A stretch of DNA of 64,000 bases from Massilia sp. Root335. Lineage in GTDB: Bacteria; Pseudomonadota; Gammaproteobacteria; Burkholderiales; Burkholderiaceae_D. The stretch spans positions 209,651 to 273,650 of the forward strand of contig NZ_LMCY01000048.1 of assembly GCF_001425685.1 (NCBI RefSeq), given 5' to 3'. This document shows, piece after piece, positions 1-64,000 of the stretch. Position 1 is the first letter of the stretch; each line of letters starts with the position of its first letter. A model generated the notes under the pieces. It ran no database searches and was not told the DNA's origin. It was given only the letters and a program-made list of their open reading frames with translations. Both the position numbers and the translations under genes were made by a program.

Positions 1-1
1 G

Positions 2-433
2 CCGCCGAACCAGGTCGAGTACAAGCTGCGCCGGATGGTCAACGACTACCTGCAGCCGCCCAAGGTCACGCGCAAGATGGAGATCGGCCTGCAGCGTTTC
101 GAGATGATCCGCGCCGACCTCGACCGGCTGCAGGCGCGGAACCCGCATGAGCTCATGCGCGCGATGGAAATCCACGCGATCCGCGATTGCGCCGAGATGG
201 CCGCGCGCGCTTCGCTGTACCGCACGGAGAGCCGCTGGGGCCTGTATCACAACCGCGTCGACTACCCGCAGCGCAACGATGCCGACTGGTTCGTGCACGT
301 GCAGCTCAAGAAGCAGGACGGCGGGATGACGTGCTTCAAGCGTCCCGTCGCGCCATACATCGTGCCGCTCGACGACAGCGAGAAGGAGGCCTACCAGCGC
401 CTGCGCGTGAAGACCGAGCCCCTCGCGGCCTGA
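2..433 (+). CDS. Flavoprotein subunit of an AprA/fumarate-reductase-like oxidoreductase (C-terminal part)
   Basis: The gene enters from the left edge, so only its last 143 codons are visible. The visible part has the C-terminal helical region of the succinate dehydrogenase/fumarate reductase/adenylylsulfate reductase alpha family, including the typical RTESRWG segment followed by a YP/DW stretch. In this family the missing N-terminal part binds FAD and the C-terminal domain packs against an iron-sulfur partner. The ferredoxin gene starts 12 bases downstream and is the obvious electron partner. The substrate cannot be told from this fragment; the ABC importer that follows suggests the pair acts on something the importer brings in. 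Family confident, substrate unknown. Confidence 0.75.
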   Translation, partial: PPNQVEYKLRRMVNDYLQPPKVTRKMEIGLQRFEMIRADLDRLQARNPHELMRAMEIHAIRDCAEMAARASLYRTESRWGLYHNRVDYPQRNDADWFVHVQLKKQDGGMTCFKRPVAPYIVPLDDSEKEAYQRLRVKTEPLAA

Positions 434-445
434 CCAGGAGAACCC

Positions 446-679
446 ATGCCGACCACCATCAACATCACCAGCGTTCCCGTCACCGTCGACGGCGACAAAT
501 GCATCGCACACAAGGGCTGCACCGTGTGCGTGGACGTGTGCCCCCTCGACGTGCTGGCCATCGACATGGTCCAGGGCAAGGCCTACATGCAGTTCGACGA
601 ATGCTGGTACTGCATGCCGTGCGAGCAGGACTGCCCGACCGGCGCCGTCCGCGTCGACATCCCCTATCTGCTGCGCTGA
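446..679 (+). CDS. 2x[4Fe-4S] ferredoxin, AprB-like
   Basis: A 77-residue ferredoxin with two complete cysteine clusters: Cys19, 25, 28 and 32 (first one ending CP), and Cys53, 56, 59 and 63 (again ending CP). The wide C-x5-C spacing at the start of the first cluster and the CWYCMPC second cluster resemble the beta subunit of adenylylsulfate-reductase-like enzymes more than ordinary electron-transfer ferredoxins. An aggag ribosome site precedes the ATG. It lies directly behind the flavoprotein gene and ahead of the ABC-transporter genes in the same direction, so it most likely passes electrons to or from the flavoprotein in the cytoplasm. Confidence 0.88.
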   Translation: MPTTINITSVPVTVDGDKCIAHKGCTVCVDVCPLDVLAIDMVQGKAYMQFDECWYCMPCEQDCPTGAVRVDIPYLLR

Positions 680-704
680 ACGACACCACCCGGAGAATGA
701 CCCG

Positions 705-2111
705 ATGAAGCTGCACCATGAACTGATCGGCCTGTCCCTGCTGCTCGCCTTCGGCAGCGCCCACGCGCTTGACACCATCCGCGTTGCCATCGGCACCCAG
801 GACACGACCATCAACTGCGCCACCGGCGGCCTTCTGATCCGCGAGCTGCACCTGCTGGAAAAATACCTGCCGCACGACGGCAAGTACAAGGACGTCAAGT
901 ACGACATCGAATGGAAGAATTTCACGTCCGGCGCGCCGCTGACGAACGAGATGGTCGCGGGCAAGCTGGACATCGGATCGATGGCCGACTTCCCCGGCGC
1001 CTTCAACGGCGCCGCGCACGCCAAGGCGGGCAGGAAGAGCATCTTCGTCACCGTCCTGTCGGGCAGCACGCTCGGTTCCGGCAACGGCATCGTCGTGCCG
1101 AAGGGTTCGCCGGTGCAGTCGCTGGCGGAGCTGAAGGGCAGGACGATCTCGGTGCCGTTCGCGTCCACCGCCCACGGCATGCTGCTGCGCGCCGTGAGGG
1201 CGCAGGGCTGGGACCCGGACAAGGACGTGAACATCACGACGCAGGCGCCGGAAGTCGCCGGCTCCGCCCTGCAGGGCAACAAGGTCGACGCCCACGCCGA
1301 CTTCGTCCCGTTCGCCGACCTGTTCCCGCACCGCGGCTTCGCCCGCAAGATCTACGACGGTTCGCAGGCCCGTTCCCCGACGATGCACGGCAGCCTCGTC
1401 GAAGCCGACTACGCGAAAAAATATCCGGAGATCGTCGTGGCCTACCTGCGCGCCGCCATCGAAGCGGACCGCCTGATCGCGGCCGAACCGGAAAAATACA
1501 GTGAGCTGATCGCGAAGGTGACCGGCATCGACGCCGAAGTCGACTACCTGTTCCACGGCCCGGTAGGCCTGCAGACGCGCGACTTCACGTGGAAGCCGGA
1601 ATACCGCCAGGCCGTGAAAACCTCGATCGACACGCTGCGCCTGCTGAAGCGCACGGACTCGGACCTCGACGTCAACACCTTCATCGACGATACGTTCATT
1701 CGCACGGCCTTCAGGCAGGCCGGCCTGGACTACGACAGGCAATTGAAGAACTACGACAAGCTGCCGTTGAAGGCGCGGGACGCGGTGACCGGCAAACCGA
1801 TCACGGACTTCCGTCACCTCACGCAGATCTGGGTGCGGGGCGAGCCGCTCGTGCGCCACTACGCGAGCGCGACGACCGCGATCGCCGCGCTGCGCCAGCT
1901 GGAACAGGCGGGCAGGAAGGTGCGCACCGTGTACGCCCACGATCAGGGCTCGGGCCTCAAGCTGCTGGCGGGCGACGCGTGGTTCGTCGTCGCCGCCGAC
2001 GGCAAGGACGTCAGCGCGTTCCTGCTGAAAGCCGATGCGCAGGCCCAGGCGGCCAAGGTCAAGGGCAAGGTGGTCGATTTCGATACGCTCAAGAGCGGAA
2101 AGGCGATGTAA
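705..2111 (+). CDS. ABC transporter substrate-binding protein (NitT/TauT type) with NosL-like C-terminal extension
   Basis: A 468-residue periplasmic protein with a cleavable signal peptide (cleavage expected after SAHA, residue 21). Residues about 22-340 follow the pattern of nitrate/sulfonate/taurine-type binding proteins (NMT1/SsuA-like), including the PKGSPVQSLAELKGRTI segment. It is about 130 residues longer than usual. The extra C-terminal part (from about residue 355) has the pattern of NosL-type domains: TGKPITDF near its start, a YAHDQGSG stretch, then AWFVVAAD, and a final segment ending VVDFDTL. It is followed by its own permease and ATPase genes. The ligand is unknown; organosulfur compounds are a guess from the neighbouring AprAB-like genes. 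Confidence 0.8.
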   Translation: MKLHHELIGLSLLLAFGSAHALDTIRVAIGTQDTTINCATGGLLIRELHLLEKYLPHDGKYKDVKYDIEWKNFTSGAPLTNEMVAGKLDIGSMADFPGAFNGAAHAKAGRKSIFVTVLSGSTLGSGNGIVVPKGSPVQSLAELKGRTISVPFASTAHGMLLRAVRAQGWDPDKDVNITTQAPEVAGSALQGNKVDAHADFVPFADLFPHRGFARKIYDGSQARSPTMHGSLVEADYAKKYPEIVVAYLRAAIEADRLIAAEPEKYSELIAKVTGIDAEVDYLFHGPVGLQTRDFTWKPEYRQAVKTSIDTLRLLKRTDSDLDVNTFIDDTFIRTAFRQAGLDYDRQLKNYDKLPLKARDAVTGKPITDFRHLTQIWVRGEPLVRHYASATTAIAALRQLEQAGRKVRTVYAHDQGSGLKLLAGDAWFVVAADGKDVSAFLLKADAQAQAAKVKGKVVDFDTLKSGKAM

Positions 2112-2132
2112 TGGCTTGAAAGCCACCGTTAG

Positions 2133-2212
2133 CGTCATCCCCGCGCAGGCGGGGGTCCAGCCTTTGCGTCCGTAGTCGAAACCCTTGGGTTCCCGCCTGC
2201 GCCGGAACGACG
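2133..2212 (+). repeat. Dispersed intergenic inverted repeat
   Basis: Two arms, cgtcatccccgcgcaggcgg at 2133 and ttcccgcctgcgccggaacg ending near 2212, are imperfect inverted copies and can form a long hairpin between the binding-protein and permease genes. Closely similar sequence occurs at 44205-44324 and as a half copy at 59044-59071, so this is a dispersed family. It may act as an mRNA stabiliser or partial terminator inside the operon; nothing in the sequence proves a role. Confidence 0.7.
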
Positions 2213-2271
2213 TGCAAATGCAGCGTTCCCTAAAAAATGCATCGATCCTCATCCAGTCACCCAGGAGCTTC

Positions 2272-3093
2272 ATGGACACCACCGCCCCTCGCACACTCGA
2301 CCCCGCCCTGCTGCGCCACGCGCGCCGCCTGGCGCTGCGCGTGCTCTCGCTCGTCGCCTGCGTGGCGGCCTGGCAGTGGGCCGTCGCGCACCACCTCGAC
2401 CTCGGCCTCGTCACGTTCCGGAATGTGCCGTCGCCCAAGGACGTGTTCGATGCGGCCGCCGCGCTGCTGGAATCGCCCAGGCTGGTCCTGCATTTGAAGG
2501 CCAGCGTGGGGCGCGTGTTCGCCGGCTTTGCGGCGGCGGGCGTCGCCGGCCTCGTGCTGGGCCTCGTCATCGGCCGTTCGCGGCTGCTGGAAGACGTGCT
2601 GCTGCCGCCGCTCGAAATGCTGCGCCCGATCCCGGCCGTCGCCTGGATCCCGCTGGCGATCCTGATGTTCCCGTCATCCGAGTTGTCGATGGTGTTCATC
2701 ACGTTCATCGGCGCGCTGTTTCCCATCTTGCTGGGCACGATCCACGGCGCGGAGGGCGTCGATCCGCGCCTCGTCGCATCGTCGCGCAGCCTCGGCGCCG
2801 GCCGCTGGACCATCTTCACGGAAGTCATCCTGCCGGCGGCCGCACCCAACATCGTCACGGGGCTGTCGATCGGCATGGGCACGGCGTGGTTCTGCCTCGT
2901 GACGGCGGAGATGATCGCCGGCCAGTTCGGCATCGGCTATTACACGTGGGCCGCGTACACGATCCAAAACTATCCGGACATCGTCGTCGGCATGCTGTTC
3001 ATCGGCGTCATCGGCATGGGCAGCAGCGCGCTCGTGAAAAAGCTGGGCGATCTCGCCATGCCCTGGTACCACATGCAAAGGACGAAGCCATGA
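2272..3093 (+). CDS. ABC transporter permease (NitT/TauT/SsuC type)
   Basis: A 273-residue inner-membrane protein of the binding-protein-dependent transport family. It has about six hydrophobic segments and the cytoplasmic EAA-type loop (SSRSLGAGRWTIF followed by LPAAAP) that docks onto the ATPase. The ATG at 2272 was chosen because it follows an aggag site and gives the usual length; the frame is open further upstream into the repeat. Its stop overlaps the start of the ATPase gene (ATGA), which indicates translational coupling. It forms the membrane channel for the importer whose binding protein is encoded just upstream. Confidence 0.92.
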   Translation: MDTTAPRTLDPALLRHARRLALRVLSLVACVAAWQWAVAHHLDLGLVTFRNVPSPKDVFDAAAALLESPRLVLHLKASVGRVFAGFAAAGVAGLVLGLVIGRSRLLEDVLLPPLEMLRPIPAVAWIPLAILMFPSSELSMVFITFIGALFPILLGTIHGAEGVDPRLVASSRSLGAGRWTIFTEVILPAAAPNIVTGLSIGMGTAWFCLVTAEMIAGQFGIGYYTWAAYTIQNYPDIVVGMLFIGVIGMGSSALVKKLGDLAMPWYHMQRTKP

Positions 3094-3932
3094 ACCAGAC
3101 GACCAGCATCGAACGCGCACGGCTGGCGCAGGGCGGCGCCATCGAGATCGACCAGCTCGGCATCCGCCTCGGCGCCGGAGCGCAGGCGTTCGACGCGGTG
3201 CACGACGTCTCGCTGTCCATCGCGCCGGGCGAATTCGTCTGCGTGCTCGGGCCGTCCGGCTGCGGCAAGTCGACGCTGCTCGGCGCCCTGGCCGGCCATT
3301 GGACGCCCAGCCGCGGCAGCATCCACGTCGATGGCGCGCCCGTCGCGGGGCCGCATCCGGACCGCGGCCTCGTGTTCCAGCAGCACACGCTGTTCCCGTG
3401 GCAGAAGGTGCTCGACAACGTCGCCTTCGGCCTCAAGATGAAGGGTGTCGGACGGGGCGAACGGCGCGAGCGGGCGCGCGAGCTGCTGGGCCTCGTGGGC
3501 CTGGCCGCCTTCGAGGACCGCTATCCGGTCCAGCTGTCGGGCGGCATGCAGCAGCGCGTGGAAATCGCGCGCGTCCTCATCAACCATCCGCGCGTGATGC
3601 TGATGGACGAACCGTTCGGCGCACTGGACGCGCAGACGCGCTTGAAAATGCAGGAGCTGCTGCTGGAGGTGTGGGCACGCGTGAACACGACGATCGTCTT
3701 CATCACGCACGACATCGACGAGGCGTTGTTCCTCGCCGACCGCATCCTCGTGATGAGCCCCCGCCCGGGCCGCATCATCGACGAGATCCGCCTCGACTTC
3801 GAACGCCCGCGCCATCCGGACCTCACGACCTCGAGCCACTTCACGCGCCTGAAACGCCACTGCCTGGACCTGCTTCACCCGCAAGCCAGCATCACGCCGC
3901 TGGCGCGCCTGAGCCCACTGGGCCCTCTCTGA
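3090..3932 (+). CDS. ABC transporter ATP-binding protein (NitT/TauT/SsuB type)
   Basis: A 280-residue ATPase with all nucleotide-binding motifs: Walker A GPSGCGKST (residues 54-62), Q-loop at VFQQHTLFPW, signature LSGGMQQR (149-156), Walker B LMDEP (171-175) and the switch histidine in FITHDIDEA. This makes it the energising subunit of the importer formed with the preceding permease and binding protein. The start overlaps the permease stop by four bases. The motif FGALDAQTR is typical of the SsuB/TauB/NrtD branch. The HEAT-repeat gene follows after about 20 bases, so it is probably in the same transcript. Confidence 0.95.
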   Translation: MNQTTSIERARLAQGGAIEIDQLGIRLGAGAQAFDAVHDVSLSIAPGEFVCVLGPSGCGKSTLLGALAGHWTPSRGSIHVDGAPVAGPHPDRGLVFQQHTLFPWQKVLDNVAFGLKMKGVGRGERRERARELLGLVGLAAFEDRYPVQLSGGMQQRVEIARVLINHPRVMLMDEPFGALDAQTRLKMQELLLEVWARVNTTIVFITHDIDEALFLADRILVMSPRPGRIIDEIRLDFERPRHPDLTTSSHFTRLKRHCLDLLHPQASITPLARLSPLGPL

Positions 3933-3955
3933 ACCCTGCCATGCAAGGACACACC

Positions 3956-4921
3956 GTGACAACCGATTACCACGACGCCCCCGAACTCGCAGCCCTCGCG
4001 CTGCGCCTGCAGGACGACGACCACACGGTCCGCCGCATCGCGCTGCTCGACCTGGCCGACCTGGACGGCGACGCCCACGTGCCGCTGCTGCTGGCCGCGC
4101 TCGACGACGACGCCGCGGCCGTGCGCACGGCCGCGGCCCGCGCGCTGGAAGCCTTCGAATCGCCGGCCACCGTGCGCGGCCTCGCGCGCCTGCTGTCCGA
4201 CGGCGACGCCGGCGTGCGCGCGGCCGCCGCAGAAAGCCTCGCGGAGCTGAAACTGCCCGAGTCGGCGCGGGAACTGTTGCCGTTCATCGGCGTCGATGAC
4301 GCCTTCGTGCGCGCGGCCGTACTGCGCGGCGTGCGCGAACTGCGGGTGCCGGACAGTTTTACGCCCGCGCTGGCGGCGCTCGGCGATGCCGATCCGCTCG
4401 TGCGGCGCGAGGCGGTGACCGTGCTGGGTTACCTGAAACATCCCGATGCGGTCGACGCGCTGGCGCGGCTGGCGATCCAGGACCCGGAGCCGGAAGTACG
4501 CCGCGCCGCCGCGGGTGCGCTGGGCTTTGCCGCCGCGCCGCAGGCCATATTGCCCGCCCTGCTGGCGGCCCTGTCCGACCAGGCATGGCAAGTGCGCGAG
4601 GAAGCCGCGACGACGCTCGGCAAGCTGCGCCTGCGCGACGCGGCGCCGGCTTTGATCGCCGCGCTGGGCGACGACTGGTGGCAGGTGCGCCTGCGCGCCG
4701 CCCGCAGCCTGGGACGCCTGCGCAACCCGGACGCGCTGCCGGCCCTGATCGCTGCGCTCGATCACAGGATCGGCAACCTGAGAAAAGAAGCGGCGCTGGC
4801 GCTGGGCGAGATCGGTTCGCCCGCGGCACTGCCCGCGCTGTGCGAGGCGGAAAGCGATTCCGACCCGGAAGTGCGCAAGTCCGTGCGCCTCGCGCTCCAG
4901 CAAATCGGGGCGCAAGCATGA
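3956..4921 (+). CDS. HEAT-repeat protein
   Basis: A 321-residue soluble protein made almost entirely of tandem HEAT/PBS-lyase-type repeats of about 30 residues, each with a pattern like D-x-VR-x-AA-x-ALG (for example PEVRRAAAGALG and WQVREEAATTLG). Such alpha-solenoids serve as binding scaffolds or, in phycobilin biology, lyase-like factors. I chose the GTG at 3956, which has an aagga site six bases upstream; an in-frame ATG at 3941 lacks one. Its stop overlaps the next start (ATGA). Placement behind an AprAB-like redox pair and an importer suggests a role in assembling or handling that enzyme, but this is inference. Confidence 0.85.
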   Translation: MTTDYHDAPELAALALRLQDDDHTVRRIALLDLADLDGDAHVPLLLAALDDDAAAVRTAAARALEAFESPATVRGLARLLSDGDAGVRAAAAESLAELKLPESARELLPFIGVDDAFVRAAVLRGVRELRVPDSFTPALAALGDADPLVRREAVTVLGYLKHPDAVDALARLAIQDPEPEVRRAAAGALGFAAAPQAILPALLAALSDQAWQVREEAATTLGKLRLRDAAPALIAALGDDWWQVRLRAARSLGRLRNPDALPALIAALDHRIGNLRKEAALALGEIGSPAALPALCEAESDSDPEVRKSVRLALQQIGAQA

Positions 4922-5199
4922 CGGTGCCGGAAGCCGTCGAGAACCACGCCGCGCAAGGCGTGCTGGCGCTGCGCTGGCCGGACGGGCGCACGGTGCGCGT
5001 CACGCATGCGCGCCTGCGCGCGGCCTGCCCGTGCTCGGCATGCCGCGCGCTGCGCCGGGCCGGCGCCGGCGTCGAAGGCGGCGATGCCGTACGGCTGGCC
5101 GCGATCGAACTGGTGGGTACATATGCACTGAACCTGGCGTTCAGCGACGGCCACCGGCGCGGCATCTATCCGTACGAGATGCTGGCGACGCTGGACTAG
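4918..5199 (+). CDS. DUF971 family protein
   Basis: A 93-residue protein matching the DUF971 (gamma-butyrobetaine-hydroxylase N-terminal-like) domain. It has the WPDG-x-x-x-x-V opening, a CPCSAC motif (about residues 39-44) suited to bind zinc or iron-sulfur, and a closing GIYPYEML segment that is typical of the family. Stand-alone DUF971 proteins are often near iron-sulfur or Mrp-type genes. It is translationally coupled to the HEAT-repeat gene by a four-base overlap and ends the operon; its last three bases overlap the tail of the convergent MOSC gene. Confidence 0.85.
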   Translation: MTVPEAVENHAAQGVLALRWPDGRTVRVTHARLRAACPCSACRALRRAGAGVEGGDAVRLAAIELVGTYALNLAFSDGHRRGIYPYEMLATLD

Positions 5200-6041
5200 A
5201 ACGCGATTTCCGTTTCCATCTCCTGGCCGAGATGCAGCTCGCTGCCGGCACCCGCCGTCACGATGCAGTTCATGCCCAGGCAGATGGCGCCTTCCATGCG
5301 CGGATTGGCGCGGTAGGTCTGCAGGATGTCGAGCGGGTCCGGGCCCGGGACGCCCGTCGCCTGGTCGATGGACGGGATCGGGCAGCGCGCGCACGGCTTC
5401 ACGGGACGGATCTCGACGCCGCCCACCGTCAGCGTCGCCAGGAAATCCTCTTCGCAGGCGTCCAGGCCGTCGACGACGAGGTTCGGGCGGAAGCGGTCCA
5501 TCGGCAGCGCATGGCGGCCGGCCGCGACGAGGCGCGCGTTGAGGTCGTCGAGCGACGCCTGGCCGATCAGCAGCAGCGGGTAGCCGTCCGCAAAGCGCGT
5601 CCGCGCTTGCACACCGTCCGTCCACTTGGTGCTCGTCGGCCGCACGACGTCGCGGTGGAAGCGCACGAGGCGGCACGGCGTGGCCAGCGCGGCCGAAAAC
5701 CAGGCGGCCGCCGCGTCGCCGCAATCGGCCGCGTCGACCTTGTCGTCCCAGATCTGCACGGTGCGCGTGGCGGCTGCCTCGTCCCATGCGAGCGGCAGCG
5801 CCAGTTCATCCATGCCGGGCGCATGGACGCGCAGCGTGGCGCCGTCGGGCAGCGGCCGGATCAGCGCCATGCGCGGATGCTCGCGCTGCGTGAGGAACTG
5901 TCCGTCGGCCGTCACCAGCATCCATTCGCGGTCGTGCACGTCCAGCGCGGACAGGCCGGATTCGTTCACGACGGCCGACCGGACGGCGATGCCGGCGCAG
6001 GATTTGATCGGGTACAGCAGCAGGTGGGTCAGGATGGCCAT
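5196..6041 (-). CDS. MOSC domain-containing protein (MOSC beta-barrel type)
   Basis: A 281-residue protein with an N-terminal MOSC beta-barrel segment starting LTHLLLYPIKSC and a C-terminal MOSC domain with the conserved KPCARCPIPSID segment, the cysteine of which is typical of the mARC/YcbX branch. Such proteins bind molybdenum cofactor or act in N-hydroxylated compound reduction with an electron-transfer partner; E. coli YcbX also carries a ferredoxin domain, which is absent here. The ATG at 6041 was preferred over an upstream in-frame ATG at 6119 because the family starts with this strand. It is convergent with the DUF971 gene. Confidence 0.88.
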   Translation of the reverse strand: MAILTHLLLYPIKSCAGIAVRSAVVNESGLSALDVHDREWMLVTADGQFLTQREHPRMALIRPLPDGATLRVHAPGMDELALPLAWDEAAATRTVQIWDDKVDAADCGDAAAAWFSAALATPCRLVRFHRDVVRPTSTKWTDGVQARTRFADGYPLLLIGQASLDDLNARLVAAGRHALPMDRFRPNLVVDGLDACEEDFLATLTVGGVEIRPVKPCARCPIPSIDQATGVPGPDPLDILQTYRANPRMEGAICLGMNCIVTAGAGSELHLGQEMETEIAF

Positions 6042-6087
6042 GGATCGCGTGGGCGGAACGGGTTGGAATGACGCCGACAGTATCGCA

Positions 6088-6993
6088 TCAAACGCCGTCC
6101 GTGCCCACCGTCGGGGCAAAGCGGGCAGCCAGGAAATCGATCAGCAGGCGCAGCTTCTTCGACATGTGGCGCTTGCTGAGGTAGAGGGCGTGGATGTCCA
6201 GCGCGGCGCCGGCGAAGTCCTCCAGCACGGGCACGAGGTCGCCGGCCGCGACCGACGGTGCGAGCGCGAACGCCGGACCGAACACGATGCCCGCGCCCGC
6301 GCGCGCCGCCTGGCATGCCAGCGCCATCGAATTCGTCCGCAGCGGGCCGTCGACCTTGACCGTCATCCGGCCGTCGCCGGCCTCGTACCACCACTCGCCC
6401 GGCGTCGTCACGCCGCTCAGGTACAGGCAACGGTGGCCCGCCAGTTCGGACGGATGCGCGGGCGTGCCGTGGCGCGCGAGGTAGGCCGGCGCCGCGCACG
6501 TGATCATGCGGCTGGTGCCGAGCCGGCGCGCGACGAGCGCGGAATCCGGCAGGCGGCCGATGCGCAGCGCCAGGTCGAAGCCTTCGTCGATGAGGTCCGA
6601 GAAGCGGTCCGTCAGCTCGACGTCCAGCACGATGTCGGGATAGCGCGCGAGGAAGGCCGCGAGCGCGGGCGCCAGGTGCTGCTCGCCGAACGTCACGGGC
6701 GCCGTCAGGCGCAGCAGGCCGCGCGGCACGGCCTGCAACTGCATCGCCTCGCGGTTGGCTTCCTCGATGTCGGCGAGGATCTGCACGCAGCGCCGGAAGT
6801 AATTGTCGCCGGCCTCCGTCAGCGTCAGGCGGCGCGTGGTGAGGGTCAGCAGGCGCACGCCCAGGCTCTGCTCCAGGCCGCGCAGGTGCTTGCTCACCAT
6901 CGCGTGCGACAGCCCGAAGTGGCGCGCCGCGGCCGCCAGGCTGCCGCCCTCGACGCTCTTCACGAACACCGCCATGCTCGTCACCCGGTCCAT
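6088..6993 (-). CDS. LysR family transcriptional regulator
   Basis: A 301-residue LysR-type regulator. Residues 1-60 form the winged helix-turn-helix (MDRVTSMAVFVKSVEGGSL, then the recognition part SHAMVSKHLRGLE), followed by a periplasmic-binding-protein-like effector domain. The start VTSMAVFVKVVE-like is typical of the subgroup that controls small oxidoreductases and hydrolases. It is transcribed away from the alpha/beta hydrolase gene with about 105 bases between the start codons, the classic LysR arrangement, so that hydrolase gene is the likely target. The effector is unknown. Confidence 0.92.
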   Translation of the reverse strand: MDRVTSMAVFVKSVEGGSLAAAARHFGLSHAMVSKHLRGLEQSLGVRLLTLTTRRLTLTEAGDNYFRRCVQILADIEEANREAMQLQAVPRGLLRLTAPVTFGEQHLAPALAAFLARYPDIVLDVELTDRFSDLIDEGFDLALRIGRLPDSALVARRLGTSRMITCAAPAYLARHGTPAHPSELAGHRCLYLSGVTTPGEWWYEAGDGRMTVKVDGPLRTNSMALACQAARAGAGIVFGPAFALAPSVAAGDLVPVLEDFAGAALDIHALYLSKRHMSKKLRLLIDFLAARFAPTVGTDGV

Positions 6994-7098
6994 GCGATCT
7001 CCTACCTAAAGTCGTAAATGATGCCACGAAATACGGGATTATCGAACGAACGGATGGAAGTTACAGTCGTCGCCGTACCCCATCACCCAGGAACGGCA

Positions 7099-7884
7099 AT
7101 GAAGATCAAGACCAATGGCATCGAACTCGACGTAACGATCTCCGGCAGCGGCGCGGTCACGCTCCTCTACCTGCACTACTGGGGCGGCGCGGCGCGCACG
7201 TGGCAACCCGTGATCCGCGCCCTGCCCGACGGTTACCGGCACGTGGCCGTCGACCTGCGCGGCTGGGGCGGCTCGAGCCGGCCCGACGCGGGCTACGCGC
7301 TGGCCGACATGGCGGCCGACGTGCGCGGCGTCGCCGAGGCGCTGGCGCTCGACCGCCACGTCCTCGTCGGCCACTCGATGGGCGGCAAGCTCGCGCAATA
7401 TCTCGCGGCGGACCGCCCGGCCGGGTTGCGCGGCCTCGTCCTCGTGGCGCCGTCGCCGCCGCTGCCGCTGCCGCTCGACGCGCGGCAGCGCGACGCCATC
7501 GCCCACGCCTACGACGACGCGGCCGCCGTCGGCGCCACGCTCGACCACGTGCTGAGCGCAGGCCCGCTGCCGCCCGCGCTGCGCAACCAGGTCGTCGAGG
7601 ACAGCCTGCGCGGCGCGCACGCCGCGAAACGGGCCTGGCCGCATGGCGCGATGGCGCACGACATCACGGAACGGGCGCGCAGGATCGCCGTGCCGGTGAC
7701 GGTCGTCTCCGGCGAACTGGATCGCGTCGACCCGCCGGCGGCGCTGCTCACGCACCTGCTCCCGTTCATCCCGCACGCCGTGCTGGAGACAGTGCCGGCA
7801 CGCGGCCACCTGCTGCCGCTGGAGGCGCCGGACGCGGTCGCGCATGCGATCCGGCGTTGCGCGGCCGACGTGTCACCGGGCTGA
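7099..7884 (+). CDS. Alpha/beta hydrolase
   Basis: A 261-residue alpha/beta-hydrolase-fold enzyme. The nucleophile elbow GHSMGG places Ser at residue 93; the oxyanion-hole stretch HYWGG lies near residues 26-30; the acid is in SGELDRVDP and the final His in ARGHLLPLE. The ATG at 7099 follows an aggaa site, and the frame is open upstream without one. No signal peptide, so cytoplasmic. It is divergent from the LysR gene and likely controlled by it. The substrate cannot be told; relatives include esterases, haloperoxidase-like enzymes and lactonases. Confidence 0.9.
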   Translation: MKIKTNGIELDVTISGSGAVTLLYLHYWGGAARTWQPVIRALPDGYRHVAVDLRGWGGSSRPDAGYALADMAADVRGVAEALALDRHVLVGHSMGGKLAQYLAADRPAGLRGLVLVAPSPPLPLPLDARQRDAIAHAYDDAAAVGATLDHVLSAGPLPPALRNQVVEDSLRGAHAAKRAWPHGAMAHDITERARRIAVPVTVVSGELDRVDPPAALLTHLLPFIPHAVLETVPARGHLLPLEAPDAVAHAIRRCAADVSPG

Positions 7885-7954
7885 GACGGCGTTTGCCATT
7901 CCGAAAAAACACGCGTACACTCCGTCCCGTCGCTCCGGCCATCCGGGGCGACAC

Positions 7955-10164
<2,210 letters not shown>

Positions 10165-10168
10165 CACC

Positions 10169-10372
10169 GTGCTGGAAATCGAACTGAACGGCGCGGCGCA
10201 CGCGCTGCCCGCGCACGCGAGCCTGCACGACCTCGTCGAGTCGCTGGGCCTCGCGGGCCAGAAGCTCGCGCTGGCCGTGAACCGGCAAGTCGTGCCGCGC
10301 GAGCGCTGGCGCGACACGCCCCTGCACGCGCGCGACCGCGTGGACGTGGTGCGCGCCATCGGCGGCGGCTGA
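10169..10372 (+). CDS. thiS: Sulfur carrier protein ThiS
   Basis: A 67-residue ubiquitin-fold protein with GTG start, four bases after the thiC stop. The C-terminus ends in Gly-Gly-Gly, which supplies the Gly-Gly tail that is adenylated and then loaded with sulfur as a thiocarboxylate for thiazole formation by ThiG. The preceding gene's last codons carry its ribosome site (aaggag). The adenylating partner ThiF and the glycine oxidase ThiO or lyase ThiH are not in this operon and must be elsewhere if the pathway is complete. Confidence 0.93.
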   Translation: MLEIELNGAAHALPAHASLHDLVESLGLAGQKLALAVNRQVVPRERWRDTPLHARDRVDVVRAIGGG

Positions 10373-10405
10373 TCCCTGACCTCATCCAACTTCGGAAGCA
10401 ATGAC

Positions 10406-11200
10406 ATGACGAATGCAAACCCCGCGGACCGGCCGTTGACCATCGCCGGCAAGGCATACAACTCGCGCCTGCTGGTGGGCAGCGGCAAATACCGCGACCT
10501 GGAACAGACCCGCGCCGCGACGGAAGCGTCGGGCGCCGACATCATCACGGTGGCGATCCGGCGCGTGAACATCGGCCAGCACGCGAACGAGGCGAACCTG
10601 CTCGACGCGGTGCCGCCGTCGCGCTGGACGATCCTGCCCAACACGGCCGGCTGCTACAACGCGAAGGACGCCGTGTACACGCTGCAGCTGGCGCGCGAGC
10701 TGCTGAACGGCCACAAGCTCGTCAAGCTGGAAGTGCTGGGCGACGAGAAGACGCTGTTCCCGAACATGCCGGAGACGCTCGTCGCCGCGCGCGAACTGGT
10801 GCGCGATGGCTTCGACGTGATGGTCTATTGCAGCGACGATCCGATCCAGGCGCGCATGCTGGAAGACATCGGCTGCGCGGCGATCATGCCGCTCGCGTCG
10901 CTGATCGGTTCCGGCATGGGCATCCTGAATCCGTGGAACCTGTCGCTGATCATCGAGCAGGCCAAGGTGCCGGTGATCGTGGACGCCGGCGTCGGCACGG
11001 CGTCCGATGCGGCCATCGCGATGGAGCTGGGCTGCGACGGCGTGCTGATGAACAGCGCCATCGCGGGTGCGCAAGACCCGGTGCGGATGGCCGGCGCGAT
11101 GCGCCTCGCCGTCGAAGCGGGCCGCGAAGCGTACCTCGCGGGCCGCATGCCGCGCCGGTTCGCGGCCTCGCCGTCGTCGCCGATGGCGGGCCGGATCTGA
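10406..11200 (+). CDS. thiG: Thiazole synthase ThiG
   Basis: A 264-residue (beta/alpha)8 enzyme that joins deoxyxylulose phosphate, dehydroglycine and ThiS-thiocarboxylate to make the thiazole phosphate of thiamine. The Schiff-base lysine is expected at Lys107 in VKLEV. The phosphate-binding stretches [19 protein letters not shown] and LMNSAIAGA are intact. It follows thiS by 33 bases and its stop shares one base with the thiD start. The last residues are extended compared with short family members but fit the normal length. Confidence 0.97.
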
Positions 11201-11967
11201 TGGACGCGCTGCTGCGGCCCTGCGTGCTCGTGTGCGCCGGGCTCGATCCGTCGGGCGGCGCCGGCATCCAGGCCGACATCGAAGCCGTCGCCGCCCAGGG
11301 CGCGCACGCGCTGCCGCTGGTGACGGCGCTGACGGTCCAGGACAACAACACCGTGCGCGAGGTCGTGCCGGTGGACGCCGGCCTGTTGCTGCGCCAGGCC
11401 GCGCTGCTGGCCGAGACGATGCCGATCCGCGCGGTGAAAATCGGCATCCCCGGCAACCGGGAGAACGCGGAAGCCATCGCCGCCATCGTGCGCATGCTGC
11501 GCGTGCAGCGGCCGGACCTGCCCGTGGTGCTCGACCCGATACTGGCCAGCGGCCGCGGCGACAACCTGTCGCGCGGCGACGCGCTGGCCGCGCTGGCGCC
11601 GCTGCTGGCCGTGGCCACGCTGGTCGTGCCGAACCTGCCGGAAGCGGCGGCGCTGGGCATCGCCCCCAACGGCAGCATGCCCCTGCCCTGCGCCCACGTG
11701 CTGGTCACGGGCGGCCATGGCGACGGCGCCGACATCGTCAACCGCTGGCTCTGCGCCGCGGGATCGCGGGAATGGCGCTGGCCGCGCCTGCGCGGCGAAT
11801 TCCACGGCAGCGGCTGCACGCTGGCGTCCGGCATCGCGGCCCGGCTGGCGCTGGGCGACACGATGGCGCAGGCGCTGGAACTCGGCCAGCGCTGGTGCGA
11901 CCGCACGCTCGCGCATGCGTACGCGATCGCGCCGGGCCAGCGCATCCCGCGCCGCATCCATCCATGA
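11200..11967 (+). CDS. thiD: Hydroxymethylpyrimidine/phosphomethylpyrimidine kinase ThiD
   Basis: A 255-residue ribokinase-fold enzyme that phosphorylates hydroxymethylpyrimidine and its monophosphate. It has the opening AGLDPSGGAGIQADI typical of ThiD and the ATP/anion-hole motif GSGCTLASG near residue 205 with the catalytic cysteine. The ATG overlaps the thiG stop (TGATG), and its own stop overlaps an ATG in the thiE frame, so translation is coupled. Residues 150-190 are shorter than in E. coli ThiD, but all active-site stretches are present. Confidence 0.94.
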   Translation: MDALLRPCVLVCAGLDPSGGAGIQADIEAVAAQGAHALPLVTALTVQDNNTVREVVPVDAGLLLRQAALLAETMPIRAVKIGIPGNRENAEAIAAIVRMLRVQRPDLPVVLDPILASGRGDNLSRGDALAALAPLLAVATLVVPNLPEAAALGIAPNGSMPLPCAHVLVTGGHGDGADIVNRWLCAAGSREWRWPRLRGEFHGSGCTLASGIAARLALGDTMAQALELGQRWCDRTLAHAYAIAPGQRIPRRIHP

Positions 11968-11981
11968 GGAGAGACAACGAC

Positions 11982-12587
11982 ATGCGAGGCTTGTACCTGG
12001 TGACCCCGAACTGGGACGACACCGACCGGCTGCTGGACGTGACGGAACAGGCGCTCTGCGCCGGCGCCGCGCTGATCCAGTACCGCCACAAGGACGCGGG
12101 CCCGGCCCTGCGCCGCGAACAGGCCGCCGCCCTGCTGGCCCTGTGCCGGCGCCACGGCCGGCCGCTGATCATCAATGACCATGTGCTGCTGTGCACCGAG
12201 CTCGATGCGGACGGCATCCACGTGGGCGGTCTCGATGCGCCGGTGGCCGCCGTGCGCGGCGCCGTGGGCCCGGACAAGATCGTCGGCGCGTCGTGCTACG
12301 GCGACCTCGAACTGGCGCAGAAGGCGCAGGGCGCGGGCGCGAGCTATGTCGCGTTCGGCGGCTTCTATCCGTCGCTGGTCAAGAAGTATGCGGTGACGAC
12401 GGCGCCGGACATCGTCCTGCAGGCCAAGGCCAGCCTGTGCGTGCCGGTGGTGGTGATCGGCGGGATGACGGCGGCGAATGCACGGCCGCTCGTGTCGCGC
12501 GGTGCGGACATGGTGGCCGCCATCAGCAGCGTGGTGCAGGCGCCGGATCCGTTTTCGGCGGCGCGGGAGTTCGTCGGATTGTTTTGA
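11982..12587 (+). CDS. thiE: Thiamine-phosphate synthase ThiE
   Basis: A 201-residue TIM-barrel enzyme that joins the pyrimidine diphosphate and thiazole phosphate to give thiamine phosphate, the last assembly step encoded in this operon. Family landmarks are LIQYRHKD, IINDH and the phosphate loop VIGGMTAANA. The ATG at 11982 has a gagga site eight bases upstream; another in-frame ATG at 11964 overlaps the thiD stop but lacks a site. It ends the thi operon and is convergent with the PhoX gene. Confidence 0.95.
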   Translation: MRGLYLVTPNWDDTDRLLDVTEQALCAGAALIQYRHKDAGPALRREQAAALLALCRRHGRPLIINDHVLLCTELDADGIHVGGLDAPVAAVRGAVGPDKIVGASCYGDLELAQKAQGAGASYVAFGGFYPSLVKKYAVTTAPDIVLQAKASLCVPVVVIGGMTAANARPLVSRGADMVAAISSVVQAPDPFSAAREFVGLF

Positions 12588-12596
12588 TGGCGGTCT

Positions 12597-12617
12597 GGCG
12601 GGCACGGGGTGCCCGCC
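12597..12617. terminator. GC hairpin between convergent thiE and phoX genes
   Basis: A perfect nine-base stem, ggcgggcac and gtgcccgcc with a three-base loop, lies ten bases after thiE. No T-run follows, so it may be a factor-dependent or bidirectional stop. The same hairpin type followed by atgcg recurs at 57050-57070 and in weaker form at 34830-34851, so it is also a dispersed repeat. Confidence 0.55.
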
Positions 12618-12628
12618 ATGCGTTCGCG

Positions 12629-14605
12629 TTACGCTTTCGCCAATTTGAACTGTGCCAGCTCGCCGGTGAGATACCCCACCGCCGCGCCGAACTTGTCCTT
12701 GTAGTTGGCCTTGACGAGCGGATCCAGCGTGCCCTTGACGTTGGCGTGGATGCCGATCCAGTCGCCCGGATGCTGGAAGTTGCTCATGACGTAGGTCCAG
12801 CCGTTGACGTCGTCCACCGCGTGCAGGCCGGTCGACTCGGCGCCGGACGGTACCGACAGGACGCGCGACAACTGCTTCGTGTCGATGTTGTACGCCCACA
12901 GGAAGTTATTGACGTGCAGGTTGCTGTCCTCGCCGATGAACAGCGTGCGCATCTTTTCCGAGAACTTGAGGTTGTCCGGGTTGGCGATCTTGTCCGGATT
13001 CGCCGTGTTGCCGAGGGCGTCGGCGCCGATGTCCTCGCCGACCAGCAAGGCCTTGACGTCGGCCGGCATCCACTCGCTGTTGATGGCATTGCCGGCCGTG
13101 TCCTTCTGGCCGCCCTTGAGGCTCAGCGCCATCACGGCGCCCGCGTTCAACGCCTTCGGGATCGAGATGCCGTTCCCCGCCACGTTGGCCGCATTCCCGG
13201 CCACCATCGAGCTCTGGCAGTACGACAGCGCCGAATACGCGACCTTGTCCTTGAGGTTGACGGTCGTGCCTTCCATCTTGGTAAAGCCCAGCGAGGCGCC
13301 CAGCAGCGCGGCATAGCGGTGGGTTTCGAGGAAGGCCGCGGCCTTTTCCATGCCCGGTTTCAGCTTGATCCACTCGGCCTTGCCGCCGACCATGACCTTG
13401 GTATAGGTCGCATCCTGCGGGTCGGCGCTGGCGCGGTCCATGATGTCGGTCGCCTTGAGCGACGCGGCCAACGCGCGGATCTCGTTGCTGGTGGCCGCGC
13501 CGAGCCTGATCCAGGTGAGCGGCGCCGGGCTGCCCGCCGGGTCGAGCGAGAAGCCCGCGCCGACCTTGGCCACGTACAGCGTGCCCGCCGACAGGTCCTT
13601 CTCCTTGTCGGCCACGAACACGAAGTAGCCGCTGTTGGTGGCGTCGTCGCCCATGATCACGGTGCGGTTGTCGCCCAGCACCTGCACCAGTTCGTGCGAG
13701 ATACGGCCCATGCAGTAGTGCTTCTTGATGGACGCCGTGCCGTCGGTGTTGACGGTCACTTCCGGCAGGTGGCCGTAGTCGTACGGGTTCGCCTTCGTCT
13801 CGTCGCCGTACAGGTTCTTGCTGAAGGCCTTGAACTGGTCCTCGCCGGCGGCGGTGAAGGCGTTCGGCTCGTACTCTTCGCTCGACAGGTGCGTGCCCCA
13901 CGGCGACAGGCTGGCGCCGCACGTGATCCACAGGCCGTTCACGCCGGACGTGTCGACGTTGTGGTACTTCACCAGCGTCAGCTTGCCGGTGGTCTTGTCC
14001 TGGTCGAGGGTCAGCACGGCGATCGGCGACGGCAGCTTGCCGTACATGTCGGTCTTGCCGTCCTGGGCCCAGCTCGTGTATTCGAACTGCACGACCGCGA
14101 ACACCGCGTTGCCCTTCACGCCCGCCACGTTCGCATTCGGCACGGTCAACAGCGACGTGCCGTCCGGCGAATCCGAGAAGAACTGGCGCTCTTTACCCGC
14201 GACCGTCGTGTCGACGATCGCCTTGTTGTTGATGTCGTAATAGCCGCCGGCCAGGATGGTGCCGCCGCTCCCGTTCGGGACCATGTCGCCCGTGATGAAG
14301 AACGGCTGGTACGACAGCTTGAAATCGAGCTTGCTGCTGTCGCTGAAGTTGACCGTCATCGTCGATGCGACCGACGTCTTCGCCATGGCCGCGGCATCGG
14401 TCAGCGCGGGCGCCGCCATCGACCCGAACGACACGCTCGCGAGGGTCACGGCCGGCGTCGGGGCGGTGGTCGTCGGGGTGTCGTTGTCACCACCGCCGCA
14501 GCCGGCCATCAAGGCGGCCACGCCACCGGCGCCCAGCGGCAGCATCGGGGTGGCGCCCATCAGGCGAAGCAGGCGGCGGCGGGACAGGTCGGGGTTCGGG
14601 TTCAT
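12629..14605 (-). CDS. PhoX family (DUF839) phosphatase, Tat-exported
   Basis: A 658-residue member of the PhoX/DUF839 beta-propeller family, calcium/iron-dependent phosphatases that release phosphate from esters outside the cytoplasm. The N-terminus has a twin-arginine signal (SRRRLLRLMG) followed by a lipobox-like ALMAGC at Cys36 and a Gly/Asp/Thr-rich linker, suggesting Tat export and perhaps lipid anchoring. Conserved propeller stretches such as GLWITCGASLSPWGTHLSSEE are typical. A possible Pho box lies upstream. Activity is inferred from the family only; some DUF839 members have no demonstrated phosphatase activity. Confidence 0.85.
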   Translation of the reverse strand: MNPNPDLSRRRLLRLMGATPMLPLGAGGVAALMAGCGGGDNDTPTTTAPTPAVTLASVSFGSMAAPALTDAAAMAKTSVASTMTVNFSDSSKLDFKLSYQPFFITGDMVPNGSGGTILAGGYYDINNKAIVDTTVAGKERQFFSDSPDGTSLLTVPNANVAGVKGNAVFAVVQFEYTSWAQDGKTDMYGKLPSPIAVLTLDQDKTTGKLTLVKYHNVDTSGVNGLWITCGASLSPWGTHLSSEEYEPNAFTAAGEDQFKAFSKNLYGDETKANPYDYGHLPEVTVNTDGTASIKKHYCMGRISHELVQVLGDNRTVIMGDDATNSGYFVFVADKEKDLSAGTLYVAKVGAGFSLDPAGSPAPLTWIRLGAATSNEIRALAASLKATDIMDRASADPQDATYTKVMVGGKAEWIKLKPGMEKAAAFLETHRYAALLGASLGFTKMEGTTVNLKDKVAYSALSYCQSSMVAGNAANVAGNGISIPKALNAGAVMALSLKGGQKDTAGNAINSEWMPADVKALLVGEDIGADALGNTANPDKIANPDNLKFSEKMRTLFIGEDSNLHVNNFLWAYNIDTKQLSRVLSVPSGAESTGLHAVDDVNGWTYVMSNFQHPGDWIGIHANVKGTLDPLVKANYKDKFGAAVGYLTGELAQFKLAKA

Positions 14606-14657
14606 GCGTCAACTCTCCGGAAGGTCAGTAGGAATGCCCGGAGGTTAGTTGACGAGT

Positions 14658-14675
14658 ATGTCACCTTCATTACAA
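14658..14675 (-). promoter_or_regulatory. Possible Pho box upstream of the PhoX gene
   Basis: Read on the minus strand the segment is TTGTAAT-gaag-GTGACAT: two heptamers each matching five of seven positions of the PhoB consensus CTGTCAT, separated by the canonical four bases. It lies about 53 bases before the start codon of the PhoX gene, a suitable place for phosphate-starvation activation. Match quality is moderate, so this is a suggestion. Confidence 0.45.
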
Positions 14676-14886
14676 AACTTTAATGTTTCGAGGCTTGGAG
14701 GGAAGCCGGCGCACCGCCGCGATACCAGACGGTCCGGCCCCGGGCCGGCCACCCGCTGGGGGCAAAATCGGGAATCCTTGCGCTTCTTCAAGAATGTGAC
14801 ATTTCCGGCGAGTTAGTTTCCGAGAGCAATCAAAACATCGGGCCAGCCCGGTCCGGTATCGACATCGACGAAAGGGGACGCATCGC

Positions 14887-16272
14887 ATGAAACTCGGATT
14901 CTTCGGCATTGGCCTGTGCCTGATCCCGCTGGCCGCGGCGGCCGCACCGGTTGCGACACCATACGCGAACAACAACGGCGCGCTGCCGCCGTCCAGCCAG
15001 TACACAGGACCGCTGTTCAAGCTCAGCCACGCGTATCCGGCCAAGGTCGCGGCACCGGCCATGCCCTGGCGCGACGCCATCCAGCACGGCCGGATCACGG
15101 TCCAGAACGCGAGCGCGTACGCCGAGGCGCTGAAGGCGGCGGTCGGCAAGGACATGCCGACCCTGCTGTTCGACTACGCGCACTGGGACGCCGCCGCGCG
15201 CGGCTGGTACAACGAACCCTGGCTGGGCAGCGCCAACGGCAAGTACGGCGGCCGCGAAGCCATCCACGGCATGTACGTCGGCACCGACGAACTGGATGCG
15301 TCGCTGTTCGCCGCCAGCGGCCTGACGAAGCCGATCTCGACCTACGTGCTGACCTACTACGACAAGGTCGCGGCCCAGACCCTGAACCACGTGTGGTCGG
15401 CGAGCGCCGGCATGAAGCCGAGCGTGACGTCCACCAGCACGCAGTTCGCGGAGGGCTCGCTGATCGTCAAGGCCGCGTTCGTGACGGCCGGCCCGGACGT
15501 GTGGCCGGTGATGGCCGGCACCCAGGTCTGGCCGCTGTACATCACGACCAACGCCACGACCGGCGGCAGCACGCTGCCCAAGGTGACGAACACCTACCTG
15601 ATGCAGTTCGACATCATCGTCAAGGACAGCCAGTCCGCACCGGACACCGGCTGGGTCTTCATGACGCTCGTCTACGACCAGAACGTCAAGCCCGGCCCGA
15701 ACGGCATCTGGGACCAGATGGTCGTGCTGGGCGCGCAGTGGGGTAACGACCCGCAGGCCAACAGCACGGTCAACCCGGCCGCGCCCCTGCTGCAGAACTG
15801 GAACAATCCGGCCGCGCCGGCCTATGGCGGCGCCACGTTCGGCTGGGGCAACCGCCTGTCCGGCCCGAACGACGGCGCCATGAACGACATCGCCTACAAG
15901 GACGGCGTCAAGCAGCAGCTGGTCAAGAATGCCCAGGACTCGTCGTGCATGAGCTGCCACAGCACGGCGCAATGGAATCCGAAGACGAACACCATGCCGT
16001 CGTTCCTGCTGCCGGCCACGTCGAACCCGCCGCAGATCGCATCGAAGCAGTACATCGTGTCGCCGCCGCCCGGCTCGCCGGACTGGCTGCGCTGGTTCCA
16101 GAACCGCAAGGGCAACGTGCCGATGGACGCGGGCAGCATCGCCGCCGACTTCGACATGGTGCTGGCCTTTAAATCGCTGCCGCTGTGGTACACCGCCACG
16201 ACCGGCAAGACGCATGCCCTGACCGGCTTCGACCTGCGCGGCAAGCGGATGCCGCCGCGCGCCGGCAAATAA
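14887..16272 (+). CDS. Secreted protein with a single c-type haem motif
   Basis: A 461-residue protein with a signal peptide (cleavage near AAAA-AP, about residue 20). It has one CXXCH haem site, Cys354-Met-Ser-Cys357-His358, in its C-terminal third; a late Met in RMPP could be the second haem ligand. The first 330 residues are rich in Trp, Tyr and Gly and match no domain I recognise. It is followed after 68 bases by a GMC oxidoreductase gene in the same direction, so it may be the electron acceptor of a dehydrogenase, though the enzyme itself shows no export signal. Function unknown. Confidence 0.75.
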   Translation: MKLGFFGIGLCLIPLAAAAAPVATPYANNNGALPPSSQYTGPLFKLSHAYPAKVAAPAMPWRDAIQHGRITVQNASAYAEALKAAVGKDMPTLLFDYAHWDAAARGWYNEPWLGSANGKYGGREAIHGMYVGTDELDASLFAASGLTKPISTYVLTYYDKVAAQTLNHVWSASAGMKPSVTSTSTQFAEGSLIVKAAFVTAGPDVWPVMAGTQVWPLYITTNATTGGSTLPKVTNTYLMQFDIIVKDSQSAPDTGWVFMTLVYDQNVKPGPNGIWDQMVVLGAQWGNDPQANSTVNPAAPLLQNWNNPAAPAYGGATFGWGNRLSGPNDGAMNDIAYKDGVKQQLVKNAQDSSCMSCHSTAQWNPKTNTMPSFLLPATSNPPQIASKQYIVSPPPGSPDWLRWFQNRKGNVPMDAGSIAADFDMVLAFKSLPLWYTATTGKTHALTGFDLRGKRMPPRAGK

Positions 16273-16340
16273 GCCGCGTCCAGCCTCGTACGCGGGCGCG
16301 GGCGCCCGCGACACGCCATCCTCATCCAGCAGGAGACACG

Positions 16341-18047
16341 ATGTCATCCAACTACAAACGTTTCTACACGAAGGCCGGCAACATGCCGGCCGGGATCTCC
16401 GAAGGCTATCCGGTGCCGGGTCCGCAGACGGCGGACGCCGACCGCATCGCGGCCAGCGCCTTCTTCACGACCGACTGGGAGCAGGCGCAGGCGACCAGCT
16501 ACGACTTCATCGTCATCGGCACGGGTCCGACCGCCGTCGCCTTCGTCGACCGCGCGCTGGCGCGCAATCCGCAGGCGCGCATCCTCGTGCTGGACCGCGG
16601 CGGCTACTGGCTACCCGTGCATTACCAGATGCTGCCGATGGCCTTCCAGGCGACCAGTGGGCCGTGCACGACGTATCCGTGGACACGCAGCGCGGCAATG
16701 GCCACGACGGGCTCCAAATTCTTCCAGGCCGGCTACATCCCCGTGCTGGGCGGCCGCTCGACCTACTGGAGCGCGTGGTGCCCGACGCCGGAACCGACAT
16801 TGATGCGCGACTGGCCGCCCGCGCTCGTTGCCGTCACGCAGCAGCCCGGCTTCTGGGAGGGCGCCCGCGCCTTCCTGCACGTGACGACGGCCGACCGCAT
16901 CGACGACAGCGTCTACGGCAGCCTGCAGCGCCAGCTGGACACCAACCTGCGCGAAAACTTCAAACGCTTCGTGCCGTCGGCCGAGGGCGCGTTCCCGGCG
17001 CCGATGGCCGTCGGCCACAGCGAATGGCAGGGCGTGAAGTTCTACAAGTACTCGACGGTCGGCACGCTGCTCGGCCTGCAGCAGCGCCAGCAGGCGCTTG
17101 CGGACCAGGGCCATGGCCAGGCGCTGGCGCTCGTCGACCAGTGCATCGTCCAGCGCCTGCTGCACGACGGCGACGGCACCGTCACGGCGCTCGAAACGAG
17201 CCGCGGCCCTTTAAGCGTCGGCAACGCGCGCATCGTGCTGGCGATGGGCACGATCCCGCCCGCGACCCTGCTGATGAATTCCTTCGGCGACCGGCTGCCG
17301 AACATCGGCAAGCGCTACACGGGCCACTTCATGTCGCACGTTACCGCGCGCGTCAAACGGTCGGCATTCAAGGACCTGGCCGCGCTGGAACTCGGCGCCC
17401 AGTACCTGCACGGCAAGGACGAACAGGGCCTGCAATACCACGTGCAGGTGAGCGCCTTCGCGTCGGGCGACCCGGCGCGCGACGCCACCACCATCGCCTA
17501 CGAAGCGCCCGACGCCGCGGCCGTCGCGTCGATGGCGCAGCTGGTGGGTTCGGAAGACTACGTGGTGTTCGTGTGCGCCACGCTGGGCGAGGTCGGCGAA
17601 GACAATCCCGACAACTGGATCCGCGCGAACGGCAGCCTCGATCCGACGACGAACATCACGGTGCAGCTGCAGGCCGGCCCGCGCGAACAGCACCTGTGGG
17701 ACGTGCTCGACGAAGCGACCTACCAGACGATCGCCGCCCTGGCCAGCCGGGGCGCGGGCACGACGCCTTCGATCGAATACTGGATCGAAGGCGCGCCCGA
17801 CGCGGGCTTCTGGCAGGCGCGCCGGCCGGGCAAGCAGCAGATCCGCCTGCCGATCATCGTGCACGAGGCGTCGGCGCTGTGGATCGGCGAGGATCCGGCC
17901 ACGTCCGTCGTCGGGCTGGATTACCGGCCGCATGGGGTCAGGAATGTCTACGTCACCGGCGGCGGGTTGTTTCCGACGTCGGGGTCGTGGAATCCGACGT
18001 TGACCATGTGCGGGCTGGCGCAGGATCTGGCGGAGAGGCTGAACTGA
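16341..18047 (+). CDS. GMC family FAD oxidoreductase
   Basis: A 568-residue flavoenzyme of the glucose-methanol-choline family. The FAD-binding loop is GTGPTAVAF (about residues 60-68) followed by an acidic strand ending LDRGG; the C-terminal GMC domain has VTGGGLFPTSGSWNPTLT, where the usual second catalytic residue is Asn. The ATG has an aggag site. An N-terminal stretch of about 50 residues before the flavin domain is not a recognisable signal peptide. It most likely oxidises an alcohol or sugar. The haem protein encoded just upstream may be its electron acceptor. It is convergent with the helicase gene. Confidence 0.87.
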   Translation: MSSNYKRFYTKAGNMPAGISEGYPVPGPQTADADRIAASAFFTTDWEQAQATSYDFIVIGTGPTAVAFVDRALARNPQARILVLDRGGYWLPVHYQMLPMAFQATSGPCTTYPWTRSAAMATTGSKFFQAGYIPVLGGRSTYWSAWCPTPEPTLMRDWPPALVAVTQQPGFWEGARAFLHVTTADRIDDSVYGSLQRQLDTNLRENFKRFVPSAEGAFPAPMAVGHSEWQGVKFYKYSTVGTLLGLQQRQQALADQGHGQALALVDQCIVQRLLHDGDGTVTALETSRGPLSVGNARIVLAMGTIPPATLLMNSFGDRLPNIGKRYTGHFMSHVTARVKRSAFKDLAALELGAQYLHGKDEQGLQYHVQVSAFASGDPARDATTIAYEAPDAAAVASMAQLVGSEDYVVFVCATLGEVGEDNPDNWIRANGSLDPTTNITVQLQAGPREQHLWDVLDEATYQTIAALASRGAGTTPSIEYWIEGAPDAGFWQARRPGKQQIRLPIIVHEASALWIGEDPATSVVGLDYRPHGVRNVYVTGGGLFPTSGSWNPTLTMCGLAQDLAERLN

Positions 18048-18068
18048 GTTGTCGTAACCCCGCGGCGG

Positions 18069-21000
18069 CTAGCCGTTGACGCACGTCCCGGCCGACGCAT
18101 CCATCGCACCCACGGTTCCCGTCCCGACGCGCCGGAGGAAGACGTCGGGACGGATCCTCGGCAGCAGCGCCGGGGATGCGTCGGCAAAGTGGGGCAAGCC
18201 GCCCCACAGCCGCGCATCGCCGATGAGGAAAAAGCGGTGCTGCGCCCGCGTGAGGGCCACGTTGAACAGGTTCGGCTTGCCGGCCGCCCACACGGCCGCG
18301 CCACGCGTCGCGGCGTCGCATCCCAGCACCATCCAGACCATGCTTTCTTCCTTGCCCTGGAAGGTGTGGACCGTGCCGATGCGGGTCCGGCACCACTCCC
18401 GCAGCACGCGCGGCGACGGCTGGCTGCCGGCCGGCCAGGCGGCGCCGTTCACCAGCCTGCGGGCCAGTGCCTCCTTGATGCGCCGGAAGGGCGAAATCAC
18501 GTACAGGGCCGGCAGCTCGCCCGTGCGCAGGGTGAGCTGCACGATGGCCCTGCATACGAGCTCGATCTGCTCCGGCACCGCCTGTTTGTCCTGCGCCGCG
18601 CCGCCGACGTCGACCCACGCGCTGGGGCCGACGTCGATGCTGCCGGACGGCGGCAGGCGCAACGCCGGGTCGTGCTGGTCGAAATAGATCATCTTGCCGC
18701 GATAGGCGATCTGGTTCGCGATCGTGAACATCGGATCGACGCAGCGCCGGTGCACCCGCAACGGGCTGCCGATCCACTGGTCCGTGCCGTCGACCTCGAT
18801 CCGCGCGCCCAGCGCATTCGCCTCGTCGGCCAGGTTCTGCACCGACGCCAGGTGCGGCTCGACCGGTTGTCCGGCGGGCAGCTGCGCGGTCCGGGCCAGC
18901 GCCTCGATCAGCTTGATGGGCACGGTGAACACGGGCTCGATCTGCAATGGATCTCCCACCACGACGGCGCGCCTGGCGCGCCACAGCGCGCCGACCGCCG
19001 CCTGCGGCACCGCCTGGCCCGCCTCGTCGATGAACAGCCAGCCGAGGCTGTCCGGGCCCAGGTCGCGGAACTGTGTCGCGATCGAGGCGAACGTACTGGA
19101 CACCACCGGCACGACCATGAACAGGCTTTGCCAGATGGCCTGCGCATGGTCGCGCTGCAGCAGCTTCTTGCCGCCCAGCAGGCGGGTGACGGCCACCAGG
19201 TTGCTGCCGAATCGGCCCCCGCTTTGCAGGACTTCCGCGAGCCAGGCCTCGTGCAGCGCCAGCGCCGCGACGAACAGCGCCGAGCGCAGCGCGTTGACCG
19301 TCTCGTCATGCCAGAGCCCCTGGATCTGCCAGCCGGGGTCCTCCAGCGCGGCCGCGCCGTCGGGCCCATTCATCTGCGGGAACTGCCCGGCCAGCGCGTC
19401 GCGTTCGCACTGGAGCGTCTCCCATTCCTGCGCCCGCTCGGCCAGCGCACGCTGCGCCCGGGCATCGCCGGCGACGGCGTCCTGCACACTGCGGCGACCG
19501 TCGGCGATCGCCGCCTCGACGGCGCGCCGGCGCGCCAGCCACTCGCGCTGCAGGCGCAGGTTGTCGGCCTGCTCGGCCTGGAACGCCTGCTCGCGTTCAC
19601 GCCGCAACCAGCGCAACCACCATGCGGGGCGCGTCCGTTCGACCAGGCGCAGCTCTTCACGCAGCGAATCCAGCTGGCGGCCGCACAAGGCCTGCTCGTC
19701 GTCGAGCTGCGCGAGCGCCGCCTGCGCGTCCGCGCGGGCCTGCGCCGCCCGCGCCCGCCGTTCGTCGGCCTCGGCGCAAAACACGGCACAGGTCCGGCCG
19801 CGCAGCCGCATGCAGACAGCGGCATAGCGATCGACCAGCGCAATGCGTTGCGCAACCGCCGCGTCGGCCGCCGCGAACGCCGCGCGCGCCTCGGCAAAAC
19901 CCGGCCCCGCATATTTTTCGCGCCACGTCCAGATCGATTGATGGACGTCGGGATCGAATCCCTTGACGGGCCATTCCGCCCGTTTCGCATCGGCCGCGAG
20001 GCGGAACGCGAAGTCGGTGCGATTGCGCTTGCGGCCGAGCGCACAGGCGACCAGTCCCCAGGGCGCGTCGTCCGCATCGAGCTTCGCATAATCGCCCTTG
20101 GCGGTGCGTGCGGCGATGTTGTGCGCCACCGTCCGCAGGTAGCCCGCCTTCGCGCCGCCCTGTGCGTCGCGCCACGGGGTCTTGCCGGTTTTCCCCAGCG
20201 CCTTCGATTTGGGCAAGTCGCGCGAGAGGTTCTCGACGGCCGCGTTGTTGGACGACGCGACCACCATTTCGAAGCCGGCGAGCTCCGGACGCAAGCGCGC
20301 GACGGCGCACCGCCCCTCGTTCTCGAAATCGACCTGCACGACGTCGGCAAATGCGTCGCCCGCGCGCGCGAAACCGGCCAGCACGCGGGCGCGCCGCGTG
20401 ATCAGTTCGGCGAACACGTCGCGCAGCAGCGTCGTCTTGCCGGTGCCGGGCGGCCCGTTCACGGAAAAAACGCCGCCGGATTCGAGCCGCTCGAACAGGC
20501 TGTTGATGGCGAACTGCTGCATCAAGCTCATCGCGTGCGCGGGTTCGCCCGGCCAGTGGGCGGACGGCAGCCGCGCCGGCGCGAGTGCCGCAAGAATCGC
20601 CTCCCTGCCGGGCGCCGTGTACAGGTCGAGGCGCTGCTCCTGAGGCAGCGGCGCGAGATAAGCGCGCAGTGCCGGGCTATGCGTGCCGCGTTCCAGCGAG
20701 GCGATGGCGCGCTCGATGTCCTTGGCAAAAAAACTGTTGAGGATCTCGACTTCGATCTCGTCCGCGCCGCCGGCGGCGTCGTCATCGTCATCGTCGTCCG
20801 TTGCGACGCGCGATCCGCCGTTGCGCTCCGCGGCGGCCTTGGCATTCGCCTGCCGCTTCTTCGGGTTCTCTTCGACACTGCGGGCCCGGACGACGATCGC
20901 CGCGACGCCGTCGCGTCCGGCGCCGGGCGCGAATCCCGTCCAGTCCTCGAAGATCGCCTGCAACGCCAACAACTCTTGCGCGGAAAGGGGAACGGGCAGC

Positions 21001-21590
21001 TGGACAGGCTCGCCCGTGCCCTCCACCTGCGCCCAGGCGGGCGGCCGCGCGCGGCGAAATTCCAGCAGCGACTCCTTGAGATCTTCGATCCCGTTTTGGA
21101 AGGCATCGAAATCCAGCGCATCCAGTCGACCGGCGCGCTGTATGCGTCCGAGCGCCCACGGCGCGGTGGACACGGAAACATCGTCCAGACCGGGTTCGCC
21201 GGCCGGCCCGATCCTGAGTTTCGCCATGCACGTCAAGCCCTCCAACGCAGCGCGCTCGTCCTGCTCGACGGTTTCGTCGGCCGTCAGCGACGCCTGCAGC
21301 ACCTGGCGCGTCACCTCGGCGAGGATCGACTTGTCGAACACGCCGAAATACACGTCGAAGCCGCTGAGTTCACGCCCCGGCGGCAGGCACGGCGTCCATA
21401 GCGGGCGTTCGGCACGGCGCAAGGCGGCCACGGACCAGGCCCGGACGGCCCATTCCGCGTCCGGCGCCTCCATGACCTGCTGTTCGAGGTCGAACGGGAT
21501 GAAAAACTCGACCTGGTGCCAGAAGCGCAGGATGCGGCCGGCGGGATGTTGCTGCTTGGGATCGTTCATATCGCTTGTTTCGGGGCTCAT
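18069..21590 (-). CDS. Large superfamily 1 helicase-type AAA protein
   Basis: An 1173-residue ATPase of the Upf1/Dna2-like SF1 group (AAA_11/AAA_12 type). Walker A GPPGTGKTTLL is near residue 378, Walker B with motif III (LFIDEAGQAVP then VVVGDPLQIEP) near 850-885, and the C-terminal motifs TVHTFQGKE and FNVALTRAQ near 1080-1130. A charged, probably coiled-coil stretch rich in Ala, Arg, Glu and Gln spans about residues 600-730 inside the helicase core, and about 300 residues of unknown fold precede Walker A. No nuclease motif seen. It stands alone beside transposon and integrase remnants, so an accessory or defence role is possible but unproven. Confidence 0.85.
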   Translation of the reverse strand: MSPETSDMNDPKQQHPAGRILRFWHQVEFFIPFDLEQQVMEAPDAEWAVRAWSVAALRRAERPLWTPCLPPGRELSGFDVYFGVFDKSILAEVTRQVLQASLTADETVEQDERAALEGLTCMAKLRIGPAGEPGLDDVSVSTAPWALGRIQRAGRLDALDFDAFQNGIEDLKESLLEFRRARPPAWAQVEGTGEPVQLPVPLSAQELLALQAIFEDWTGFAPGAGRDGVAAIVVRARSVEENPKKRQANAKAAAERNGGSRVATDDDDDDDAAGGADEIEVEILNSFFAKDIERAIASLERGTHSPALRAYLAPLPQEQRLDLYTAPGREAILAALAPARLPSAHWPGEPAHAMSLMQQFAINSLFERLESGGVFSVNGPPGTGKTTLLRDVFAELITRRARVLAGFARAGDAFADVVQVDFENEGRCAVARLRPELAGFEMVVASSNNAAVENLSRDLPKSKALGKTGKTPWRDAQGGAKAGYLRTVAHNIAARTAKGDYAKLDADDAPWGLVACALGRKRNRTDFAFRLAADAKRAEWPVKGFDPDVHQSIWTWREKYAGPGFAEARAAFAAADAAVAQRIALVDRYAAVCMRLRGRTCAVFCAEADERRARAAQARADAQAALAQLDDEQALCGRQLDSLREELRLVERTRPAWWLRWLRREREQAFQAEQADNLRLQREWLARRRAVEAAIADGRRSVQDAVAGDARAQRALAERAQEWETLQCERDALAGQFPQMNGPDGAAALEDPGWQIQGLWHDETVNALRSALFVAALALHEAWLAEVLQSGGRFGSNLVAVTRLLGGKKLLQRDHAQAIWQSLFMVVPVVSSTFASIATQFRDLGPDSLGWLFIDEAGQAVPQAAVGALWRARRAVVVGDPLQIEPVFTVPIKLIEALARTAQLPAGQPVEPHLASVQNLADEANALGARIEVDGTDQWIGSPLRVHRRCVDPMFTIANQIAYRGKMIYFDQHDPALRLPPSGSIDVGPSAWVDVGGAAQDKQAVPEQIELVCRAIVQLTLRTGELPALYVISPFRRIKEALARRLVNGAAWPAGSQPSPRVLREWCRTRIGTVHTFQGKEESMVWMVLGCDAATRGAAVWAAGKPNLFNVALTRAQHRFFLIGDARLWGGLPHFADASPALLPRIRPDVFLRRVGTGTVGAMDASAGTCVNG

Positions 21591-21749
21591 AACGCTTATG
21601 TTAATTCATCGCCCGAGTATGTAACGTTGTGCGAGCCTGCACAATGGCGTGGAACATAGACAAGTAGCAAATTCCTAGACACAAAGTGGCGCCGTCGCCG
21701 GCACCGGAGGGGTAATCCCCCCATTTTTAGCGCTCGCTAAAAGTCGAGG

Positions 21750-22220
21750 TCAGGCGGCAAGGGCAAGTCTTTGTTTTGGTGTGATGCCGCCGAGTGCCAT
21801 GTTGGGCCGGTCGTGATTGTAGGTCCACAGCCATCGAGTGGCAAATTCCTGGATTTCGTCGAGCGTTTCAAAGAGGTGGTGGGCCAGCCAATCGTAGCGC
21901 ACGGTCCTGTTGTAACGCTCGACGCAAGCGTTTTGCTGAGGCTGGCCTGGCAGAATGAAATCGATGCGGATGCCGCGTCTGGCGACCCAAGCCAATGTCA
22001 CTGCACGAATGTACTCTGGGCCGTTGTCGCAGCGGATCGCGTTTGGTTTGCCGCGCCATTCGATAATCCGGTCCAGTGATCTGATGACGCGGTCGGAGGG
22101 CGGCGAGAAATCGACGTCGATTCCCAGTCCTTCCCGATTGAAATCATCGAGGACATTGAACAGGCGGATGCTGCGCCCGTCGCCAAGGTGGTCATGCATG
22201 AAGTCCATCGACCAGCTCTA
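21750..22220 (-). pseudogene. IS3 family transposase (orfB) remnant, C-terminal half
   Basis: The reading frame keeps about 155 residues of an IS3-family DDE integrase core (IS2/IS51-like), beginning at WSMDFMHD and holding DNGPEY and the catalytic Glu region QNACVERYNRT. Just upstream of the Trp the frame meets a stop codon and unrelated AT-rich DNA, so orfA and the first half of orfB are gone. To the left, 21706-21742 holds ggaggggtaatcccccc and a palindrome ttttagcg-ct-cgctaaaa that may belong to the element end. It is an inactive insertion-sequence fragment at the left border of the AT-rich island. Confidence 0.85.
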
Positions 22221-22604
22221 TGGCAGCCTGCCCAGATAGGCCGATGCTCCAATAAGGTGTACATACTTGCGTCTTCGGGTATCAGGTGAGGAAGCTCAAC
22301 CTTACTATTGACAATGTATTTTATCAATAGCACAAAGCATCTACCCTAACAACATTAACCATTACTAAAATTCAAGTTAAATTTTTGTAATGTAATTTTT
22401 CCTATTTTGTTATAATTTGTGAGCATCTCAAGAAATAAATTAACTATATTAAAGCCTTCAAGAGAATTTACCAAGCTTCGATTTTCCGGTGATATCTTTT
22501 GATACTTATGCGGCCTTTATAATTTGTTTTGTTTATGCAGTGATCCAAAGCAAAATATGGTTATTGGGCCGAAATTGACTTCGTTATTTTTTGAGAAAAA
22601 TTAT
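22221..22604. other. AT-rich leader region of the bacteriocin island
   Basis: Base composition drops sharply here compared with the GC-rich surroundings. No reading frame of note is present. It holds promoter-like sequences: TTGACA at 22308-22313, an extended -10 at 22408-22416 and a second TATAAT at 22518-22523, all reading toward the small peptide gene. Confidence 0.6.
22408..22416 (+). promoter_or_regulatory. Extended -10 promoter element before the bacteriocin-like gene
   Basis: The sequence TG-T-TATAAT is a perfect extended -10 element with a consensus hexamer at 22411-22416. A TTGTAA at 22385 is a poor, over-spaced -35. Transcription would start near 22423 and give a leader of about 180 bases. 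A second TATAAT at 22518-22523 is an alternative. Confidence 0.45.
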
Positions 22605-22832
22605 ATGCAAACTTTGGCATTCGAAGAAATCGACATGGTATCTGGTGCAGGCATCGTTAGCTCGATGGCTAGTTGGGTTGTTGGCAACGGTACTGGCTAT
22701 GCTGTTGGTGGCTTCGTGACTGGCGTTATGGAAGGCATGGAAATGGGTGCGACCGCAGGTCCAATTGGTATCCTTTTAGGTGGTGCGGCTGGTGGTGCGG
22801 CCCAATACATATTCGCCCACTCTCTCCGTTAA
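22605..22832 (+). CDS. Class IIb bacteriocin-like (double-glycine leader) precursor peptide
   Basis: A 75-residue peptide. Residues 1-16 (MQTLAFEEIDMVSGAG) match the double-glycine-type leader of class II bacteriocins and microcins: a Leu at position 4, acidic-hydrophobic EEID, then VSGA. Cleavage is expected after Gly-Ala (residue 15) by a peptidase-containing ABC exporter. The remaining 60 residues are Gly/Ala-rich with repeated small-residue spacing (GTGYAVGGF, LLGGAAGGAA), like membrane-inserting lactobin A/cerein 7B-type peptides. The ATG at 22605 was chosen because it begins the leader; an in-frame upstream ATG adds 27 atypical residues. The ribosome site is weak (gaga). No exporter gene is in the window. 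Antibacterial activity is inferred. Confidence 0.7.
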   Translation: MQTLAFEEIDMVSGAGIVSSMASWVVGNGTGYAVGGFVTGVMEGMEMGATAGPIGILLGGAAGGAAQYIFAHSLR

Positions 22833-22871
22833 AATTGCCGAAAAGAGGGGGCGTTTTCGCCTCCTATTTAT

Positions 22872-23342
22872 ATGAAAATTTCTGAAGTTCGCGATGTGAG
22901 TCCGGTTTGGCAGCAGATTGTGCCAATTCAATCGATTTCGCAGTTGCTTTCATTTATTGCATTTTATGCACTGCTAATTGGCATCGTATACCTAATTACG
23001 AGGAACAGCACCGAACCTGAAGTTTTCGGAACTGTCTGTACCGGCGTCACACTTGGCGCTTTCCCAGCATTGTTTATTGCCCTGCCTCAAGAGTTTATTG
23101 CTGAGTTCAACTCTGAGTTCGCTGCAGCGTCAACGCTGAAAAAGATTGATGAGCTACTCAGATTTCGAGGGTATAAAAAAAAGGACGACCTGGGCATGAC
23201 AACTGCTTTATACATCTCTAAATTGCCTGCTGTTTTGTCTTGGAAAGAAAATAGTTTTTTTATACTTAGCTCTGGAAAATCAATTATTATTCGCGGCCCA
23301 AGAGGTAGCGTAAAATGGTTGCGGGATCGTTTGATCCGATAA
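22872..23342 (+). CDS. Two-helix membrane protein, candidate bacteriocin immunity protein
   Basis: A 156-residue protein I do not recognise. It has two hydrophobic segments, about residues 24-42 and 52-71, then a basic soluble tail with LKKIDELLRFRGY and a final IIIRGPRGSVKWLRDRL stretch. It starts 39 bases after the bacteriocin-like gene, same strand and same AT-rich composition, the usual place for a self-immunity gene. Between the two genes a hairpin (22846-22865, stem of eight pairs around a tttt loop) may reduce expression of the second gene or stabilise the first message. No clear ribosome site precedes the ATG apart from purines in that hairpin. Immunity role inferred from position and topology. 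Confidence 0.6.
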   Translation: MKISEVRDVSPVWQQIVPIQSISQLLSFIAFYALLIGIVYLITRNSTEPEVFGTVCTGVTLGAFPALFIALPQEFIAEFNSEFAAASTLKKIDELLRFRGYKKKDDLGMTTALYISKLPAVLSWKENSFFILSSGKSIIIRGPRGSVKWLRDRLIR

Positions 23343-23523
23343 AGCCGCGGAATGCGGCCCGGCCTGTATCAGCATGATCTAATCGTGTCACGCAATAATG
23401 AAGGCATTTTGGATTTACCATTAAAACAATAGAACATTATTGTTATTTTTAATGATTTTATTAATTATGTCCAGCCATCGACTCCTCAGGGCAGGCGCCT
23501 TATCTTCTAGTCGGAACTCTTCT

Positions 23524-23560
23524 TTGGGCGAATTACTTTAATTCGCCCAATTTCTTTTTT
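23524..23560 (+). terminator. Intrinsic terminator downstream of the bacteriocin-like pair
   Basis: A perfect 12-base stem, ttgggcgaatta and taattcgcccaa with a three-base loop, is followed by tttctttttt. It ends any transcript coming from the bacteriocin-like genes. A weaker hairpin with a short T-run lies at 23425-23450. The rest of the stretch from 23343 to 23649 is AT-rich and shows no gene. Confidence 0.8.
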
Positions 23561-23649
23561 TATAATGACTGTTAGTCGAGTGATCGTCGCAGCGCTACTG
23601 ATTATTTTTTTATATTTGGAACATATACCAAGCGCAGCACTGTCGAAGG

Positions 23650-23978
23650 TCAAATTGTCCCGATATCTGGCGCGCCGCGCTTTACCGTCCTGGTAAGAAT
23701 GTCGAGCACATGAGCCGAAGTGATCTGGCGAACAGGAAGCTTGCCGATGGAGGGCAATACGACGCGCTCCAGGCATGTCCAGCCGGCGTCTCTTTGTGAC
23801 CTCTTCCCAGTCCTTCATTGCGATGCTGGACCGGACTGATGCCTCCCTCACCAGCTTGCGCGCAACGTCACATTTCTCGCGTGCCTCGCCGAGAGTCACG
23901 CTACAGCCCCTTGTAGTCATTGAGACGATAGGTACCTTCTTTGGGCTTTGCAGCGCGGCACTGAGCATCGGTGAGCAT
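23650..23978 (-). pseudogene. Decayed P4-type tyrosine recombinase (integrase) gene
   Basis: Three pieces of one integrase lie in order on the minus strand. From the ATG at 23978 comes MLTDAQCRAAKPKEGTYRLN, the usual N-terminus, ending in a stop after DYKGL. In another frame follows VTLGEAREKCDVARKLV, then KDWEEVTKRRRLDM. One inserted C near 23783 then shifts the frame to LERVVLPSIGKLPVRQIT and HVLDILTRTVKRGAP, after which it stops. At least two internal deletions, a frameshift and loss of the whole catalytic domain make it dead. It marks an old integrated element whose cargo may include the bacteriocin-like genes. Confidence 0.85.
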
Positions 23979-24076
23979 GTAAGTGAGGTCGTTGTGGCAA
24001 CGCGCTCATCATATACACCGCCGTATGCACTTGCGCAGCACATGCGCAAGTTGTTGCGTGCGACAACACGAAACAA

Positions 24077-24101
24077 GAAAGCCCCGATCTACGGGGCTTT
24101 C
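24077..24101 (-). terminator. Terminator after ychF
   Basis: Perfect nine-base stem gaaagcccc and ggggctttc around a seven-base loop, with T-rich sequence (cttgttt) beyond it on the minus strand. It lies about 60 bases past the ychF stop, between that gene and the integrase remnant. Confidence 0.85.
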
Positions 24102-24161
24102 TTCAGAATTTTCAGGCAGGTTCTGCAAACTCCTGAAACCCCCTGAAATGGCTTGCTCGAC

Positions 24162-25253
24162 TCACACGTTGAACAGGAAGTTCAACACATCCCCATCCTT
24201 GACGATGTATTCCTTGCCTTCCGCGCGCATCTTGCCCGCTTCCTTGGCGCCGCCTTCGCCCTTGTAGGCGATGTAGTCATCGAAGGAAATGGTCTGGGCG
24301 CGGATGAAGCCGCGTTCGAAGTCCGTGTGGATCACGCCGGCCGCCTGCGGGGCGGTGGCGCCGATCGGGACGGTCCAGGCGCGCACTTCCTTCACGCCGG
24401 CCGTGAAGTAGGTCTGCAGGCCCAGCAGCTTGAACGCGGCGCGGATCAGGCGGTCCAGGCCCGGCTCTTCCATGCCCAGGTCGGCCAGGAATTCGAGCTT
24501 GTCGGCGTCGTCCAGGTTGGCGATTTCCGATTCGATGGCGGCGGAGATCGCGACGATCGGCGCGTTCTGCTTGTTGGCGAATTCCGTCAGCAGGTCCAGC
24601 AGCGGATTGTCCTTGAAGCCGCTTTCGGACACGTTGGCCACGAACATGGCCGGCTTGGCCGTGATCAGGCACAGCGGCTTGATCAGTTCCAGCTGGTCGG
24701 CGTCCAGGCCCAGCGTGCGCGCGGGCTGGCCTTCGTTCAGGTGCGGCAGCAGCTTTTCCAGGATCGCCACCAGCTTGATGGCGTCCTTGTCGCCGGCGCG
24801 CGCCTTCTTCTGCTCGCGGTGCAGGGCTTTCTCGGCGGTGCCCATGTCGGCCAGCGCCAGTTCGGTCTGGATGACTTCGATGTCGTCGATCGGGCTGACC
24901 TTGCCGGCCACGTGGATCACGTTCGGGTCTTCGAAGCAGCGCACGACGTTGACGATGGCGTCCGTCTCGCGGATGTGCGACAGGAACTGGTTGCCCAGGC
25001 CCTCGCCCTTCGACGCGCCGGCCACGAGGCCCGCGATGTCGACGAACTCGACGATCGCCTTGACGACGCGTTCCGGCTTGACGATGGTGGCCAGCTGGTC
25101 GATGCGCGGATCCGGCACCTCGACGACGCCGACGTTCGGCTCGATGGTGCAGAACGGATAGTTTTCAGCCGGGATGCCGGCCTTGGTCAGGGCATTGAAC
25201 AGGGTGGACTTGCCGACGTTGGGCAGGCCGACGATGCCGCATTTGAGACTCAT
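24162..25253 (-). CDS. ychF: Redox-regulated ATPase YchF
   Basis: A 363-residue Obg-related P-loop protein that hydrolyses ATP rather than GTP and associates with ribosomes. It has G1 GLPNVGKST (residues 9-17), G3 DIAGL, a YchF-type G4 region, a central helical domain and a C-terminal TGS domain (from about residue 280, ending [11 protein letters not shown]). Length and sequence are normal. In related genomes it follows pth; here several accessory genes lie between the two. Confidence 0.97.
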
Positions 25254-25370
25254 GGGAAGCTTTCTGGGTCGAATTTACGAAACCCCGTATTGTACCTCCG
25301 CTTGCCTGCAAAGGCCGCAAACAGCCCTTTATTCCGGCCTTTTCTTGCGCATCGGCGCAATTCGCGTCGC

Positions 25371-26516
25371 TTAAAGCGGACGAATCCGCCCGACGTCCGG
25401 CCGCTCGACGAAGGCCGCGAATTCGTCGCGCAGCCGTTCCCCCTCATCCATCGCCTGGCGCCAGGCGCGGATGCGGGCATCGTGGTCGAGGCCATAAAAC
25501 TTGAAATCGCTGCGGTCGATGAGTTTTCCGCGCGGCATTTTGGCGAGGAATGCATGGCTCGGCGCCACGATCAGCACGTTGTCGAGCCAGCCGCGGTTCG
25601 GCCCGCGCGCGGCGCGGCGCCACGGCAGTCCCTTGTCCAGCCAGCCCGGCACGATGTGTTCAGAAAAATGGGGATACAGCACGATGTCGCCGGGCGCCTG
25701 CGCCGCCATCCGCGCATACGGCAGCGCCAGGTTGTAGTCGACGATGCCGCCGTCCCAGTAATGGCCGGGCGGCGCGCCGGGGATGTCGCGTACCGGTTTC
25801 ATCAGCATCGGCAGGGTGCCGGAGGCCAGCAGGCCGGCCGCCAGGTTGGCCGGCGTCAGCGCGGAGAAATGCGTGGCGAAGTTGTCGAAGCGGTCGCGCA
25901 GCCAGGGCGCGTGGGCGCGGCGGTCGGCGAGCACGACGCGGTCCAGCAAATGCGCCAGCTTGTCGCGCGAAAACAGATTGTGCAGGGCCGCCGCGGCGAA
26001 TCCGCGCATCTCGGCGCGGCGGTGGCCGGGCGCGGCCAGGGCGCGCTTGCCGCGCACCGTCAGCACGTGCAGACGGTAGTGCGGGTGGTTGACGATGTCG
26101 TCTTCGTGGCCGCGCACGAATTCGTTCAGGAGACCCTGCACGACGGTGTCGATCTGGTCCTGCGAGGGCCTGGTCGACGCGTAGCGCTGGCCGCTGTAGA
26201 GCTCGCCCAGGCGCGCGAAAGCCGTCACGGGATCGCGCTGGCAGGCCGCCGCCATGCGCCAGGCGCCGATCGACGATCCGATCAGGATGCGCTCGCGCGG
26301 CGCGCGCGCGAACCAGTCGCCGAACACCCACTGGTCGAGGGCGCAGAACACGAGTCCCTTGGGCCCGCCGGCCGCGGCGGGCACGACGCCGATGTCGCGC
26401 GCGCGCAAGCCGTGCGCGCGGATCTGGGCCAGGGCCGCCGGCCCCGCGTGGAAGGTAAGTGCGCTCATCCCGAAATTATCGCAGGAAGGGCACGGTTGCG
26501 TAGCCTCAAGGGTCAT
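25371..26516 (-). CDS. Patatin-like phospholipase family protein
   Basis: A patatin-fold protein of 381 residues with the nucleophile motif GSSIG and the partner aspartate in WDGGIVDYN, the Ser-Asp dyad of lipid acyl hydrolases. The early segment VPAAAGGPKGL supplies the glycine-rich oxyanion part. Two starts are possible: the ATG at 26516 has a good ggaggg site seven bases upstream, while the ATG at 26468 (MSALTFHAGP) lacks one but may fit relatives better; I list the longer form. It is divergent from the transglutaminase-like gene. No signal peptide is visible, so it is likely cytoplasmic or membrane-associated; substrate unknown. Confidence 0.85.
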   Translation of the reverse strand: MTLEATQPCPSCDNFGMSALTFHAGPAALAQIRAHGLRARDIGVVPAAAGGPKGLVFCALDQWVFGDWFARAPRERILIGSSIGAWRMAAACQRDPVTAFARLGELYSGQRYASTRPSQDQIDTVVQGLLNEFVRGHEDDIVNHPHYRLHVLTVRGKRALAAPGHRRAEMRGFAAAALHNLFSRDKLAHLLDRVVLADRRAHAPWLRDRFDNFATHFSALTPANLAAGLLASGTLPMLMKPVRDIPGAPPGHYWDGGIVDYNLALPYARMAAQAPGDIVLYPHFSEHIVPGWLDKGLPWRRAARGPNRGWLDNVLIVAPSHAFLAKMPRGKLIDRSDFKFYGLDHDARIRAWRQAMDEGERLRDEFAAFVERPDVGRIRPL

Positions 26517-26575
26517 CCGGCGGCCCTCCGTAACATGGTCCGGTCGCCCTTCCGGCCTGTGTGTCTGGAGCCCGC

Positions 26576-28720
26576 ATGATCAGTAGATATTGTGCCCTGC
26601 TAATCTGGATGATGGTTGCGCTGTTGACGACCGGCGGCCTCGCGCGCGCCGGCGCCGGCATCGATACCGGCACCGATCCCTCCGTCATCGTCGAGCGCCA
26701 TGTCCGGCATTACGTCGTCGAGCCGGACGGCACGTACCGGCTCGCGGTGGACGACGCGCGCACCCTCGCCGCAGCGCGCGCGGTGCCGGATCACGGCCGG
26801 TTCACCATCCGCTCCAGCACGACGCTGGACGAGATCGTGTCCGTGGAGGCCTGCACGCAGAAGCCCGACGGACGGCGCATCCCGGTGCCGCCCGGCGCCA
26901 TCCTGAGCCAGGACGATGGACCAACGCGTGCGACGACAATCGTGTTTCCCGCTGCGGCGACGGGCGACCGGCAGGTCGTGCACTACGTCGTGCGGCGCCA
27001 CACGCCGCCGTTTCCCGGCCAGTTCGACGACGTGGCGGTGATGCCATTCCTCGTCCACCGCAACACCGTGCTGGTCTACGACATGCCGCCGTCGATGCCG
27101 CTGCATGCGGATGCCGTCGGCTTCGTGCCGATGCCGGGCGACAGTCCGCCGGGCCGGCGGCGCTACCAGTGGCGCTACGTGAACGGGCCCAACGAACGCA
27201 TCGAGGCGGACGCGGTCAGCGTCCTCGACTACGGTCGGCGCCTGGTCGTCTCGACCGTTCCCGATTACCCAGCCTTTGCCGCCGCCTTCCGCGCGGCGAC
27301 GGCCGGCAAGGCCCTGCCCTCCCCGGCCATCTCGACGCTGGCACACCGGTTGACGGCCGGACTGCCCGATACGCGCGCCCGCGTGCTGGCGCTGTCCGCA
27401 TGGGTTCAACAAAATATCCGCCCAATGGACGCCGGTGCCGACGCTGGCGCTGGCGCTGGCGCCCTCAGTGTGGTGCCGCATGCCGCCGCCACGGTGCTCG
27501 ACACGCGCCGCGGCGACGACCGCGACCGCGCCGCGCTGCTGGAAGCGCTGCTGGCCGCCGCCGGCATCGCCAGCACGCCGGCGCTCGTCAACGGCGGCAA
27601 CGTCTACACCTTGCCGGACGCGCCGGCGCTGGGCGTGCTCGACCACCTGATCGTGTACGTGCCGGATATCGCCCTGTTCGTCGACCCGGCGGCGTCCGTC
27701 AAGGCCGGCGACCTGCCGCCTGCCCTGCTGGGCAAGCCCGTGCTGTTGCTGAACAGCGGCACCTTCGCGATGACGCCCGTGCTGCAGCCGCAATCGGTCC
27801 GCACGGTGGCGGCCGTCGACATCGAACACGGCACCTCCACGGCGGAACGGACCGTGACAGGCGCGCTGGCCGAACCCGTGCGCACGGTAGTCCGCGCCGA
27901 CGGCGGCGGCCCGTGGACGAACGGATCGCTGGCGACCACCGATCACACCGGGAGCGCCGTGGACGCCGCCGTGGCCAGCCTGATGCGGGAACGCGCACGC
28001 CACCTGGACTTCGTCTGTGCGGCCGTCGACGTCGAGGACGAGACCCGCCTGCGCCTGCCGCAGGGCCTGCGCGTCGCGGCGCTGCCCGGACCCGCCAGCG
28101 TGATCACCGGCGGCATCTTTTATCGATCGACCTACACCCGCGAGAACGGTGCCGTCCTGGTCAGGCGCCGCCTGACGGTCCGCCACGGCCGCGCGACCTG
28201 CACGCCGGCGGACGACCGCGCCATGCGGCCGGCACTGGCGCGCATCCGGCGCGACCTGCGCAGCCGGATCGTCGTCGCAGGAATTCCCTCTGCGCCGGCT
28301 TCAAGGGCGCGCGTCGCGGACAAAGGCGTCGCGCCACCCGCGCGCGCGCAGGGCGGCCACGGCCTCGTCCGTGAGGTCGAAGCGCAGGTCCACGCGATCG
28401 CGCCCGGAGCGGTAGCCGCCGGGCCAGCGGGCGATCTCGACGAAGCCGCAACGGCGGAAGAAGCCGGCCGTGTGCGGATGCGTGTCGACCGTCACGTAGC
28501 GCGGCCGCAGCTTGCGGCCGGCCATGTGCAACAGGCGGTAGGCCAGCAGCGCGCGGCCGATGCCGGTGCCGTGGCGATCGGCCCGCACCAGGCCGAACAC
28601 GAGGGTGCCGAGGTCGTAAAACTCGGACAATTCGTAGCCGCCGAAGCCGACGATGTCACCGGCGTCGACGGCGACGAACAGCGGGCCGTCCGGATCGTCC
28701 AGCGCGGAACGCAGCCATGA
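26576..28720 (+). CDS. DUF3857/transglutaminase-like exported protein lacking the catalytic cysteine
   Basis: A 714-residue frame with a signal peptide (to about residue 25), an N-terminal DUF3857 domain and a transglutaminase-like core. The family motif GDCKD is here GDDRD, with Asp315 in place of the nucleophilic Cys, while His357 (LDHLIVYV) and Asp370 (FVDPAA) of the triad remain, so catalysis by the usual route is not expected. Homologous sequence seems to stop near residue 570; the last about 140 codons run antisense through the GNAT gene and look like read-on after loss of the original stop. The ATG at 26576 follows ggag. Function unknown. Confidence 0.7.
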   Translation: MISRYCALLIWMMVALLTTGGLARAGAGIDTGTDPSVIVERHVRHYVVEPDGTYRLAVDDARTLAAARAVPDHGRFTIRSSTTLDEIVSVEACTQKPDGRRIPVPPGAILSQDDGPTRATTIVFPAAATGDRQVVHYVVRRHTPPFPGQFDDVAVMPFLVHRNTVLVYDMPPSMPLHADAVGFVPMPGDSPPGRRRYQWRYVNGPNERIEADAVSVLDYGRRLVVSTVPDYPAFAAAFRAATAGKALPSPAISTLAHRLTAGLPDTRARVLALSAWVQQNIRPMDAGADAGAGAGALSVVPHAAATVLDTRRGDDRDRAALLEALLAAAGIASTPALVNGGNVYTLPDAPALGVLDHLIVYVPDIALFVDPAASVKAGDLPPALLGKPVLLLNSGTFAMTPVLQPQSVRTVAAVDIEHGTSTAERTVTGALAEPVRTVVRADGGGPWTNGSLATTDHTGSAVDAAVASLMRERARHLDFVCAAVDVEDETRLRLPQGLRVAALPGPASVITGGIFYRSTYTRENGAVLVRRRLTVRHGRATCTPADDRAMRPALARIRRDLRSRIVVAGIPSAPASRARVADKGVAPPARAQGGHGLVREVEAQVHAIAPGAVAAGPAGDLDEAATAEEAGRVRMRVDRHVARPQLAAGHVQQAVGQQRAADAGAVAIGPHQAEHEGAEVVKLGQFVAAEADDVTGVDGDEQRAVRIVQRGTQP

Positions 28721-28819
28721 TGCTTCCGACGCGGGAAAGTGCGCCGGCACGTTGGAGCGGAAGGCCGCGAGCACGGCCTTCCGGTCGTCCGGGCGATAAC
28801 GTCTGATCTGCAATTGCAT
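28301..28819 (-). CDS. GNAT family N-acetyltransferase
   Basis: A 172-residue acetyltransferase-fold protein. The acetyl-CoA-binding stretch is VRADRHGTGIGRALLAYRL, matching the Q/R-x-x-G-x-G/A motif, followed by the late GNAT segment TAGFFRRCGFVEI. The start at 28819 (MQLQIRRYRPDD) fits the family; an in-frame ATG at 28861 would add 14 residues. The acceptor is unknown. About 420 bases of the gene are overlapped in antisense by the open C-terminal extension of the preceding transglutaminase-like frame. Confidence 0.87.
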   Translation of the reverse strand: MQLQIRRYRPDDRKAVLAAFRSNVPAHFPASEASWLRSALDDPDGPLFVAVDAGDIVGFGGYELSEFYDLGTLVFGLVRADRHGTGIGRALLAYRLLHMAGRKLRPRYVTVDTHPHTAGFFRRCGFVEIARWPGGYRSGRDRVDLRFDLTDEAVAALRARGWRDAFVRDARP

Positions 28820-29120
28820 GTCGGATGTGAATGGTTGATCGGCACCGCTATCTTCCCCCATCTGCCCTCATGCCGCCGGTGCGCACCGGTGCGATCCGCA
28901 GCCGGGCAAAATAAATCCGACATTCAATCCGAAATGCTTAGGCGATCCGGCGCAACGCCTGTATATTTCACCCTGCACCTCATCAAGTCGTCGTTATTGT
29001 TGGTTTCTTTCCCGTCTCGCCCGTCCGGGCATTCCCGTCTGATACCCCTCGGTTACATCTCTTGGTTGCGATGCACATCGGGCATTCCGCTCTCAACATC
29101 TATTGAATGAAGGTATCTAC

Positions 29121-29330
29121 ATGACGACTCAAACCGGCACCGTGAAATGGTTCAACGATTCCAAAGGCTTCGGCTTCATCGCGCCTGACGCAGGCGGCGA
29201 CGATCTGTTCGCGCACTTCAAGGACATCCAGTCGGAAGGCTTCAAGAGCCTGACCGAAAACCAGCGCGTCTCGTTCGAGCGCGCGCCCAGCCCGAAGGGC
29301 GACAAGGCAAGCAATATCCGCGCGATCTGA
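29121..29330 (+). CDS. Cold-shock protein (CspA family)
   Basis: A 69-residue single cold-shock domain that binds single-stranded nucleic acid and melts RNA structure. RNP1 KGFGFI and RNP2 DLFAHF are intact, and the fold starts with GTVKWFND. It lies downstream of about 250 bases without another gene, enough for the long structured leader usual for cold-shock mRNAs, and ends at a strong intrinsic terminator. Alternative in-frame start at 29103 lacks family support. Confidence 0.96.
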
Positions 29331-29353
29331 CGTTCGCGCCTGCCGCATCCAGG

Positions 29354-29376
29354 GCCCGCTTCGAGCGGGCTTTTTT
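29354..29376 (+). terminator. Terminator of the cold-shock gene
   Basis: Stem gcccgct and agcgggc with a three-base loop, followed by six Ts. It lies 24 bases after the stop codon. Confidence 0.93.
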
Positions 29377-29452
29377 ACGTCTGCTCATCACGTCGCGCAC
29401 GCGACAGTTCGCGCGCCTTGTACGCCATGGCAATGGCCGTTACATTAGTGCC

Positions 29453-30883
29453 ATGCAACCCGATGAAACCATTACCGTCGAGGACGCCGTGCAGGTGCTG
29501 GCGATGGTCGGCGACCTGTCCATGGGCTTGCCGCCGGACCACTCGATCCGCACGGCCCGCCTCGCCGCGCGGATCTCGGAGGAAAACGGGGACGGTGCGG
29601 ATGCGTGCACGAGCACGCGCCTCGTCGCGCTGCTGCGCTGGTCGGGCAGCACGGCGACGGCGGCCGGGTTCGCGCACCTGCTGGGCGACGACGTGCGCGG
29701 CCGCCATGCGATGGTCACGCGCACGCTGTCCGGCCACAGCGGCCTCACGTTCGCCAACGTGCTGGCGCTGGCGCAGATGCAGTGCGAGGTGGCGGGCGAC
29801 ATCGCCGTGCTGCTCGGGTTGCCGGGCGACGTCGAGAACAGCCTGCGCCACCTGTTCGGCAGCCATCACCGCGGCGACATGCAGGATCTGCTGTTCGCCC
29901 CGAACATCCCGCGCGCCGTGTTCCACGTGCGCCTGGCCGGCGACCTCGAAGTGCTGGCGCCCGCGCACGGCACGGCCGGGGCCCTGCGCCTGATCGGCGA
30001 GCGCGCCGGCGTCAAATATCCGGTGACGCTGGTACAGCGCCTGTCGCCGCACGCGCAGGACTGGCTCGACATGCTCGAGGAGCCGTCGTGCGCGGCAGAC
30101 TACCCCGGCCACGACCGGCGCGTGCCGCTGTCGGTCGTGGCCGACGTCATCGAACTGAAACTGCCGTGGCTCACGGGCTATTCGCGTCGCGTCGCGGCAT
30201 TGGCGCGGCGCAGCGCGTCACTGGCCGGCATGCTGGCGCTGGAAGAAAGTCCGCTGGTGCGGGCCGCGCTGCTGCACGGCATCGGCAAGGCGGCGGTGCC
30301 GAACGTCGTGTGGGAACGGCCGGCCAAGCTCGATCCGGCCGACTGGGACCAGGTGCGCAAGGTGCCGTTCTGGACGGCACGCGCGGGCTCGCAGATCCCC
30401 GCGATCCAGGGCGAAGCGACGCTCGCCTCGTTCATCTACGAACGCCTCGACGGCAGCGGTTATTTCCGCAAGGCGCGCGCGGAATCCATGGGCATGCAGG
30501 AACGCCTGCTCGGCGCGGCCGCCGCGTTTATATCGCTGTGTTCGGCACGCCCGTGGCGGCCCGCGCACGGCGCCGCCGCCGCGTCGACCCTGATGACGGC
30601 GCAGGCGGCGGCCGGACGCTTCGACCGGCATGCCGTCGAGGCCGTCCTTGCCGCGGCGCACGGCGCGGTGCCGTCCGCGCCGGTGCGCGACCGCCTGCTG
30701 TCCGAACGCGAGCTGGAAGTGCTGCGCCACATCACCCACGGCGAGACGAGCCGCGAAGCCGCCCGCGCCATGCGGATCAGTCCGGCGAGCGTGCGCATGC
30801 ACGTCGACAATATCTTCCAGAAGCTGGAAGCGGGGTCGCGTCCCGCCGCCACGCTGAAGGCGCTGGCGCGCGGGCTCATCTGA
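29453..30883 (+). CDS. Degenerate HD-GYP-like protein with C-terminal LuxR-type DNA-binding domain (copy A)
   Basis: A 476-residue protein built like HD-domain/LuxR regulators: a tandem HD-GYP-like region (about residues 1-390) and a LuxR helix-turn-helix at the C-terminus (LSERELEVLRHI, SREAARAMRISPASVRMH). The metal-binding signature is lost: HD is HG in LLHGIGKAAVPN, the next His (usually HPYLT) is absent, HH is IY in FIYERLDGSGYF, and GYP reads GYF. Hence no phosphodiesterase activity is expected; it may sense a ligand and bind DNA. A paralogue lies at 32530-33954. Targets unknown. Confidence 0.85.
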   Translation: MQPDETITVEDAVQVLAMVGDLSMGLPPDHSIRTARLAARISEENGDGADACTSTRLVALLRWSGSTATAAGFAHLLGDDVRGRHAMVTRTLSGHSGLTFANVLALAQMQCEVAGDIAVLLGLPGDVENSLRHLFGSHHRGDMQDLLFAPNIPRAVFHVRLAGDLEVLAPAHGTAGALRLIGERAGVKYPVTLVQRLSPHAQDWLDMLEEPSCAADYPGHDRRVPLSVVADVIELKLPWLTGYSRRVAALARRSASLAGMLALEESPLVRAALLHGIGKAAVPNVVWERPAKLDPADWDQVRKVPFWTARAGSQIPAIQGEATLASFIYERLDGSGYFRKARAESMGMQERLLGAAAAFISLCSARPWRPAHGAAAASTLMTAQAAAGRFDRHAVEAVLAAAHGAVPSAPVRDRLLSERELEVLRHITHGETSREAARAMRISPASVRMHVDNIFQKLEAGSRPAATLKALARGLI

Positions 30884-30904
30884 GCGACCGGGTGCGCGTG
30901 CGCG

Positions 30905-31489
30905 TCAGTCCGTGTGCAGCTGCATCGTCGCGGCGTTCATCTTGCCTTCGCACACCATCGGAATGATGCGCAAGCTCTTGTCGATCGCTTCTTCGATGAG
31001 CGTCTGCTCTTCGCGGCGCGGACGATGCAGCACGAAGTCGGCCACGGCCTGCTGCAGGTTCAGCGTGCGCGGATGGCCGATGCCCAGGCGCAGGCGCCAG
31101 TAGTCCTGCGTGCCGAGCGCGGCCGTGATGTCCTTGAGGCCATTGTGTCCACCGGAGGAACCGCCGCGCTTGAGCTTGGCGGCGCCGGGTGGCAGGTCGA
31201 GCTCGTCGTGTACGACGAGGATCTCTTCCGGACCGACCTTGAAGAAGCGCGCCAGCCCGCCCACCGACTGGCCGGAGCGGTTCATGAACGTCAGCGGTTC
31301 GAGCAGCCAGACGTCCTTGCCCGAGATCGATGTCTTGGCGACCATGGCGTTGAAGCGCGACTCGCGCTGCAGATGGCAGCCGGGCAAGGAGTTGGCGAGG
31401 TTGTCGACCAGCCAGAAGCCGGCGTTGTGACGGGTTTGTTCATATTCCGGGCCGGGGTTGCCGAGGCCGACGATCAGGCGGATGTGCAT
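30905..31489 (-). CDS. pth: Peptidyl-tRNA hydrolase
   Basis: Pth cleaves the ester bond of peptidyl-tRNAs released from stalled ribosomes. The 194-residue product shows the family opening [19 protein letters not shown], including the catalytic His in RHNAG, and the later HDELDLPPG and GHNGL motifs. Length normal. In this lineage pth usually sits between rplY and ychF; here it is separated from rplY by a hydrolase gene and one HD/LuxR paralogue. Confidence 0.97.
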
Positions 31490-31599
31490 AAAACATCAAT
31501 CAGTGCGTGTAAAACTCCGATTATCGCGGAAATTCGCATGCGCTGATCTGTTAGATGACGGCAAACGCGGCGGCCGTGCAGCCGCCGCGTCATCATCAC

Positions 31600-32379
31600 T
31601 TATTTACTGGCCGCCACCGCCTCCAGGATGACGCGGGCGACGTCCGCCGGACGCGACTGCTGCGGCACGTGGCTGGTCGGCAGCTCCGTCGTCTTCGCGC
31701 CGATGGTTTTGGCGAACGCGCGCTCCAGGTCGGGCTGGATCATGCGGTCGTTCTTGCTGACGATGTACCAGCTCGGGTGGTTCTTCCACGCGGCGACCGT
31801 CGTCTTTTCGCCGAAGGCCTTCACGGCGATCGGGCCTTGCGTGGCGGCCATCACGGCGGCGTGCTCGGCCGGCACGTCCTGGGCGAAATTCTCGTGCAAC
31901 GCGGCCGGCGACAGGCTGGCGAAGCCGAACTTGTCGACCGTCAGTTTGGTGATGCCCGGCGCGGGCGGCAGGTCCTTGCCGAGGTCGCTGGTCGCCTGGC
32001 CGGCGTTCGGCGCGAAGGCGGCCACGTAGACGAGGCTCGCGACCTTGTCGCCGGCGCCCGCTTCCGTGATCACGGTGCCGCCCCAGGAGTGGCCGACCAG
32101 CACGACCTTGCCGGGCTGGTTGTCGATCGCGCGTTTCGTCGCGGCCACGTCGTCGGCCAGCGACGTCAGGCTGTTCTGCACGGCCGTGACTTTGATGCCC
32201 TTGGCCTGCAGCAGCGGGATCACCTTGGCCCAGTCGGAGCCGTCGGCGAACGCGCCGTGGACGATGACGACGGACGGTTGCGCGGCGGCGGTGGCGGCGT
32301 GCGCGGCACCGGTGCCGGCGGCGGCGATGGCGGCCGCGGCGGCCAGGTTGCGCAGGGTGGTGGAAATCGATGCTTTCAT
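31600..32379 (-). CDS. Exported alpha/beta hydrolase
   Basis: A 259-residue alpha/beta-hydrolase with a signal peptide ending near GAAHAATA (about residue 28). The nucleophile elbow is GHSWGG, the oxyanion strand VVIVHGAFADGSDW, and the closing His lies in PTSHVPQQSRP, as in the esterase/RsbQ-like family often annotated as salicylate-esterase-like. The ATG at 32379 has a clean aaggag. It is divergent from the HD/LuxR gene that starts at 32530, which makes that regulator a possible controller. Substrate unknown; expected in the periplasm. Confidence 0.88.
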   Translation of the reverse strand: MKASISTTLRNLAAAAAIAAAGTGAAHAATAAAQPSVVIVHGAFADGSDWAKVIPLLQAKGIKVTAVQNSLTSLADDVAATKRAIDNQPGKVVLVGHSWGGTVITEAGAGDKVASLVYVAAFAPNAGQATSDLGKDLPPAPGITKLTVDKFGFASLSPAALHENFAQDVPAEHAAVMAATQGPIAVKAFGEKTTVAAWKNHPSWYIVSKNDRMIQPDLERAFAKTIGAKTTELPTSHVPQQSRPADVARVILEAVAASK

Positions 32380-32529
32380 GATGGCTCCTTGGGTTCGTTG
32401 TCGGGGTGTCGATGGAAGCCAGTGTAGAGAATCGGCTCCGGCAGGAGTATCGGTCGATCGACCGACCCCGGCGCCTGCCGAAAGACCGGGCGGCTTGCGG
32501 GCACGCGTCATTGTCACTACAGTACCGGC

Positions 32530-33954
32530 ATGCAAATCGACAACACCGTCTCCGTCGAAGATGCCGTCCAGGCCCTGGCCCTCGTCGGCGACCTCTCCAT
32601 GGGCCAGCCGACCGACGGCTCGATCCGCGCCGCGCGCCTGGCCGCGCGCCTCGCGCAGGCCGACGGCGCCGCGCCCGATGCCTGTGCCCACGCCCGGCTC
32701 GTGGCGCTGCTGCGCTGGTCCGGCTGCACGGCCAATGCGTCCGGCTTCTCCACCTTGCTCGGCGACGACGTCGGCGGACGCGACGCCATGCTCACCCACA
32801 CGCTGCCGCCGAACCACCCGCTGACCGTCACGAGCGTGACGCCGCTGGCGCGCATCCATTGCGAGGTGTCGGGCGACATCGCCGGCCTGCTGGGTCTGCC
32901 GGCGGAAGTCGAGGCCGGCCTGCGCCACGTCTGGGAACATTACGACGGCAATGGCTTGCCGGAACGGCTGAGCGGAGCGGCCATCCCGACCGCCGTCTAT
33001 TACACGAGCCTGGCCGGCGATCTCGAAATCCTCGCGCGCACGCACGGCCTGGAGGATGCGCTGCGGATGATCGGCAACATGGCCGACCGCAAGTACCCGG
33101 CGGCGCTCGTGCGTACGCTCACCGGTCACGCCCAGGGTTGGCTGGACGAGCTGGACATGCCGGCGCCCGCCGCGGACGCCCCGCTGCTGACGCGGCAGGT
33201 GCCCTTGAGCATCGTCGCGGACATGATCGAGCTGAAGCTGCCCTGGCTGGCGGGCTATTCGCGCAAGGTGGCCGGGCTGGCCGAAGCGGCCGCCGTGCAC
33301 GCCGACTTGTCTCCGGCCCAACGGCAATGCCTGGGCCGCGCCGCGCTCATCCACGGCATCGGCCGTGCGGCCGTGCCGAACACGGTGTGGGAACGGGACG
33401 GCCGGCTCAGCGCCGCCGACTGGGAAAAGATCCGCCTCGTGCCGTACTGGACCGCGCGTGCCGGCGTCCAGATCCCGTCGCTGCGTCTCGAAGCCGCGCT
33501 GGCGTCGCACGCGTACGAGCGGCTGGACGGCAGCGGCTATTTCCGCAACCTGGACGCCGATGCGCTCGGCCTGCCGCACCGCCTGCTCGCGGCCGCGTGC
33601 GCCTACGTGGCGCTGTGCATGCCGCGCCCGTGGCGTCCCGCATATGCCCCGCATGAGGCCGCACGTGTGCTGGCGGAGCAGGCCGGCGCGTTCGATGCGG
33701 CCGCCGTGCGCTGCGTGATCGCGGCGGCCGGCGGTGCGGCGCCGGCGAGCACGCCGCGCAAGAACGTGCTGTCGGAGCGCGAGATCGAAGTCCTGCGCCG
33801 GATCAGCCTGGGAGAGAGCAACAAGGAAGCGGCCAGGGTCATGCGGATCAGTCCGTCGACCGTGCGCACGCACGTGGAAAGCATCTTCCGCAAGCTCGCG
33901 TGTTCGACGCGCGCCGCGGCCACGCTCAAGGCGCTGACCCTGGGCCTCATCTAA
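32530..33954 (+). CDS. Degenerate HD-GYP-like protein with C-terminal LuxR-type DNA-binding domain (copy B)
   Basis: A 474-residue paralogue of the protein at 29453-30883, similar along its full length. The first half still shows the HD-GYP echo VWEHYDGNGLPERL, more intact than in copy A. In the second half the metal ligands are replaced: HG in IHGIGRAAVPN, VPYWT where HPYLT is usual, and AY instead of HH in HAYERLDGSGYF. The C-terminal LuxR helix-turn-helix reads LSEREIEVLRRI, then SNKEAARVMRISPSTVRTHV. Probably a DNA-binding regulator with an inactive sensory module. It is divergent from the exported hydrolase gene, with about 150 bases between. Confidence 0.86.
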   Translation: MQIDNTVSVEDAVQALALVGDLSMGQPTDGSIRAARLAARLAQADGAAPDACAHARLVALLRWSGCTANASGFSTLLGDDVGGRDAMLTHTLPPNHPLTVTSVTPLARIHCEVSGDIAGLLGLPAEVEAGLRHVWEHYDGNGLPERLSGAAIPTAVYYTSLAGDLEILARTHGLEDALRMIGNMADRKYPAALVRTLTGHAQGWLDELDMPAPAADAPLLTRQVPLSIVADMIELKLPWLAGYSRKVAGLAEAAAVHADLSPAQRQCLGRAALIHGIGRAAVPNTVWERDGRLSAADWEKIRLVPYWTARAGVQIPSLRLEAALASHAYERLDGSGYFRNLDADALGLPHRLLAAACAYVALCMPRPWRPAYAPHEAARVLAEQAGAFDAAAVRCVIAAAGGAAPASTPRKNVLSEREIEVLRRISLGESNKEAARVMRISPSTVRTHVESIFRKLACSTRAAATLKALTLGLI

Positions 33955-33970
33955 AACACCGGGCAACAAA

Positions 33971-34001
33971 AAACCCGCCGGACTCGCGTCGCGACGGGTT
34001 T
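33971..34001. terminator. Bidirectional terminator between copy B and rplY
   Basis: Arms aaacccgccg and cgacgggttt pair with one mismatch around an 11-base loop; on the minus strand it is preceded and followed by A/T runs (aacaaaaaaccc on the plus strand). It sits between convergent genes and can serve both. Confidence 0.7.
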
Positions 34002-34040
34002 GATGTGCACCGCCGGACGAGCCGGCGGCCAGCGCAGGAA

Positions 34041-34628
34041 TTACTCTGCAGCGGCTTCGGCCGTTGCGGCGCCGCGCGGGATCGACGAGGTGGCGACGGT
34101 CTGGTCCTGGCCGTGGGCGACGACGGTCACGCCTTCCGGCAGGTTCAGCTGCGACACGTGGATCGACTGGCCGGCTTCCAGCGTCGACAGGTCGACGGTG
34201 ATGAATTCCGGCAGCTGGCTCGGCAGGCAGGAGATTTCCAGTTCGTTCAGCACGTGCGACACGATGGCGCCGCTCAGCTTGACTGCCGGCGAGATCTCGG
34301 CGTTGACGAAGTGCAGGGCGACCTTGGTGTGGATCGACTGCGAAGCGTCGACGCGCTGGAAGTCAGCGTGCAGGACCAGTTGCTTGTATGCGTGCATCTG
34401 GAAGTCGCGCAGCAGGACTTTCTGCGCCTTGCCGTCCAGTTCCAGATCCAGGACGGAACCGTGGAAAGCTTCTTTCTTGAGCGCGTGATACAACGCGTTG
34501 CCATCCAGGGCGATCAGTTCCGGGGCAGCTGCGCCACCGTAGATGATGCCCGGGGTCTGGCCGGCGTTGCGCAGGCGGCGGCTCGCTCCGGTCCCCTGCT
34601 GAGTGCGTGCAAATGCGACTACTTTCAT
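34041..34628 (-). CDS. rplY: 50S ribosomal protein L25 (CTC type)
   Basis: A 195-residue L25/general-stress CTC protein: the N-terminal domain binds 5S rRNA (opening [18 protein letters not shown], then PGIIYGG), and the C-terminal TL5-type beta domain follows from about residue 100. An Ala/Glu-rich tail ends the protein. It is downstream of prs on the same strand with about 240 bases between, part of the usual prs-rplY-pth order. Confidence 0.97.
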
Positions 34629-34829
34629 GGTGTTACTCCAAGTGTGGGCCCGAATGCCGGCACATGCCGGCCCGGTTGCCCGGGTTGTGATGTCCCCGCG
34701 ACCAGGGACATCGATAAAGAGCGCGCTCGCGCACGCTCAAGAAATTCTGTACAGCTTGATGCGTCAACGGCGCGCCGGCTTTTTGCCCTGCGCGCCGTGT
34801 TGTACGGACCGTTTGCGTTCGACACGCAG

Positions 34830-34851
34830 GGTGGGCTCCCCCGAGCCCACC
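34830..34851 (-). terminator. Hairpin downstream of prs
   Basis: Stem ggtgggctc and gagcccacc with a four-base loop, 16 bases after the prs stop. No T-run, so termination strength is uncertain; the sequence resembles the GTGGGC repeats at 12597 and 57050. The remainder of 34629-34829 shows no gene. Confidence 0.5.
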
Positions 34852-34866
34852 ATGCATACCGCGAAA

Positions 34867-35817
34867 TTAATCGACGAACAGCGAAATGACCGAATCGCCC
34901 TTGACGATACGCTTGAACGTCTCGGCCAGCAGCGGTGCGCAGGTCAGCTGGCGGATTTTGCCGCACGCCTGGGCAGCCGGGCTCAGCGGGATCGTGTCGG
35001 TCACGACCAGTTCGTCCAGCGGCGAGTTCGCGATTCGCTCGATCGCCGGGCCGGACAGCACCGGGTGCGTGCAATACGCGACGACTTTCTTCGCGCCACG
35101 CTCTTTCAGCACTTCGGCGGCCTTGGTCAGCGTGCCGGCAGTGTCGACCATGTCGTCCATGATCACGCAGTTGCGGCCTTCGACTTCACCGATGATGTTC
35201 ATGACTTCCGACACGTTCGCCTTCGGACGGCGCTTGTCGATGATCGCCAGGTCGCAGCCGAGGCGCTTGGCCAGCGCACGGGCGCGCACCACGCCGCCGA
35301 CGTCCGGCGACACGACGAGCAGGTCGTCGTAGTTGCGCTTCTGCAGGTCGCCCAGCAGCAGCGGCGATGCGTAGATGTTATCGACCGGAATATCGAAGAA
35401 TCCCTGGATCTGGTCCGCGTGCAGGTCCATGATCAGGACGCGCTCGACGCCCGCTTCCTGGAGCATGTTGGCGACGACCTTGGCCGAGATCGCGACGCGC
35501 GCGGAACGCGGACGGCGATCCTGGCGGGCATAGCCGAAGTAGGGAATCGCCGCGGTGATGCGGCCTGCCGATGCGCGCTTGAGCGCGTCGACCATCAGCA
35601 TGATTTCCATCAGGCTGTCATTGGTGGGAGCGCAGGTCGATTGCAGAACGAACACGTCCTTGCCACGAACGTTCTCGTTGATTTCGACCATTACTTCGCC
35701 GTCGGAGAACTTCGAAACGACTGCCTTGCCGAGAGGAATGCCGAGGTTTTTTGCGACCCCTTCTGCTAGCGCCGGATTGGCATTGCCGGTAAAAACCATC
35801 AGGTTTTCGTAAGCCAT
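34867..35817 (-). CDS. prs: Ribose-phosphate pyrophosphokinase
   Basis: A 316-residue PRPP synthase that makes phosphoribosyl pyrophosphate from ribose 5-phosphate and ATP for nucleotide, histidine and tryptophan synthesis. Landmarks are the ATP-site [10 protein letters not shown], metal/PRPP sites in [11 protein letters not shown] and the PRPP loop DDMVDTAGT. The ATG at 35817 is the family start; an in-frame ATG farther upstream at 35895 would add 26 unlikely residues. It lies downstream of the tRNA-Gln gene, separated by a strong terminator. Confidence 0.98.
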
Positions 35818-35893
35818 GGGAGTCCCAGAGATGTAAGCGTTGAAAGAAGAACTTGAAAAGCAGCTAATCGTCGGATGATTAACGCTGAACCAC

Positions 35894-35923
35894 AAAAAAA
35901 AATGAGCCGCTCATTGGCGGCTC
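35894..35923 (-). terminator. Terminator between tRNA-Gln and prs
   Basis: On the minus strand, stem gagccgc and gcggctc is followed by A and then nine Ts. It ends transcription of the tRNA gene, so prs needs its own promoter in 35818-35893. Confidence 0.9.
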
Positions 35924-35978
35924 CATTTTTATCTGCCTGCTGGAGCACTCGTCATCGTCAGCTCAGGCAAAGAAACTT

Positions 35979-36055
35979 TGGCAGGGGAACAAGGATTCGA
36001 ACCTTGGTATGCCGGAATCAAAATCCGGTGCCTTAACCAGCTTGGCGATTCCCCT
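35979..36055 (-). tRNA. tRNA-Gln (anticodon UUG)
   Basis: A 77-base cloverleaf on the minus strand with encoded CCA. Acceptor arms are AGGGGAA and TTCCCCT; the anticodon stem CCGGA/TCCGG encloses the loop TTTTGAT, giving anticodon TTG. The T arm is CAAGG-TTCGAAT-CCTTG. Its position between ispE and prs is the usual one in betaproteobacteria. Confidence 0.97.
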
Positions 36056-36128
36056 ACACTGAAACTTACAGCTCGTCGCTGCACTTGATTATTATATCGT
36101 CAAATGCGTCGACAGGCAAAATTTTATT

Positions 36129-37028
36129 CTACAACTCATTGATTTGCAAGAGCGATTTCATCGGATGTCGCCGCAGCGCCATTGCTTTCCACGCTCTCCA
36201 CCGCCCCGGCACCTGCCTCAGTACCCGTTCAGCTTCCTGCTCTGTGGAAAATGCGCAAAACACGCACGATCCGGAACCAGTCATCCTGGCCGCCCCGTAA
36301 CCACCCAACCATTCGATCGCCTCGGCTACCGGCGGGAACAGGCGGGCTGCCACGTCCTGCAAATCATTCTTTCCGAAGCCAATCAAATCCTTCGATTCGA
36401 CATGTCGTCTGGAAAAGTCCGATATTGTGATGGCTTTCGTGTCTCTTGTCAAATCCGGGGCAGTAAAAATCCCGACAGTAGGCACGGCGACGCCGGGCTC
36501 GATGACGACGTACCAGCAATCCGGCCCCGGCACGGCCTGCAAGGCCTCGCCCACGCCCTCCGCGAATGCCGTCTCGCCGAACAGGAAGAACGGGATGTCG
36601 GCGCCCAGCGGCAGCCCCAGCGCGATCAATTCCGCATCCGTCAGGCCGGCCTGCCACAGGTGATTGGCCGCCATCAACGCCGTGGCCGCATCGGACGAGC
36701 CGCCGCCCAGCCCGCCACCCATCGGCAGCCGCTTCTCGACCGCGACGTCGATGCCCGGCGGCAGGCGGCCGTGGCGGCGTGCGTATTCCGCCTGCAACGC
36801 GCGCAGGGCACGCACGATCAGGTCCTGCTCCTCGGGCACGCCGGGCACGTCCGTCGTGCGATTGACGCGCTCGTCGGCGCGCAGGTCGAAGTGCAAGGTG
36901 TCGCCGCGGTCGATGAGCTGGAACACGGATTGCAGCAGGTGGTAGCCGTCCGGCCGGCGGCCGACGACGTGCAGGAACAGGTTCAGCTTGGCCGGCGCCG
37001 GGCAGTCGTGCAGAGACGTCGCACGCAT
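36129..37028 (-). CDS. ispE: 4-diphosphocytidyl-2-C-methyl-D-erythritol kinase
   Basis: IspE phosphorylates CDP-methylerythritol in the MEP pathway to isoprenoids. The 299-residue GHMP kinase has APAKLNLFLHV at the N-terminus with the catalytic Lys, the ATP loop PMGGGLGGGSSDAA, and the later GSGSCVF motif. It begins one base after the lolB stop, so the two are co-transcribed, and it runs toward the tRNA-Gln gene. Confidence 0.97.
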   Translation of the reverse strand: MRATSLHDCPAPAKLNLFLHVVGRRPDGYHLLQSVFQLIDRGDTLHFDLRADERVNRTTDVPGVPEEQDLIVRALRALQAEYARRHGRLPPGIDVAVEKRLPMGGGLGGGSSDAATALMAANHLWQAGLTDAELIALGLPLGADIPFFLFGETAFAEGVGEALQAVPGPDCWYVVIEPGVAVPTVGIFTAPDLTRDTKAITISDFSRRHVESKDLIGFGKNDLQDVAARLFPPVAEAIEWLGGYGAARMTGSGSCVFCAFSTEQEAERVLRQVPGRWRAWKAMALRRHPMKSLLQINEL

Positions 37029-37029
37029 G

Positions 37030-37644
37030 TCACGCCACCGGATCGATGACGATGCGGATCGTCAGCGCATCGCCGACGGCCGTCGTGCTGCGCTCGGCAT
37101 CGATGCGGCGCGGCGTCGGGGCGCCCTGCGGCCCGTTCTGCCATTCCACGAAACGCAGGCGCCAGCCATCGTTCGTGACGACGCTGTCGTGCGCGGGCGA
37201 CGCGGCAAACCGCTTGCCGCCCGCATCGACGGCATAGCCCTGCAGCCAGTCGCGCAGGCCGCTCACGGGCAAGGTCCAGCCGAGCGCTTTCGCGGTCAGC
37301 GTATCGATGTCCTTTTCCACGCGGGGCTGGCGGCCGGACTGGGTCAGCGTCGCGGTCTCGGGCGTGACCGTGATCTCGGCCACGGTCTGGCCCAGCGGCG
37401 AGAACAGCGCGACGTCGATGCGGCCCGGACGCTGTACCCACGTGAAATTGCCGTTGATCGATTGCGGCTGACCGTCTTTCGAGTAATTCGCGGCCAGCCG
37501 GCCGTTCAGGTCGATCGTGTCGCGGTAGGCGCCCACCTGGGCGGCCGGGTTGGCGAGCGGGACGTTGCTGGTGGTGGCGCATCCGGCCAGGGCGGCGGAG
37601 AAGGCGAAAGCGCAAGCGAAACGGGAAAGACGGTGCATCGGCAT
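37030..37644 (-). CDS. lolB: Outer-membrane lipoprotein insertion factor LolB
   Basis: A 204-residue lipoprotein with the lipobox LAGC (Cys at about residue 22) and the LolB fold pattern: NGRLAANYS near the start, then WVQRPGRIDVALFSPLGQ and a central LPVSGLRDWLQG. LolB takes lipoproteins from LolA and inserts them into the outer membrane. It lies between the TPR lipoprotein gene and ispE, all leftward, a conserved arrangement. Confidence 0.95.
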   Translation of the reverse strand: MPMHRLSRFACAFAFSAALAGCATTSNVPLANPAAQVGAYRDTIDLNGRLAANYSKDGQPQSINGNFTWVQRPGRIDVALFSPLGQTVAEITVTPETATLTQSGRQPRVEKDIDTLTAKALGWTLPVSGLRDWLQGYAVDAGGKRFAASPAHDSVVTNDGWRLRFVEWQNGPQGAPTPRRIDAERSTTAVGDALTIRIVIDPVA

Positions 37645-37706
37645 GGAATCAATCAGTGAACAGGATGGACTGACGGACGCCGCAGCGTCCGTCCATTGTC
37701 ATTATT

Positions 37707-39500
37707 TCACAGAGTCTGGTGCAGGCGCGCGAGCGTGCTCTTCAGCGCATCGTTCTTGGGGTCCTTGGCCTGGGCTTCGCGCCACAGCTTGCGGGCATCA
37801 TCCTTCTGCCCCTTCTTCCACAGCACCTCGCCCAGGTGGACGGCGATTTCCGGATCGTTGCGCAGCGTATAAGCCTTGCGCAGATGGGCTTCGGCGTCGT
37901 CCAGCTTACCCATCCGATATTGCACCCAGCCCATGCTGTCCAGGATGAACGGGTCGTTCGGGGCCATTTTCAGGGCCTTGTCGATGAGCCGGTGGGCTTC
38001 CTTGAGACGCACGTTGCGGTCGGCCAGCGAATAGCCGAGCGCATTGTAGGCCTGCATATTGTCCGGCGACTTGGCGATCACTTTACGCAGCGATTTTTCC
38101 ATGACGGCCGTCTTGCCCATCTTTTCGGCCATCAGGGCATAGTCGTACAGGAAATCCATATTGTCCGGGAAGCGCTTGACGCCCTGCTCCATCAGCTTGA
38201 ACGCTTCGCGGCCCTTGCCCGCGTCGCGCAGGATCTGGGCGTCGACGAGCACGACCTGCGCCTGCTCCGTCTTGTCGTCCGTCTTCAGGGTGGAGAGCAG
38301 CTTGCGCGCGCCGGCGACGTCGCCCTGCTTGGCCGTCAGCTGGGCACGGCGCAGCTGGGCGCCGAACTGGACCTTGGGGTCCTCGCTGTCGAGCCGGTCG
38401 AGCCAGTCCGCCGCGGCCTTGTAATCGCCCCGTTCCTCCGCCAGCTGGGACAGGATCATCACGGCCTTGGACGGGTCGCGCTCGTCCTCCGGCGCCTTGT
38501 CCATCAGGTCGACGAAGCGGCTGAAATATTTTTCCGCGGCCGGACGGTCGTTCATCTGCATCGACAGGATGCCCAGCGCGTACAAGGTGCCGGGGTTGTC
38601 GGGCTGGGCCTTGTCGAGCGTGAGGAATTCCTGGCGCGCGGCCTCGTACTGCTTTTCGTTGACGAGCAGGCGCGCATACGCCGAGCGAACTTCGCGCGCC
38701 TCTGGATGGGCGGCGAGGAAATCCTTCAGCACCTTGATGGCGCCGCCCTCGTCCTCGCTGACCTGGGCCACCGTCAGCGCGGCGATCTCGGAATCGGGCT
38801 TGATCTGCAGGGCGGCCTGGGCTTCGCGGCGGGCCGCGGCCTTGTCGTTTTTCGCCAGCGCGGCCTGGGCCAGCACGACGTGCGTTTCCATCAGGTTGCC
38901 GTACGGCGCGACGAGGCGCTCGAGCATGGCGACGGCAGCATCCTTGTCCTTGGCGCGCAACAGCAGTTGCTGCATCTGGAACATCACGAGGCCGCGCGCG
39001 GCCGGCGTCGCCTCCGCCAGCCGCTGCTTCAAAATACTTTCGGCCTCGCCGAGGTTGTCGGACAGGACGATCAGCCCCAGATAGTACTGGCTGGCCTCCT
39101 CGGAGTCCGGCGCGTACTGGCGCCACAGTTTGACGGCGGCGAGGGCATCGTCGGCCTGCTTGGCGGACAGCGCCATCTCGGCGGCGCGCTTGGCCAGGCG
39201 CGGGTCCTTCGTCTGCTGGGCCAGGCTCATCATCGTCAGGTACGGGCCTTGCCAGTCCCCGTTCTTGAATGCCATCTCGGCCTGCATCAGCTGGGCCATC
39301 ATGGCCGGGGTCATGTTGACGTTGGGGAGCTTCTCATCGGCTTGCTCGCCCTCTTTCGTCTTGCCGGCGTCGGAATGGTCCCGCGCCTCGGCGGCGGCGA
39401 GCGGCTGGTCGGACAGGTCCTGTGCCGGCTGCTGCCTGGGCGCCACAGCGCAGGCCGACAGCAGTGCGGAGAGGGTTACAATGGCGAAAGCGTTTTTCAA
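37707..39500 (-). CDS. Tetratricopeptide-repeat lipoprotein
   Basis: A 597-residue protein with a lipoprotein signal (lipobox LLSAC about residue 17) and many TPR-like helical repeats; the clearest are near the C-terminus (AYNALGYSLADR, DSMGWVQYRMGKLDDAEAHLRKAY). I chose the TTG at 39500 with a ggga site, giving the signal KNAFAIVTLSALLSAC; the frame extends 15 codons farther to an ATG. It is divergent from mutM and upstream of lolB-ispE. Relatives at this locus are outer-membrane-facing TPR scaffolds of unknown partner. Confidence 0.85.
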   Translation of the reverse strand: MKNAFAIVTLSALLSACAVAPRQQPAQDLSDQPLAAAEARDHSDAGKTKEGEQADEKLPNVNMTPAMMAQLMQAEMAFKNGDWQGPYLTMMSLAQQTKDPRLAKRAAEMALSAKQADDALAAVKLWRQYAPDSEEASQYYLGLIVLSDNLGEAESILKQRLAEATPAARGLVMFQMQQLLLRAKDKDAAVAMLERLVAPYGNLMETHVVLAQAALAKNDKAAARREAQAALQIKPDSEIAALTVAQVSEDEGGAIKVLKDFLAAHPEAREVRSAYARLLVNEKQYEAARQEFLTLDKAQPDNPGTLYALGILSMQMNDRPAAEKYFSRFVDLMDKAPEDERDPSKAVMILSQLAEERGDYKAAADWLDRLDSEDPKVQFGAQLRRAQLTAKQGDVAGARKLLSTLKTDDKTEQAQVVLVDAQILRDAGKGREAFKLMEQGVKRFPDNMDFLYDYALMAEKMGKTAVMEKSLRKVIAKSPDNMQAYNALGYSLADRNVRLKEAHRLIDKALKMAPNDPFILDSMGWVQYRMGKLDDAEAHLRKAYTLRNDPEIAVHLGEVLWKKGQKDDARKLWREAQAKDPKNDALKSTLARLHQTL

Positions 39501-39604
39501 GGCAAGTCCCACGTCGTCGAGATTGTCCGATTCTACGCCATGCACCCGAAGCGCGTGCGCCGCTGCAACACGAATTTACATTCCTCTCACGTTGTTAATC
39601 ATTC

Positions 39605-40438
39605 ATGCCTGAATTACCAGAAGTCGAAGTCACACGACGCGGGGTTGCACCTCACCTGGACGACCGCGTCGTCGAAGACGTCGTGCTGCGCCGCGAAGGC
39701 CTGCGCTGGCCGTTTCCCCCGAATCTGCGCGAGTTGCTCGTGGGCCGCCGCATCCTCGGCACGGGCCGGCGCGGCAAGTATTTGCTGTTGAATTTCGAGC
39801 ATGGCACGCTGATCGTCCACCTGGGCATGTCCGGCCACCTGCGCGTGCTGCCGGAAGGCGTCGAACTGAAAAAGCACGACCACTTCGACCTCGTCGTGCG
39901 CGGCTTGGGCGGCCGTCGCGTGCTGCGCCTGCACGATCCGCGCCGCTTCGGCGCCGTGCTCTGGCATGGTCACGACGACGGCGAGCTGGAACAGCACGTG
40001 CTGTTGCGCGGCCTGGGCGTCGAACCGCTCGAAGACAAGTTTTCCGGCGCCCTGCTGCACCGGGCCACGCGCAAGCGCAGCGCACCGGTCAAGCAGGTAC
40101 TGCTGGCCGGCGACATCGTCGTGGGCGTCGGCAATATCTACGCCTGCGAAAGCCTGTTCCGTGCCGGCATCAACCCGAAGACGGCGGCCGGCAAGATCAG
40201 TCGGGCCCGCTACGACAAGCTGGCCGAAGCCATCCGCGACATCCTCGCGGCCGCCATCGTGCAGGGCGGCAGCACGCTGCGTGACTTTATTGCCGTAAAT
40301 GGTCAGTCGGGCTACTTCCAGCAGACATATTTCGTCTATGATCGTGCAGGAGTGCCTTGCCGCAACTGTGGCACGCCGGTCCGCCAGATCAAGCAGGGCC
40401 AGCGGTCCACGTTCTATTGCGCGGTCTGTCAACGGTAA
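39605..40438 (+). CDS. mutM: Formamidopyrimidine-DNA glycosylase MutM (Fpg)
   Basis: MutM removes 8-oxoguanine and other oxidised purines. The 277-residue protein begins PELPEVE, with the catalytic Pro next to the start Met and Glu following, has the conserved Lys in HLGMSGHLR and [10 protein letters not shown], and ends with a four-cysteine zinc finger (CRNCG then CAVCQ). It is followed by a dynamin-like GTPase gene and mutY, the second oxoguanine-repair glycosylase. Confidence 0.98.
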
Positions 40439-40469
40439 GGTCATCGACGAGGCGACGGGACGCACCACT

Positions 40470-42392
40470 ATGCAGGATCTACAACAGTATGCCGACTGGC
40501 GCGCGCAGGTCGCCCAGGCGCTGGAACAATATCGCGGCTGGGCCCGGGCGGCCGAGCTGCTGGACGGGGCGGCGGAACAGCGCGTCGCGCGCGCACTCGC
40601 GCGGCTGCGCGACGCCCGGCTGTCGGTCGCGTTCGTGGCCGAATTCTCGCGCGGCAAATCCGAGCTGATCAACGCCATCTTCTTTGCCGACTACGGCCAG
40701 CGCATCGTGCCGTCGAGTCCCGGCCGCACGACGATGTGTCCGACCGAATTCGCCTGGGACCCCGCGCTGGCGCCCTGCATCCGCCTGCTGCCCATCGAGA
40801 CCCGCGCCGAGCGCCTGGCGACGGGCGATTATCGCGACGTGCCGGGCGCCTGGACCGCGCTGCCGCTGGACCTGTCCGCGCCCGAGCGCATGCACGAGAG
40901 CTTCTTGCAGGTGAGCCTGACGCGCCGCGTCAGCCCCGCCGATGCCCAGCGCTACGGCCTGTACGATCCCGACGACCCCGACCTCGCCGCCACGCTGGGC
41001 GCCGACGGCCTCGTCGAGATCCCGCGCTGGCGCCACGCGCTGATCAACGTGCCGCATCCGCTGCTGCAGCAAGGCCTCGTGATCCTCGACACGCCGGGCC
41101 TGAACGCGATCGGCACGGAACCCGAGCTGACCCTGAACCTGATCCCGAACGCGCACGCCGTGCTGTTCATCCTGGCCGCCGAGACGGGCGTCACGAAGAG
41201 CGACATCGACGTCTGGCGCACGCACATCAACGCCGGTCCGGGCCGCATCGTCGTGCTGAACAAGATCGACGCGCTGTGGGACGAACTGCGCAGCGCGCAG
41301 GACAACGACGCCGCCATCGCGCGCCAGCGGCACGACGCGGCGCGCCTGCTGGGCGTGGCCGACGCGCAGGTATTCCCGGTCTCCGCGCAGAAGGCCCTCG
41401 TGGGCAAGATCACGGGCGACCTCGCGCTGTTCGAAAAGAGCCGCGTGGGCGCGCTGGAATCGGCGCTGTTCCACGAACTGATCCCGGCGCGCCAGGACAT
41501 CCTGCGCCGCCAGCTGCAGGACGACCTCGCGGCCCTGACGGGCGCCCAGGCCGCGCTGCTCGCCGCGCGCGGGCGCGACCTCGTCGAGCAGCTGCAGGAA
41601 CTGCAAGGCCTGCGCGGCAAGAACCAGGGCGTGATCACCCACATGATGCGCCGCGTCGAGATGGAAAAGAAGGAATTCGACGCCAGCCTGTTCAAGCTGC
41701 AGGGCACGCGCGCCGTGTTCACGACCTTGTCGACGGAGCTGTACTCCAGCATCGGCATGGACGTCGTGCAGGACCACGTCGACGCCGTGCGCGCCGCGAT
41801 GGAAGCCGCGCGCTTTTCCACCGGCATGCGCGCGCCGGTGCGCGTGTTCTTCGAGCAGGTGCGCGCCAGCCTGGATGCGGCCGCCGGCAAGATCGCCGAG
41901 ATCGCCGCGATGATGGAGTCGATGGTGCGCCGCTTCTCGACCGAGCACGGTCTCGCGCTGGCGCTGCCTGCCACGCTGTCGCTGGAACGCTACCGCCGCG
42001 AGATCGACGCGATCGAAGCCATCTACCTCAAGCAGTTCGGCACCGCGGCCCTGCTCATCACGAGCCGCGGCACGCTGCTCGAACGCTTTTTCGATTCCAT
42101 CGCGTCGCGTGTAAAATTCGCGTTCCGCGAGGCGAACGGCGACGTGGAGGCATGGCTGAAAGTGGTCAATGCGCCGGTCGAAGCGCAGATCCGCCAGCAC
42201 CGCGACCAGCTGCGCCACCGCCAGGCATCGATCCAGCGCATCCTGGACGCCACCGAAAGCCTGGAACAGAAAATCGCCGCCTTCGAGGCGGCCCAACACG
42301 ACCTGGAGCAGGTCAAGGCGCGGCTGGCGAGTCTGTCCGATCGGGTTGCCGATGCGCTGCGCGCCGACCTGCCCGAACTGCAAGCCGCCTGA
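40470..42392 (+). CDS. Dynamin-like GTPase family protein
   Basis: A 640-residue large GTPase. The G1 loop is in FVAEFSRGKSELIN (about residues 52-65), G3 is DTPGLNAIG (about 208) and G4 NKID (about 264). Beyond the GTPase domain come about 320 residues of heptad-like helices (for example LQELQGLRGKNQGVITHMMRR and a closing LEQKIAAFEAAQHDLEQ), the stalk expected for membrane-remodelling dynamins. No transmembrane helix is evident. It is sandwiched between mutM and mutY with 31 and 18 base gaps, so it is probably co-transcribed with them. Role unknown. Confidence 0.87.
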   Translation: MQDLQQYADWRAQVAQALEQYRGWARAAELLDGAAEQRVARALARLRDARLSVAFVAEFSRGKSELINAIFFADYGQRIVPSSPGRTTMCPTEFAWDPALAPCIRLLPIETRAERLATGDYRDVPGAWTALPLDLSAPERMHESFLQVSLTRRVSPADAQRYGLYDPDDPDLAATLGADGLVEIPRWRHALINVPHPLLQQGLVILDTPGLNAIGTEPELTLNLIPNAHAVLFILAAETGVTKSDIDVWRTHINAGPGRIVVLNKIDALWDELRSAQDNDAAIARQRHDAARLLGVADAQVFPVSAQKALVGKITGDLALFEKSRVGALESALFHELIPARQDILRRQLQDDLAALTGAQAALLAARGRDLVEQLQELQGLRGKNQGVITHMMRRVEMEKKEFDASLFKLQGTRAVFTTLSTELYSSIGMDVVQDHVDAVRAAMEAARFSTGMRAPVRVFFEQVRASLDAAAGKIAEIAAMMESMVRRFSTEHGLALALPATLSLERYRREIDAIEAIYLKQFGTAALLITSRGTLLERFFDSIASRVKFAFREANGDVEAWLKVVNAPVEAQIRQHRDQLRHRQASIQRILDATESLEQKIAAFEAAQHDLEQVKARLASLSDRVADALRADLPELQAA

Positions 42393-42410
42393 CGGCAGAT
42401 CATCCACTTC

Positions 42411-43520
42411 ATGAAACGCAGCACCGACACCGAAACCCTGTCCGACCCCAGCTTTGCGCGCGCCGTCATCGACTGGCAGCGCGCCCATGGCCGCCACGCC
42501 CTGCCCTGGCAAAACACGCGCGACGCCTACCGCATCTGGCTCTCCGAAATCATGCTGCAGCAGACGCAGGTGACGGCGGTGCTGGGGTATTACGCGCGCT
42601 TCCTGGAGCGCTTCCCGACCGTGCACGACCTCGCGGCGGCGCCGTCGGAAGACGTGATGGCCCACTGGAGCGGCCTCGGTTACTACACGCGGGCGCGCAA
42701 CCTGCACGCATGCGCCAGGCGCATCGTCGCGGACTACGGCGGCGTGTTCCCGAGCGACCCGGCGCTGCTGGCCGACCTGCCCGGCATCGGCCGCTCGACC
42801 GCCGCCGCCATCGCCGCATTCTCCAGCGGCGCGCGCGCCGCGATCCTCGACGGCAACGTGAAGCGCGTGTTCGCGCGCGTGTTCGGCATCGACGAATACC
42901 CCGGCATCAAGCCGGTGGAAGACGCGCTGTGGCGCCGCGCCGATGCCCTGCTGCCGGAAGGCGACGGCATCGAAGCCTATACGCAGGGCCTGATGGACCT
43001 GGGCGCCACGCTGTGCACGCGCGGCAAGCCGGATTGCGGCCGCTGTCCGCTGCAGGCGCGCTGCGTGGCGTTTGCGACCGACCGCACGTCCGTGCTGCCC
43101 GTGCCGAAGCCGAAAAAGGCGACGCCGGAACGGCGCGCGCTGATGCTGGCCATCGTCGACAACGGCCAGGTGCTGCTGCAGCAACGGCCGGACTCCGGCA
43201 TCTGGGGCGGCTTGTTGTCATTGCCCGAATACGACGGCCACGTGGCGCTGGATGAAGCGGACGACGTGCCACCGACGACGCTCGCCGGCGCCGCCGGCGA
43301 ATTCGGCAACGTCGCCGACGTGGAACCGCTGCTGCCGCTGGTGCACGGCTTTACCCACTACCGCCTGCACATCCAGCCGTACCGCGTCGGCCTGAACGCG
43401 CGCGGCGCCACGCCGGCCGGCCACGTGTGGTGGGACCTCGCGACCAGCGCCGACGCGCCGCTGCCGGCACCGATCAAGAAGCTGCTGGGACAACTGGCAG
43501 CGCCGTCGCTGTTCAGCTAA
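42411..43520 (+). CDS. mutY: A/G-specific adenine glycosylase MutY
   Basis: MutY removes adenine mispaired with 8-oxoguanine. The 369-residue enzyme has the helix-hairpin-helix LPGIGRSTAAAIAAF, the catalytic Asp in ILDGNVKRVFARVFG, the [4Fe-4S] ligands in C-x6-C-x2-C-x5-C (CTRGKPDCGRCPLQARC) and a C-terminal NUDIX-like domain with IWGGLLSLPE that recognises the oxidised base. It is the last of the mutM-dynamin-mutY set and is followed by a repeat cluster. Confidence 0.97.
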   Translation: MKRSTDTETLSDPSFARAVIDWQRAHGRHALPWQNTRDAYRIWLSEIMLQQTQVTAVLGYYARFLERFPTVHDLAAAPSEDVMAHWSGLGYYTRARNLHACARRIVADYGGVFPSDPALLADLPGIGRSTAAAIAAFSSGARAAILDGNVKRVFARVFGIDEYPGIKPVEDALWRRADALLPEGDGIEAYTQGLMDLGATLCTRGKPDCGRCPLQARCVAFATDRTSVLPVPKPKKATPERRALMLAIVDNGQVLLQQRPDSGIWGGLLSLPEYDGHVALDEADDVPPTTLAGAAGEFGNVADVEPLLPLVHGFTHYRLHIQPYRVGLNARGATPAGHVWWDLATSADAPLPAPIKKLLGQLAAPSLFS

Positions 43521-43524
43521 CACC

Positions 43525-43765
43525 GGGGTCAGAGCCCGATTTTTGGAAATTGCCCAAAACCGGGCTCTGACCCTAATGCCGTTAAGTTAAGCGTGATTTC
43601 AGCCAGTTTAGGACCGGTAAGGTCCGCGCGAAGCCCTTGAAAAGGCCACTCAGATGTTAGTCGGAGCGGTCTTTTGGGCCTTAACTTAACGGCATTAGGC
43701 TCTGACCCCGAATTGTCGCGATTTTTGGAAATTGCCCAAAACCGGGCTCTGACCCCGAATTGTCG
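43525..43765. repeat. Nested repeat cluster with an 18-bp terminal inverted-repeat element
   Basis: A 36-bp unit (gatttttggaaattgccc...ctctgaccc) occurs twice without mismatch, at 43538-43573 and 43720-43755, with further ggggtcagagccc/ctctgacccc copies around. Between them lies a 124-bp segment, 43574-43697, whose ends taatgccgttaagttaag and cttaacttaacggcatta are perfect 18-bp inverted repeats. The 11-bp sequence ggctctgaccc flanks it directly on both sides (43563-43573 and 43698-43708). It has no gene and looks like a non-autonomous mobile element nested in a REP-like array. Confidence 0.85.
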
Positions 43766-43835
43766 GCTACTGACAGGAATTGACACGGGAGCTCCCTACA
43801 CTGGCCGCACTGTCAACCAGCCAAGGAGAACCACC

Positions 43836-44204
43836 ATGCTGACCCCAACCTACACCGTCCTCTACGTCGCCGATCCGCACGCGAGCGCACGCCTGTACGC
43901 CACGCTGCTGGACACCCAGCACATCGAAGCGTCGCCCACCTTTGTGCTGTTCATGCTGGAAAACGGGCGCATCCTGGGCCTGTGGGCGAAGTCCGCCGCC
44001 GAACCGGCCGCCGACTTCCACGGCAGCGGCAGCGAGCTCGCGTTCCGTGTCGGGGACGATGCCGAGGTCGATGCGCTGCACGATAAATGGCGCGAGACCG
44101 GGCTGCGCATCCTGCAGGCGCCGACGCGGATGGATTTCGGTTATACGTTCACGGCCGCCGATCCGGATGGGCACCGCCTGCGCGTGTTCGCGCGCAGCGA
44201 GTGA
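43836..44204 (+). CDS. VOC family (glyoxalase/bleomycin-resistance-like) protein
   Basis: A 122-residue vicinal-oxygen-chelate-fold protein made of two beta-alpha-beta-beta-beta units. It has the typical opening VLYVADPHASARLYATLL and closing FTAADPDGHRLRVFA, where the usual final metal ligand Glu region reads HRLRVF. The ATG is preceded by aaggag. Substrate unknown; such proteins include dioxygenases, glyoxalases and antibiotic-binding proteins. It is flanked by repeat clusters on both sides. Confidence 0.88.
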   Translation: MLTPTYTVLYVADPHASARLYATLLDTQHIEASPTFVLFMLENGRILGLWAKSAAEPAADFHGSGSELAFRVGDDAEVDALHDKWRETGLRILQAPTRMDFGYTFTAADPDGHRLRVFARSE

Positions 44205-44324
44205 ACGTCGCCCGCGCAGGCGGGGCCCAAGGCACCACCCACCGTCGCCCCCGTGCAGGCGGGGGCCCAAGTTTGCGGAGCGGCACCGCTTCGAAATTGG
44301 ATTCCCGCCTGCGCGGGAACGACG
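44205..44324 (+). repeat. Dispersed intergenic inverted repeats (one and a half copies)
   Basis: A full copy at 44242-44324 has arms cgtcgcccccgtgcaggcgg and attcccgcctgcgcgggaac; a partial copy with the left arm only lies at 44209-44230. Both match the repeat at 2133-2212 and the half copy at 59044-59071. Confidence 0.75.
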
Positions 44325-44379
44325 TATGCTCTGAAGGTATCGACTGACGGATGTTCAGAAGCTACCGAGTGACGTATGT

Positions 44380-45519
44380 TCAGAACGTATCGAGCGAATA
44401 GATGCGCCGGTGTTCCTTGATCGCATACCGGTCCGTCATCCCGGCGATGTAATCGGCGATCTTGCGTGCCTGCTTGATCGTGTCGCCTGAGGCCGCCTGG
44501 TAATCCGGCGGCAGCAGCACCGGGTCGGTCATGAAGGCATCGAACAGCTCGTGCACGACGCGGCTCGCCTTCACGCGCATGCGATTCACCTGGTAGTGGC
44601 GGTACAGGTTCGCGTGCAGGAAGCGTTTCAGGGCCGTCGTCTCCGCGCGCATCGCCTGCGAAAAACGGATCAGCGGCGGCCCCGCGCGCACGTCCTCGAT
44701 GCTCTGCGGCGCGGCGTCCGCCAGAAGTTCGGCCGACGTCGCGGCCAGGTCGGCCGTCATCGCCGTGATCATCAGGCGGATCGTCTCGTACAGCTCGCGC
44801 CGGCCCGGCAGGCCCGGGTACTGCCGCACGACCTCGCGGTGCAGGCGCGCAAACAGGTCCACCTCTTCCATCTGCTTCATCGTCAACAGGCCGGAACGCA
44901 GGCCGTCGTCGATGTCGTGGTTGTTGTAGGCGATTTCGTCGGCGAGGTTCGTCAGCTGCGCTTCCAGGCTCGGTTGCGTCCTGTCGATGAAGCGCTGGCC
45001 GAGTTCTCCCAGCTGGCGCGCGTTCGCCAGCGAGCAGTGTTTCAGGATGCCTTCGCGCGTCTCGAACGTCAGGTTCAGGCCGTCGAAGGCGCCATAGTGC
45101 TCTTCCAGGTGATCGACGACGCGCAGGCTTTGCAGGTTGTGCTCGAAGCCGCCGTAGTCCTTCATGCAGTCGTTCAGCACGTCCTGGCCGACGTGGCCGA
45201 ACGGCGTGTGGCCGAGATCGTGCGCGAGGGCCGTCGCTTCGACGAGGTCCTCGTTCAGGCGCAGGCTGCGCGCCAGCGTGCGCGCGATCTGGGCCACTTC
45301 GATCGAGTGCGTGAGGCGGGTGCGGAACAGGTCGCCCTCGTGGTTGAGGAAGACCTGGGTTTTATATTCGAGCCGGCGGAACGCGGTCGAGTGGATGATG
45401 CGGTCGCGGTCGCGCTGGAACTCGCTGCGCGAGCCCGGCGCGGCTTCCGGGTGGCGACGCCCACGGCTCTTCGACGACTGCGCCGCGTAAGGAGCCAGGT
45501 GGGCGTCGAAGTCGATCAT
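44380..45519 (-). CDS. dgt: Deoxyguanosinetriphosphate triphosphohydrolase
   Basis: A 379-residue HD-domain dNTPase that splits dGTP (or other dNTPs) into nucleoside and triphosphate. Metal-site motifs are [10 protein letters not shown] and [12 protein letters not shown], with the later His/Asp in [16 protein letters not shown]. The [11 protein letters not shown] stretch is typical of the dgt family. The ATG overlaps the end of aroKB by four bases, so it is translationally coupled and last in the leftward pil-aro transcript unit. Confidence 0.95.
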
Positions 45520-47171
45520 GACGTGCACGCCCTCAAGGTGGCATCCAGCAGATCGCGCGGCGCGTTCGTGATGCTCGGGCTGCCCAGCGGTTTCAGGAGG
45601 ATGAACTTGATGGCGCCGCCCTCGTTCTTCTTGTCGACTTCCATCAGCTCGATCCAGCGCTCGACGCCCAGGTCCGGCGCCACCACGGGCAGCCCGGCCG
45701 CCTGCACCAGCGCGCGCACGCGCTCGAGCGCGGCGGCGTCGATCAGGCCCAGGCGGCGCGACAGGTCGGCCGCCATCACCATGCCGCAGCCGACGGCCTC
45801 GCCGTGCAGCCATTCGCCATAGCCCAGGCCGGACTCGATCGCGTGGCCGAAGGTGTGGCCGAAATTCAGCACCGCGCGCAGGCCGCCTTCGCGCTCGTCG
45901 CGCGCGACGACGTCCGACTTGATCTCGCACGAGCGCGCGATCGCGTGCGCGAGGGCCGCGTGATCGCGTGCCATCAGCTTGGCGATGTTCGCCTCGATCC
46001 AGTCGAAGAAGCCGGCGTCGAGGATGGCGCCGTGCTTGATGACTTCCGCCAGGCCGGCCGACAGTTCGCGCGCGGGCAGCGTGTCGAGCGTCGCGGTGTC
46101 GGCGATGACGGCGCGCGGCTGGTAGAACGCGCCGATCATGTTCTTGCCCAGCGGGTGGTTGATGCCGGTCTTGCCGCCCACGGACGAATCGACCTGCGCG
46201 AGCAGCGTCGTCGGGATCTGCACGAACGGCACGCCGCGCATGTAGGTGGCGGCGGCGAAGCCGGTCATGTCGCCGATCACGCCGCCGCCCAGCGCGACGA
46301 GCGTCGTCTTGCGGTCGCATTTATTCGCGAGCAGCGCGTCGAACACCTCGTTCAGGCTCTCCCAGTTCTTGTACTCCTCGCCGTCGCGCAGGATGATGGA
46401 CACGACCTCGCGCCCGGCCGCGCGCAGCGGCGCGGCGACCTTTTCCAGGTACAGCGGGGCGACGGTCGTGTTGGTGACGATGGCCACCTTGCCGCTGCCG
46501 CCGATGTGGCGCTGTAAAAGGGAGGAATCGTCCAGCAGGCCGCGTCCGATCGCGATCGGATAGCTGCGGTCGCCCAGCTCGACGTTAAGGGAAATGCATG
46601 TCTGTTCGTTCATTGTCGGTTTTGCCTTGGACCGTGCGTCCGCGGAAGCGGTCTCCGCGATCTGGTCCAGAATTGTCTGAACCATCGATTGTACGTTAGG
46701 TCGGCCCGTATCGATGACGATGTCGGCGATCTCGCGGTACAGCGGCTCGCGTTGCTCGGTCAGGTCTTCCAGCTTGCGGCGCGGGTCGGCCGTCTGCAGC
46801 AGCGGACGGTTCTTGTCGTGCGCCGTGCGCTGCAGGATGCTGGACACGCTGGCGCGCAGGTAGATCACGGTGCCCCGCTCGGCCAGCAGCGCGCGGCTGG
46901 CCGGGTTCAGCACGGCGCCGCCGCCGGTGGCCAGCACGATGCCGTTCTGGGACGTCAACTCGCGGATCACGTCGGCTTCGCGGCGGCGGAAGCTGGCCTC
47001 CCCTTCGATCTCGAAGATCCACGGAATCGTGGCGCCGGTGCGCGCCTCGATCTCGTGGTCGGAATCGATGAAGGTCAGGTCCAGGCGCCGCGCCAGCAGC
47101 CGGCCGATGGTGGTCTTGCCGGCTCCCATCAGGCCGACGAGGAAGATGTTGTTGTTCTTACAGTCAGACAC
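45516..47171 (-). CDS. aroKB: Bifunctional shikimate kinase / 3-dehydroquinate synthase (AroK-AroB fusion)
   Basis: One 551-codon frame holds two enzymes of aromatic amino-acid synthesis. Residues 1-175 are shikimate kinase with Walker [10 protein letters not shown] (13-21), the shikimate site FIDSDHEIE and LATGGGAVL. Residues 187-551 are dehydroquinate synthase with [32 protein letters not shown] and the zinc His in [11 protein letters not shown]. The linker carries Met187, a possible internal start for AroB with only a weak ribosome site. The start is a GTG at 47171 without a clear site, about 20 bases from a terminator hairpin. It lies downstream of pilMNOPQ, a conserved location for aroK-aroB. 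Confidence 0.93.
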
Positions 47172-47179
47172 GTGTACGA

Positions 47180-47215
47180 GTTCAAATAAAAACGGCCAGG
47201 TATGCCCTGGCCGTT
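47180..47215 (-). terminator. Terminator between the Ig-like lipoprotein gene and aroKB
   Basis: On the minus strand, a perfect ten-base stem aacggccagg and cctggccgtt with a five-base loop runs into tttttattt. It lies 30 bases after the lipoprotein stop and ends only about ten bases before the aroKB GTG. Confidence 0.88.
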
Positions 47216-47245
47216 CTGTTGCAATCGGGCATCCCCTAAGAAAAC

Positions 47246-49204
47246 TTACGGGCAGGTGAACGACAGTTTAAACGGAATAATGGTCGCCAAGCCAGAAGGC
47301 GTGGTAACCGACACGTTGAACGAGGCCTGGGCCGGCGAGCATTGGGTCGGATTCGTGCTCGAAATACTGAACACGTGCGTGGAGCCCTGCGGGTCGGCGC
47401 CGACCGTCATCCCGGTCGGATCGTCCACGTTGACGTTCGAATGCGGCGCGATATTCGGCACGGTGCCGGGCATCACCGGGGCGGCATTGCCGTTGAGCAT
47501 GCTCGTGATCTCGACCTTGGAACCGGCCGGCATCGGGTTGTTGTTGAGGTCGTTCAGCTGCAGCGCAAACACCTTGGTCGCGCTGCCGCTGATGCTGCCG
47601 AGGTCGACGGGCTTGGTCAGGTCCAGCGGCGTCGCGCTGCCGTCCATGTACACGTACTTCACGCTGCTGCCGCTGAAGAAGATGGCCGTCCTGTCGAACA
47701 CGGTGTTGGTGCCGTCCGTCGAGCTGGCGCAGATCGTGGCCAGGCCGGGGCGGGTCGCGTCCGGGGTCGCGGCATTGCACGGCGTGGCCGGCAGGCCCGG
47801 CGTCGCCGCCCGCGGCGCCTGCGTGCGGAACGCAACCGAGCACACGCCGTTGACGGTATTGCAGCCGCCCTTGTCGGACGAGCCGATGGCGCCCATATTC
47901 GTCTGGAACACGACCGGCGTGCCGTCCGGGACCGGGTTGCCGAAGGCGTCGGCCAGCATCACCTGCACGTTCGTGGCCGACGGATTGTCCAGGGTCCAGC
48001 CCTCGACGTTGAACGAGCCGGAGCTCAGCGAGAACGCGCGCTGCACCGGCAGGCCCGTCGTCACGACGATCGAGTCGGACAAGGTGGAGATGTCGGCGCC
48101 GCCGTTGGTGGCCGTGCCCGGAAGCGTGGCCTGGACGCGGAACGACGTGGGCACGCTGCCCGAATTCACGGTCGTCACGACCTGGCCGGTGGCGTCGGTC
48201 GTATCGCTCGCCTTGTTGATCTTGACGGACGTCGACGCCGTGGTGAAGTTCACCAGCTTGCCGGCGAGCGGGTTGCCGAAGATGTCGACGACCTTGAAGG
48301 TCAGCGTGGCCGTCTCGGTGCGGCCGTTGCCGCCCTGGCCCTGGATCACGATCGACTGGTTCGTGGGCGACGCGCCGACGAACTGCACGGACGCGGCGGC
48401 CGGCGGGGCGATCGTCAGCGTGGCCGATGCCGACTTGGCGACGCCGGCCGCCGACACGGTGATCGTATCGTTGTTGGCGCAGCCCTTGTCGCGATACACC
48501 GTCTGGACGGTGCCGTTATTGGTCGGCACGGTCGCGGCCAGCGTCGCCTTGCCGGCCGTGACGCAGGCGGAGCTGAAGCTGACGTTGACCTGCTGGTCCG
48601 TGTACTTGCTCGATCCGTTCAGCACGTCGACGGACAGCACGGTCGAGCCATAGGCCTGGATGGCGGCGGGGCTGGCGCTCAGGGTGCCGAAGGTCAGCGT
48701 CGTGGCGCCGACCGAGTAGTTGGCGGTGCCGGTCGCAGTCGTGCCGGCCACGTTCGACGTGGCGGTCACGGTGCCCGCGCCGCCGGCGGCCAGGCTGGCG
48801 GCGCGCATGGAGATGCTCGCGACGCCGTTGACGTCGGTGAGCGCGGTGCCGGCGGTCGGCGAGAACACGGCCAGCGCATTGTCGGTGGCGAAGGTCACGA
48901 TCGCGTTCGGGACCGGCTTCTTGCTGGCGTCCAGCACGGTGGCCTTGACGGTCAGCGGCGTGGCGCCGGTGAGCGCGGTGGACGAGGCCCCTGCGGCATT
49001 CGTGAAGCCCAGCGTGACGGTCGGCGCCGCGGTCGCGGTGGTGCCGGTGCCGGTGCCCGTGCCCGTGCTGCCGGAGCCCGTACCGCCGCTCACCGTCCCG
49101 GGATTGCCGCCGCCGCCGCCGCACGCGGTCAGCACCATGGCCATCATCAGGCCGGCCGCGCGCACGCCGTGGCGCGCCGCGGATTCAGTCGTGAAATTCT
49201 TCAT
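47246..49204 (-). CDS. Lipoprotein with bacterial Ig-like repeats
   Basis: A 652-residue surface-type protein. The signal peptide ends in the lipobox LTAC; a Gly/Ser/Thr-rich linker with GTGTGTGT follows, then beta-rich repeats of the bacterial Ig-like (Big_1, invasin-like) type, recognisable by segments such as [14 protein letters not shown] with [11 protein letters not shown], and [11 protein letters not shown] with [10 protein letters not shown]. Cysteine pairs in the later repeats suggest disulfides and export. It lies between pilQ and aroKB on the same strand as the pilus operon, so it could be an outer-membrane or pilus-associated adhesin; that role is inferred only from position. Confidence 0.82.
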
Positions 49205-49229
49205 GTGTTTGCTGTTATGGATGGTTCTG

Positions 49230-51383
49230 TCAATGGCCGTTCTGCAGGCGCTCGGCCACGATCTTCGGCGTGATGAAGACGAGCAGCTCGGTCTTGGTGT
49301 TCTCGCGCGACGTCGACTTGAACAGGTTGCCCACGACGGGGATGTCGCCGAACAGCGGCACCTTGCTGTCGTTGTGGGTCTCGGTCATCTGGTAGATACC
49401 GCCCAGCACCACCGTGCCGCCGTTCTCGACCATCACCTTCGTCTTCACGTGCTGGGTGTTGATGGCGAAGCCCGCCGTGGTCGACTCGCCCTTCGAATCC
49501 TTGGCGACGTCCACGTCCAGCACGACGTTGCCGTCCGGCGTGATCTGCGGCGTGACTTCCAGCTTGAGGTTCGCCTTCTTGAACGTGACCGACGTGGCGC
49601 CGCTGCTGGTGGCCTGCTGGTACGGCAGCTCGACGCCCTGCTCGATGATGGCCGGGACGTTGTCTTCGGTGACGACGCGCGGGCTGGAGATGATCTTGCC
49701 CTTGCCGTCCGCTTCCAGCGCCGACAGTTCCAGGTTGAGGAAGCGGTTCGCGGCCGAGGAGAACAGCGAGAACGCGATCGTCGGCGCCGTCACGCCGTTG
49801 ATGCCGGACGCCGGCAGATTGACCAGCGTGCTGTTGGTATAGCCGTCGCCCTTGTCCGGGGTCTGGCCCGTGATCTGGCCCACGCCCGTCAGGTTGCCGC
49901 CGATCGCCACGCGCTGGTTGCCGCTGACCTGGTAGCCCGAATCGCCGCCGCGCAGGTTGCGCAGGTCGGCGAAACCGAGCTTGGCGCCGAGGTTGCGCGA
50001 GAAACCGTCGTTGGCTTCCACGAGGCGCGCTTCGACGAGCACCTGCTTGGTCGCGACGTCCGTCTTCTGGATCAGTTTGCGGATGTCCTCGATCTTGGAC
50101 GCGATGTCGGTCACGAACAGCTGGTTCGTGCGCGGATCGATGATGGCGCTGCCGCGCTTGGACAGCACGCGGTTCTTGCCGCCGCCGTCGCTGCTCGCGC
50201 CGCCGCCCTGGTCCAGGCCGAACACGGTGCGGAACGCTTCCGCCTTCTGGTAGTTCAGCTGGAAGATCTCGGAATGCAGCGGCTCCAGTTCGGAGATCTG
50301 GGCGCGCTGTTCGAGCTCCAGCTTTTCCTTGGTCAGCAGTTCTTCCTTGGGCGCGATCCACAGCACGTTGCCGTTCTTGCGCATGTCCAGGCCCTTGGCC
50401 TGCAGGACGACGTCGAGCGCCTGGTCCCACGGCACGTCCTTCAGGCGCAGCGTGAGGTTGCCGGTGACGGAGTCGCTCGTGATGATGTTCAGGCCCGAGA
50501 TGTCGGCGATCGCCTGCAACGCCTGGCGCACCTCGACGTTCTGGAAGTTGAACGACAGCTTCTCGCCCCGGTAGCCGGTGCCGCCGGCGCCGCCGGCCGG
50601 TCGGTTCGGGTCTTCCTTCACGGGCTTGACGTCGATGACGAGCTGGGTGTCGCTCTGGTAGACGCTCTGCTCCCAGTTGCCCTGGGTGTCCACGACCATG
50701 TGCGTGTTCTCTCCCTGCGGCGTGGTCGTGATGCGCGACACGGGCGTGCCGAAGTCCGTCACGTCCAGGCGGCGGCGCAGCGAGGGCGGCACGCCGGTCT
50801 TGAGGAAGTCGACCAGGATCTGCGCGCCAACCTGGCGCACGTCGACGGCGACCTGGCCGTTCGGCAGGTCGACGACGATGCGGCCTTCGCCGTTACTGCC
50901 GCGGCGGAAATCGAGGTCGCGCAACAGCTGGGATGCCACCGGCGCGGCGGCCGGTGCGACGGCCGGCTGGCCGGACGCATCGACGGCACGCGCGGGCGCG
51001 CCCGAGCCTTCGACGGTGACGATGACGTCCTTGCCGTCGACGGCGGCGGCATAGTTCAGCACGCGCTTGAGGTTCAGCACGAGGCGCGTGCGCGCGCCCG
51101 CCTGCACGACGTTCACGCTGCGCACGTCGCCGAGGTTGATGTCCTGGGCGTTCTTGCCGGTGGCGTTGGCGGTGGCGCCGAAATCGAGGGCGATGCGGGC
51201 CGGATTGGTGATCGAGAAGCCGATCGGCGGCTGCTTCGGCGCCTCCTTCATGGCCACTTTGATGACGACGTTGCCGCCCTGCTGATTGGCGCTGATCGAC
51301 TCGATCGCGTTGTCCTGGGCCCAGGCGCCCGCCGCGGCCAGCGCCAGCAGCAGTCCGCCGGCGACGGAAAGGAATCGGGTCAT
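49230..51383 (-). CDS. pilQ: Type IV pilus secretin PilQ
   Basis: PilQ forms the outer-membrane ring through which the pilus fibre passes. The 717-residue protein has a signal peptide, two AMIN domains in the first 300 residues, a secretin N-terminal domain (NFQNVEVRQALQAIADISG) and the C-terminal secretin core with VPLFGDIPVVGNLF and LLVFITPKIV. Last gene of pilMNOPQ; its start overlaps the pilP stop by four bases. Confidence 0.97.
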   Translation of the reverse strand: MTRFLSVAGGLLLALAAAGAWAQDNAIESISANQQGGNVVIKVAMKEAPKQPPIGFSITNPARIALDFGATANATGKNAQDINLGDVRSVNVVQAGARTRLVLNLKRVLNYAAAVDGKDVIVTVEGSGAPARAVDASGQPAVAPAAAPVASQLLRDLDFRRGSNGEGRIVVDLPNGQVAVDVRQVGAQILVDFLKTGVPPSLRRRLDVTDFGTPVSRITTTPQGENTHMVVDTQGNWEQSVYQSDTQLVIDVKPVKEDPNRPAGGAGGTGYRGEKLSFNFQNVEVRQALQAIADISGLNIITSDSVTGNLTLRLKDVPWDQALDVVLQAKGLDMRKNGNVLWIAPKEELLTKEKLELEQRAQISELEPLHSEIFQLNYQKAEAFRTVFGLDQGGGASSDGGGKNRVLSKRGSAIIDPRTNQLFVTDIASKIEDIRKLIQKTDVATKQVLVEARLVEANDGFSRNLGAKLGFADLRNLRGGDSGYQVSGNQRVAIGGNLTGVGQITGQTPDKGDGYTNSTLVNLPASGINGVTAPTIAFSLFSSAANRFLNLELSALEADGKGKIISSPRVVTEDNVPAIIEQGVELPYQQATSSGATSVTFKKANLKLEVTPQITPDGNVVLDVDVAKDSKGESTTAGFAINTQHVKTKVMVENGGTVVLGGIYQMTETHNDSKVPLFGDIPVVGNLFKSTSRENTKTELLVFITPKIVAERLQNGH

Positions 51384-51919
51384 TTATGGTTCTCCTTGGT
51401 TTGCAGCTCCAGCTTCGTCACGCGGCCGGACCATTCTCCGGCGGCGTCCTGCACCACTTCACGGATGTCGATGGCGTCCTCGCCCACGTGCGTGACGACG
51501 CCGAAATTCTGGCCGATGCGCTGGCCCGTCTTCACCTGATACAGCGAGCGGTCCACCTGCAGCAGTGCGTAGCGGGTGCCGCCCTTTTCCATCGTGCCGA
51601 CCATCTGCATGGTGTCGAGCGGGAAGGTCTCCAGCAGCTCGCGCGGCCGCTGCAGGTCCGGCTGGTTCGGGTTGTTCGAGGTCGCCGCGGTGCGGGCCAG
51701 TTCGCCCAGCAGCTTGTTCGGATCGAACGGGTCGACGGCGTCCTTCGCGCCATAGGCGTAGGGCAGGAAATCCTTGGGGGCGGCCAGCGGCTTCACGGTC
51801 GGATGGGTGTCGTGCTTCACCTGTTCCATCCAGTCGCGCACCTCGCGCACGTCGGAATCGCCGCAGCCGGCCAGCAGCGCGGACGCCAGCGCCATCCCCA
51901 TCACGATGCGCGCGCTCAT
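51380..51919 (-). CDS. pilP: Type IV pilus lipoprotein PilP
   Basis: A 179-residue inner-membrane lipoprotein (lipobox LLAGC, Cys about residue 19) with the PilP beta domain, ending in VTHVGEDAIDIREVVQDAAGEW. PilP connects the PilMNO inner-membrane complex to the PilQ secretin. Four-base overlaps with pilO upstream and pilQ downstream show coupled translation. Confidence 0.95.
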   Translation of the reverse strand: MSARIVMGMALASALLAGCGDSDVREVRDWMEQVKHDTHPTVKPLAAPKDFLPYAYGAKDAVDPFDPNKLLGELARTAATSNNPNQPDLQRPRELLETFPLDTMQMVGTMEKGGTRYALLQVDRSLYQVKTGQRIGQNFGVVTHVGEDAIDIREVVQDAAGEWSGRVTKLELQTKENHK

Positions 51920-52593
51920 GCCTTGCTCCCCTTGCCGTCCTTGCCGTTCTTCTTGCTCTTGCGCGCCTTCGCCTGCGCGTCCAGTTCATCCTGGTCGAGG
52001 TAGCGGAAGGTCTTGGCGATGGCGTCCAGCGACAGCGTGCCGTCCTTGCCGGCCGTGAGGGCCAGGTTGTTCAGGGTGACGATGCGCGGCATCTTGGCCA
52101 TGTCGGCCGCGAACTCGCCGATGTCGTGGTAGTGGCCCGTGACCTTGATGTCGATCGGCAGCTCGGCATAGTAATCCTTGACGACGACCTGGCCCGGCTT
52201 GAACAGCTCGAACTGCAGGCCGCGCCCGATGCCGGCCTGGTTGATGTCGGACAGCAGCGCCGCCATCTCGGCCTTGCTCGGCAACTGCTTTTCCAGGCGC
52301 TCGACGTAGAGGTTCACCTGCTGCTGCTGGGCCTCCAGCGCGTCCAGGTTGATGGCCTGCGCCATCTTGATCTTGTAGTCGTCACGCAGCTTGAGTTCCT
52401 GCGCGGCGAGTGCATCCTGTTCCTCGAACTGGCCGCTCCAGTAAAAGAAGTAGCCGAGGCCCATGACGGCCGCCATCACGCCGGCCGCGCACAACAGGCG
52501 CGGCGCCAGCGGCCACAGGCCCGGATGGCGTCCCTGCAGGCCCTCGAACTGGGCCGCCAGGTCGGCGAAAGACTGTTTCAGATCGATGTTCAT
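51916..52593 (-). CDS. pilO: Type IV pilus assembly protein PilO
   Basis: A 225-residue inner-membrane protein with one transmembrane helix (about residues 33-51), a coiled-coil stretch rich in Gln (LEAQQQQVNLYVERLEKQL) and a ferredoxin-like periplasmic domain (YAELPIDIKVTGHYHDIGEF). PilO pairs with PilN and carries PilP. A Lys-rich tail ends it. The ATG at 52593 overlaps the pilN stop by four bases. Confidence 0.96.
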   Translation of the reverse strand: MNIDLKQSFADLAAQFEGLQGRHPGLWPLAPRLLCAAGVMAAVMGLGYFFYWSGQFEEQDALAAQELKLRDDYKIKMAQAINLDALEAQQQQVNLYVERLEKQLPSKAEMAALLSDINQAGIGRGLQFELFKPGQVVVKDYYAELPIDIKVTGHYHDIGEFAADMAKMPRIVTLNNLALTAGKDGTLSLDAIAKTFRYLDQDELDAQAKARKSKKNGKDGKGSKA

Positions 52594-53225
52594 GACTTGG
52601 TGCCTGCCGTGGTTGCGGCGTTCGCGCCCTTTTTCGCGGCGGCCGGCTTGCCGTCGTCGTCGTTCTGGCGGGCGCGCTTGATCGCGACGTTCAACGTGAA
52701 TTCGACGACCTTGCGTCCGGTCTTGCTCTGCGCGAGCGTGGCGGCGCGCACCTCGGTCAGGTCCGGGCGCTCGAGCCACGGCGAGTTGCCGGACAGGTTG
52801 CGCAGCAATTCCGCCACGCGCTCCTGCGACTGCGCATAACCGTTCAGCATCACGCGCTGGCCGTCCTGCTTGAAGCCCTTGAGGTACACGCCGTCCGGCG
52901 TCTGGCGCACCAGTTCGTCGAGCAGGTAGACGGGCTGGTTGCGGTCGCCCTGCAGGTCCTCGACGGCCTGCTGGCGCGCCTTCAGGCCCTCGATCTCGGA
53001 CTTCAGGCTGGCGATCTTGCTGATCTTCTTGTCCAGGTCCGCGTTGGCGTTCTTGAGCACCAGATTGCGTTCGTTGTGGACCGCGATGCGGCTCGCGTTG
53101 TAGCCGCCCACGAGCAGCACGAGCGCGGCGCCGGCGACGCCGCCCAGGGCCAGCAGCGCGGCGAACGCGGCCTGCTTCTGCTTGCGCTTCGCTTCCCGGT
53201 GCGGGAGCAGGTTAATGCGGATCAT
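52590..53225 (-). CDS. pilN: Type IV pilus assembly protein PilN
   Basis: A 211-residue inner-membrane protein that begins with the conserved cytoplasmic stretch MIRINLLPHREAKRK, the part that binds PilM, followed by a transmembrane helix (about 22-42), a coiled coil and a periplasmic fold. It forms dimers with PilO. Its start shares one base with the pilM stop. An Ala/Lys-rich tail ends it. Confidence 0.96.
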   Translation of the reverse strand: MIRINLLPHREAKRKQKQAAFAALLALGGVAGAALVLLVGGYNASRIAVHNERNLVLKNANADLDKKISKIASLKSEIEGLKARQQAVEDLQGDRNQPVYLLDELVRQTPDGVYLKGFKQDGQRVMLNGYAQSQERVAELLRNLSGNSPWLERPDLTEVRAATLAQSKTGRKVVEFTLNVAIKRARQNDDDGKPAAAKKGANAATTAGTKS

Positions 53226-54298
53226 CAGCCGAACCTCCGCAACGCCAGGCCGCAGGCGACGAGATAGCCGGGTGCGTCGTTGCGCAGCTGCTGCTCGCGC
53301 ACGCTGGCGCCAAGCTGCATGCCGTGGAACGGCGCCACGACGGAAGTCGCGATGCGCGTACGGCCGGCGATGATGTCGGGCAGGCCGGCCAGCTGGGCGC
53401 TGCCGCCCGCGAGGCAGATCTGGTCGATGCGCGTGTACGGCGTCGACGTGTAGAAGAACTGGATCGCGCGCGTGACTTCCAGCGCGGCGTTCTCCAGCCA
53501 GGGCGCCAGCAGGTCGGCGCGATAATTGTCCGGCAGGTCGCCGGCCTTCTTGCGCGTTTCCGCTTCCTCGAACGAGAGGCCGTAGGCGCGCACGATGTCC
53601 TGGGTCAGCTGCACGCCGCCGAACGGCTGCTCGCGTTCGTAGACGGTCTCGCCGTTCTGCAGCACCGAGACGTGGGTGGCCTGGGCGCCGATCTGGAACA
53701 GCGCGACGATGCGGTCCTTCGGGCCGTTGTCGCCGTCGAGCAGGCGCTGCAGCGCGGCGCGCGCTGCATACGATTCGATGTCCATCACGGTGGCCGTCAG
53801 CCCCGCCGCTTCGGCGATGGCGACGCGGTCCTCGACCTTTTCGCGGCGCGCGGCGGCCAGCATCACTTCCATGTCCTCGGGCGAGTTGCCGGCCGGCCCG
53901 ATCACGTCGAAGTCGAGGCTGACCTCGTCCAGCGCGAACGGGATATACTGGCTGGCCTCGGACTCGACCTGCACTTCGAGCTGGTCTTCCGGCAGGCCGG
54001 CCGGCAGGATGATTTTCTTGGTGATGACGGCGGCTGGCGGCATGCCGAGCGCCACGTGCTTGATGCGCGTGCCGCTCTTCTGCACGACGCGGCGCACCGC
54101 GTCCGACACCGCTTCGATATTCTCGATGTTGCCGTCGACGACGGCGCCGCGCGGCAGCGGTTCGGCCGCATGGCGTTCGAGCCGCAATTCGCCCTTGCCG
54201 CCATCGGACAACTCGACCAGGCGCACGCCGGACGTACTGATGTCGAGTCCGACCAATGGCGGGCTCTTCTGTCCGAACAAGGAACCTAGACTGATCAC
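53225..54298 (-). CDS. pilM: Type IV pilus assembly protein PilM
   Basis: A 357-residue actin-like cytoplasmic protein (FtsA/PilM family) that binds the N-terminus of PilN and the pilus motor. It has the phosphate loop VGLDISTSGVRLVEL and the later adenosine-site ICLAGGSAQLAGL. First gene of the pilMNOPQ operon; the promoter must be in 54299-54622, shared with the divergent penicillin-binding-protein gene. Confidence 0.96.
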   Translation of the reverse strand: MISLGSLFGQKSPPLVGLDISTSGVRLVELSDGGKGELRLERHAAEPLPRGAVVDGNIENIEAVSDAVRRVVQKSGTRIKHVALGMPPAAVITKKIILPAGLPEDQLEVQVESEASQYIPFALDEVSLDFDVIGPAGNSPEDMEVMLAAARREKVEDRVAIAEAAGLTATVMDIESYAARAALQRLLDGDNGPKDRIVALFQIGAQATHVSVLQNGETVYEREQPFGGVQLTQDIVRAYGLSFEEAETRKKAGDLPDNYRADLLAPWLENAALEVTRAIQFFYTSTPYTRIDQICLAGGSAQLAGLPDIIAGRTRIATSVVAPFHGMQLGASVREQQLRNDAPGYLVACGLALRRFG

Positions 54299-54622
54299 GA
54301 GCGCACTCCCTCTCTGCTACTTCTGCGTTCCTGAAATGTCGGAACGGCTTTGAACGCCCGCGTGGGGAACTATTGAAAAATCATGGATATAGTGCGGATA
54401 TATCAGGCACTGCATTGAATCGTAGCAATACTGATGTGCAAGGACAAGAAATTTCTACACGGGAACATATCCAGGCGAAGCAGGAAAGCGACACTTCGTT
54501 ACTCCCTGATATCGATCAATATTGTCACCGCTTCCACACCTGTTGTTCGCTTGTCTATCAGTGCCTCAAAAACGCCCCTGCCTTATAATGAACTGGATCA
54601 ATAAAGCGACCCCACATCCCGC
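54299..54622. promoter_or_regulatory. Divergent promoter region between pilM and the PBP gene
   Basis: No convincing gene is present. A consensus TATAAT at 54584-54589 reads toward the penicillin-binding-protein gene, 34 bases before its ATG, though without a good -35. The region is less GC-rich than its surroundings. The pilM promoter is expected on the other strand here but is not obvious. Confidence 0.5.
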
Positions 54623-56974
<2,352 letters not shown>

Positions 56975-56987
56975 TTTCCGACGCCGC

Positions 56988-57070
56988 GTCGTGCCGGCGT
57001 TACGGTCGTGCCGGCGTTACGCGTGGGCGGGGCCGCCCACCGGCCGTAGGGTGGGCACCCCGTGCCCACC
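56988..57070. repeat. Tandem 17-bp repeat and two GC hairpins between convergent genes
   Basis: The unit gtcgtgccggcgttacg occurs twice in tandem without mismatch (56988-57004 and 57005-57021). It is followed by the hairpins gtgggcgg/ccgcccac (57023-57040) and ggtgggcac/gtgcccacc (57050-57070). The second matches the repeat after thiE. They lie between the PBP gene and convergent cyaY and may stop transcription from both sides. Confidence 0.75.
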
Positions 57071-57088
57071 ATGCGCACGCCGAGGAAT

Positions 57089-57418
57089 TCAACGCAATTT
57101 GACGGGCGCCCCGCCCTGCTCCGTGGCGAAATCGGACAACGACGTGAAGAACTCCGTGTCGTTGCGCGTATTGCGCCACTCGTCGCCCACGCGCTTGTAA
57201 TGGAAACCGCCGGCCCGCGCCGCGATCCACATTTCCTGCAGCGGCGCCTGGCTGTTGACGATGATCTTCGAGCCGTTGTCGACGAACTCGATCTCGAGGA
57301 CGTTGCCGCTGCGCTTGCACTCGACGTCGACCACGTCCTGCTCGAACAGGCGGTCGAACGCCTGTTCGATCTCGTTCAGGGTGGACTCGGCCAGGGCCAA
57401 AAATTCGGATTCGGTCAT
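57089..57418 (-). CDS. cyaY: Iron donor protein CyaY (bacterial frataxin)
   Basis: A 109-residue frataxin homologue that binds iron and modulates iron-sulfur cluster assembly. The acidic first helix (MTESEFLALAESTLNEIEQAF with several Glu/Asp) and the beta-sheet segments NVLEIEFVDNGSKIIVN and QEMWIAARAGGFHY are typical. The ATG at 57418 has a ggag site. It is divergent from lptM-lysA, a conserved arrangement. Confidence 0.96.
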   Translation of the reverse strand: MTESEFLALAESTLNEIEQAFDRLFEQDVVDVECKRSGNVLEIEFVDNGSKIIVNSQAPLQEMWIAARAGGFHYKRVGDEWRNTRNDTEFFTSLSDFATEQGGAPVKLR

Positions 57419-57447
57419 GCTACACTCCAAGGTCTGCTAATCAAACC

Positions 57448-57735
57448 GTGATTCTAAACGTGAAGTCCCCATTTGCGCTCCTGACAAGCCTGGCGACCCT
57501 GATGGCGCTGTCGGCCTGCGGCCAGACCGGCCCGCTCACCATGCCGAAACCGCCCGCCCGGATCCCCGCCGCGAACACCAACGCGGCCGCGACCGGCACC
57601 ACCAAGAACACGGCCACGCCGGCCATCCAGATCTCGCCCCCGGCCCCCGCCGCCGGCGTGACGGTCCCCGCCGCCGGCTCGAACGCGAACAATACCGAGG
57701 CGCCCAACCAGCCCCCGCCGGCCACCCAACAGTAA
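57448..57735 (+). CDS. lptM: LPS translocon maturation lipoprotein LptM
   Basis: A 95-residue small lipoprotein with the lipobox LSAC followed by the hallmark CGQTGPL motif. LptM binds the LptDE translocon and helps LptD disulfide maturation. The rest is a Pro/Ala/Thr/Asn-rich disordered tail, longer than in E. coli. Two GTG codons are possible starts, 57448 and 57460; neither has a strong ribosome site. Position just before lysA and divergent from cyaY is the usual one. Confidence 0.88.
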   Translation: MILNVKSPFALLTSLATLMALSACGQTGPLTMPKPPARIPAANTNAAATGTTKNTATPAIQISPPAPAAGVTVPAAGSNANNTEAPNQPPPATQQ

Positions 57736-57746
57736 GCACCGATTCC

Positions 57747-59021
57747 ATGTCTCACTTCACTTATCAAGACGGCGTCCTGTACGCCGAACGCGTTCCCCTG
57801 TCCGCCATCGCCACCGAACACGGCACCCCGACCTACGTCTATTCGAAAGCCCAGCTGCTGGAAAACTTCGCCGGCTACGCGCGCCCGTGCGCGGGCCGCG
57901 ATGCGCTGGTCTGCTATGCGATGAAGGCCAACTCCAACCTGGCCATCCTCGACCTGCTGGCGCGGCAAGGCGCCGGCTTCGACATCGTGTCGGGCGGCGA
58001 ACTGCTGCGCGTGATCGCCGCCGGCGGCGACCCGGGCAAGGTGATCTTTTCGGGCGTCGGCAAGACCGCGGCCGAGATCGCGCTGGCGCTCGAGAAGGGC
58101 ATCCTGTGCTTCAACGTCGAGTCGATTCCGGAACTGCACCGCATCAACGAAGTCGCCGGCCGCATGGGCAAGCGCGCGCCCGTCTCGCTGCGCGTGAACC
58201 CGAACGTCGACGCCAAGACCCACCCGTACATCGCGACCGGCCTCAAGGCCAGCAAGTTCGGCGTCGCGTTCTCGGACGCGCTGGCAACCTACCGCACGGC
58301 CGCGCAGCTGCCGCACCTGGACGTCGTCGGCATCGACTGCCACATCGGCTCGCAACTGCTGGACGACGCCCCGCTGCTGGAAGCGCTGGACAAGCTGATC
58401 GAACTGATCGACACGCTGGCGAGCGAAGGCATCCACATCCACCACCTGGACGTGGGCGGCGGTCTCGGCATCGACTACGGCACGGGCGAGTCGTCGCCGG
58501 TGCCGATCGCCCACTACGTCGAGCGCGTGTTCGCGCGCGTGGACGCCTGGCGCGCCGAGAAGCACGGCGGCCGTCCGCTCAAGGTGATCTTCGAGCCGGG
58601 CCGTTCCATCGTGGGCAATACGGGCGTGCTGCTGATGGCCGTCGAGTTCCTCAAGCCGGGCGAGGAAAAGAATTTCTGCGTCGTCGACGCCGCCATGAAC
58701 GACATGGCGCGCCCGACCCTGTACCAGGCCTGGATGGACGTCAAGCCGGTCGTGCAGCGTGACGGCGCGGCCGTCACGTACGACCTCGTCGGCCCCGTGT
58801 GCGAGTCGGGCGACTGGCTGGCCCGCGACCGCGACCTGGCCGTCGAGCCGGGCGATGTGCTGGCCATGATGGCGGCCGGCGCGTACGGGTTCACGATGGC
58901 CTCGAACTACAACACGCGCGGGCGTGCGGCCGAGGTGCTCGTCGATGGCGACCAGGTGCATGTCATCCGTCGCCGCGAAAATCCGGCGGACCTGTTCGCG
59001 CTCGAAACCATCGTCAAATAA
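57747..59021 (+). CDS. lysA: Diaminopimelate decarboxylase
   Basis: LysA decarboxylates meso-diaminopimelate to lysine. The 424-residue PLP enzyme has the cofactor Lys60 in YAMKANSN, the phosphate loop GGGLGIDYG, the EPGRSIVGNTG stretch and the substrate Cys in CESGDWLARDR. It starts 11 bases after lptM, so they are likely one transcript. Length normal. Confidence 0.98.
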   Translation: MSHFTYQDGVLYAERVPLSAIATEHGTPTYVYSKAQLLENFAGYARPCAGRDALVCYAMKANSNLAILDLLARQGAGFDIVSGGELLRVIAAGGDPGKVIFSGVGKTAAEIALALEKGILCFNVESIPELHRINEVAGRMGKRAPVSLRVNPNVDAKTHPYIATGLKASKFGVAFSDALATYRTAAQLPHLDVVGIDCHIGSQLLDDAPLLEALDKLIELIDTLASEGIHIHHLDVGGGLGIDYGTGESSPVPIAHYVERVFARVDAWRAEKHGGRPLKVIFEPGRSIVGNTGVLLMAVEFLKPGEEKNFCVVDAAMNDMARPTLYQAWMDVKPVVQRDGAAVTYDLVGPVCESGDWLARDRDLAVEPGDVLAMMAAGAYGFTMASNYNTRGRAAEVLVDGDQVHVIRRRENPADLFALETIVK

Positions 59022-59043
59022 CCGCTTCTCCGCTGCGTGAAAA

Positions 59044-59071
59044 CGTCGTCCCCGCGAAGGCGGGGACCCAA
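59044..59071 (+). repeat. Half copy of the dispersed intergenic repeat
   Basis: cgtcgtccccgcgaaggcgg followed by ggacccaa matches the left arm of the repeats at 2133 and 44242. It contains a short stem ccccgc-gaa-ggcgggg and lies 22 bases after the lysA stop, so it may act as its terminator hairpin. Confidence 0.65.
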
Positions 59072-59081
59072 GTTTCCAGGT

Positions 59082-59264
59082 TCATTCCCTCCCCCTCGAC
59101 CGGTCATCCGGCCACATCTGCGCCGCACACGCGGCCGCCTGGTCATTCCACCGGCCGCCGAGGTCGAGACACCGTTCGAGCACCCCATAGCGCGGCCGCC
59201 CCATGCCGAAAACGAGCACGAGGGCCAGGACCACGACGATTACCAGCGCAAGGGGCCACTTCAT
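59082..59264 (-). CDS. Small single-pass membrane protein
   Basis: A 60-residue protein with one strongly hydrophobic helix (residues 5-20) and a short tail with two cysteines around a GGRW turn (RCLDLGGRWN, then CAAQ). This CLDxGGRW-like pattern is seen in other tiny proteobacterial membrane proteins of unknown role, which makes it more credible than a chance frame. It lies downstream of msrQ on the same strand. Function unknown. Confidence 0.6.
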   Translation of the reverse strand: MKWPLALVIVVVLALVLVFGMGRPRYGVLERCLDLGGRWNDQAAACAAQMWPDDRSRGRE

Positions 59265-59292
59265 GTCAGGCAGTATGCATCAGGGTCTCCGG

Positions 59293-59940
59293 TCACGATC
59301 GCACGGATGCAGGCGCAGGACGTTTTTCGGCGCGGGCGGAGGTGCGGCCCACGCTCCACCACACGCGCAGCAGCAGGAGCACGGCGACGACGCTGCCCCA
59401 GACGATGGGCTGCTCGAAGTTGTGCTTGCCCGCCTTCATCCACCAGTAGTGCAGGATCGCCAGCGGCGCGATCAGGTAGATCAGCTTGTGCAGCCGGGCC
59501 CAGTTGCGGCCCAGGCGTTTGATCATGGCGTTCGTGCTCGTCGCGGCCAGCGGGATGAGCAGCACGAAGGCGGCGAAGCCCACCGTGATGAACGGCCGCT
59601 TGAGCACGTCCTTCCACATGGCGGCCACGTCGAAGAAATGGTCGAACCACAGGAAGGTGGTGAAATGCATGAACGCGTAGAAGAACGTGTAGAGGCCGAC
59701 CATGCGCCGCAGGCGGACGAGCCAGTTCCAGCCCGTCAGGCGCCGCAGCGGCGTGACGGCGAGCGTGGCGCACAGCAGGTACAGGGCCCAGTCGCCGCTG
59801 CCGTGCGTGAGGAACTCGACGGGATCGACGGGCACGCCGGTCGCGGTCAGCCACGCCATGCGCAGGAACGGCAGCAGCGCCAGCAAGAACAGGACAGCCT
59901 TCAGGGCCTTGAACTGCCTGGGGGTCGGATTGAACGCCAT
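59293..59940 (-). CDS. msrQ: Haem-binding membrane subunit MsrQ
   Basis: A 215-residue inner-membrane protein with six hydrophobic segments of the ferric-reductase-like (YedZ) family. His residues in AFMHFTTF, LHKLIYL and LAILHYWW are the expected haem ligands. MsrQ carries electrons from the quinone pool to MsrP, which repairs methionine sulfoxide in periplasmic proteins. It lies 11 bases after msrP. Confidence 0.95.
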   Translation of the reverse strand: MAFNPTPRQFKALKAVLFLLALLPFLRMAWLTATGVPVDPVEFLTHGSGDWALYLLCATLAVTPLRRLTGWNWLVRLRRMVGLYTFFYAFMHFTTFLWFDHFFDVAAMWKDVLKRPFITVGFAAFVLLIPLAATSTNAMIKRLGRNWARLHKLIYLIAPLAILHYWWMKAGKHNFEQPIVWGSVVAVLLLLRVWWSVGRTSARAEKRPAPASVRS

Positions 59941-59951
59941 GGCCGGCCCGC

Positions 59952-60929
59952 TCAGAAATACTTCTTGAGGTCCATGCCCGTGTACAGCGAGGCGACCTCG
60001 TTATAGCCGTTGAACATCAGCGTCTTGCGCTTGGGCGTGAACAACCCGCCTTCGCCGATGCGCCGCTCCGACGCCTGCGACCAGCGCGGATGGTCGACGT
60101 TCGGATTCACGTTCGAATAAAACCCGTATTCCTCGGGCGCGATGCCGTTCCACGCCGTGCGCGGCTGGTCGCGCGTAAAACGGATCTTGACGATGGATTT
60201 GGCTGACTTGAAGCCGTATTTCCATGGCACGACGATGCGCACCGGCGCGCCGTTCTGGTTCGGCAGCACCTGCCCGTACATGCCGACCGTGAGCAGCGCG
60301 AGCGGATGCATGGCTTCGTCCATGCGCAGGCCTTCGATGTACGGCCACTCGAGCACGCGGCTCTTCACGCCCGGCATCTGGCTGCGGTCGGCCAGGCTCG
60401 TGAATTCGATGTACTTGGCGTTGCCGGTCGGCTCGACCTGCCGGATGAGGCTGGCCAGCGAATAGCCGACCCACGGGATCACCATCGACCAGCCCTCGAC
60501 GCAGCGCAAGCGGTAGATGCGCTCTTCCAGCGGGGCCAGCTTGACCAGGCGGTCGAGGTCGAGCGTCATCGGCTTTTTCACCTCGCCTTCGATCTGCACG
60601 GTCCACGGCCGGGTGCGCAAGGTGTGCGCATTGGCGGCCGGGTCGGCCTTGTCGGTACCGAACTCGTAGAAATTATTGTAGTGGGTGGCGTCCTCGAACG
60701 GCGTCTGCTTCTCGTTCGTCGAAAACGCGGGATTGCGCGTGGCCGGCAGCTTTTGCACGGTGCCTTGCGCGAAGGCTTCGCGATTGGCCATTTCCCACAG
60801 CGAGGAGCCGGCCACGGCCGTCGCCGCGACCCTGGCGAGGAAGGCGCGCCGGCCTTCGTAGACCTCGCGCGGCGTGATTTCGGACGGGAACGGCAAATCG
60901 ATGCCGTTCGGATTTTTTCTGATCAACAT
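59952..60929 (-). CDS. msrP: Protein-methionine-sulfoxide reductase catalytic subunit MsrP
   Basis: A 325-residue molybdopterin enzyme of the sulfite-oxidase fold. It has a Tat signal ([12 protein letters not shown], residues about 27-38, ending near AFAQG) and the molybdenum-ligand Cys in [14 protein letters not shown]. It is followed by its membrane partner msrQ. The ATG at 60929 is preceded by a ggag site; an upstream in-frame ATG at 60965 would add 12 residues. It acts in the periplasm. Confidence 0.96.
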
Positions 60930-61049
60930 GGCGGCTCCGGCAGTAAATAGTGTTTCGCGCGACATATCAACGTTACACCATCTGCCGCCCCCGGGTCGTC
61001 CAGGCGGGCATTTGTTACCAAATGCCGCCTACCGACATAAACGGACATA

Positions 61050-62225
61050 TTACAGCTTGCCGTACGAGTGCAACCCGGACAGGAACATGTTCACGCCCAG
61101 GAAGGCGAACGTCGTCACGACCAGGCCGATGAGGGCCCACCACGCCGCCGCGCGGCCGCGCAGGCCGGACATCAGGCGCATGTGCAGCCAGGCCGCGTAG
61201 TTCAGCCAGACGATCAGCGCCCACGTCTCTTTCGGGTCCCACGACCAGTAGCCGCCCCACGCCTCGGCCGCCCACAGCGCGCCCAGGATGGTGGCGACGG
61301 TGAAGAACGCGAAGCCGACGGAGATGGCCTTGTACATCACGTCGTCCAGCACTTCCAGCGCCGGCAGGCGGTCGGCGAAGATGCCGTGCGACTTCAGCAG
61401 GTAGGCCGCGCCGACCATCGCCGCGAGCGAGAACGTGCCGTAGCCGATGAAGTTGGCGGGCACGTGGATCTTCATCCACCAGCTTTGCAGCGCGGGCACG
61501 AGCGGCTGGATCTCGGCGGCGTCGCGCGCCACCGTGTACCACAGCAGGAAGCCGACGGCGGCCGAGATCACGAGCAGCACGAACGGCCCCAGCTGGCGCG
61601 TTTTATAGCGCTGTTCGTAGTACAGGTAGAACAGCGCCGTGATCATCGAGAACAGGATGAACACTTCGTACAGGTTCGACACGGGGATGTGCCCGACGTC
61701 CGCGCCGATCAGGTAGGACTCGTACCAGCGCACCATCATGCCCGTGAACCCGAGCACGACGGCGGCCCAGCACAGCTTGGAGCCGACGCTGCCGCCGAAC
61801 GGCGAACGCGTGAGCAGGCCGAGCCAGTAAAACGCGGTCGAGAACACGAACATCGCGCTCATCCACAGGATCGCGGACTGGCTCGAGAGCATGTACTTGA
61901 GGAAGAATTTCTGGTTGGCGGCGTCGAGCGAGCCGCCGTACAGCTGCACGGCCCACAGCGCCAGCAGGGCCACGAGGGGCATCAGCCAGCGCACCGGCTT
62001 GAAGGTCCAGCCGACGAAGGCGAACACGGGCGCTGCCAGCACGAGGATCGCCCGCTCGTAGACGTCCATGTAGGCGCCGAAGCGCTGCAGCGCGAACAGC
62101 GCGGCGGCCAGCAGGGCGGCGCCGAACAGCCAGTCGACGGCCGTCAGGCGCTTGAAGAAGCCGGGGGGCCGGGTGTACGCGCCGCGGTCCGGCACGCCGG
62201 CATGCGATTGCGATGGAATGTCCAT
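61050..62225 (-). CDS. ccsB: Cytochrome c biogenesis protein CcsB (ResC/CcsA type)
   Basis: A 391-residue multi-pass membrane protein of system II cytochrome c maturation. The haem-handling WWD-type motif WGGYWSWDPKETWALIVW (shown in part: SWDPKETW) lies near residue 320, and conserved His are in SNLYE/KIHVPANF and LHMRL regions. With ResB it exports haem and ligates it to CXXCH proteins. The ATG at 62225 follows aaggag and 32 bases after the resB stop. Confidence 0.94.
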   Translation of the reverse strand: MDIPSQSHAGVPDRGAYTRPPGFFKRLTAVDWLFGAALLAAALFALQRFGAYMDVYERAILVLAAPVFAFVGWTFKPVRWLMPLVALLALWAVQLYGGSLDAANQKFFLKYMLSSQSAILWMSAMFVFSTAFYWLGLLTRSPFGGSVGSKLCWAAVVLGFTGMMVRWYESYLIGADVGHIPVSNLYEVFILFSMITALFYLYYEQRYKTRQLGPFVLLVISAAVGFLLWYTVARDAAEIQPLVPALQSWWMKIHVPANFIGYGTFSLAAMVGAAYLLKSHGIFADRLPALEVLDDVMYKAISVGFAFFTVATILGALWAAEAWGGYWSWDPKETWALIVWLNYAAWLHMRLMSGLRGRAAAWWALIGLVVTTFAFLGVNMFLSGLHSYGKL

Positions 62226-62257
62226 GGATGTCTCCTTTGTTGCTTGCTTTTCGAAGC

Positions 62258-64000
62258 TTACGCCGATTGCGGCAATTTGTTCTTCAGGTCGTCGAATTCG
62301 CGCTCGAAATCGAGGGTCTTGCGTTGCGTGCTCATCGCCATCAGCGCGTGCGTGCCGCCGTCCGGCGCCGGCTTCACCCACACCCAGACGCGGCGCTCGC
62401 GGATATAAAACATCGAGAAAATGCCCAGCACCAGCAGCAGGCAGCCGACATACACCACTTTCTTGCCCGGCGAACGCGTCACCTGCAGCACGGAGGCCTT
62501 GATCTCCTTGAAATCGTCCAGCGCCAGGAACACGGGCGCGCCATAGAAAAAGCTGTCGGACAGCGCATTCGTCGCCTGTTGCAGGAAGCGGCCATGGGTC
62601 TCGGTCGGCGTCACGGGCGCCGCGCCGTCGCGCGCACGCGCAGCCTGCCACAGCTCCCACATTGCGCCGTTGAGCATCTTCATGAATACGGTCGCGGCCT
62701 TTTCCTGCTCGGCGGCGGGGATGCGTTCGAGGAATTTCGACACGGCGAGATAGCCGCCCTGGTTGCCGTCGCCGGCAAAGATCGCCAGCGTCTTGGCGGC
62801 CGATTCCTGCAACTGCGTGGCGAGGGTCCCGCTCGCATCGCCCGGCGGCAGCGCGCGCGCGGCGTAGCGGCGCGCGGCTTCCGCGCGCAGCGCCGGATCG
62901 GCCAGCGCGGCCCGCAGGCGCATCCATTCGCGCACGCCGTGCTCGTCGTCGGCCGGGATGCGCATGAAGCTGAACGGGTCGGACGGATTGGCCCGCACGC
63001 CGGCCAGGAACACCTCATGGCCTTCCAGCGTCACGGGCTGCATGTAGTTCAGGAATTCGCGCGCCTGTCCGGTCTTGTCGCGCAATTTGTATTGGACGCT
63101 GGGCCCGACATTTTTTAATTCCTTGTTGCCGGCGTTCTTGGCGGCCGAGCCCGTGTGCTGGGACAAGGTCTGGGCAAACTGTTCCTCGAAACTCTTACCT
63201 TTCGCGACGGCGCGGGCATCGTTGTTCTGGCTCGTGTTCTCGACGTTGAACGGCCGGAAGCCCGACCACTCGACGGCGTACGTGTCGGCGCCCTGCTTCA
63301 GTTCGGTCGAGGTGCCGACTTCGCCGTCGATGGCGAACGATTTGTCGCCCGTGCCCGTCATCGGCCAGCCCGTCAACTTGAGCTTGCTGCCGCCATCGTC
63401 GAAGCTGGACTGGTAGACGGCGACGCCGCGGTAGATCAGCGGCTGGTTGACCTTGATGGTGGCGGGGAACGTCTTGCCCGTCTCGTGGTCGCGGATCACG
63501 ACTTCGCTGGCGAACAGCTTGGGCATGCCCGTCGTGTAGAAGTCGATGATGAATTTTTTCAGTTCGATCGTGAACGGCAGGTCTTGCACGAGCACGCCGT
63601 CGGCCTGCTGCAGGAGTGCCGTGTCGCTGGCCTGGCCTTCCGGAATCATGGTGTTGCCGCGGAACGTGGGGTTGCCGAGGCCGAGGCGGTGCTGCGGCGC
63701 GATGGCCGAGATCAGGCCCGTGCCGGCATATGGCGTCTTCCCCATGAACCATTCCTGGAAACGGATGGGCAGGTTCGAATCGAGCAGGCCGCCCAGCAGG
63801 ATCACGATGATGGCCGTGTGCGCGAAGATATAGCCGAACTTGTTGGCGGCCCCTTTTTTTGCGGCGACGAGCACGCCGCCCGGCTTGTCGACCATCTTCG
63901 TCCGGTAGCCGGCGTCGACGAGGCGGGACGCCGTCTGCTGGGCCAGCGGGACCATGGCCAGCGGCGCCGTCCATTCGGTCCGATGGTGGAAGTTGCGCAG
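62258..64000 (-). CDS. resB: Cytochrome c biogenesis protein ResB (N-terminal part missing)
   Basis: The frame is open to the window end, so the start lies beyond 64000; 580 codons are visible. It carries the ResB pattern: HHRTEW near the edge, a hydrophobic segment with IFAHTAIIVILLGGLLDSN, a long periplasmic domain, and a last transmembrane helix (KVVYVGCLLLVLGIFSMFY) followed by a short cytoplasmic tail. ResB works with CcsB in system II haem ligation and is its upstream neighbour here. Confidence 0.93.
   Translation of the reverse strand: MRNFHHRTEWTAPLAMVPLAQQTASRLVDAGYRTKMVDKPGGVLVAAKKGAANKFGYIFAHTAIIVILLGGLLDSNLPIRFQEWFMGKTPYAGTGLISAIAPQHRLGLGNPTFRGNTMIPEGQASDTALLQQADGVLVQDLPFTIELKKFIIDFYTTGMPKLFASEVVIRDHETGKTFPATIKVNQPLIYRGVAVYQSSFDDGGSKLKLTGWPMTGTGDKSFAIDGEVGTSTELKQGADTYAVEWSGFRPFNVENTSQNNDARAVAKGKSFEEQFAQTLSQHTGSAAKNAGNKELKNVGPSVQYKLRDKTGQAREFLNYMQPVTLEGHEVFLAGVRANPSDPFSFMRIPADDEHGVREWMRLRAALADPALRAEAARRYAARALPPGDASGTLATQLQESAAKTLAIFAGDGNQGGYLAVSKFLERIPAAEQEKAATVFMKMLNGAMWELWQAARARDGAAPVTPTETHGRFLQQATNALSDSFFYGAPVFLALDDFKEIKASVLQVTRSPGKKVVYVGCLLLVLGIFSMFYIRERRVWVWVKPAPDGGTHALMAMSTQRKTLDFEREFDDLKNKLPQSA

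Follow-up and report, generated by a model that had tools for sequence, protein, structure and literature searches.

A putative microcin-like toxin/immunity pair of an apparently new sequence family beside the remains of its exporter in Massilia sp. Root335

Background

Class II microcins, as described in PMC9746304, are produced by a set of parts comprising a precursor peptide, an immunity protein, an ABC exporter with a C39 peptidase domain (C39-ABC), an adaptor and TolC. Leaders ending in GG and leaders ending in GA are both accepted as double-glycine leaders, and the verified immunity proteins are reported to be mutually dissimilar and hard to find by homology (PMC9746304). In pneumococcus, blpAB has been reported to be intact in only 23.5% of genomes (PMC4860687).

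The present study concerns a locus of this general kind in Massilia sp. Root335, contained in a stretch of 64,000 nucleotides (the window), to which all coordinates refer unless a contig or locus is named. An earlier note had read two adjacent genes of the window as a bacteriocin-like precursor and a candidate immunity gene. We consider it probable that the pair encodes the toxin and the immunity protein of a class II microcin-like cassette, which was acquired and has been stripped of its exporter. The literature search returned nothing on this precursor/immunity family by title or abstract opening. In Massilia the locus apparently holds a toxin/immunity pair of microcin-like type, known as a kind but belonging to a new sequence family.

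Results

The precursor and the candidate immunity gene

The precursor gene (P0001, 22605..22832, forward strand), delimited by its reading frame and by the family alignment, encodes 75 residues, with a GA-ending leader up to residue 15 and a Gly/Ala-rich core of 60 residues, as the earlier note had described. The leader, MQTLAFEEIDMVSGA, is of the double-glycine type, and across 11 members of the precursor family E8, V12 and G14 are invariant and I9 and S13 nearly so. The core has a net charge of -1, unlike many bacteriocins, which are cationic, and this counts against the reading preferred here. Against Pfam, P0001 reached MccV at E=0.51, with 11.4 bits for a cut-off of 27, and no NCBIfam family was found at E<=1; among the 11 family members, Bacteriocin_IIc was matched in five (best 5.9e-4) and MccV in five (best 1.1e-3). 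The precursor profile gave two chance-level matches only against PDB sequences, neither gene product was matched in the plasmid search, and no Rfam family reached its gathering score over 21000-24500. In a neutral simulation considering stops only, with no indels, the probability of an intact frame by chance was 0.44 for the precursor and 0.11 for the immunity gene; the intact precursor frame is thus no evidence of selection.

After a spacing of 39 bases follows the candidate immunity gene (P0002, 22872..23342, forward strand), which encodes 156 residues with two predicted transmembrane helices (hydropathy peaks at ~16-46 and 53-77) and a C-terminal part that is probably soluble, in agreement with the two-helix membrane protein proposed previously. 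P0002 had no Pfam or NCBIfam match above cut-off and its family profile none among PDB sequences, and AlphaFold2, applied to P0002 aligned with one relative, gave a mean pLDDT of 36. Its position, size, helices and conserved pairing with the precursor would fit a small membrane immunity gene.

The transcription signals described in the earlier note stood in part. Promoter-like boxes are present, but a scan of both strands returned 6 sites where 3.6 +/- 1.8 were expected, the sole forward-strand site upstream of the precursor abuts its start codon, and a possible -10 box (TATAAT, 22518..22523, forward strand), read directly in the window and in the corresponding locus of Massilia sp. Root133, has no convincing -35 partner. 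The strong downstream terminator likewise exists as an inverted repeat at 23524-23550, nearly perfect and more so in the window than in Root133, but it falls within a remnant of hlyD (see below), and a second hairpin separates the two genes, between the precursor stop and the P0002 start (22846..22865, forward strand; repeat scan and folding). The 90 nt after the precursor had a negative folding z in 12 of 12 cassette loci, below -2 in six of them, with a mean of -2.46; the 90 nt preceding the precursor averaged -0.25 in the same 12 loci, with the open-frame boundary taken as the reference point in the frameshifted locus G304. This hairpin is plausibly an attenuator giving more toxin than immunity message, and the repeat at 23524-23550 may by now act as terminator for both genes.

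An acquired cassette beside ychF

The two genes lie on an AT-rich island, as had been claimed, with 41% GC over 22300-23700 versus 66.5% in the window as a whole. Comparison by blastn with the locus of Massilia sp. Root133 (L040, genome G385; same genus as the window strain, Oxalobacteraceae per NCBI), the one relative returned by a search for related loci, delimited a common cassette at 22456..23671 (forward strand), with 84.6% identity over 22456-23370 and 84.4% over 23449-23671, where the homology ends; the rest of the 64-kb window had no further match at E<=1e-5 to the 12-kb Root133 stretch. The upstream neighbour of the cassette is a truncated transposase gene of the IS3 family (21750..22208, reverse strand), of which the 3' part with the rve domain is left (Pfam rve_3; NCBIfam transpos_IS3 at E=4.8e-39 over profile positions 221-367 of 369, below the full-length cut-off), and window positions 21711-22216 are 92% identical to contig C12:82500-83005 of the same genome.

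From ~23668 onwards the window matches DNA found near ychF in genomes of the same genus (23701-23817 in G223, 83%; 23668-23816 in G326, 75%; 23669-23788 in G395, 73%), so that the cassette's right edge can be set at this position. This native flank, without assigned strand, occupies 23668..24160, its extent up to 24160 being inferred, and is followed by ychF itself (24162-25253, reverse strand), named by inspection, downstream of the cassette. Since the Root133 copy sits in a neighbourhood unlike that of the window, the cassette probably moves. The pair with its adjoining remnants is apparently acquired DNA.

Pairing of the two genes in related genomes

The Root133 cassette consists of two tandem precursors, a P0002 homologue and the start of hlyD, with 72% identity to the window for the precursor and 84-85% for the P0002 homologue. 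Root133 keeps both genes and 10 further loci carry divergent pairs, so neither gene is a chance ORF. A protein search over 294 genomes of the bacterial family found P0002 relatives in 28, the strain's own genome included. Outside the window these comprised 18 loci of normal size, at seven of which a double-glycine precursor adjoins, and 10 weak hits (L029, L031-L039; E ~1e-4 to 1e-3) located inside ORFs of ~690-730 aa, which were dropped as probably unrelated.

A profile of the precursor (A1), built from 11 precursors, gave matches at E<=0.01 in 49 genomes out of 392 of the family; many of the weaker matches are segments of longer ORFs. Fifteen loci were strong (E<1e-10), and at 12 of them a P0002-type gene is the neighbour; the other three, on contig C44 of the strain's own genome and in G326 and G296, lack such a partner, which counts against the explanation we prefer. 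Five of the strong loci were not used to build the profile, and the partner is present in G374, G388 and G304 and absent from G326 and G296. The precursor is rare at class level: in a draw of 369 genomes the profile had matches at E<=1e-5 in two, one of which is the genome of the window strain itself. Judged by sequence, the pairing of the precursor with a P0002-type gene is real and conserved at 12 loci of the bacterial family. The earlier note had named conservation of the gene pair in other genomes as a check on its reading; this pairing, together with the exporter-linked relatives described below, supports a bacteriocin precursor followed by its immunity gene.

A subfamily of precursors with DRGD or DRDD-like residues at the start of the core was encountered in addition (L059 17258-17500; L138 7266-7487; L139 6946-7191; L141 7888-8154). 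The stretches examined around these genes contained no P0002-type neighbour, and another immunity gene is therefore expected for them.

Exporter genes in the relatives, in the window and elsewhere in the genome

Intact genes for HlyD and a C39-ABC exporter adjoin the pair in six of the 12 loci (G166, G138, G244, G250, G374 and G388), and the order precursor, immunity candidate, hlyD, exporter is found in G166, G244, G250 and G388; the G388 exporter has a stop inside the full-length match, yet the frame for residues 9-733 is open. Exporter fragments are left at three loci, namely the window, Root133 and G304, and no such exporter was found in the examined stretch of G094, G111 and G011. In the window, the 5' end of hlyD, which encodes a membrane fusion protein, survives as a broken remnant in more than one frame (23449..23671, forward strand; tblastn pieces at 23470-23532, 23526-23624 and 23606-23671, and three-frame translation). 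Just past the P0002 stop, in another frame, stands a trace, KAAECGPACISMI, followed by a stop (23341..23379, forward strand; by eye in three-frame translation), which resembles the active-site start of the C39 peptidase domain. A longer C39 fragment occupies the same place in Root133 (L040 6458-6625) and corresponds to residues 40-94 of the exporter on contig C44 (E=2.5e-8; 3.6e-8 in a second search); the shared position of the fragments suggests that loss of part of the exporter probably preceded the divergence of the two cassettes. With the hlyD remnant and the C39 trace as the only vestiges of a C39-ABC exporter and membrane fusion protein encoded with the precursor, the window locus is, in the strict sense, a derelict member of the class II microcins. 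The earlier note had overlooked that the locus is what remains of a larger cassette with a decayed exporter.

Elsewhere in the genome, where that note had suggested looking for a C39-peptidase exporter, six C39 loci are found, four of them in ABC-exporter frames. One, on C44, encodes an intact exporter of the cassette type (733 aa; C39, ABC_membrane and ABC_tran domains), with 81% identity to its counterparts in the G166 and G388 cassettes; the next exporter of the strain's own genome, on C4 (704 aa), is 54% identical to it. The HlyD of the Root133 cassette is 52% identical to the HlyD proteins of C44 and G166 and 27-36% identical to five others. Contig C44 also carries, ~9.6 kb beyond the exporter, a related precursor whose leader, MQDLSFDEISMVCGA, resembles MQTLAFEEIDMVSGA. 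Production in trans is possible for the window strain. No cassette-type exporter was found in the genomes of Root133 (best ~31% identity) and G011, the latter having an ABC protein which matches outside the C39 part and one C39 frame of 363 aa; both are probably non-producers. Absence of both conservation and an exporter would have spoken against the precursor and immunity reading, and at the sequence level both are present.

Two further features of the C44 region (G000 C44:90000-109900, locus L059) deserve mention. An unrelated double-glycine precursor with a leader ending in VAGG and a hydrophobic ORF of 63 aa (937-1128 and 1201-1425, reverse strand) lie in divergent orientation to the genes for HlyD and the exporter and may form a further toxin/immunity pair close to this intact exporter, and an ORF of 596 aa directly 3' of the exporter (7679-9469), with no Pfam or NCBIfam match, may encode a peptide-tailoring protein.

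In its full form, as found in the relatives, the cassette would encode a precursor that is cut after its GA or GG leader and exported by the C39-peptidase ABC transporter together with the HlyD adaptor. The layout and family resemblance suggest that the freed Gly/Ala-rich core would presumably insert into the inner membrane of competitors, and that the two-helix membrane protein would protect the producer. The window cassette would have been acquired beside ychF; its own exporter has been lost, leaving the broken hlyD start and the C39 trace. The immunity gene is clearly still selected. The peptide would be a relic under drift, in a strain that is immune but no producer, or else a product exported in trans by the C44 exporter, with a diversifying core.

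Selection on the pair and the fate of the peptide

All selection estimates for the window derive from one genome pair, the window and Root133, and omega values were obtained with NG86 (YN00 gave 1.31 for the window precursor versus copy 1 of Root133 and 0.23 for the immunity gene). Omega was 0.18 for P0002 (bootstrap 0.10-0.31) and 0.73 for the precursor overall, the latter divided between a leader at 0.08 (15 codons, with 2 non-synonymous and 4 synonymous differences) and a core at 1.18 (bootstrap 0.54-3.1, with about 24 non-synonymous and 8 synonymous differences). The non-synonymous and synonymous counts of precursor and immunity gene differed in a Fisher test (p=0.007), and a codon-position comparison of the two genes gave p=0.15 and was not significant. 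For four further pairs of loci, in which synonymous sites are near saturation and one of which includes the broken G304 core, omega was 0.06-0.18 for the precursor and 0.08-0.21 for the immunity gene. The immunity gene is constrained as usual and the window-type core is not. An unconstrained core fits both loss of function and diversification; the constrained leader points to diversification and the lost exporter to loss, and a leader more conserved than the core argues against plain decay.

To the first of these outcomes, an immune non-producer or 'cheater' in which the peptide is dead in practice and immunity is kept as neighbours make related peptides, we would give slightly less than an even chance. 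The exporter of the window is lost, and G011 and Root133 carry the pair in genomes where no cassette-type exporter was found. The G011 precursor is interrupted by a stop at codon 2 and that of G304 by a frameshift past the leader, while the immunity gene is open in both; moreover, the omega of the window precursor is above that of the four other pairs and that of the immunity gene is unchanged. The immunity gene is open and, in the one genome pair, under purifying selection, as is looked for in an orphan immunity gene. Nevertheless, the window precursor and its leader are intact (at the chance probability given above for the frame), and the genome keeps a cassette-type exporter on C44 and a cassette-like one on C4. 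Furthermore, an open immunity gene was part of what led to the loci, by which broken immunity genes are under-sampled, and the pattern of immunity outliving the toxin is for this reason no more than suggestive.

It is tentative, and less probable, that the C44 exporter secretes the window peptide, whose core would be diversifying, with P0002 working as its immunity protein. The intact HlyD and C39-ABC exporter of cassette type on C44, the likeness of the leaders there and in the window, the stronger constraint on the leader than on the core and the intact precursor frame are all consistent with it. However, the interval of the core omega includes neutrality, two pairs in which both loci have intact exporters gave a precursor omega of 0.09 and 0.13, i.e. 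no general diversification, and the two precursor copies of Root133 differ from each other with an omega of 0.50, even though that genome has no such exporter.

A family shared with a resident membrane protein

The P0002-family profile matches 59 of 62 genomes of the genus at E<=0.001 (the weakest at 2.6e-4 over half of the profile), and the strain's own genome holds a core paralogue on C52 and a third, weaker match on C43. A tree of the family, into which only retrieved loci among the profile matches were entered, has 53 rows, of which 12 are linked to a precursor. One precursor-free clade gathers 33 rows, 28 of them from the genus, with support of 99/95, and the cassette-linked rows fall outside it, two attaching near it with weak support. 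The precursor link has to change 7 times over the tree, and well-supported branches impose at least 4 of these changes; together with the weakly placed cassette rows, they leave a single origin of the cassette type unproven, and several long branches render placements unsure. When the neighbourhoods of the own core copy and 14 other family loci were compared, 10 loci shared an ORF of 611 codons resembling a membrane protein, along with rho and thioredoxin genes (both by inspection), and the four without this neighbourhood lie outside the precursor-free clade. The 611-codon ORF beside the resident paralogue had no Pfam match and is ArnT-like by eye only. By their sequences, the cassette-linked genes are relatives of a resident membrane protein.

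The 41 of 53 rows without a precursor mean that the role of the family need not be immunity. The second gene might accordingly be a membrane housekeeping or signalling protein, as the resident paralogue may be, and the peptide a signal or an autolysis factor. The presence of the family in nearly all genomes of the genus, the large precursor-free clade with its shared neighbours and the Neisseria nap peptides, reported to be bacteriocin-like and yet to act in autolysis (PMC11798529), would favour this explanation; it is nonetheless improbable, as the cassette members are not part of that clade and, in the manner of immunity genes, accompany a precursor and an exporter. Equally improbable, in our estimate, is another reading, by which the immunity family would be a mobile, fast-evolving branch of the resident protein, protecting by mimicking or replacing it as the receptor or target of the peptide family, and the orphan copies would be immunity genes outliving their toxins. 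No precursor relic was found at E<=0.5 within <=4 kb of eight orphan immunity genes.

In G203 (L049), a P0002-type gene stands beside HlyD, a C39 exporter and a different, Cys-containing double-glycine-like peptide (~6678-6880 and 8127-8636), an arrangement which suggests that the family may serve more than one precursor type.

In G244 (L050), a second, different short precursor with a leader ending in VNGG lies upstream of the cassette (6971-7162), a possible two-peptide arrangement.

As the earlier note had remarked, the window has one member of the precursor family instead of the usual pair of a two-peptide system. A two-peptide class IIb bacteriocin of the lactobin A/cerein 7B kind with its partner lost, the assignment made there, is very improbable: the core has GxxxG-like repeats, and tandem or additional precursors occur in Root133 and G244, but no such NCBIfam or Pfam family was matched by P0001 (E<=1) or by the 11 members (E<=0.1), the Root133 copies are near-duplicates, one with the usual leader start lost or replaced, with no evident complementary pair, and the other eleven of the 12 cassettes have a single member of the precursor family. 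The library searched presumably contained a model of the lactobin A/cerein 7B type.

Discussion

We return to the reading of the window as an acquired, exporter-stripped cassette. Its points of interest are the new family, the resident paralogue of the immunity gene and the series of decay stages. One immunity-like family, found with one precursor family at 12 loci and having a resident paralogue, offers a handle on the origin of immunity and on the target of the peptide. The loci at different stages of decay, from intact to exporter lost and to toxin broken with immunity open, form a natural series, which can be used to test immunity outliving toxin production outside pneumococcus.

Among the described systems, the Neisseria nap island (PMC11798529) resembles the cassette in being AT-rich, acquired and betaproteobacterial and in encoding bacteriocin-like GG peptides together with an immunity-like gene. 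As that report describes them, the nap peptides differ in being cationic, in having no detected antimicrobial activity, in acting in autolysis and in their different export genes; their role as autolysis factors is a warning against assuming antibacterial activity of P0001. The mcbABCI locus of Moraxella catarrhalis (PMC2761928), with the nap island the nearest layout in the literature consulted, shares secretion genes, a double-glycine precursor and an immunity gene directly downstream of the precursor. It is set apart by its description, in which McbI has 74 aa and similar proteins are not reported, whereas P0002, of 156 aa, belongs to a two-helix family and has a resident paralogue. The pneumococcal blp loci with a broken blpA, termed 'cheaters' (PMC4517551), are similar in that the exporter is broken and immunity kept; they are described from a Gram-positive, with frameshift-causing repeats and deletions in blpA, whereas in the window most of the exporter genes are missing.

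In its parts the whole cassette is like the class II microcins, such as microcin V/colicin V (CvaC, Cvi, CvaA and CvaB). The cassette differs from them in having its own sequence family, in occurring outside Enterobacterales, in the score of P0001 below the MccV cut-off and in the lost exporter of the window. It shares with them the GG or GA leader, the small adjacent membrane immunity candidate and, in the intact relatives of the window locus, the HlyD adaptor and the C39-ABC exporter.
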